Part shown: positions 1-26,338 of the stretch, piece by piece
How the letters are laid out: every line of letters starts with the position of its first letter
Numbering within the stretch: position 1 is the first letter of the stretch
Source: a virus
Length of the DNA: 26,338 nt
Strand: one strand, 5' to 3'
Virus record (IMG/VR): IMGVR_UViG_3300048838_001838
Coordinates: 1 to 26,338 of that record
Translations under genes and position numbers: made by a program
The notes under the pieces: model-generated
What the model was told of the DNA's origin: nothing
What the model saw: only the letters and a program-made list of their open reading frames with translations
Database searches by the model: none

Positions 1-3000
1 CTAATTTAACTTGATGATTCTTCTGTTGCCACGGTCGACTGCCCTTGCTAATGTTCTCCCATCGCATTCCAAAGTAACCTGTATCACCTGATTATGGTTT
101 GCTTGTGTAGTTACCTGTCCACCAGTGTTGTAGCTTGATTTTGGGCTTACATTGGCTGGATTGTAACTTGGCATTTTTATGCTTGCCAGGGCTCTTCCAA
201 CCTGCTCAATATTGCCAAAGTTCAGGGCATCAAAGAACGGCACACCCAAAGCCCTAACTCTATCGGCAGCTATAATATACTCACTGTCAGATATCGCGAT
301 GATATTACTGTCTGAGGTAGTGGTTCCCTTGCCCCTAAAAAGCCCTGGTTGGCCACCTTCAGCGAACTTCTGTGACGCAATCAACCCTACTTGAGCCGCA
401 CCTAATGTCCCAATCGCAATAGCTGCAGGAACAGCATACCATGCCGGCTTTTGAGTTAGAGCATTAGTCACGCCTTCCGCTGTATTCATCATAGCTGAAG
501 CTATCTGAACCTTCTGCTCTATACGCTTCATTGTACGCACTTTCTTCTCATATTCGGCATTGATCTTTTCTTTTTCAGCACTCAGCCAGGCTTCGGATTT
601 TCGCTCTGCTTTGGCACGTTGTTCGAGGTTACGAAAAGCACTGTTTTTAGCCGCCTCAAGATTACTATACATCTGTCCCCAGATAGCAGATATCTGTCCT
701 GCAATATGTTGATACTGCCCTACAATTGCCTCCTGATCGCCCGCATTTATGCCGAGGGTATTCAACAGTTTACCCCGGAAATTCATCTGTACATCTCCAG
801 AGATGCGTTCAGCATTAAGCTCTCTCATCCGCAGCTTCAGTATCACGGCTTTTTGATCTTCAGACACCTGCATCAACCGCACATCCTCTTCAATCCGCGC
901 TTTTTTCCACTCATAATAGCCTGAGTCCAAAAACTTAACCTGGTTGTAATAGCTCGCCAGGTCGCTCTCACGGTTAACCGCCAATTGTGCCTTCTGGGCG
1001 CGTCCCATATACACATCCAACAGCTTTTGCTCTGCTTCGCTTACCTCGCCATCTGCCTCAACTATCGCCTTCAACGCGTTATAATATTCCCAAGCCTTTT
1101 TTGCTATCTCTTGATACGTTACCAGCCCCAAGTCACGAAGCTCTGCCAAATGGCTCATTTCGGCCTCATATTGCCCTTCAAAATCCAGCATGACACGGTT
1201 GCCAAACTCTTTCTGTTCTTTATCCAGATTCTTAACCTGGTCCCCAGCCCATTGTTTTTGCCCAGACTCGTTCCCAACGAACATAATCCCAGCCTCGAGG
1301 TCTATCTGCTTACGCTTCCAGGAATAGTAATCCGCGTCATAGAACTTAACAGCTTCGTAGTATTGCTTTACGGCGTCTTCATCTGCCTTCAGATAGTCTG
1401 CCTTCAGGTTCCGTTTATCTTGCTCATACTTCATAAAAAGCCCCGCCTCCGCCTCGGCATTTCCTTTCACCAGCTTCAGATTGGCATTATACTCAGTTTC
1501 AAGCTCCTGTAAAGCCACTTTATGAGCGTCAAATCCCACTTGCCTGGCCCGGTTAAAAGCTGCTATTTCCTCAAGCAAGCTCTTGCGCTTATCTTCTTTG
1601 GACTTGTCCGTACCACCTTCACCGGGAGGTATGCTACTATCTTCTCTGGGTATCCCGTCTTTCAATAAAGCGTTATATCGTTGCTTTCCGGCAATCATTA
1701 TGTTTACCATAGTTGATGCCCGCTGCAAGGCCGCCTGCTCTTGATTGTTAAAGGTCTTGGAACTCTTACCCAAATCCTCTAAACGCTTAGAAAGGTTCTC
1801 CAAGTAACTCAGACTAAGAACGCTTGAATCATTGTTTAATAGTGCTTGCATATCAGTATAAATACCTGATAATGCATTTGAGCGTTTTGCCGTTAAGGCC
1901 ATGTCCCGCCAGTTAAACTCTTTGGACAATATCTCGTACGCTTCAATGCGATTGTTCTCAATCCGGTTCTTTGCCAGCCTTAGCTCAGTCTGCCATTGTT
2001 GTTTATCCAAATCAGAGAGTGCCTGCCTTGCTTTATCAGCAGCACCCTTAACCCCAGCCAAGCTATTACTGTAGCTATCTGTAGCACTAATCAATGAAGG
2101 ATACTTGTTGGCAAGCTTTTGATGAATGCCAGACAGTTCGCCTTGTTCAGATTTACTTAATCGGGCTTTGGTTGCCAATTGCTCGTACCGTTCTGCCATT
2201 CTAAGTGTGGATTTCTCTTCATCCTTGTTCTTCATAAGGCTTTCGTTCTTGAGTTCTAATGCTTCTCTCTCGGCATCATATTTGTCTTTAAGGGCTCCAG
2301 TATTTACCTTAAGAGCGGCGTTAAGTCCCACATAAGCCGCAGTTATTCCCAAGACAATCCACCCTACCACTGGAATACTGGCCATAAACCCCTTCAGTGC
2401 GTTACCTGCGGCAGCTATACTTGCCCCAAGACCCTTCATGGCCGCAGAAAAAGAGATAGTCCCTAATGTAACTCCTTTATGAATAGCAACCGTAGCTACA
2501 ATAGAAGCAACGTGTCTCTGCTGTTCAATAGTTAGTGCTGCAAAGGCGGCTTTATTTGCCATAATAACTAATGTTTGCTTTACTATCAAGGCATTTGTTA
2601 ATACCAAACCAATAGTTATAGCTTTTTGCTCATCGCTCATTGCAGTCGCATACTCTATCAATGGCTTCAACGCATTAGTAAGACGTTTAATCTCAGGGAG
2701 TACTCCTGTGGCAAGCGTTTCCTGAAAGTCGCCCCATGTGTTTTTCAATTGCTGGATACTGCCTGCAGACGTCTGTGCTTGATCCGCGGCAAGTCCGAAA
2801 TAACCGGTTCCAATATTGATTACTTGGTTAAATTTATCAGCCTTACCAAGGGTTTCATCCAATACAATCCCGTATCTGGATAACATCATAGTGTTGCCTG
2901 CTCCGGCCTTACCAACCAAATCCATGGCCGTAGCCAAATCTATCCCAAAAGCGGCAGATAAACCTATTGCTGCCTTAGTCGCGCGCATTAAAGTTTCGGT

Positions 3001-3453
3001 GTTATCAAAACGGGCAATGTTCTGCATTTGAGCCATTGCAGTCATCAGCAATTCATCACCATGGACAGTAGCTTGCTGAAGACTGGCGGCATAGTTTTGC
3101 AATACCTTGCTGTTTTGCTCTACCTCAAGACCTGTTGCTCTTAAAGCGCCTTTTAGTGCAGTCTCGGCAGATTCTTGCTCCTGGGAAGCTCTAATCATGG
3201 TTCCAATAGTTTGGTTATACGTTGCTCCGATTGTGTTAATAGTGCCCTTTATCCCATTTAACACCAAGCCCCATTCAGCAAACTGAGCTTTAAGCTTGGT
3301 CAAAGGATTCGTTACATTCTTGTTTATCTCAGCAGCAACGCTGCCCAGGTCAATGTCAGCATCTATATTGTATTTCTTTAAGAGAGTTTCAACAATTTGC
3401 TGGAGCTCTTCTTTTCCCTTAAAGTCTATTGTAACGGTTAGCTTTTCACTCAT
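1..3453 (-). CDS. Tail tape measure protein
   Basis: At 1150 residues this is the longest gene, and it lies last in the left-arm tail run, just after a tail-chaperone-like gene, the usual place for a tape measure protein. Such proteins set tail length and may help DNA entry. Visible features: alanine-rich helical N-terminal half, a hydrophobic stretch around residues 275-380 (ITIGLVLTNALIVKQTLVIM, then IPVVGWIVLGITAAYVGL), long charged coiled coils from about 390 to 1000, and a Gly/Ala-rich segment near 1025-1060. Start ATG is preceded by AAAGG with suitable spacing. The stop codon occupies the first three bases of the window, so the gene is complete, but downstream baseplate genes would lie outside. 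Family identity rests on length, composition and position rather than on a specific motif. Confidence 0.88.
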   Translation of the reverse strand: MSEKLTVTIDFKGKEELQQIVETLLKKYNIDADIDLGSVAAEINKNVTNPLTKLKAQFAEWGLVLNGIKGTINTIGATYNQTIGTMIRASQEQESAETALKGALRATGLEVEQNSKVLQNYAASLQQATVHGDELLMTAMAQMQNIARFDNTETLMRATKAAIGLSAAFGIDLATAMDLVGKAGAGNTMMLSRYGIVLDETLGKADKFNQVINIGTGYFGLAADQAQTSAGSIQQLKNTWGDFQETLATGVLPEIKRLTNALKPLIEYATAMSDEQKAITIGLVLTNALIVKQTLVIMANKAAFAALTIEQQRHVASIVATVAIHKGVTLGTISFSAAMKGLGASIAAAGNALKGFMASIPVVGWIVLGITAAYVGLNAALKVNTGALKDKYDAEREALELKNESLMKNKDEEKSTLRMAERYEQLATKARLSKSEQGELSGIHQKLANKYPSLISATDSYSNSLAGVKGAADKARQALSDLDKQQWQTELRLAKNRIENNRIEAYEILSKEFNWRDMALTAKRSNALSGIYTDMQALLNNDSSVLSLSYLENLSKRLEDLGKSSKTFNNQEQAALQRASTMVNIMIAGKQRYNALLKDGIPREDSSIPPGEGGTDKSKEDKRKSLLEEIAAFNRARQVGFDAHKVALQELETEYNANLKLVKGNAEAEAGLFMKYEQDKRNLKADYLKADEDAVKQYYEAVKFYDADYYSWKRKQIDLEAGIMFVGNESGQKQWAGDQVKNLDKEQKEFGNRVMLDFEGQYEAEMSHLAELRDLGLVTYQEIAKKAWEYYNALKAIVEADGEVSEAEQKLLDVYMGRAQKAQLAVNRESDLASYYNQVKFLDSGYYEWKKARIEEDVRLMQVSEDQKAVILKLRMRELNAERISGDVQMNFRGKLLNTLGINAGDQEAIVGQYQHIAGQISAIWGQMYSNLEAAKNSAFRNLEQRAKAERKSEAWLSAEKEKINAEYEKKVRTMKRIEQKVQIASAMMNTAEGVTNALTQKPAWYAVPAAIAIGTLGAAQVGLIASQKFAEGGQPGLFRGKGTTTSDSNIIAISDSEYIIAADRVRALGVPFFDALNFGNIEQVGRALASIKMPSYNPANVSPKSSYNTGGQVTTQANHNQVIQVTLECDGRTLARAVDRGNRRIIKLN

Positions 3454-3469
3454 TTGCTTTTTCCTTTAT

Positions 3470-3622
3470 TTAGGCTATAATGTAATGTGAGGTTAGAATA
3501 ATGTTGTTTACCATAATAACTGCTGTAGTCACGCTATTACTACTTGCCTTTCTACGCTTCCTTGGTGCAAAAGGCTGCATCAAAACAGGCACGATAATAG
3601 ACAAGTTCATCAAATAGTCCAT
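3470..3622 (-). CDS. 50-residue ORF between tail chaperone and tape measure
   Basis: This short ORF begins at an ATG overlapping the stop of the 44-residue ORF (TAATG) and ends 17 bases before the tape measure start, so it fills the remaining gap exactly. The protein starts MDYLMNLSIIVPVLMQPFA, then has a basic patch (APRKRRKAS) and a hydrophobic C-terminal half (VTTAVIMVNNIILTSHYIIA). It could be a small membrane or tail assembly product, or simply an open frame. No Shine-Dalgarno was identified apart from coupling to the upstream stop. I do not recognise it. Confidence 0.35.
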   Translation of the reverse strand: MDYLMNLSIIVPVLMQPFAPRKRRKASSNSVTTAVIMVNNIILTSHYIIA

Positions 3623-3756
3623 TACTTCATCACCATCATTGGGCAAAAAGCCTGGCTCCGTTCTTCATTCCAAAGCTCCATCAATGCCGATGCCTCGTCA
3701 ATCTCGGTTTCATTCGGGTTCACGCCCATCCTGCATAGATAGTATCTCAGCTTCAT
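3622..3756 (-). CDS. 44-residue ORF overlapping tail chaperone (possible frameshift extension)
   Basis: The ORF starts at an ATG sharing four bases with the chaperone stop (ATGA) and lies in its -1 frame. The product starts MKLRYYLCRMGVNPNE and contains ALMELWNEERSQAF. Many tailed phages make a second, longer chaperone (lambda G/GT, Mu 41 type) by ribosomal frameshifting into exactly such a frame before the tape measure gene. The frame is open upstream through at least the last 17 chaperone codons, so a -1 shift would give a fusion. I see no canonical X-XXY-YYZ heptamer; a GTG-GGG-ATG run near the end of the chaperone is the only slip-prone site noted. Simple translational coupling is equally possible. 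Confidence 0.5.
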   Translation of the reverse strand: MKLRYYLCRMGVNPNETEIDEASALMELWNEERSQAFCPMMVMK

Positions 3757-4085
3757 GAAGATGTTTCCGGGTTCGCATCCATCCCCACTTTCATCAGATG
3801 AGGTTCTATTGGCCCTACTGTTGTATCGATCAAAAAAGGGATAATCACACCCATAGAGTCCTCCCTACTTACATGTTCCCATGGCATACCTTCAAAGGTG
3901 CTCTCACCGGATATAATTTCACAAGCTTCTGCCAATCTGCCTGTTTTAAGCAACTTGCCAGCAAGACCCGCGAACGTTAACTGGCTAATCTTTTCCAAAT
4001 CTCCTGTCAAAACGCCTTCAATTCCGGCGTCTTCAAAGATTGGATACAGCTTGCTGAGTGTGCTTATATCAGTCTTAATCTTCAT
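3753..4085 (-). CDS. Tail assembly chaperone-like protein
   Basis: A 110-residue acidic, helical protein located between tail genes and the tape measure, the slot of gpG-type chaperones that bind the tape measure before tail tube assembly. It contains LTFAGLAGKLLKTGRLAEA and later MKVGMDANPETSS. Start ATG has AAGGAG seven bases upstream. Its stop overlaps the start of a 44-residue ORF in the -1 frame. No catalytic motif is visible. The call is by size, position and overlap with a short downstream ORF; the sequence itself is not diagnostic. Confidence 0.55.
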   Translation of the reverse strand: MKIKTDISTLSKLYPIFEDAGIEGVLTGDLEKISQLTFAGLAGKLLKTGRLAEACEIISGESTFEGMPWEHVSREDSMGVIIPFLIDTTVGPIEPHLMKVGMDANPETSS

Positions 4086-4096
4086 GTTCTTCTCCT

Positions 4097-5149
4097 TTAT
4101 ACTTTGATCTTTAGATTTGTATTGTCTGCCGTAACCAGCTTCTCTGCCAGGCGTGCTGCCAAATAGCTCACCACCGTGTCACTAAGTAAATTGGCATCAA
4201 TATCCACAGTGTTATGAACCGTGTCACAAGCTGCCGTGTCACCCAAAAGGCTTACGCTGATTATCCTGGCATGCACATAGTCGTATTTACCCACATTCAT
4301 AGGCATGTCATACGTGAAGTTAGGATACTTAGCGCTAAGCTCAATCAGCCCGGTTTCATTGCCGGTAATGGAAGTCTCTGCGGCATCATCAAACAGCAAT
4401 TGGCACACGTAGCTAATCCCCACACCTTCCACAGGATCGCTGGTAATATAAAGCCTGTTTTCACCCTTGCTTATTGCAGGGTTATCTACAACCTTGGGAA
4501 TGTGTTCTGTTATCAAATCGTTCACTCCTGGGGTTGTCACTGCATAATGAGTTGTACCTGAAAGAGGGGATATACTTTTTATATTGCGATACCGAACTGC
4601 CACATGCAAATAGTTGCCATACCAGCCGCTGTCTTTTACTATATTCACAATGTTCGCCACAGAGCCATCGAAGTTCACGGTAGCCCCGCTGCTTGCCACC
4701 ACACTATTACCACTCACGCTCAAGCTGGTATTGGCATTAGTGTCCACACACCAGTAAAACAGATAAAACCCTCCCCATGGTTCGCTTACCGTGGCTGTAC
4801 TAAGCCTCAAAAAAGCTCCCATTTCGCTTATATTGGGAGTGGCAGGTGTGATTCCGGCAAGGCTCATTACAGCTTCTTTCACCTGGGCATAATTCACGGC
4901 ATAGCCATCTTCTGTCCCTGCGCTCAAACTGCGTATCTGTTTGTTGTTAGCGTCCAGATAGTCTTTCAGCTTCAGCTTTCCTGCGCTTATCTCGAATGCG
5001 CTGTTGTCACCCAGGATCAAGTCCCTAAGTGAGGTAATTTCTATCTTTTTGGGTTCATAGCTATCGCTGGCATCTGCGCAGAGCAGTAAATCCACCAACG
5101 CTGGTGAACTCAGCAGTTGCAATCCCTCTAATGTGCTGTCATTTTCCAT
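4097..5149 (-). CDS. Phage structural protein, fibre-like N-terminal motif
   Basis: A 350-residue protein. Around residues 62-95 it has LDANNKQIRSLSAGTEDGYA followed by VNYAQVKEAV, close to the 'dmnnnrItnLa.p....DAvn.ayv' motif found near the start of many tail fibre and virion surface proteins. The remainder is rich in beta-prone, Ser/Thr/Val residues (GNSVVASSGATVNFDGSVAN) as expected for a trimeric or lectin-like virion protein. A GGAGG ribosome site precedes the ATG. It is followed by the chaperone gene, whose ribosome site overlaps this stop codon. It may be a surface-exposed tail or head decoration; its place before the tape measure is unusual for a receptor-binding fibre. Confidence 0.5.
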   Translation of the reverse strand: MENDSTLEGLQLLSSPALVDLLLCADASDSYEPKKIEITSLRDLILGDNSAFEISAGKLKLKDYLDANNKQIRSLSAGTEDGYAVNYAQVKEAVMSLAGITPATPNISEMGAFLRLSTATVSEPWGGFYLFYWCVDTNANTSLSVSGNSVVASSGATVNFDGSVANIVNIVKDSGWYGNYLHVAVRYRNIKSISPLSGTTHYAVTTPGVNDLITEHIPKVVDNPAISKGENRLYITSDPVEGVGISYVCQLLFDDAAETSITGNETGLIELSAKYPNFTYDMPMNVGKYDYVHARIISVSLLGDTAACDTVHNTVDIDANLLSDTVVSYLAARLAEKLVTADNTNLKIKV

Positions 5150-5157
5150 TGTTCCTC

Positions 5158-5712
5158 CTATTTAAAGCTTTCATTTGCAGTTGTGTCAATCTTGCTGTAT
5201 TCAGTTTCCGGAATTATCAGCCTTCCGCCACCGGCACCCAATAGCAGGTAGTGTGTAGCATCCAGCATCAGGAAGCGCGGTAAGTTCACAATCTTAGGTA
5301 TCTCATCAAGTAACCCGATACTCTCGAAGTTCAGATCAACGCTTTGCCCGGCGTTCAAGTTGGTAATCTCTTTATAGTCTATAATGTCCTTGCTCTTCAC
5401 GAATATAGATAGCGTAGCTCCGCTGTTGAAACGTGGCTGTAGCAATATCCCTGCTCCAGTCTGCTTGTGAGTGTTTATAATGTTTATCAGCTTCAGATGT
5501 GCCTGGTAGTCCTGGGGACGCAGATTCCACAGCTTAAGGGTAACCTTGGCGCGCCAGCCCTTAAAGTCTGTAATAGTTCGGCCTGAAAGCGTCTTGTGTT
5601 CTTCTTCTTCCGGCTCAAAACCCACTTGGCCAGCCGGGTTTTTACCGCTGAATTGAACAGACAAATCGCCCAGGCTAAATCGTGGTGATCCATAGCTAAA
5701 TATCGGATACAT
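5158..5712 (-). CDS. Hypothetical tail-associated protein (184 aa)
   Basis: The protein begins MYPIFSYGSPRFSLGD and includes WRAKVTLKLWNLRPQDYQAH, then INIINTHKQTGAGILLQPRF and SVDLNFESIGLLDE. The alternating beta-type pattern and small size recall tail tube-associated or distal tail domains, but I do not recognise a family. GGGAGAG lies directly upstream of the ATG, partly within the stop region of an 18-residue micro-ORF that ends at the base before this start. It lies between large terminase and the fibre-like protein in one continuous leftward run. Confidence 0.6.
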   Translation of the reverse strand: MYPIFSYGSPRFSLGDLSVQFSGKNPAGQVGFEPEEEEHKTLSGRTITDFKGWRAKVTLKLWNLRPQDYQAHLKLINIINTHKQTGAGILLQPRFNSGATLSIFVKSKDIIDYKEITNLNAGQSVDLNFESIGLLDEIPKIVNLPRFLMLDATHYLLLGAGGGRLIIPETEYSKIDTTANESFK

Positions 5713-5769
5713 CTACTCTCCCGTAATGGCACACGCCCCAGTGTACCCAATGCTCAGTCCTTGTTTCAT
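5713..5769 (-). CDS. 18-residue micro-ORF after terminase
   Basis: The 67-base gap between terminase and the next gene holds an ATG with AGGAG nine bases upstream, 18 codons (MKQGLSIGYTGACAITGE) and a TAG joined directly to the next ATG. The spacing and strong ribosome site suggest it is translated and couples translation to the downstream gene. It could be a leader peptide with no product role. Existence is visible; function is unknown. Confidence 0.4.
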   Translation of the reverse strand: MKQGLSIGYTGACAITGE

Positions 5770-5779
5770 TTTTCCACTC

Positions 5780-7042
5780 CTACATAAACCTGAAATCTAT
5801 TATCTTATTACCCGCACTCCAGTCTATTGCCAGGGCCAGTGCCCAAAACTTATCGCCATGATGTTCACTGTCCTCACTGTTATAGCTGAAGGTGCTGGTC
5901 TTATTTGCGCTTCTGCGAATGCTAAGAATATGGCTTATCAGGCTCGGATCATTGGGAATGCGCACCCGCTTTTCCTCAAATGCTATCTTCACCTTCTTAG
6001 CCAGGCGTTCTTTAACTGCAGGAGCAAAGCTAACCCCCCGTACTTTGTCCGGATAAAGATACTGCAAATCCTCATGCAGGTTCATTCCGATCCCGCCCTT
6101 GTCTATCGCCATAAGTTGAGTACCTGGCTGTGCCAGGATGCTGCCAAGCTTCTCTTTTTGGGTTCTAAATGGCATCTTCAACCAGCTTTGAATGCCACAG
6201 CACCAGACCACCTTATCCAGGCGGAAGGTCTCGGCAACGGCTGTTTCGTCTTTGCTTCTGCCAATATCAACGCCGTAAACGAAGTTGCGCTTGCCCTTGC
6301 TTTCGGGTATCATCAATGCCAGGCTTTCAAAAGCCTCGCTCCCGGGATCATACAAACATGGCTCAATCAAATTGTAGGGGATATAGCTGTCTGTGGTATC
6401 CAGGGGAATACACTCGTATGCCTGGGCAAATTCTTCCGGGTCGAATAGCTCGCGCAGTTCCTCGATATCCACCGGAAAGCCGTCATTTATCGCGTCATGA
6501 ATGGTCACGCAGTGTTTACTCCACTTCTCGCTTTTACGCTCCCATATCTGCCAAAACTTGTCTATTCGGCTCTTTGGTGTGCTTATTACCGTCACACGCC
6601 CGTTCACCGCGGTAATGCTGGGGACTATTGCCTGCCATATCTCCTTATCCCGGATCGTGAAGGCAAATTCATCCAGGTAAACATCACCGTTAAATCCGCG
6701 AGCTGTTCGCCAATTTGTGCTGCAAACCATGACATGTTTACCGTTGGCAAGCTCAATATAGCCCTCTTTATCTACTGCCGGAAGCATGTTCATGTTCTCC
6801 AAATGCCCACGCACATAGTTCATCACTATCTCGGCATTCTTCTTGGATGCAGACACTATTAGCTGATTGCGCTCCCGCACCAAAGCCCCGGAGATCGCAT
6901 CAAGTGCCACCGTCAAACTAAAGCCTATCTGACGGCTCTTGTTCACGATCCTCCACCTGCTGCTATCCCCAACAAACTTTAACTGATACGGATACAGCGT
7001 CTTCTTGATGTATGGTGCCAGAAGCTCAATGTACTTGTTCAT
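5780..7042 (-). CDS. Terminase large subunit
   Basis: The ATP-driven DNA packaging motor and nuclease. The 420-residue product has the Mu gp28-like phrase RWRIVNKSRQIGFS (residues 29-42, a Walker A variant), VYLDEFAF (121-128, Walker B with catalytic Glu), and STPKS (154-158, coupling motif). The RNase H-like nuclease half follows, with GVDIGRSKDETAV (257-269), a second acidic site in AIDKGGIGMN and a third at ALAIDW near the C-terminus. The start overlaps the stop of the preceding small gene (ATGA), indicating coupled translation. It is the third member of a portal-small gene-terminase cluster. Length is somewhat short for large terminases but all motifs are present. Confidence 0.92.
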   Translation of the reverse strand: MNKYIELLAPYIKKTLYPYQLKFVGDSSRWRIVNKSRQIGFSLTVALDAISGALVRERNQLIVSASKKNAEIVMNYVRGHLENMNMLPAVDKEGYIELANGKHVMVCSTNWRTARGFNGDVYLDEFAFTIRDKEIWQAIVPSITAVNGRVTVISTPKSRIDKFWQIWERKSEKWSKHCVTIHDAINDGFPVDIEELRELFDPEEFAQAYECIPLDTTDSYIPYNLIEPCLYDPGSEAFESLALMIPESKGKRNFVYGVDIGRSKDETAVAETFRLDKVVWCCGIQSWLKMPFRTQKEKLGSILAQPGTQLMAIDKGGIGMNLHEDLQYLYPDKVRGVSFAPAVKERLAKKVKIAFEEKRVRIPNDPSLISHILSIRRSANKTSTFSYNSEDSEHHGDKFWALALAIDWSAGNKIIDFRFM

Positions 7043-7335
7043 GCTTTCTTTGCTTCCACTCTCTCCAGGAGGACATCAACCAGACTATCAAACTGTTTTA
7101 CCTGCGAGTCCAGAAGCTTCAGCCATTCTTCATCTATTACGAGGCTACCCGCTTCAGAAGCAGTGTTCAAACACATCATGTACAAAGCACCTAAGATACG
7201 ATGCTGACTGAGACCATGCTTCTTACATCCTTTTATCAAAGCTCCTTTAAGCCTCTTCACAGCGTCCTGCTCAATCACAGTCCTAAGTGTTCTTTTGCTC
7301 TTTTCTCTTTTACTCTTTGTTGATGTCATCCTCAC
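7039..7335 (-). CDS. Small basic helical protein, candidate terminase small subunit
   Basis: A 98-residue protein with a very basic N-terminus (TKSKREKSKRTLRT) and helical remainder (LKGALIKGCKKHGLSQHRIL, then WLKLLDSQVKQFDSLVDVLL). It lies between portal and large terminase and overlaps both by four bases, so all three are coupled. Small DNA-binding terminase subunits are commonly encoded next to the large subunit. No recognised HTH is certain, although HGLSQHRILGAL could be a recognition-helix region. The listed start is a GTG overlapping the portal stop; an ATG six bases later (7329), just behind GGGGTGAGG, is an alternative. Confidence 0.55.
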   Translation of the reverse strand: MRMTSTKSKREKSKRTLRTVIEQDAVKRLKGALIKGCKKHGLSQHRILGALYMMCLNTASEAGSLVIDEEWLKLLDSQVKQFDSLVDVLLERVEAKKA

Positions 7336-8351
7336 CCCCGCAATACACTCAACGCCGTTTCTGCCTCACTGGGCATCACGTCAAATGCCTTAAAGCTGAT
7401 ATCAGTAGTCATCCCCAGCCGTTCCTTAAAGAACAGGTCAAGCTGCCCGCCAAAGATGTTCTGCAGAGGCTTTATCTGCGTGGTAAGGAATATCTTCAGC
7501 TCGCCGGCAGCTTCTCCGCCGCCACCAAGTGACCCGGGAATAGCTATTCCTGCCAGCCGTGGGGGAACGCCATGACAGCTAATTATCTCCATCATGGTCT
7601 TATCCTGCAGCTCCAAAAACTTGCCCTCTTTGGTATCCTGAAGCTTTTCCAATTGCACCTCCACACCCTCGGGAACAGGAGCCACGCAGAATTTGGAAGC
7701 GTTTTCCACGCCCCGGAATTTATCCCGGAAGAACTTGCGTAGTCCCGCTTCGGTATTGGGCCCCAAATCCCCGCCTTTAATGAACAAAATGCCATCGGGA
7801 ATGGCGTTATTGGCAAAGAAGTTCTTGTTATAAGTCTTTATCGTGGAAAGCAGCTCAATGGCTTCATCTTCTATCAGTGGCAAATAATCCGGGCAGCCCC
7901 ACAACGAAGACAGCATACTTGGCTCTCTAAAGTGCCACACCTGTTCCGCAGAGAAGTCCACCTTGTCTTTGCCGTTTTCCTGAACCCAGCCGCCATCCTT
8001 TCCGGCATTAACCGTCCAGCTTGGCATGTGATAAATCTCCACCCCGCTCCCCGTGCTCACAACTTCCCAAAAGGCGTCACCAAATATCCGCAAGTCAAGA
8101 ATGGTCTTCTGCAGCAGGGTAAAAACACTATCACCACGCACGCACTCACGCAGCTTATTCACCACGTCCTGGCTTTCAATCCCGTCACCCAGGATGCAGA
8201 TAGTTTTCAGGTTTATACACCGCTGATGATACGAGTTCCGGTAATAGCAATCAATCAGTTCCTGAACGTCATAAGGTCTGCTGTTGTCCTGCTTCTTGCT
8301 GTCACTTTGCTTGCTTTGGCCTGCGCTGCTTTTCACCACCCAGAATTTCAT
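7332..8351 (-). CDS. Portal protein (P2 Q / PBSX type)
   Basis: The portal dodecamer at the capsid vertex through which DNA is packaged and ejected. The 339-residue product has features of the P2 gpQ/PBSX portal family: RPYDVQELIDCYYRNSYHQR near residues 25-44, GDAFWEV, the 'SLWGCPDYLPLIEDEAIELL' helix region, a 'FFANNAIPDGILFIKG' segment, and HGVPPRLAGI followed by a Gly-rich stretch (GSLGGGGEAAGE). Length suits this family (about 340). AGGGG precedes the ATG. Its location after the tail tube genes rather than before the capsid protein is unusual. Confidence 0.9.
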   Translation of the reverse strand: MKFWVVKSSAGQSKQSDSKKQDNSRPYDVQELIDCYYRNSYHQRCINLKTICILGDGIESQDVVNKLRECVRGDSVFTLLQKTILDLRIFGDAFWEVVSTGSGVEIYHMPSWTVNAGKDGGWVQENGKDKVDFSAEQVWHFREPSMLSSLWGCPDYLPLIEDEAIELLSTIKTYNKNFFANNAIPDGILFIKGGDLGPNTEAGLRKFFRDKFRGVENASKFCVAPVPEGVEVQLEKLQDTKEGKFLELQDKTMMEIISCHGVPPRLAGIAIPGSLGGGGEAAGELKIFLTTQIKPLQNIFGGQLDLFFKERLGMTTDISFKAFDVMPSEAETALSVLRG

Positions 8352-8368
8352 CTTTAAACCCCTGCTGT

Positions 8369-9013
8369 CTAAATGTTTAAACGATGCACACCAACTGTCT
8401 CATTAGAGTCAAGCTGCACTACAAAACTATCGTTGCTGTATATGTCGTACTCTGTTTCCTTAGGAAGAAAAACCAAGGCATAACAACCTATAACTATCGA
8501 ATCTGCTGTATCATAGTTAACCTCATAGTTCCCCTGGCTATCGCGTGCGGCAATCTCATAGCTTTCATCAGGGTTAGCCACCTTACCAATAATCATGAAG
8601 TAGTTTCCAAAATACTCCCCGTCATACTCATATGGCCAGGGGCTAATGTCCGTGGGATATCTCAATGTGGCATTAAACAGGATTTTCTCAAACTCCCCAC
8701 TCTTGTTATCGATGCGGTAGTCTCCACTATCCAGTTTCAGCTTAATAATCTGCGCGCCTGCGCTATAATCCTTGCAGACCGGCACCAGCCAGATCATTCT
8801 TACTGGCCACGGATTCTGTATTTTACCCAGCATGCTAAAGCTTACAGTCAGCTTTTCGCTACCTGTTTCGGTAGTCCCGTCATCAAGATCAATGGTCTTA
8901 TCCGGTTCAGGTTTCATCACTAAATCGCTGGTTTTGCCCAGGTAACTTGGTTGGGTGCTAACACTCTCGGTGCTGCTACTAAAGGCTAACACTTGGTATT
9001 GTTTCACACTCAT
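8369..9013 (-). CDS. Tail protein (about 214 aa), function unassigned
   Basis: The protein begins MSVKQYQVLAFSS and resembles the neighbouring tail tube-like product in its opening (MSVRFYDKVYARAAS) and in a shared region of type 'TLKTEPD..TAMGDGTDNVGSE' versus 'VMKPEPDKTIDLDDGTTETG', suggesting a related or duplicated tail tube domain. It is acidic and beta-rich. Two adjacent ATG codons follow AAGGAG; the second gives better spacing and is used here. It lies between tail tube and portal. I infer a tail tube paralogue, tail collar or decoration; no stronger assignment is possible. Confidence 0.55.
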   Translation of the reverse strand: MSVKQYQVLAFSSSTESVSTQPSYLGKTSDLVMKPEPDKTIDLDDGTTETGSEKLTVSFSMLGKIQNPWPVRMIWLVPVCKDYSAGAQIIKLKLDSGDYRIDNKSGEFEKILFNATLRYPTDISPWPYEYDGEYFGNYFMIIGKVANPDESYEIAARDSQGNYEVNYDTADSIVIGCYALVFLPKETEYDIYSNDSFVVQLDSNETVGVHRLNI

Positions 9014-9033
9014 CATATCTCCTTTTTGTTATA

Positions 9034-9076
9034 TGCCGATGGGGAGGGCGTGTTCCCTCCCCATAAAAGTCGGCAT
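9034..9076 (-). other. Two-tier intergenic hairpin downstream of tail tube gene
   Basis: The gap between tail tube and the next tail gene can fold into an outer stem ATGCCGA/TCGGCAT (9034-9040 with 9070-9076) and an inner stem GGGAGGG/CCCTCCC (9043-9049 with 9056-9062). There is no T run on either side, so it is not a normal intrinsic terminator. It could protect the 3' end of the tail tube message or act as a processing site. Confidence 0.6.
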
Positions 9077-9084
9077 TAGCATTG

Positions 9085-9537
9085 TTATGATAGCCCCACC
9101 ATGGTAAGTGCTGCAGTCATGTCACTGGCATAACGCTTCTTGCCACTTAGCTTAAGGATAGGCTCCTTTCCACCGCCTATGTCAGGAGTAGGGTATAGCT
9201 GTGCCCCAAATAGAGCCCATCCAACGTTGCCAACCCGGCTGTCATATACCACCAAATCCACAGGTTTGTTGATGAATGCAGCGCGAATTGCGGCCAGGTT
9301 GGTTCCATCGAAATCAATCAGTTGCAGATCAGCCGTTGCCGCTTCACTGCCTACGTTGTCTGTTCCGTCACCCATGGCTGTGGTCACATCTGGCTCGGTC
9401 TTCAAGGTAAGCTCCTGGGTAACCTTCATTGTTCCGGCAATAAGCTGCCATCCGCCTGCTAAAACAGATTTTGCTATCGTAGTAAACTCTGTGCTTGCGG
9501 CACGGGCATACACTTTATCGTAGAATCTTACGGACAT
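9085..9537 (-). CDS. Major tail tube-like protein
   Basis: A 150-residue protein, size and position of a tail tube subunit. It starts MSVRFYDKVYARAAS and contains TLKTEPDVTTAMGDGTDNVG, DLQLIDFDGTNLAAIRAAF, and VGWALFGAQLYPTPDIGGGK, a beta-rich pattern with a central helix as in tube proteins. AAGGAG precedes the ATG. A strong hairpin follows its stop, as might be expected for a very highly expressed gene. Assignment is by size, context and fold-like pattern rather than by a specific signature. Confidence 0.6.
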   Translation of the reverse strand: MSVRFYDKVYARAASTEFTTIAKSVLAGGWQLIAGTMKVTQELTLKTEPDVTTAMGDGTDNVGSEAATADLQLIDFDGTNLAAIRAAFINKPVDLVVYDSRVGNVGWALFGAQLYPTPDIGGGKEPILKLSGKKRYASDMTAALTMVGLS

Positions 9538-9547
9538 GTTTTTCTCC

Positions 9548-9802
9548 TTATTCCGTTTTCTTTCGGGTTTGCGCCTTCAGGACACCGCTTCTATACAGCT
9601 CCAGCCTGAATTCGTTAAACTGCGCTGTTATTATCTCTTTAGTTTGCTCCAGGGTTGCCCAGTTGCCATCCATAGAGCCTATACAATCCACTCTCCGTTC
9701 CAGCTTGCTGATCCTGTTGGCAAGGCTGTTCCAGATATATCCTATCAGGGTTCCCATCAAACCCAACGCAAACAACACTACTGCCCAGGGAACGCTTATC
9801 AT
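9548..9802 (-). CDS. Small membrane protein with coiled coil (holin/spanin candidate)
   Basis: An 84-residue protein with an N-terminal membrane segment (VPWAVVLFALGLMGTLIGYI, residues 4-23) followed by a charged helix beginning SLANRISKLERRVD. One N-terminal anchor plus a coiled coil fits a spanin-type Rz protein, a class of small phage 'holin-associated' proteins, or a tail-lysis accessory. AGAGG lies upstream of the ATG. It neighbours another membrane protein, so the pair may form a lysis cassette inside the late operon. No lipobox is seen. Confidence 0.55.
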   Translation of the reverse strand: MISVPWAVVLFALGLMGTLIGYIWNSLANRISKLERRVDCIGSMDGNWATLEQTKEIITAQFNEFRLELYRSGVLKAQTRKKTE

Positions 9803-9814
9803 TTGCGCAACCTC

Positions 9815-10252
9815 TTACTTCAGCAGCTTCACTACCGGTTTAATAAGCGGGAACACGAATTTTACCGCATCCACAGCCGTACCAAACACCTTCTTCAAAG
9901 TGCTTTGGCCACCGCTGTTCAATGCTGTTTCTACCTTGGTTGCGGCAATCACTGCCCTATACTCGTCATAGTCCGCCACACCATTCGGCTTGCCAGCTGT
10001 GTTTGTTTCTTTCTCGGTGCTAAAACAAGCACTTACGATTGCCGTTAATACCGGAATAAGCTTCTGAACTTCCACGTTCACCTTCAGAAATCGGCCAAGT
10101 AAGAAGCAGATCAAAGCCGCCAGAAAGGGAACCGCGTAGGTGCTCAAATCGGCTAAATTGCTCACATTACCACCTGTGTCGGCTGCTGCCAGGCATACTG
10201 TCACCAGCATTGCTATGGTCAAAACTATCTTGAGTAAATTGATGTGTTTCAT
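9815..10252 (-). CDS. Membrane protein, holin candidate
   Basis: A 145-residue protein. It has an N-terminal hydrophobic segment (INLLKIVLTIAMLVTVCLA, residues 3-21), a second around 40-57 (YAVPFLAALICFLLGRFL), an amphipathic middle, and a final hydrophobic/basic tail ending VFPLIKPVVKLLK. Two or three membrane segments and position next to another small membrane protein suggest a holin. I use the ATG behind AAGGAGATAACC; an open frame runs 28 codons further upstream but crosses an octamer repeat and lacks a ribosome site. The endolysin is far away on the other strand. Confidence 0.55.
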   Translation of the reverse strand: MKHINLLKIVLTIAMLVTVCLAAADTGGNVSNLADLSTYAVPFLAALICFLLGRFLKVNVEVQKLIPVLTAIVSACFSTEKETNTAGKPNGVADYDEYRAVIAATKVETALNSGGQSTLKKVFGTAVDAVKFVFPLIKPVVKLLK

Positions 10253-10301
10253 GGTTATCTCCTTTTCGGAAAAGTTCGCATCTTCACGAACCTTACACGC
10301 G

Positions 10302-10333
10302 CCAGTACTCCAGTACACCAGAACACCAGCACT
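10302..10333. repeat. Degenerate octamer tandem repeat, copy 1
   Basis: Four consecutive 8-bp units of form CCAGNACN: CCAGTACT, CCAGTACA, CCAGAACA, CCAGCACT. It lies in the gap between two left-arm genes, about 50 bases upstream of the holin candidate start. A matching array occurs in the next junction (10748-10779) and a two-unit copy in the transposase gene (17844-17859). Confidence 0.75.
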
Positions 10334-10728
10334 CATATATCAACCCATCCTATTTCGGCGGGTATCTCGGTCTTTAGTTGGTTTATGGTTAAGTTCCCTT
10401 GGTTTTCCCAGTGCTTGGAGAGCTTAACCATTTCGCTAACCTCACTGGGGTGAATATCGCCCTCTCCCCAGCCCCGGCTACTGTGAATACTGTTCCCTTC
10501 GCTAATCTCCCGGCTGCTTACTATCAGCTTGGCAATGGCAAAGGCGCAAATGGCATACTCCAGGCGTTTATCGCCACTTAGGCTTATATATGTCTCAAGC
10601 CCTAAGCTGGCTTTCACATTGTCCACGCAAACCTCGGCTATCAGCTCTATCCGCGCATCCGGTATGTCGTTTGCCAAACTCTGCAAGGCCTTAATCTTAG
10701 GTGCCCATACATAAACAGGTTCAGGCAT
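10333..10728 (-). CDS. Head-tail adaptor-like protein
   Basis: A 131-residue helical protein starting MPEPVYVWAPKIKALQ. The region RLEYAICAFAIAKLIVSSRE followed by ISEGNSIHSSRGWGEGDI recalls the helical bundle plus loop of phage head-tail adaptor/connector proteins, which bind under the portal. The ATG is behind AGGAGGG; an upstream in-frame start (14 codons longer) lies inside the octamer repeat and is rejected. It comes two genes after the capsid protein, a normal position. Family name is inferred from pattern and order. Confidence 0.5.
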   Translation of the reverse strand: MPEPVYVWAPKIKALQSLANDIPDARIELIAEVCVDNVKASLGLETYISLSGDKRLEYAICAFAIAKLIVSSREISEGNSIHSSRGWGEGDIHPSEVSEMVKLSKHWENQGNLTINQLKTEIPAEIGWVDI

Positions 10729-10747
10729 TACGCACCCTCCTGTTACA

Positions 10748-10779
10748 CCAGTACACCAGAACGCCGGCACTCCAGCACT
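10748..10779. repeat. Degenerate octamer tandem repeat, copy 2
   Basis: Four 8-bp units: CCAGTACA, CCAGAACG, CCGGCACT, CCAGCACT. It fills the junction between the tail-terminator-like gene and the adaptor-like gene, ending about 20 bases before the adaptor start on the - strand. The final three units align with the final units of copy 1. Confidence 0.75.
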
Positions 10780-10782
10780 TGA

Positions 10783-11148
10783 TCATGCCACCCTCCCGCT
10801 AATGTGAGCCAGGACGCAGCGTGTCCCATGCACCAGATCGTTGCCATACTCTATGCGCTCATCGCAGTAAAACCGCTCTATCTCAAGCAGTTGTGCCACA
10901 ATCTCCAGCATTGCTTCACGACTATCCGTAAAGCTCCCGTTATACGCATAAAGCACCCACAAGCTAAAGTCATGCTCACCGGAAAGACTGCTCCCGCCTC
11001 CATGTTTCAGAAGACGGGAGCCATCCGGTTCGATCACCACACAAGGAAAGCTTTTGGACTTATCAACCAGGTTATCTTGCACACACACTTCCGGGAGCAG
11101 GGCTTTCACCCTGGTTTCCAGATGTTTTTGCGCTTCGCTGAAGTTCAT
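10783..11148 (-). CDS. Tail terminator / completion-like protein
   Basis: A 121-residue protein. It opens with a helix (MNFSEAQKHLETRVKALLPE), then FPCVVIEPDGSRLL, a Gly-rich loop, HDFSLWVLYAYNGSFTDSRE and a helix AMLEIVAQLLEIERFY. This helix-'P.v.v..dg'-strand-helix pattern is typical of tail terminator proteins that cap the tail tube and join it to the head. The ATG directly follows the capsid protein stop (TAAATG), so translation is probably coupled. It precedes rather than follows the adaptor gene. No diagnostic residue is known to me. Confidence 0.5.
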   Translation of the reverse strand: MNFSEAQKHLETRVKALLPEVCVQDNLVDKSKSFPCVVIEPDGSRLLKHGGGSSLSGEHDFSLWVLYAYNGSFTDSREAMLEIVAQLLEIERFYCDERIEYGNDLVHGTRCVLAHISGRVA

Positions 11149-12081
11149 TTATTGACCACCACCAGCGGGAGGTGCAGGCTCATCTGGTTCTGCCACCAGC
11201 ATACGCATGTTGATGTAGGGGTGAATGTTGCAGTCTATGCGGCAGCTTAGCACACCCTTGAATCCACGGGCTTCAGGGTAACGCTGGGTTTCCAGATACA
11301 CTTCCCTGCCCAGGGGCGCTAATAGCCCGGTCATATCGCCGAACAGAATGCAGTTCTGAGGTAGTCCCGCTATCTCCACCAGCTCGTATTTACCGCGGAA
11401 ATAAAGCGCTCCGTCACGCTCTTTAATTATCGGCTTAGTGGTGGTAACCTCGTCCCAAAGCAGGTTCATGTCCGTCGGGGAGATGAATATCTTGCTGTCC
11501 GGATTGGCAACATAATCGTCCGGGCTTCCGCTGATCAGCTTGATTATCTTCTTGCTCACCGTAGTTTCGGTGGCTCCGTAAGTTACGGTCTTTTCTGCTT
11601 CGGTCATCTGCTTCACCAAACCGTCCAGGATCATCAGAGTAAGCTCACGATCAGTCAGTGCGTCTTCATCTTCCGGCACCAGCTCGGTGTCACCGTTTAT
11701 CAGCACCTGGCTAAGGTCTTTGGCAAATACCTTGGCAAACATCTCTGCCACCTTTTCCGGTGTGGTTGCCATATCATCCACATAACTGTCCTGAACCACC
11801 AGGGCAAGCACCAATTCTTTCAAATTGTAGCTCACATCAGCGGCGTTCAGTTCTTGCAAAGTTGCCACAGTCTTGCGTCCACCGGTGCTGTTGTGAGCAT
11901 TGCTGAATCCGCGGGTCTTATACTGCGCCATGTTCACCACAGGATAACTGCCGGTAGGCAAATCCACCTTGGGGCAGGTTACATATTTCAGAATCGGGGT
12001 GTTCTGAATCACCATGTCCAGGAACTTCTCCACCGTTGCGGCAGATAATAATCCGATCATTTTACCATCTTTCTTGGCCAT
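11149..12081 (-). CDS. Major capsid protein (P2 N / PBSX XkdG-like)
   Basis: A 310-residue capsid subunit. It has the expected opening helix and arm (IQNTPILKYVTCPKVDLPTG), a central 'FAKDLSQVLINGDTEL' segment typical of this class, DYVANPDSKIFISPTDMNLL, GLPQNCILFGDMTGLLAPLG, and a C-terminal strand region PEARGFKGVLSCRIDCNIHP followed by YINMRML. It lies directly after the protease/scaffold gene. GGAGGACAG precedes the ATG. HK97 fold is inferred from family resemblance. The C-terminal tail is proline-rich (DEPAPPAGGGQ). Confidence 0.85.
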   Translation of the reverse strand: MAKKDGKMIGLLSAATVEKFLDMVIQNTPILKYVTCPKVDLPTGSYPVVNMAQYKTRGFSNAHNSTGGRKTVATLQELNAADVSYNLKELVLALVVQDSYVDDMATTPEKVAEMFAKVFAKDLSQVLINGDTELVPEDEDALTDRELTLMILDGLVKQMTEAEKTVTYGATETTVSKKIIKLISGSPDDYVANPDSKIFISPTDMNLLWDEVTTTKPIIKERDGALYFRGKYELVEIAGLPQNCILFGDMTGLLAPLGREVYLETQRYPEARGFKGVLSCRIDCNIHPYINMRMLVAEPDEPAPPAGGGQ

Positions 12082-12090
12082 CTGTCCTCC

Positions 12091-12756
12091 TTAGTCCAGG
12101 CTGTTGAAATTGAATTCTTGGAAGGCGGCTTCTTCTCCGCTCTTCACAATCTTCACGTTGTCACCGTCAATGCTTAGCTGACGGCTCTTCGGCACACTGG
12201 CAACGCCCTTTTCGATCTTTTCCAAGCGTTCGTTCACCTTCTCCAGGCCTTCACTTAAGCTCTTCAAAACTTTGGTGGTTTCATCTGGGGTTTTGTCAGC
12301 ATCAGAGGGGGGCTCTTCATCGCTCTTCTCACAGTATGCACCCATGGAAAGACCTTTAATCTCGCCCTTCTGAACCTTCTTGAATTCTTCACTGGTGGGG
12401 TCCATCTGAATGCCAACTTGCCAGGCTCCCTTCTCATCAATGTGGCTTTCTACCACTCTTGCGCCGGAAAGCTTCTCATTGTGCTCTGTATCCACATTGG
12501 ATAATGCACCTTTGGCTACAAACTCGTGTGCGGCTTTCTTGATGGTTTCGGCGTCTGCCCAATCATCCTGGGAGTCCTTCTCATTGGGAGTGTAAACTGT
12601 CCCATAAACCAAGCCTTCTGCGGTGCTCTTGGTAATTTTCAGCTCTTTCTCGTCTGTAAACTTACCGTCCGCACTCTTGTAAACAATGTCCTTTTTATTC
12701 GCCGGGTTCTTCACCAGGCTCAGGAATACTACACGTAGCTGCTTAAGCTTCGCCAT
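12091..12756 (-). CDS. XkdF-like capsid maturation protease/scaffold
   Basis: The N-terminal half resembles the XkdF/phage prohead serine protease family: AEGLVYGTVYTPNEKDSQDD, ETIKKAAHEFVAKG, NVDTEHNEKL, ARVVESHIDEKGAWQVGIQM, and KKVQKGEIKGLSMGAY. The HN in 'DTEHNE' and the Ser in 'GLSMG' are the likely active-site positions by analogy. The C-terminal half (KSLSEGLEKVNERLEKIEKG) is a coiled coil, consistent with a fused scaffold domain. GAAGGAGGAAAAG precedes the chosen ATG; a start 11 codons upstream is open but has no ribosome site. It is the first gene of the left-arm structural operon, 221 residues. Confidence 0.82.
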   Translation of the reverse strand: MAKLKQLRVVFLSLVKNPANKKDIVYKSADGKFTDEKELKITKSTAEGLVYGTVYTPNEKDSQDDWADAETIKKAAHEFVAKGALSNVDTEHNEKLSGARVVESHIDEKGAWQVGIQMDPTSEEFKKVQKGEIKGLSMGAYCEKSDEEPPSDADKTPDETTKVLKSLSEGLEKVNERLEKIEKGVASVPKSRQLSIDGDNVKIVKSGEEAAFQEFNFNSLD

Positions 12757-12845
12757 CTTTTCCTCCTTCAGAACTTGCGTCCTTATCAATGGCTTCAGCT
12801 TTGTAAAAGCTGCTTATGCTGTCAAAATATTCGGGACAGATATAA

Positions 12846-12862
12846 CATATATGACATATATG
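12846..12862. promoter_or_regulatory. Perfect palindrome upstream of late operon, candidate activator site
   Basis: CATATATG-A-CATATATG forms two 8-bp arms about one base. GGACA occurs on both sides (12834-12838 and 12862-12866). It lies about 90 bases upstream of the first capsid gene in the 281-base gap 12757-13037, between the late operon and the terminator of the repressor transcript. A TTGACA box on the - strand (around 12818-12823) lies between it and the gene, but I see no clear -10. An activator-dependent late promoter would fit. Confidence 0.45.
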
Positions 12863-12872
12863 GACAAATACC

Positions 12873-12907
12873 CCCGCAAACCCTTTACTGATGCGGGCTA
12901 TTTTTTT
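12873..12907 (+). terminator. Rightward hairpin with T run
   Basis: CCCGCA (12873-12878) pairs with TGCGGG (12892-12897) around a 13-nt loop, followed by CTA and seven T residues. It looks like an intrinsic terminator for + strand transcription, yet no + strand gene lies to its left. It may block antisense transcription through the late operon toward the repressor. Confidence 0.5.
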
Positions 12908-12974
12908 GCCCCAAATCCCCAAAACCACCGATTTACACCCTTCTTCATATCCTAAATTACCGGTTTCCGGACAC

Positions 12975-12998
12975 AAAAAAACCCCGGTCTTACCGGGG
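12975..12998 (-). terminator. Intrinsic terminator of the repressor transcript
   Basis: Read leftward: CCCCGG, loop TAAGA, CCGGGG, then seven T residues. It lies 40 bases past the stop of the secreted accessory protein and separates the repressor operon from the late operon on the same strand. Confidence 0.88.
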
Positions 12999-13037
12999 GT
13001 AGTTTATCTTAAGTAAACCTATTAAATCCGTATTGTT

Positions 13038-13598
13038 TTAAGGTTCTTCTTTAATCAGTGTTCCATCGAAATACTTGGTCAATATACCCAAGACAGTACC
13101 CAAATCGTCAATCTCTTCAAATGATTCAAGCACCAAAATCGGACTACCCTCAAACAATATAAATGGATGCTTATCACGCTTTCCATCAACTACCAACTCT
13201 ATGGATATTCGGTTGGTAATAGGCATTACATAGTGGTTTTCAATCATCCGTCCGGCTTTGCTCGTTGATCTATATGTTTTAAACTTCTCTAATCCTGCGA
13301 GCAATTTTGGTAAATCGCTGTCGGGTAAGTAATCTATATCTACAAAATTACCAGAACTGTTTAGTAGGTTAAATTCTATCCACTTCCCTACCACAACATT
13401 ATCATCGCCATAGGCAATGACACCCTCTGCTGAAAGGGATCTGTTATCTACTGATAACGTAAAACTCGCAGGCATTTTCTCACACCTAATGCATTCTCCA
13501 ATTCTACTTGATATCCCCGGATATAACCTGTCCGCAGGGAAAGCAAACACCCAACTAACCAACACCATAAAAACAAAAGCTAATGCTGCTTTTCTCAT
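13038..13598 (-). CDS. Secreted accessory protein (moron candidate)
   Basis: A 186-residue protein with a clear signal peptide (MRKAALAFVFMVLVSWVFAF, cleavage probably after VFA or FPA). The mature part has two Cys close together (ECIRCEKM), ASFTLSVDNRSLSAEGVIAY and beta-type segments ending FDGTLIKEEP. It is cotranscribed with the repressor (15-base gap) and terminated right after, so it would be made in the lysogen. AAGGAG lies upstream of the ATG. No family is recognised. A lysogenic conversion or superinfection role at the cell envelope is an inference from location and export signal. Confidence 0.7.
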   Translation of the reverse strand: MRKAALAFVFMVLVSWVFAFPADRLYPGISSRIGECIRCEKMPASFTLSVDNRSLSAEGVIAYGDDNVVVGKWIEFNLLNSSGNFVDIDYLPDSDLPKLLAGLEKFKTYRSTSKAGRMIENHYVMPITNRISIELVVDGKRDKHPFILFEGSPILVLESFEEIDDLGTVLGILTKYFDGTLIKEEP

Positions 13599-13613
13599 CT
13601 TAAATACTCCTTC

Positions 13614-14258
13614 TCAAAACTTCCTAATCAACGCCACAAGCACCCCAAACATATAAAAGTCCTCCGTGTCCTTGGTATACGCCTTAGGCTCATATTTCCC
13701 ATGGTTTATCGGCATCAGCCAGGCGGTCTTTTGCTTCGGCTGCAGCATCAGCTTCTTCAAGGTTATCCCGTCATCTGTTCTAAATCCGCATATCTTCCCG
13801 TGAAGCTCCTCGCCTCGCCAATCTCGGCTCATTATCACATAGTCCCCCTCCAGTATCAAGGGCTCCATACTGTCTCCATCCACCTTAAAAACTATGTAGG
13901 GTGGGGGTAGGCTTAGCACCGTCCGGGGCACATCTATCCATTCCAACGGCTCATCCTCCACCACCTCTATAGGCAATCCAGCAGCAATATGCGCCACCAC
14001 CGGAAGATGCAAAAACTCATTATCCGTCAATACCATATACTCTGGCTCTTGGAACATGCTCCCCTTGCCTGTGAGCAGCCAGTTCAGGTTGACATCAAAG
14101 GTTTCGCATGTCTTAGTTAAAAACGTGTTGTCAGGGCTACGAGTTCCGCTTTCATATTGCGATATTGAAGCCTGTGATACTTGTAGTTTTCTAGAAAACT
14201 GAAACTGGCTTAACTTTTTTTGAGTTCTTAACTCCTTTATTCTATTGGAGATACTCAT
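13614..14258 (-). CDS. CI/LexA-type phage repressor with S24 peptidase domain
   Basis: A 214-residue repressor. Residues 5-62 form an HTH of the Xre class (IKELRTQKKLSQFQFSRKLQ, then VSQASISQYESGTRSP). The C-terminal S24 domain has AAGLP at 92-96 (self-cleavage expected between Ala93 and Gly94), GDSMEP with nucleophile Ser130, and TLKKL with catalytic Lys168; the Ser-Lys distance of 38 matches LexA-type enzymes. It should hold the rightward early promoter off and be inactivated by RecA-linked DNA damage. GAGGTGA precedes the ATG. Operator candidates lie in the 106-base gap to the early region. The accessory gene 13038-13598 follows in the same transcript. Confidence 0.93.
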   Translation of the reverse strand: MSISNRIKELRTQKKLSQFQFSRKLQVSQASISQYESGTRSPDNTFLTKTCETFDVNLNWLLTGKGSMFQEPEYMVLTDNEFLHLPVVAHIAAGLPIEVVEDEPLEWIDVPRTVLSLPPPYIVFKVDGDSMEPLILEGDYVIMSRDWRGEELHGKICGFRTDDGITLKKLMLQPKQKTAWLMPINHGKYEPKAYTKDTEDFYMFGVLVALIRKF

Positions 14259-14274
14259 TTGTTTTCACCTCAAT

Positions 14275-14288
14275 ATCACAAATGTGAT
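14275..14288. promoter_or_regulatory. Operator candidate 1
   Basis: ATCACA-AA-TGTGAT is a perfect 6-bp inverted repeat between the repressor start and the early promoter. The half-site TATCACAA recurs 33 bp to the right (14307-14314), about three helical turns, in operator candidate 2. Confidence 0.65.
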
Positions 14289-14297
14289 GTTTTTGTC

Positions 14298-14326
14298 TTG
14301 ACACGATATCACAAGCGCAATATCTT
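14298..14326 (+). promoter_or_regulatory. Rightward early promoter
   Basis: A perfect -35 TTGACA (14298-14303), a 17-base spacer and -10 TATCTT (14321-14326). Transcription should start near 14333, just at the beginning of the 65-bp direct repeat and 30 bases before the first ATG. The spacer contains operator candidate 2. Confidence 0.75.
14305..14324. promoter_or_regulatory. Operator candidate 2 over the early promoter
   Basis: GATATCACAAGCGCAATATC has outer arms GATAT/ATATC and contains the same TATCACAA half-site as operator 1. It covers the spacer and part of the -10 box of the early promoter, so repressor binding there would block RNA polymerase. Confidence 0.6.
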
Positions 14327-14329
14327 GTC

Positions 14330-14394
14330 CCTATAACTTAAGGCTACCAAAAAAGGCGGTTAACATGAATGTCAAGCACAAACTTCAAATCGTA
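14330..14394 (+). repeat. 65-bp direct repeat, copy 1
   Basis: Matches 14866-14930 at 62 of 65 positions without gaps. It includes the 5' untranslated part of the early message, the ribosome site region (AAAGGCGGT), and the first ten codons of a short ORF (MNVKHKLQIV). The last 30 bases are identical. Confidence 0.93.
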
Positions 14395-14757
14395 GTGGCG
14401 GATGCAGTTCTGCCCACCCCAAAAACACCTTCGCAACAACAGCTCGAAGCCGATTTTCTTGCTGCTATTGGCATAGGTACCAGCCCGGCTAATCCTCCCC
14501 AAATTCCTGCATCTCCTGTTTCAGCTTCAGGCGCATCTCCCGAATCTGCTTCTTTTTTGCTTTCGGGTAAATCGGATTGTCTTCCAGATACCGAAACATC
14601 CGCAGTGAAGCAAGTAAGTCCTGGTGCATTCTCTCAACAATCTCGGTTGCAGTTCCAACAGCTATTGCGTCGCATTCGACAGCATGAGAAATGTGTGAGA
14701 GCACATGTGGCGAGATTTTCACTATCGATTGAAGAGATAAAAGGTAATTCTCAATGA
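14365..14757 (+). CDS. First early ORF with MNVKHKLQIV leader, possibly disrupted
   Basis: The open frame encodes 130 residues. Residues 1-10 equal the leader peptide at 14901. Residues 28-40 (LEADFLAAIGIGT) carry the (D/E)FLxA(I/L)G motif shared with the 212-residue protein and the transposase C-terminus. After that the product becomes Pro/Ser-rich and runs entirely antisense to the Cys-motif gene 14489-14845, so the second part may not be under selection. It could be a gene whose 3' part was replaced when the antisense gene arrived. The early promoter and repeat copy 1 lie directly upstream. Confidence 0.4.
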   Translation: MNVKHKLQIVVADAVLPTPKTPSQQQLEADFLAAIGIGTSPANPPQIPASPVSASGASPESASFLLSGKSDCLPDTETSAVKQVSPGAFSQQSRLQFQQLLRRIRQHEKCVRAHVARFSLSIEEIKGNSQ

Positions 14758-14845
14758 AGATACAGGGTACTTCAAACCCCATCCAAAATATACACGTTTC
14801 GCCTAAGCATGGCTTCCCGTTTGCCATTGGGCATCTTTTGTCCAT
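14489..14845 (-). CDS. Small Cys-motif protein encoded against the early operon
   Basis: A 118-residue protein with an N-terminal MDKRCPMANGKPCLGETCIFW, a C-x7-C-x4-C-x-x-W arrangement like that of small metal-binding phage proteins. The remainder is helical (ISHAVECDAIAVGTATEIVE; MHQDLLASLRMFRYLEDN) with a Lys-rich C-terminus (KAKKKQIREMRLKLKQEMQE). A strong GAAGGAGA ribosome site lies ahead of the ATG. It is flanked by the two 65-bp repeats and transcribed opposite to the early genes, so it may be an inserted cassette. No family is assigned. I prefer it over the antisense + strand frame because of composition and ribosome site. Confidence 0.7.
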   Translation of the reverse strand: MDKRCPMANGKPCLGETCIFWMGFEVPCIFIENYLLSLQSIVKISPHVLSHISHAVECDAIAVGTATEIVERMHQDLLASLRMFRYLEDNPIYPKAKKKQIREMRLKLKQEMQEFGED

Positions 14846-14865
14846 TTTTCTTTCTCCTTCAAAAA

Positions 14866-14930
14866 CCTATAACTTAAGACTACAAAAAAAGGCGGTTATC
14901 ATGAATGTCAAGCACAAACTTCAAATCGTA
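14866..14930 (+). repeat. 65-bp direct repeat, copy 2
   Basis: Second copy of the early leader, 536 bp after the first. It differs at three sites. It lacks the promoter found ahead of copy 1, so the duplication includes only transcribed sequence. Confidence 0.93.
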
Positions 14931-14987
14931 ATCTCAGACGCCCCGTCTGCTTCCCCGCAAAGCCACACTACAAGGAGTATCTCATGA
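14901..14987 (+). CDS. 28-residue leader peptide
   Basis: The ORF begins MNVKHKLQIVISDAPSASPQ and ends SHTTRSIS with a stop that overlaps the start of the 212-residue gene (TCATGA). The first ten codons are a duplicate of 14365. Overlap with the next start suggests translational coupling. The ribosome site for the next gene (AAGGAG) is inside this ORF. Confidence 0.5.
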   Translation: MNVKHKLQIVISDAPSASPQSHTTRSIS

Positions 14988-15622
14988 ATTTACAAAAACG
15001 TATCCAACAATCCGCTGCAGAGCTTGGCAAGCTTCTTCGCCAGGCTGAAAAGAAACACCAACGCATCCTCAAGCGTCGTGATGCCAAGATGAAGTCCATT
15101 TCTCCAAAAGCTCCCTGGGTTCCCGATGGACACCTGCTTGTTATCCCTGACCATGTGCCCATCAATATCCACTTCCGAGGTGAATATTCTCATACTGTTA
15201 GTAAGGACGATGCCCTGTTTCTCCTGGATAATGGCAAGCCTTTCAAGCCGATTGGTCTTCGCCAAGACGCAACTCGAGATGAAAATCTAAATCACGATTT
15301 CTTATCTGCTTTGGGGATACCTGAAGCATCCTCTCCGGAAACTAACACCGTGAGAAATGAACGATTTCCCATACAAGAGATGATAGAATTAGAGCCCCAT
15401 ATATTACAAATGGCACAAAAGCTATCATCCTTGCTGGAAGCGTATTTACTCAAAGCTCGTAAGATAAGGGGAATTCATTCCCCCGATCCACGGGAACCGG
15501 TCTTTAACCATCTCCTTGATTTTGATACAAAGGTCTGTGCGATGATATTGTCCTCACGCTTTTCCAGTATTATTCCCAAGCATGTAGAGGGTATTTTCAA
15601 ACGCCTCGATACAAGGTATTAG
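14984..15622 (+). CDS. Early protein with (D/E)FLxA(I/L)G motif, unknown function
   Basis: A 212-residue protein. The first 45 residues form a basic helix (MNLQKRIQQSAAELGKLLRQ, AEKKHQRILKRRDAKMKS), consistent with DNA or RNA binding. Then a compact region (VPDGHLLVIPDHVPINIHFR; DALFLLDNGKPFKPIG), a probably disordered linker with NHDFLSALGIPEASSPE near residues 103-119, and a helical C-terminal domain (LEPHILQMAQKLSSLLEAYL ... CAMILSSRFSSIIPKHVEGI). AAGGAG precedes the ATG. It is the first sizeable early gene. The linker motif matches the transposase C-terminus, which hints at a common partner. No known family was recognised. Confidence 0.7.
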   Translation: MNLQKRIQQSAAELGKLLRQAEKKHQRILKRRDAKMKSISPKAPWVPDGHLLVIPDHVPINIHFRGEYSHTVSKDDALFLLDNGKPFKPIGLRQDATRDENLNHDFLSALGIPEASSPETNTVRNERFPIQEMIELEPHILQMAQKLSSLLEAYLLKARKIRGIHSPDPREPVFNHLLDFDTKVCAMILSSRFSSIIPKHVEGIFKRLDTRY

Positions 15623-15795
15623 TCTTCAATGTTTAGTTCACTGATCTCCCTTGATAACTCTATGGCTGCTCGCAGTTTCTCTGTGAAGATTGAGTGTCCA
15701 ATATGGTTCTTTCCGTCCTGCTTATTAATCTCAATAGCAATAAGCGCTAATAGACTGTTCAGGGTTTTCAGTTCTTTCAAAATGGCTTCATTCAT
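15619..15795 (-). CDS. 58-residue antisense small protein A
   Basis: A short helical protein starting MNEAILKELKTLNSLLALIA and ending LRAAIELSREISELNIED. It ends four bases into the stop of the + strand 212-residue gene (tail to tail). The chosen ATG follows AAGGAGCCTATC; the frame is open 26 codons further but that part corresponds to a leader also found ahead of 16949, where it is not in a matching amino-acid context. No family. It belongs to the set of small - strand genes inside the early region. Confidence 0.6.
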   Translation of the reverse strand: MNEAILKELKTLNSLLALIAIEINKQDGKNHIGHSIFTEKLRAAIELSREISELNIED

Positions 15796-15857
15796 GATAG
15801 GCTCCTTTGTTTCAGTATTTGCGATCACAAACATCGGAGCCTTACCCTTTTTGTCAA
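15796..15857 (-). promoter_or_regulatory. Shared leader of antisense genes, copy A
   Basis: Read leftward it begins TTGACA (15857-15852), then AAAAGGG, AAGGCTCC, ATG(T)TT, and ends AAGGAGCCTATC before the ATG. The same order and spacing occur ahead of the gene starting at 16949. TTGACA with ATGTTT 17 bases later is a possible but weak promoter. Confidence 0.6.
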
Positions 15858-15884
15858 TCTCTTCATCACCCAAAAGGAGTATTT

Positions 15885-16076
15885 ATGAAATCTAAACCCA
15901 TCCTCACCGCAGAAGAAATCCGGGCAGAGCTTGCCCGGCGCAAGATATCCAAGGCGCAGTTATCTCGCGAAACAGGCATCTACTATCAGTACCTGGTAGA
16001 GATTCTCCAGGGTTACCGTCCCGCAGTAGAAATGCGCCGCAAAATCACCACCTTCTTACAGCAGAAAGCATCGTAG
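15885..16076 (+). CDS. Small HTH DNA-binding protein (Cro/Ner-like)
   Basis: A 63-residue protein starting MKSKPILTAEEIRAELARRK, with the helix-turn-helix ISKAQLSRETGIYYQYLVEI then LQGYRPAVEMRRKITTFL. This is a minimal Xre-type fold, as in Cro-like regulators or Mu Ner, that would turn down early or repressor transcription after induction. AAAAGGAG precedes the chosen ATG (an upstream open stretch lies in the antisense leader and is rejected). It is the first + strand gene after antisense gene A. The target operator is not known; TATCACAA sites at 14274-14324 are candidates. Confidence 0.75.
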   Translation: MKSKPILTAEEIRAELARRKISKAQLSRETGIYYQYLVEILQGYRPAVEMRRKITTFLQQKAS

Positions 16077-16084
16077 GGGTAGGC

Positions 16085-16354
16085 ATGAAACTCTTCTCAA
16101 ATTCCATCATCAGTATGCCAATTTCCGGATGCAAAGATTGCCCAAACCGCATCAGTCAGGCTGTCCGTGTCCCACAGGGCTTTCGAACCATCCCCTGCTG
16201 CAAGCTTATCTTTACCACCTGGAATAACCCCCAAAACGCCATAGAACACCGCACCTATGCCAGCGTGGTAGAGCCAATGGCAAACGGGGGCTTCCATCCG
16301 GATTGCCCCCTAACAGATCATGAAATATCCTGTCAGGTTCAGCATAATGACTGA
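16085..16354 (+). CDS. Small Cys-rich protein
   Basis: An 89-residue protein with GCKDCPNR (residues 15-22), IPCCK (37-41) and HPDCPL near the C-terminus, a possible zinc site. AGGGG lies upstream of the ATG, and it begins eight bases after the HTH gene, so it belongs to the early operon. It contains PMANGG, similar to CPMANGKPC in the antisense protein 14489-14845, but this is too short to argue homology. Function unknown. Confidence 0.55.
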   Translation: MKLFSNSIISMPISGCKDCPNRISQAVRVPQGFRTIPCCKLIFTTWNNPQNAIEHRTYASVVEPMANGGFHPDCPLTDHEISCQVQHND

Positions 16355-16541
16355 TATGGCTCTATTGTCCATCTGTATAGCTTTGCCACTATTAGGTATT
16401 CTGCAAGCCATACTTTGGCTCGTTGATGTGCTAAAAAGCGGAAAAGTCACAATTAAAAACCAGATAACTATCACAGTTAAATATCCCAAAGACATCAACG
16501 TATCATTAGAAACACACCCCAAAAAAGGAGAATCAAGTTGA
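16347..16541 (+). CDS. Small membrane protein
   Basis: A 64-residue protein starting MTDMALLSICIALPLLGILQ and continuing AILWLVDVL, one N-terminal membrane segment, followed by a basic region (KSGKVTIKNQITITVKYPKD). The chosen ATG overlaps the preceding stop by eight bases; an in-frame ATG 27 bases upstream is an alternative. It is the last small + strand gene before a 720-base stretch that holds only an antisense gene and regulatory structures. No function is assigned. Confidence 0.5.
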   Translation: MTDMALLSICIALPLLGILQAILWLVDVLKSGKVTIKNQITITVKYPKDINVSLETHPKKGESS

Positions 16542-16949
16542 AAATAGGAACTGATGCATTTTTTCGCATGGCGCATAAAATAGGATGTAGGAGATTATAT
16601 CCTTACAAGGCTTTATTTCGCCTTCTTCGTCTTTATATGCAAGGATTATCCTCTTTCTTGCATCGATACCTTCCAGCCTTTCCAAATTGTGGGTCAATCT
16701 CACCATTACCCCAAAGATTTCTTCTGACCTGCACCCCTTCGGAACCTTCCCCGAATTCACAATGCTCATTGCCAACCGGTTCGTCTCAGCATTACTGCTC
16801 GCAGCCAGTTCTTGAAGATGTTCCGGGCTTTTCCGGCGTTCAATATCTATCAACGCCTGCCTACACGGGTAAAACATCACACTGTATTGAAAAATGGTTT
16901 GCCTCACTTCCGCCACACTTGCTGAAGGATAACTAGTCATGCCATTCAT
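16533..16949 (-). CDS. Antisense early-region protein B (138 aa)
   Basis: The product starts MNGMTSYPSASVAEVRQTIF. It has RQALIDIERRKSPEHLQELA, SSNAETNRLAMSIVNSGKVP, FGVMVRLTHNLERLEGIDA and a C-terminal region DIISYILFYAPCEKMHQF. It is mixed helical with four Cys. The ribosome site AAGGAGCCTATT matches that of antisense gene A. An opposing + strand frame (16538-16936) covers most of it but has a Ser/Pro/Cys-rich composition and no ribosome site, so I take this strand. Ends tail to tail with the small membrane gene. I do not recognise a family. Confidence 0.65.
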   Translation of the reverse strand: MNGMTSYPSASVAEVRQTIFQYSVMFYPCRQALIDIERRKSPEHLQELAASSNAETNRLAMSIVNSGKVPKGCRSEEIFGVMVRLTHNLERLEGIDARKRIILAYKDEEGEIKPCKDIISYILFYAPCEKMHQFLFST

Positions 16950-17012
16950 AATAGGCTCCTTATGTTTTGTTTCTTGCGTTTCCAAGCATGGGAGCCTTCC
17001 CTTTTCTGTCAA
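16950..17012 (-). promoter_or_regulatory. Shared leader of antisense genes, copy B
   Basis: Read leftward it begins TTGACA (17012-17007), then GAAAAGGG, AAGGCTCC, ATGCTT, and ends AAGGAGCCTATT before the ATG. It aligns with copy A (15796-15857) with one length difference. It lies just left of the inverted repeat at 17023. Confidence 0.6.
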
Positions 17013-17022
17013 CCTTGCAGTA

Positions 17023-17117
17023 TTAAAAGCAGCCCAAGACCGAGGCCACGGATATCAGCGCAGATATGGCGCACTCATTAAATCGCGTGGAAGGATTACA
17101 GTTTGGGCTGCTTTTAA
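17023..17117. other. 95-base inverted-repeat element, possible structured RNA or MITE-like unit
   Basis: TTAAAAGCAGCCCAA (17023-17037) and its exact complement TTGGGCTGCTTTTAA (17103-17117) flank 65 bases. Inside, CCACG pairs with CGTGG and GCGC with GCGC, so the unit could fold as a nested stem. It lies in the 315-base gene-free gap 16950-17264 between antisense gene B and the transposase. No T run follows on either strand as expected for a terminator. Confidence 0.65.
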
Positions 17118-17197
17118 GATTGCCCCTCTCTTTTCCTCTTTTACTCTTTTACTCTTTGTTAATCCACTCATCACTTCATCACCATTTTTTAACACAT

Positions 17198-17261
17198 ACC
17201 TCCCCAGGGGTGGGCAGCTCCGGAATACTGCCCACTCCAATTTTATCCGGGGAGCGGAGGT
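17198..17261 (+). promoter_or_regulatory. Hairpin leader that could cover the transposase ribosome site
   Basis: ACCTCC (17198-17203) is complementary to GGAGGT (17256-17261), which is the transposase Shine-Dalgarno. Within it, GTGGGCAG (17210-17217) pairs with CTGCCCAC (17228-17235). An alternative outer pairing is CTCCCC (17200-17205) with GGGGAG (17249-17254), which would leave the ribosome site free. Two exclusive folds suggest control of translation. Confidence 0.5.
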
Positions 17262-17264
17262 AAT

Positions 17265-19673
17265 ATGAATAATCCCAAGCTCATCTCTGTCCAAGAATAT
17301 GCTACTCTCAAAGGCATTAGCCCCAGAGCAGTCCAAAAGGCAATCAGCAAGGGGAAGATACAAGCTATAGTTAAACCACACCCTAAAAGACCAGGACAAG
17401 TTGCATACTTTATCCAGATTGACGAACCAGTAATGGCGAACCAGATTGACGAACCAGTATTGGCGAACCAGATTGACGAACCAGTAATGGCGAACCAGAT
17501 TGACGAACCATGCGAATCCACTGCAACCACTGCAACCACTGAAACCACCGAAACCACCGAAACCACTGAAATCAGTCCATGTGACATGTGCAGATCAGCC
17601 CACCCAAGCTGCCCCAATTGCTGCCGCATCTGCACCTCCCAGTGTAATTCAGGCCAGTTGTGCCACCTTCTGGTAAATCACTCCAAAAAGGCACAAGTAG
17701 ATTTAACCGGACGCCCAAACGGTTGGGAAAAGATATATGATTCCCTTGTAGATACTCCCTTCCTGCGCCCAAAATCTGCCCCCGAAACCACTTACATTGT
17801 ACCCGTAGAGCAGGATGCCAATCCTGCTGAATACCCGATCACGCCAGCACGCCAGCACTCTACATCCCAAGCCCTTGCCCTGCCTTCCGGCACCCTAACC
17901 CTTGGCTCCGGCAAGCTGTCCGAAAAGATGGAAATAATAGCCCTTCGCCGCTCACAGGTCTGCCAGGAGGTTACCCGCCTCATGTCAGCCGAAAAGCTCT
18001 CCCTTAATGCCGCTATCACAGCTTATCTGGATATATACAACACCGGCATGCACCACCCGCTAATCTTTGCCACCCTGGATGCCATCAGCCCCAGCACCCT
18101 CCGCCGTTGGATGGGCTTGTGGGGCAAATCCCGCGATTGGCGCGCACTCGTGCCGGAGTGGAAAAGCGGTAAAGTTGGCCACGAAGTTCCCCTGGATGAT
18201 TTCAATTGGATAATCGGCTTGCTTCATTCCGATGGCAAGCCAGCGGTATCCTCTGCCATCCGCCTCTGGCACACCAAGCTACGCGCTGAAGGTAGAGCCC
18301 AAACTATATCCGATAGAACCATGGAACGCGCCATTTCCGTATTTGCCAAGCGCAACGCCGCCCGTTGGGCATATATGCGCCGCGGGTCTAAATACTTCCG
18401 GGAACACTACCTCCCCAGCATCCTTATTGATGGAAGTTCCATCAGGACTGGTGATCTGTGGTATTCAGATGGCTGTGTGTGCAACTTTCTGGTCTGGAAT
18501 CCTTACACCAACAAGCCTTGCCGTCCCACCTTCGTGCCTTTTCTGGATTACGCTTCGCGCATGGTGGTGGGCTTCGATCTGGATTTCACGGAGAACCGCC
18601 GCGTAATCAGCTCCGCCTATCGCAATGCCATCACGCTTTGGGGCTTTGTTCCGCTCTACATCAAGTGGGATAATGGCAAGGCTTACAAGGCTCTCTCCGG
18701 AAAGAATGTCACCCGCGCCCAATTAGAAGAGATCAAACAACTGGAGCGTGATGAAATAGCCGAAATAGTGGGTAATATCTACGCCACCGGTGTGCAAGAC
18801 ATCCTGGATTCCCTTCCCTACAATCCCACCGGTAAAGCCCCTATGGAACGCTTCTTTGGCACTTTTGACAACGGCTTGGAACGTTATCTGCCAAATTACC
18901 TGGGTAATTCCATTGTCGATAAACCTGCCTCCCGCATGCGCAACGAAAAAGACCTGCAGGAGATTTCTGCCAAGCTGAAGGGGAATAACTACCTCACCAT
19001 GAACGAGGCAAAACTGCTTATCAATTGGTGGATTCTGGATGTTTATGGCATGGAGCCCAACGATGGCTTAAACGGCCGCCGTCCCCTGGAAGTGTGGCAG
19101 GAGGGTATTGCTAAAATTGCCCCGGAACGCAAACGCAATCCTGATGAACTCTGGTATCTCATGCTGTCCACCGAAGTAAAAAAGCTGGATCGTAATGGCG
19201 TTAAAGTCCGCGGTATTCATTACTATCACGAGTCATTAATAGACTATATAGATCGCAAGGTTTATGTACGCTACGATCAAATGGACGATCGCTATGTTTT
19301 CGTTTATGACGAAGCCAAAAACCCCATCTGTCGCGCTTTGGCACGTGTGGAGCACGATCCTCTGGCAACCGTTCGCGGTACCGAAGACGAAAAGCTTCGC
19401 CTGGTAAATGAGCTGAAGTTCCGCCGACAGCAGGAAAAGAAAACCCGCAAAGAAGCTCACAAGCTCGCCGACATGACCCTTGGCAACGGTATGTTTCTTC
19501 AAGACGCTGTGGCAAAGGTTTCTTCTATGCCGGCAAAGCTTACCAATGTTGGCAGTGAGTTGCCTTCTTTGCCCCAGTCGCCTGCTCCCATCCCCAATGA
19601 GCCGGATATAAAACCCGAATCCACAGAGGTGCTTTCCCGTGAGTTCCTCGATGCTATCGGTGTAAATCACTAA
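17265..19673 (+). CDS. MuA-like DDE transposase
   Basis: Catalyses strand transfer for replicative transposition. The 802-residue product starts with a short HTH (ISVQEYATLKGISPRAVQKA), then four copies of a QIDEPVMAN-type repeat (51-83), a Thr/Glu repeat (85-102), and an eight-Cys cluster (C106 to C133). The catalytic core has Asp402 (WYSDG), Asp469 (IKWDNGKAY) and Glu528 (PMERFF); the 67-residue Asp-Asp distance equals that of MuA (269 to 336). The C-terminus is Pro-rich and ends SREFLDAIGVNH. GGAGG is four bases from the ATG, inside a possible hairpin. The MuB-like gene follows after 22 bases. MuA is about 660 residues, so the extra length is mostly the repeats and the Cys cluster. Confidence 0.93.
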   Translation: MNNPKLISVQEYATLKGISPRAVQKAISKGKIQAIVKPHPKRPGQVAYFIQIDEPVMANQIDEPVLANQIDEPVMANQIDEPCESTATTATTETTETTETTEISPCDMCRSAHPSCPNCCRICTSQCNSGQLCHLLVNHSKKAQVDLTGRPNGWEKIYDSLVDTPFLRPKSAPETTYIVPVEQDANPAEYPITPARQHSTSQALALPSGTLTLGSGKLSEKMEIIALRRSQVCQEVTRLMSAEKLSLNAAITAYLDIYNTGMHHPLIFATLDAISPSTLRRWMGLWGKSRDWRALVPEWKSGKVGHEVPLDDFNWIIGLLHSDGKPAVSSAIRLWHTKLRAEGRAQTISDRTMERAISVFAKRNAARWAYMRRGSKYFREHYLPSILIDGSSIRTGDLWYSDGCVCNFLVWNPYTNKPCRPTFVPFLDYASRMVVGFDLDFTENRRVISSAYRNAITLWGFVPLYIKWDNGKAYKALSGKNVTRAQLEEIKQLERDEIAEIVGNIYATGVQDILDSLPYNPTGKAPMERFFGTFDNGLERYLPNYLGNSIVDKPASRMRNEKDLQEISAKLKGNNYLTMNEAKLLINWWILDVYGMEPNDGLNGRRPLEVWQEGIAKIAPERKRNPDELWYLMLSTEVKKLDRNGVKVRGIHYYHESLIDYIDRKVYVRYDQMDDRYVFVYDEAKNPICRALARVEHDPLATVRGTEDEKLRLVNELKFRRQQEKKTRKEAHKLADMTLGNGMFLQDAVAKVSSMPAKLTNVGSELPSLPQSPAPIPNEPDIKPESTEVLSREFLDAIGVNH
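17415..17510 (+). repeat. 27-bp tandem repeat within the transposase gene
   Basis: Three full and one partial (15-base) copies of a 27-bp unit starting CAGATTGACGAACCAG, encoding QIDEPV(M/L)AN. Copies begin at 17415, 17442, 17469 and 17496. Near identity at the DNA level points to recent expansion. A 9-bp array encoding Thr-Thr-Glu follows (about 17521-17568). Confidence 0.95.
17844..17859. repeat. Octamer repeat, two-unit copy in coding sequence
   Basis: CCAGCACG and CCAGCACT within the transposase gene (encoding part of TPARQHST). They match the CCAGNACN unit of the two left-arm arrays at 10302 and 10748. Confidence 0.45.
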
Positions 19674-19695
19674 ACCACATAAAGGAGAATTAGTT

Positions 19696-20445
19696 ATGAA
19701 CAGCCATCTGCTTGTTAAAACCAAGAACGTTGAACGTGGTCTGGAGTGCCTTTCTTACATCCTCTCCCGCCCGGTTGCGCACCAGGTTGGCATGGGTATG
19801 ATCTATGGCAGGCCGGGATTGGGCAAAACCCAGTTTTCCATGCGCTATGCCATTGAGAACGATTGTGTGTATTTCAGCGCACTTAAAGCCAGCACACCAA
19901 AGAGCTTCACGGTGGAGCTGCTTCGCAAACTGCGTGAGCGTTACGAGCCAACTCGCTGCGAACCGATTGTAGGCCCAAAAGCCCGCCTCTTCAGAGACAT
20001 CCTGGATACCATTAATCTGAATACCTCCAAGGATCACATGCCCGTTATCATCATCGATGAGGTAGATAACATCATCCACTACCCGCATGAAGAGATTATC
20101 GGCATGCTCCGTGATATCGCCGACAACACCGTTGCCGGGGTTGTTCTGGTTGGCATGCAAGACCTGCGTGAGAAAGTGATGAAGCTAAACTCTCACTACT
20201 ACAATCGCTTCATCTATTTTGCCGAGTTCAAGCCTCTCTCCGATAACGATGTGCTTATGATGTGTGCAGAACTGTCAACCGTCACTATATCCCCCGATTT
20301 AGCACGCTACACAAACGAAAAACCCCAGGCCGGTGGTGACGCCCGCAAGGTAATTAAAGCCATACGGCTATATGAGGAGATCGCCTGTAAGCTATCTCTC
20401 AAAAGCATAGACTTAAATACTTATCAAAAGGTGGTAGGAAAATGA
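19696..20445 (+). CDS. MuB-like AAA+ ATPase, transposition target activator
   Basis: A 249-residue ATPase with Walker A GRPGLGKT (38-45), Walker B VIIIDEVD (117-124), a sensor-like VVLVGMQDL, and RNP-free C-terminal helices (GGDARKVIKAIRLYEEIACK). In Mu, MuB binds target DNA, recruits MuA and gives target immunity. Position directly after the transposase supports this role. It is shorter than MuB (312) and lacks the separate N-terminal HTH domain; the next gene, which overlaps its stop (ATGA), encodes winged-helix-like segments. AAAGGAGAATT precedes the ATG. Confidence 0.9.
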   Translation: MNSHLLVKTKNVERGLECLSYILSRPVAHQVGMGMIYGRPGLGKTQFSMRYAIENDCVYFSALKASTPKSFTVELLRKLRERYEPTRCEPIVGPKARLFRDILDTINLNTSKDHMPVIIIDEVDNIIHYPHEEIIGMLRDIADNTVAGVVLVGMQDLREKVMKLNSHYYNRFIYFAEFKPLSDNDVLMMCAELSTVTISPDLARYTNEKPQAGGDARKVIKAIRLYEEIACKLSLKSIDLNTYQKVVGK

Positions 20446-20915
20446 TTCAAACTTCAGATCATGAAATCATATCCCGTTATCGCCGGGTAAAAGGCTCCGG
20501 ATTATTCGATATCGATGATTTCAGTGCCGTTACCGGTTACCCAATAACCCGCGTTTTAGAGATCATGGAAAAGCTGGAAGTCTCCGGAGAGGTTGTCCGT
20601 TTTGGCCAGGGTGTCTATCTGCTAAAGCCCGTCATTCAAGCCAAGCCGGTCTTCAAGTATGATTGGCAACCCCAACAGGATAAGCTTGAAGTACTATGGT
20701 CTATGTTATCTACTCGCCGCTGGACAAGTAAGCAAGACATCATAAAACGCTGGAAGTATAGCGATACCGCACTTACCCGTTACCTCAGGGCATTAAGGCT
20801 ATCTGGCAACATTAAGTATAAAATGGATGAAAAACAGTCATTCTATCAGAAATCTAAACCCAAAATGCAACTAATCCCATCATGGCAAGAACTTACAAGG
20901 AGGAACAATGCCTAA
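20442..20915 (+). CDS. Winged-helix-like early protein
   Basis: A 157-residue protein. Two helix-turn-helix/winged segments are suggested: FDIDDFSAVTGYPITRVLEI, continuing MEKLEVSGEVVRFGQGVYLL (residues about 22-62), and LEVLWSMLSTRRWTSKQDII, continuing KRWKYSDTALTRYLRALRLS (about 82-122). It overlaps the MuB-like gene by four bases and the endolysin gene by eight, so it is in the transposition operon. It could be a DNA-binding partner of the ATPase or a regulator. No specific family is recognised. Confidence 0.65.
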   Translation: MIQTSDHEIISRYRRVKGSGLFDIDDFSAVTGYPITRVLEIMEKLEVSGEVVRFGQGVYLLKPVIQAKPVFKYDWQPQQDKLEVLWSMLSTRRWTSKQDIIKRWKYSDTALTRYLRALRLSGNIKYKMDEKQSFYQKSKPKMQLIPSWQELTRRNNA

Positions 20916-21291
20916 GCTAAGTAAAAATCTAACCGTTGCCGAGATTGCCTGCAAATGCGGTTGTGGGCTCTCAAAACTGCATCCAACCACCGTTTTGGTG
21001 TATCAGTCAACCCGGGATTACTGTGGCTTTCCCTTGTACATCACCAGTGGTTGCCGTTGCCCCAAGCACAACAAAGCCGTCGGTGGAGTTGCTGATAGTG
21101 CGCATACTCCCAATCCTGAAGGTTACTGCCAGGCTTTGGATATCCGCTTCACCTCCTCCGCTCAACTCTTTAAGATCATGTGTGGGCTTATCAATGCCGG
21201 TTGTAAGCGCATTGGCATAAACTTTGCCAAGGGCTTTGTCCACTTCGATACCGACCCCACCAAACCCCAAAACGTAGTATTCAGATACTGA
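20908..21291 (+). CDS. M15-type peptidase endolysin
   Basis: A 127-residue zinc D-Ala-D-Ala/L-Ala-D-Glu peptidase of the phage M15 type. Seen: ITSGCRCPKHNKAVGG (46-60), SAH with His66, ALDI with Asp78, and FVHFDTD with His112, the three zinc ligands and core motif. The usual S-x-H-x2-G-x-A-x-D spacing is enlarged by about five residues (TPNPEGYCQ). Seven Cys are present. There is no signal peptide, so export would need a holin. GGAGG precedes the ATG. It sits in the early/transposition operon while the membrane proteins that could serve as holin are on the opposite arm. Confidence 0.88.
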   Translation: MPKLSKNLTVAEIACKCGCGLSKLHPTTVLVYQSTRDYCGFPLYITSGCRCPKHNKAVGGVADSAHTPNPEGYCQALDIRFTSSAQLFKIMCGLINAGCKRIGINFAKGFVHFDTDPTKPQNVVFRY

Positions 21292-21302
21292 AGGAGCCCA
21301 CC

Positions 21303-21689
21303 ATGCCAAAACAACGCTTCAAAGACCAACAAACCTATCTCTGGCACCTCGTTAAGCAAGCTGGCTGGGATAAGCAGGTTCAAGGGCAAAATCATTCCCG
21401 CTTCGCCGCTTACCTGCTTAAGACCTTTTCTGTAACGCATGCTAATGTCCTTAGTGACATTCAAATGCGCCAGGCAATCGCCACTCTGAAGCCCTATGCT
21501 GCCAAAACCGCACATCTTGCAAAAAAGAAGCTGAATAGCGCTATTATGGCTTATGTAACTAAGCATGGGAAAGACATCGAATGGCTGCACTTCAATATGG
21601 AACTGTGGGGATATGGCTCCAGCCTCAGAGAGCTTAGCTTCAGCCAGGCATCCACCCTTTTTGCCCTCATCCGCAAAGCATTAACCTAA
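21303..21689 (+). CDS. Small early protein, possibly GemA/gp16-like
   Basis: A 128-residue basic helical protein. The middle (LSDIQMRQAIATLKPYA) and the C-terminus (LRELSFSQASTLFALIRKAL) resemble the 'LsdaEl..vl..L' and 'wLd..qa..viealkk' parts of Mu gp16/GemA-type regulatory proteins, and the two-part helical layout is similar, but the match by eye is weak. AAGGAG precedes the ATG. Lies between endolysin and Gam, in the semi-essential early region where Mu encodes GemA nearby. If not GemA, it is an unassigned early protein. Confidence 0.45.
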   Translation: MPKQRFKDQQTYLWHLVKQAGWDKQVQGQNHSRFAAYLLKTFSVTHANVLSDIQMRQAIATLKPYAAKTAHLAKKKLNSAIMAYVTKHGKDIEWLHFNMELWGYGSSLRELSFSQASTLFALIRKALT

Positions 21690-21708
21690 ACAACAAAAGG
21701 AGAACAAG

Positions 21709-22230
21709 ATGAAACAAAAACCAAGCAAACCCGCCGCACCCGAACTGAAGAACTGGGATGAAGTAAATTCCTCCCTAAAACGCCTGGCAGAACTCACCTG
21801 CCAAAAACGTGATCTGGAAAACAAAATGACGGAGCTCGTCAGCGAAATAACCGCCAAGTTCAACACTGACGCAGCTCCGCTCCTTTCCGAAATGGAAGCA
21901 CTTGAGTCCTCCATTGCGGGCTATGCCACAGCTCACAAAGATGAGTTCACCAAGGAACGCACCAAAGAGCTGCCACACGGCACCATTTCTTTCCGGGTGT
22001 CCACTTCCGTCAAGGTTATCTCCAAGGCTATCTGCCTGAAAGCCCTAAAAGCCCTGGGAATGATGGACTTTATAAACGTGAAAGAAGAGCCCAACAAAGA
22101 CATGCTAAAAACCCTGGATGATATAGCCCTCGCCAAGGTTGCCTGTGAGAAGAAGGTGGTGGACAACATCACTATAGCCCCAAAAATCGAAGAAATCTCA
22201 GCTATGCCTTCTGCGGCAAAGGGGGCATAA
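21709..22230 (+). CDS. gam: Mu Gam-like host nuclease inhibitor
   Basis: A 173-residue protein matching the Mu Gam layout: an N-terminal region (LKNWDEVNSSLKRLAELTCQ), a long coiled coil (KRDLENKMTELVSEITAKFN ... LSEMEALESSIAGYATAHKD), then PHGTISFRVSTSVKVI, KALKALGMMDFINVKEEPNK and a C-terminal short domain. Mu Gam binds DNA ends and protects them from RecBCD-type nucleases; it is related to Ku. AAAAGGAG precedes the ATG, and the next gene overlaps by one base (TAATG). Confidence 0.88.
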   Translation: MKQKPSKPAAPELKNWDEVNSSLKRLAELTCQKRDLENKMTELVSEITAKFNTDAAPLLSEMEALESSIAGYATAHKDEFTKERTKELPHGTISFRVSTSVKVISKAICLKALKALGMMDFINVKEEPNKDMLKTLDDIALAKVACEKKVVDNITIAPKIEEISAMPSAAKGA

Positions 22231-22952
22231 TGTTCGCCACTATCTTCCAAATCGTTGCCCTTATACTCCTTGCCTTTGCCCTGCGCCGGGCAATAAAACG
22301 GGATCGCATCAGCGAACTTGCCCTCCGTGGCTACATCCGCACCGAAGTAAAGAATGCTGCTAAGGTTATTATTTCGGAAATAAATACACATTCATCAGTT
22401 GCTTCTGATACCCTAACAGCCTTAGAACGGATGTTGAAACAAGCTATTGTGGATGAGGCGGAAACAAGAAAGGAAGTTACCTTTGCCTACGATTCCCTAA
22501 GTTCAAGTCTCATAAACATAGCCGAGAAGCAGTATCCCAAACTCCTTGCCCGGCTTTTTGCTCTCGAAGCTCCCATCGCCAAGCTCACTGATGCCCAAAT
22601 TGCAAACACAGTTAAAGAAGGTGAAGCAAGACGCACCCTTTACAACCGCATCCAGGAGCGTGATATGGCTCTTGCAAATCTTCAAAGATACGTTGATGAT
22701 CTACAAAAGCAGTGCAAAGCAGCCAAGGAAGCCGAACAGATCATGAAAGAGACCGCCCGCACCTACCTGGCAGACCTGAACAGTGAGATAAACTTCATGC
22801 TTTCCTGGATGGGAGAGAAAGGCATGCCCACCATCGCACTGGAGAAAGCCTTAAAAGCTGAGTTCAAAGGCGAAATCCCATCTCATATATACCAGCGGGT
22901 AAAAAGCGAAAAGCTGTTATCCGAAACAATTAATGATGCTGCTAACGCATAA
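22230..22952 (+). CDS. Membrane-anchored coiled-coil protein
   Basis: A 240-residue protein with one N-terminal membrane segment (IFQIVALILLAFALRRAI), then long helices (LTALERMLKQAIVDEAETRK; RIQERDMALANLQRYVDDLQ; KQCKAAKEAEQIMKE) and a compact C-terminal part (NFMLSWMGEKGMPTIALEKA). Start overlaps the Gam stop (TAATG). It closes the early/middle cluster; a GC-rich hairpin follows. No family is recognised. Similarity in design to RmuC-like or ATPase-anchoring proteins is too general to use. Confidence 0.6.
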   Translation: MFATIFQIVALILLAFALRRAIKRDRISELALRGYIRTEVKNAAKVIISEINTHSSVASDTLTALERMLKQAIVDEAETRKEVTFAYDSLSSSLINIAEKQYPKLLARLFALEAPIAKLTDAQIANTVKEGEARRTLYNRIQERDMALANLQRYVDDLQKQCKAAKEAEQIMKETARTYLADLNSEINFMLSWMGEKGMPTIALEKALKAEFKGEIPSHIYQRVKSEKLLSETINDAANA

Positions 22953-22970
22953 TAATCAGGGTTGTACATC

Positions 22971-22987
22971 GGGGGCTTCATGCCCCC
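22971..22987 (+). other. GC-rich hairpin between middle and late + strand genes
   Basis: GGGGGC, loop TTCAT, GCCCCC, located 19 bases after the coiled-coil gene and ahead of the zinc-ribbon gene. The tract after it (TTCCCTGTTTG) is not a proper T run. A weak terminator or attenuator at a transcription unit boundary is possible. Confidence 0.45.
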
Positions 22988-23012
22988 TTCCCTGTTTGAA
23001 AGGAGTTGGAAA

Positions 23013-23180
23013 ATGAAGTGCCCCAAATGCAAGGCTGACACCAAGGTTGTAAAGACCCACCGTTTAGACAGTTCTACCTTTCGCATCCGTAAGTGCCCAA
23101 TATGCGGACACACCTGCTATTCAAGCGAACATCTGATACCCTCTCAGGACTCAAATAATGCTACTAACAAACCTTCTTAA
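23013..23180 (+). CDS. Zinc-ribbon protein (Ogr/Com-like)
   Basis: A 55-residue protein with CPKC (3-6) and CPIC (about 26-29), spaced by a basic Thr/Arg-rich segment (KVVKTHRLDSSTFRIRK), a zinc ribbon like those of P2 Ogr/Delta late activators, Mu Com, or the NrdR N-terminus. AAGGAG lies ahead of the chosen ATG (an upstream in-frame ATG has no ribosome site). It precedes the head morphogenesis gene and overlaps it by 23 bases. Ogr-like proteins switch on late promoters, which would suit the need for a late activator here, but Com-like translational control is also possible. Confidence 0.65.
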   Translation: MKCPKCKADTKVVKTHRLDSSTFRIRKCPICGHTCYSSEHLIPSQDSNNATNKPS

Positions 23181-24444
23181 GTACCGCAAGCTTGCCTCTG
23201 CTTCTCGTGAAGACCTCCTGTCCGGGCTTATTCGCCGTTATCTGGCTGGTAAGCTTAGTTCCATTGAATTGGAAAACGAACTTGAACGCCTCTACAGCAC
23301 CGGCTCCCAAGCAGCTTCTATCCTTGGCTCAAATCCTCTTTATCGCCAAGTTCATTCTCTCATCACAGAAAAGTACCCCGTCCGTGGCGACATTCGCCCC
23401 GATCAAGCCGAAAGTCATGCGAACACAGTGTCAGCCCGTGCTGTAACACAGGAACGCCTTTCCGAATACGCCTCACGTGGTACTCAAATGGTTAAAGTCG
23501 TTGCCTATCTGGATGATGCCACCACCGAAATCTGCCGCATGATGCACGGACGCATATTTGAAATAGGCCCCGCTTCAGAGCGTATAGATGGGCAAGAGCT
23601 TCTTGTCCAGCCAGCTAACTTCTGGGTGAATAACCAGAACTTCTCTCAGAGCCCATCTTCAGATATGGAACCTTGGCTCCCGCCTTATCATTACAACTGC
23701 AGAACCCGTATTGTGCCATACATCGAACCTTCCGACCCCTACGAAGCTTCCATGGATCGCTACAATAATCTTATTCCCCTGCGCGAAAAGGATGTGGAAA
23801 CCATCATCTCAAAAGCCTCCAAATTCGAGTTCGCAACCCGCGAAAAGCTTTTCGAGCATGTCAGCGATCACAAAGAGCAGCTTGGCATTTCCACTCATAA
23901 GGAATATCTCTCTTTGGTCTCTAACCTGCTCCAAAATCCGCTTAAACAGATGGGCATTGCTATCTCTGCCAGGGATCGTTCTCTAAATCTTTATGTATGG
24001 AACCCCAAGGTTAGGATGGTTGGCAACAGCCAAATGCATGATTTTGCCGTCTTTAGCCTTGACAAAAACACTCTTAAAACATTTCATCCCAAATCATCTG
24101 AGGATATCATTAAAAACCTTGATCCCACTGTACATGGGAAGGTTATGTTATTATCCCAACAAAAAATAACCAAAGGAGTTTCCATGGTTGGCGAATATGA
24201 TGTTTATTGCTACGAGCTTATCTTATCTTATTTTAAAACAGACGATTCAACCGATGAGCAGGAAATGTTTTCCCGGCTTCGCTTTGATAAAGAATGGGAT
24301 TCTATCCCCGAATCCTTCAAACAGCGTATCCTTGCCGTCGATAAAGTTGTCCTGGAGAAGTATGCCGATTGGTTTAACTATAATGTGTTTAACGATTATA
24401 TAGCATGCATAAAAGCACGTTTGAAGACCGAGGGAATTCTATGA
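23158..24444 (+). CDS. Mu F-like head morphogenesis protein with extra C-terminal domain
   Basis: A 428-residue protein. Residues 90-190 carry the SPP1 gp7/Mu F signature: ARAVTQERLSEYASRGTQMV, DATTEICRMMHGRIFEI (C126, H130), LPPYHYNCRTRIVPYI (174-189). Residues 210-310 form a different domain (KFEFATREKLFEHVSDHKEQ; EYLSLVSNLLQNP; DRSLNLYVWNPKVRMV; HDFAVFSLDKNTLKTFHP) of a type resembling the nuclease-like domains (PBECR group, RelE/EndoU-like) found fused to phage minor head proteins. The rest (310-428) is unassigned. Family F protein is a minor capsid component. The protein is coded on the strand opposite to capsid and portal. Confidence 0.82.
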   Translation: MLLTNLLKYRKLASASREDLLSGLIRRYLAGKLSSIELENELERLYSTGSQAASILGSNPLYRQVHSLITEKYPVRGDIRPDQAESHANTVSARAVTQERLSEYASRGTQMVKVVAYLDDATTEICRMMHGRIFEIGPASERIDGQELLVQPANFWVNNQNFSQSPSSDMEPWLPPYHYNCRTRIVPYIEPSDPYEASMDRYNNLIPLREKDVETIISKASKFEFATREKLFEHVSDHKEQLGISTHKEYLSLVSNLLQNPLKQMGIAISARDRSLNLYVWNPKVRMVGNSQMHDFAVFSLDKNTLKTFHPKSSEDIIKNLDPTVHGKVMLLSQQKITKGVSMVGEYDVYCYELILSYFKTDDSTDEQEMFSRLRFDKEWDSIPESFKQRILAVDKVVLEKYADWFNYNVFNDYIACIKARLKTEGIL

Positions 24445-25865
24445 TCCTGCGTATCTACCGCGATTCCGCCCTCGTCTTTTCCTCAGAAGACATCATAGAA
24501 CACAGCATTGACGGCATTTCCCTCTCTTCTGTGGACTACTGGTCTCAAGAGGCAAGAAAAGCCACAGTTAAGCTGTCCTATACTCCAGCATTAAAAGCCC
24601 TCTTAGAAGGCGCATCACGCGAAGTCAAAGCCGGATATCACACCCTAAACTTCGTTATCGGTTACCGTAATGAGGATATCTTCTCCGGCGTCCTGCAGGA
24701 AGGTGCCTATTCTCTGGAATACTACACGCCTACCCGCCAAAGGGTAGAGCTTGAGCTCACCGATTATTTCGGCTTACTCGTCACCCTGGCTGCCGACCGC
24801 GAACACCAACTTGGAGCATCAACCCACCCTATCAACGTCCTCCCAGCCATCATCCATTCGTGCTTCACCCTGCAATCTGAAGATGAACGTAACCAAAACA
24901 ACCCCGCTGAGGTTATTCGCCTTGTTCAATCCCTTGCCTGTCTGTCGTATGCCAATGCACACGAAACCTACAACCCCGAGTCATGGCTGCCATGGCGAGT
25001 GGTAGATCACGAGATATACGATCACACTACAGACATGTTTTCTAATTACGATTTCGCCACCAGTAGAACCCAGTTTGGCTTCCGCATGGTAGAAGGTCAG
25101 TTTTGCATCTATTTTCAACATTATGTAGAAATTAGAAGGCCTCACTCCGCATCATTTCAATACAATGGGCAGCAAGTGACATTCGTAAAACTCTATCGTG
25201 TGCGCATCTATCGGCTTATCCAAGACCGCAAAGAATTGTTCGGATATGCGGATATAGAAAGCACCAGCCTAAATCCTGTGCCTATCAATCCAGAATGGCC
25301 AACCGACTTGTTCCAGATAATGTGGGGTGAAGAATCCTACCGCATTAGCGGCACAAAGGTGCTTTATAGTGGCAGTATCAGCATTGGTGAAATAGAAACA
25401 GTCCCCGGGTGGTATAACGCCAAGAATCTGCTTGAAGAATTCCTTAGACTCTCACACGCTGTTATAAAGTGCTCTTTAGGTCAGTTTAGTATCCTTAATA
25501 GGATTGATGACAATCGCTCCCAATTCGCCCTAAATGACCCCATAGAAGCCAAATTTGACGAAGCTGAACCCATGTCTGAACTTAGTTCCTCTCCTGTGGC
25601 AATTGTCAGCCTGGCACTTTTAGAGGCTGTAGATCGCTACTATATGCGCTATCTGCGATCAAGGAACCTGCTCCACGAAGCCATTATCTCCTTCTCAGTG
25701 TTGCAGCTATCCGAGCTTACTCCCATCGGAAGCGAAGCTACTCCGCCTGCCAACCCCTACGATCTTGTCTATTGCAATCTGCTGTTCGATTCCCGGCTCA
25801 TCCACCCCCGCGAAGTCGAATACGACATCTATACCGGGCTTATAACGCTTAGAGGGTGGAGTTGA
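24441..25865 (+). CDS. Tail hub/baseplate-like structural protein
   Basis: A 474-residue protein starting MILRIYRDSALVFSSEDIIE. The first 110 residues (VDYWSQEARKATVKLSYTPA; IGYRNEDIFSGVLQEGAYSL; RQRVELELTDYFGLL) have the pattern of tail hub domains ('if.G.v......tr.v.l...D....L'). Later parts contain aromatic, Asn-rich beta regions and ISFSVLQLSELTPIGSEATP near the C-terminus. The chosen ATG overlaps the preceding stop (ATGA) with GAGGGA upstream; an in-frame start 12 codons earlier is weaker. Structural role is likely; the precise component is not known. Confidence 0.55.
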   Translation: MILRIYRDSALVFSSEDIIEHSIDGISLSSVDYWSQEARKATVKLSYTPALKALLEGASREVKAGYHTLNFVIGYRNEDIFSGVLQEGAYSLEYYTPTRQRVELELTDYFGLLVTLAADREHQLGASTHPINVLPAIIHSCFTLQSEDERNQNNPAEVIRLVQSLACLSYANAHETYNPESWLPWRVVDHEIYDHTTDMFSNYDFATSRTQFGFRMVEGQFCIYFQHYVEIRRPHSASFQYNGQQVTFVKLYRVRIYRLIQDRKELFGYADIESTSLNPVPINPEWPTDLFQIMWGEESYRISGTKVLYSGSISIGEIETVPGWYNAKNLLEEFLRLSHAVIKCSLGQFSILNRIDDNRSQFALNDPIEAKFDEAEPMSELSSSPVAIVSLALLEAVDRYYMRYLRSRNLLHEAIISFSVLQLSELTPIGSEATPPANPYDLVYCNLLFDSRLIHPREVEYDIYTGLITLRGWS

Positions 25866-26338
25866 TGTCCATAAAAGCCGGTGTAAACACCATATTTCAA
25901 GAGCTTGCTGATCGCATCGAGGAAAAGGCAGTTTCTATTGTAGATCGCGAAGGGCTTGTTGCCTGGGGAAAGCTACGCAGGGCTGTAACCACGAAGTATT
26001 ACCCCGATAGAATGCAAATTGATGTCTTTGTAGAGTCCAAAATCGCACCCTATGCTATATACGTGCACGAAGGTAGAGAACCCGGTAAAATGCCTCCAGT
26101 GTCAATCATCGAAGAGTGGGCACGAAAGAAACGCCTGCTCTCTTCAGAATCTCATGGTGTAAAGCTTTCAGCACGAATAAACCCATCTGCAAAGCTAAAT
26201 GCAAAACAACAGCAGCTCGCAGATCGCTACCACTCTCTTGCCTGGGCTATTGCCACCAAGATCAAAACCAAAGGCATCAAACCTCGCCGCTTCCTTATCA
26301 AGGCAATAATGGAAACCCTCAAAGATATTAACAATTGA
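25865..26338 (+). CDS. Tail completion / HK97 gp10-like protein
   Basis: A 157-residue protein. It includes VESKIAPYAIYVHEGREPGK followed by MPPVSIIEEWARKKRL, and a C-terminal RRFLIKAIMETLKDI, matching the 'YA.yvE.Gt....p....f...a' outline of the HK97 gp10/tail completion family that joins head and tail. The ATG chosen overlaps the previous stop by one base (TGATG) and has GGTGGAG ahead; a GTG nine bases upstream is an alternative. Stop codon is the last three bases of the window, so the gene is complete, but the operon may continue to the right. Confidence 0.65.
   Translation: MSIKAGVNTIFQELADRIEEKAVSIVDREGLVAWGKLRRAVTTKYYPDRMQIDVFVESKIAPYAIYVHEGREPGKMPPVSIIEEWARKKRLLSSESHGVKLSARINPSAKLNAKQQQLADRYHSLAWAIATKIKTKGIKPRRFLIKAIMETLKDINN

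Follow-up and report, generated by a model that had tools for sequence, protein, structure and literature searches.

The C-terminal hooks of TnsB transposases dock on TnsC, as established by experiment (PMC9371665, PMC9876797, PMC13228271). In ShCAST, TnsB docks on TnsC through its last 15 residues, the linker before them is unconserved and removal of the hook abolishes transposition (PMC9371665), and in PseCAST the anchoring residues are Trp605, Leu609 and Phe612 (PMC13228271). For phage Mu, the C-terminus of MuA is required for the interaction with MuB according to work cited in PMC9371665. The window analysed here, a stretch of 26,338 nucleotides taken as a whole, comes from a Mu-like phage of Cloacimonadota. 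As in Mu, a Mu-type transposase and a MuB-fold ATPase are encoded in the same gene order, although the ATPase is without the N-terminal HTH domain of MuB. The putative hook sits on a loose linker, the layout of TnsB in Tn7, type V-K ShCAST, type I-B PmcCAST and type I-F PseCAST, and the F, L and I of its majority form reproduce the i, i+4, i+7 anchor spacing of PseCAST. It differs from the TnsB hooks in sequence (ending LxxIG[I/V]), in belonging to a Mu-like phage, in that its docking is putative, and in that further early proteins carry the peptide.

The original prediction had reported this peptide in three early proteins, and all three copies were found there, in frame and on the + strand, two of them internal and the transposase copy C-terminal:

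14446-14478, + strand, copy 1, EADFLAAIGIG, residues 28-38 of ORF 14365
15290-15322, + strand, copy 2, NHDFLSALGIP, residues 103-113 of the 212-residue ORF
19635-19670, followed by the stop codon, + strand, copy 3, SREFLDAIGVNH, residues 791-802 of the transposase

The three peptides exceed chance expectation. A regular expression built from the transposase tails of five other phages, [DE][FY]L.A[IL]G[IV], matched twice among the 2,653 early non-transposase residues of the window and not once among 577,948 residues of other, non-transposase ORFs. In shuffled early proteins of the window, a check proposed with the original prediction, the mean was 0.0003 matches; with a looser pattern, the probability of two or more matches was 0.001. 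When scored with a profile of transposase tails from other phages, none of 530,758 background windows scored as high as either extra copy.

The transposase and its neighbour comprise the following features:

17265..19673, + strand, Mu-type DDE transposase, 802 aa (phrog_310, E 3.4e-73; Pfam Mu-transpos_C, PF09299, E 3.2e-14)
19641..19664, + strand, transposase hook EFLDAIGV, residues 793-800, two residues before the C-terminus
19696..20445, + strand, MuB/TnsC-type AAA+ ATPase without N-terminal HTH domain, proposed docking partner

With its DDE core and Mu-transpos_C domain, the protein belongs to the Mu-type transposases. The transposase tails of L002, L003, L005, L006 and L017 read REFLDAIG[IV] or PDYLDALGI. 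Of 47 distinct Mu-type transposases encoded by these Mu-like elements, 46 carry the form [F/L]xx[E][M/F]LxxIG[I/V], ending 0-4 residues short of the C-terminus, a count in which L102 is included solely for the terminal G-I of its tail. When the last 60 residues were omitted from the tree calculation, all transposases but L102 (46 of 47) formed one clade (support 0.97), and the hook was present in 45 of these 46. In L106, the sole exception, the frame continues into a winged-helix domain resembling the one encoded by the third gene, which makes it probable that hook and ATPase were deleted together; for this reason L106 provides no independent test of the hook. The hook is about as conserved as the catalytic core, and identity over the preceding 40 residues is no higher than expected by chance. 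In transposase pairs with 26-50% core identity, the eight residues before the hook G were 20-34% identical (8-10% for shuffled hooks), versus 7-9% (pairs with cores 28-50% identical) for the linker, which is acidic and Pro-rich, abundant in D/E/P/Q and scarce in aromatics, with no conserved sequence. Judged from these alignments, the transposase is the parent of the motif, which is predicted to be a hook at the C-terminal end of this transposase.

The comparison beyond this clade covered eight Mu-like phages of other phyla; these have MuB-type ATPases, yet none has a transposase ending in the motif, and in HS6 the ATPase matches the ATPase family of the window while the hook is absent. The peptide therefore appears specific to the clade, and since the hook clade is monophyletic, the relation between hook presence and ATPase type across phyla is confounded by descent.

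The 249-residue ATPase gave a confident AF2 model (pLDDT 90.7), whose best PDB match was the MuB filament 8xvb (Z 21.0, 222 residues), with further matches to TnsC 7plh (Z 18.9) and to TnsC bound to the TnsAB hook, 9gmz (Z 16.8); the top five VIA rows were all MuB and TnsC chains. The protein also matched the TniB family (E 2.8e-9) and aligned from residue 1 onward to MuB 69-299, the N-terminal HTH domain of MuB proper being absent. As modelled, the adjacent protein has the MuB/TnsC fold. It adjoins nearly all intact hook-bearing transposases, and by analogy with TnsC we infer that it is the docking partner onto which the hook peptide probably clips.

The two extra copies lie in the early region, which contains:

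14298..14326, + strand, predicted early promoter TTGACA-17-TATCTT, divergent from the repressor gene (consensus scan 10/12)
14330..14405, + strand, duplicated block copy 1, with 5' leader, RBS AGGCGG, ATG and MNVKHKLQIV codons
14365..14757, + strand, first early ORF, the leader protein, at most 130 aa
14452..14475, + strand, hook-like motif DFLAAIGI of the leader, residues 30-37
14489..14845, - strand, conserved Cys-containing gene (CPMA....CL...C.FW), antisense to the 3' part of ORF 14365
14866..14941, + strand, duplicated block copy 2, opening a 28-codon ORF, MNVKHKLQIVISDAPSASPQSHTTRSIS
14984..15622, + strand, 212-residue early protein, with N-terminal helix, probable RNase H core remnant (PDG ... 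DNGKP) and hook-like peptide
15296..15319, + strand, hook-like motif DFLSALGI of the 212-residue protein, residues 105-112

The block of 76 nt (RBS, start codon, MNVKHKLQIV) forms a direct repeat, 14330-14405 and 14866-14941, with 89% identity. Its first copy opens ORF 14365; its second lies just upstream of the 212-residue ORF, whose start overlaps the end of the 28-codon ORF (ATGA). Within the block, ATGAATGTCAAGCACAAA showed no change across four sequences. In the relative G001 (L100:1788-2048, - strand), the start, RBS, promoter and N-terminus of the leader are kept, and in the alignment the predicted promoter shares its 17-nt spacing and its sequence block with this relative. The N-terminus also occurs in L002:22 and, as MNVKNK, in L103:2168. 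In an ungapped alignment, the G001 leader has SFLSALGM at the identical residues 30-37, which indicates that the position of the leader copy is conserved in its nearest homologue, and it has a second copy, DYLDALGK, 16 residues on at 46-53; the two ranked 51 and 11 of 530,758 windows with the tail profile. A protein search over 125 genomes returned G001 as the only convincing leader homologue. When a DNA pattern was searched in viral contigs, five matches beyond L002 proved to be chance once translated. The antisense gene 14489-14845 has homologous - strand ORFs in L002:89-520 and L052:15378-15857 and a match in G013 (E = 1.1e-4); because it covers the 3' part of the leader ORF, the length of the leader past about residue 42 is uncertain, and the motif lies outside this overlap.

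The three proteins had been described as sharing nothing beyond the peptide, which did not hold for the 212-residue protein. Its homologue in G001 (E = 3.3e-11) scored 89 against the RNase H core of the transposase, versus 33 +/- 4.6 for shuffles (12 SD above), whereas direct comparison of the 212-residue protein of the window with the transposase gave no significance; the relation is thus drawn through the closest homologue, G001. In addition, a 22-nt stretch (15226-15247) matches the transposase gene (18668-18689) at 20 of 22 positions. The 212-residue protein is probably related to a decayed transposase core. No homologues were found in viral contigs or annotated phages, and its AF2 model, predicted alone, had a pLDDT of 44.9, too low for use. 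Transposase-derived inhibitors such as Tn5 Inh and P-element KP are familiar. The 212-residue protein, as an apparent relative of a shortened and probably inactive transposase core, is likewise a possible decoy; it differs from them in being a catalytic-core remnant only, with a new N-terminal helix, and in being a putative inhibitor.

Alignment of homologues, by which the original prediction had proposed to see whether the motif is more conserved than its surroundings, bore this out for the transposase tail, which stands above its linker. For the other early proteins the picture is mixed: the leader copy is kept in G001 but absent from the more distant leader proteins L002 and L103, and the motif of the 212-residue protein is not kept in the sole close homologue, G001 (profile score -1.0). 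The reading as a docking peptide gained from the conserved transposase tip, the MuB/TnsC-fold neighbour, the analogy with TnsB hooks and the leader copy of G001, and lost from the drift of the 212-residue copy and from the two distant leaders.

We favour, at a probability of roughly 0.55, an explanation in which the transposase hook docks on the MuB-like ATPase, the leader mimics it and the 212-residue protein is a weaker decoy. The peptide of about 11 residues would form a short helix docking on the ATPase encoded just downstream, and the transposase would thereby be brought to ATPase-coated target DNA, like TnsB hooks on TnsC. At least one other early protein seems to bear a copy of the hook and could compete for the same ATPase site: the leader, small and probably disordered, may fill the same groove and so buffer or delay transposase recruitment early after derepression, or may alternatively tether itself to the ATPase. 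The weak step is a second decoy role for the 212-residue protein. A broader proposal, that Cloacimonadota Mu-like phages regulate transposition through a leader with one or two hooks and a transposase-derived decoy competing for the ATPase, is tentative, and we hold it at somewhat below even odds. Should the early proteins prove to be genuine mimics, the transposase-ATPase contact would have natural competitors in them, a form of control of which no description was found in the literature searched. The comparisons define, from sequence alone, a likely docking peptide of the whole Mu-type transposase clade, and would extend the hook-on-linker layout of Tn7 and CRISPR-associated transposons to Mu-like phages. 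Since the MuA-MuB structure was unavailable in 2022 (PMC9371665), a peptide of about 11 residues and a compact 249-residue ATPase would make a convenient test system.

The main competing explanation, which we consider rather unlikely, is that the transposase hook alone is functional and the other two copies have no role, being chance helices or remains of short recombination or duplication events. The relation of the 212-residue protein to a decayed transposase core, the loss of its motif in G001 and the recombinogenic character of the early region, evident from the 76-nt duplication, all fit such an origin. However, in a leader protein that diverges fast, the motif stays at precisely the same residues and occurs twice in G001, and the odds of two chance matches are about 1e-3 or less. 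Moreover, the leader codons differ from those of the transposase tail, as originally noted, so the leader motif is no recent DNA copy of that tail.

Docking on the ATPase also has to be weighed against other partners. ClpX remodels MuA through the MuA C-terminus, and the original prediction had named a host unfoldase as an alternative partner. On this reading, with ClpX as the example, the shared tag would let the early proteins be removed or remodelled together; the MuA precedent and the C-terminal place of the transposase copy agree with this. Yet the known ClpX tag of MuA looks different from this peptide, two copies in the window lie inside their proteins, and in the 1.2 Mb of a host-phylum chromosome that were covered (885 predicted proteins) the full C-terminal hook was found only in two Mu-type transposases, which makes a host-wide ClpX-type tag improbable; we give this reading the least weight. 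Scarcely more likely is binding to another phage partner instead of the ATPase, such as the winged-helix protein that the third gene (20442-20915) encodes. This gene is the next conserved neighbour, and its own C-terminus is hook-like in several relatives (ITFDTFLKRKGLE in L072 and L127), but the hooks known from related systems bind an AAA+ ATPase.

The virus contig comprises 26,338 bases, and its transposase is similar to Mu-type transposases (phrog_310, E 3.4e-73). Near relatives were found in genomes titled Cloacimonadota or Cloacimonetes (the best segments show 84%, 63% and 60% identity), and two IMG/VR contigs are further close relatives. A repressor gene on the minus strand is followed, on the plus strand, by ORF 14365, the ORF of the 212-residue protein, small ORFs, and the genes for the transposase, an ATPase, a winged-helix protein, a GemA-like protein and Gam. 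The genes concerned are:

14365-14757 (+), ORF 14365, the leader, first early protein
14984-15622 (+), 212-residue protein
17265-19673 (+), transposase
19696-20445 (+), ATPase
20442-20915, winged-helix protein

Transposase relatives were detected in 40 of the 125 host-phylum genomes searched, and their C-termini are alike despite protein identities of often only about 26-35% (KSFDEMLKFIGIK, EEFKKMLKTIGIK, PREFLDAIGV, SRAELLKRIGIN, SFAEMLRLAGIR, SFYSMLKKTGII). This hook, [F/L]xx[E][M/F]LxxIG[I/V], lies 0-4 residues from the C-terminus in 46 of 47 distinct transposases. Where the cores of a pair are 28% identical, identity is 31% in the ten-residue hook and 8% in the 40 residues before it; without the anchoring Gly and the next residue, hook identity is 20-34% (8-10% in shuffled hooks). 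The linker before the hook is rich in D, E, P and Q and almost devoid of aromatic residues. In a tree that leaves out the last 60 residues, 46 of the 47 transposases group in one clade (support 0.97), so the hook was already in the clade's ancestor and was retained while the linker varied freely. The C-termini of eight Mu-like phages of other phyla lack the hook and end differently. As judged from these alignments, the C-terminal hook of the transposase is well supported.

The next gene 3' of the transposase codes for an AAA+ protein of 249 residues (TniB, AAA_22). Its predicted structure (AF2, pLDDT 90.7, from 11 sequences) best matches MuB filaments (8xvb, Z 21.0, rmsd 2.6, 222 residues), followed by ShCAST TnsC (7plh, Z 18.9), and TnsC with bound TnsAB hook is among the leading matches (9gmz, Z 16.8). 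In ShCAST, TnsC is decorated by a 15-residue hook at the C-terminus of TnsB; the linker is unconserved, and hook deletion abolishes transposition (PMC9371665). The C-terminal 22 residues of Tn7 TnsB, like the MuA C-terminus, have comparable roles (PMC9371665, PMC9876797). In PseCAST, Trp605, Leu609 and Phe612 anchor the hook where the alpha/beta core meets the helical bundle (PMC13228271); their spacing equals that of F, L and I in the majority hook here, although for so short a motif this may be coincidence. Fold, gene order and precedent thus support the ATPase as hook partner, and by analogy the transposase hook would dock on it.

The three peptides originally noticed are all present: DFLAAIGI in the leader (residues 30-37), DFLSALGI in the 212-residue protein (105-112) and EFLDAIGV in the transposase (793-800). 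To obtain a chance estimate independent of the window's own sequence, the strict pattern [DE][FY]L.A[IL]G[IV] was derived from other phages' transposase tails (those of L002, L003, L005, L006 and L017). It matches exactly these three sites in the window's predicted proteins (7,936 residues) and nothing in the non-transposase ORFs of related loci (577,948 residues). Shuffled early proteins gave a mean of 0.0003 matches, so the copies exceed chance, and a much looser pattern gave P(>=2) = 0.001. The open position of the strict pattern was picked after the window had been seen; independent of that choice are the tail-profile scores of the two extra copies (16.3 and 15.6), equalled by none of 530,758 background windows.

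We hypothesize that early proteins compete with the transposase hook. The leader is the first early-operon product after derepression. Were its peptide to bind the same ATPase groove as the transposase hook, the ATPase would be occupied before or while transposase accumulates, and transposase recruitment would be delayed or limited; the 212-residue protein could act likewise. The leader may equally well have a tethering role. According to the main rival, the transposase copy alone is functional and the others are remnants or chance; the two extra copies pull in opposite directions. The leader weakens this rival. The genome with the closest relative (G001) has a matching early region on contig C122, with identical promoter spacing and RBS context, and its 86-residue leader starts with MNVKHK as ORF 14365 does. 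At residues 30-37, ungapped, it reads SFLSALGM (4/8 identical to the window, two conservative), while residues 7-29 are 6/23 identical. A second copy, DYLDALGK, occupies residues 46-53; the two peptides rank 51st and 11th among the 530,758 background windows. Conservation of the motif among leader homologues therefore held at the same residues in G001 and did not extend to two more distant leaders, L002 (MNVKHK) and L103 (MNVKNK), which lack it; with few leader homologues, a single pair shows it. A conserved Cys-containing gene (14489-14845, -), also found in L002 and L052, lies antisense to the 3' part of ORF 14365, and the motif is upstream of this overlap.

The 212-residue protein strengthens the same rival. 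Its G001 homologue (E = 3.3e-11, 47% identity over the aligned part) can be aligned to the catalytic core of the transposase, from FREHY as far as the helix past DNGK (local score 89, shuffles 33 +/- 4.6; 33% identity over 60 residues), with E at the first catalytic Asp position and the second (DNG) retained. The window protein retains WVPDG and DNGKP, its own alignment score with the transposase is not significant, and a 22-nt stretch of its gene at DNGKPFK matches the transposase gene at 20/22 positions. The proteins had been said to share nothing else, which does not hold here; nor is the motif kept, as the G001 site reads EAIADQLGIAE (profile score -1.0). The 212-residue protein is therefore probably a remnant of a transposase core that, in the window phage, additionally has a hook-like peptide.

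A ClpX tag, also proposed for the motif, is unlikely. A host-phylum chromosome was scanned over 1.2 Mb, about half of its length (simple longest-ORF gene set, 885 predicted proteins): a high-scoring C-terminal hook occurs only in the two Mu-type transposases, and one more C-terminal profile match lacks the Gly. This makes a host-wide tag such as a ClpX degron less likely and favours a partner encoded by the element.

The ATPase itself contains a hook-like stretch, LFRDILDTINL (residues 98-108, window 19987-20019; in L002, REILDTLN vs REFLDAIG), the fourth-best profile match in the window; such a score is reached by 25 of the 530,758 background windows. The likeness could be due to chance, or the hook may imitate an ATPase-ATPase contact. 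In a number of relatives the winged-helix gene after the ATPase has a C-terminus that resembles the hook (ITFDTFLKRKGLE, IKFETFLKRKGLE, LSFDEYLKNCNTSK); on the hook profile, the first two reach 15.1 and 15.0, among the top non-transposase scores, and the others are weak:

L072:4493-5167 (-), winged-helix protein with hook-like end
L127:3415-4089, same
L062:741-1502 (-), same
L123:3088-3804, same
L126:5023-5721, same

At L106:8350-10611 the transposase frame continues directly into a winged-helix domain resembling that of the third gene's product; neither hook nor ATPase is present, and the locus looks like a deletion derivative.

In the window and L002, the Cys proteins (CPMA....CL...C.F[FW]; window 14489-14845 (-), L002:89-520 (-), L052:15378-15857 (-)) are encoded antisense to the leader ORF, in the same relative phase, and in L052 the gene is located elsewhere; the plus frame opposite is open for about 90-120 codons. 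The MNVKHKLQIV codons, together with RBS and start codon, lie in a 76-nt block that is duplicated (89%) at 14330-14405 and 14866-14941. The 28-codon ORF opened by the second copy overlaps the beginning of the 212-residue gene at ATGA, an arrangement reminiscent of translational coupling. Just past the N-terminal HTH, each of six transposases carries an in-frame tandem repeat of its own:

Window, 17414-17576: NQIDEPVMA and TAT/TTE
L002: NHD
L003: TDA
L005: CEP
L006: TADTQ-like
L103: NHD plus CEP
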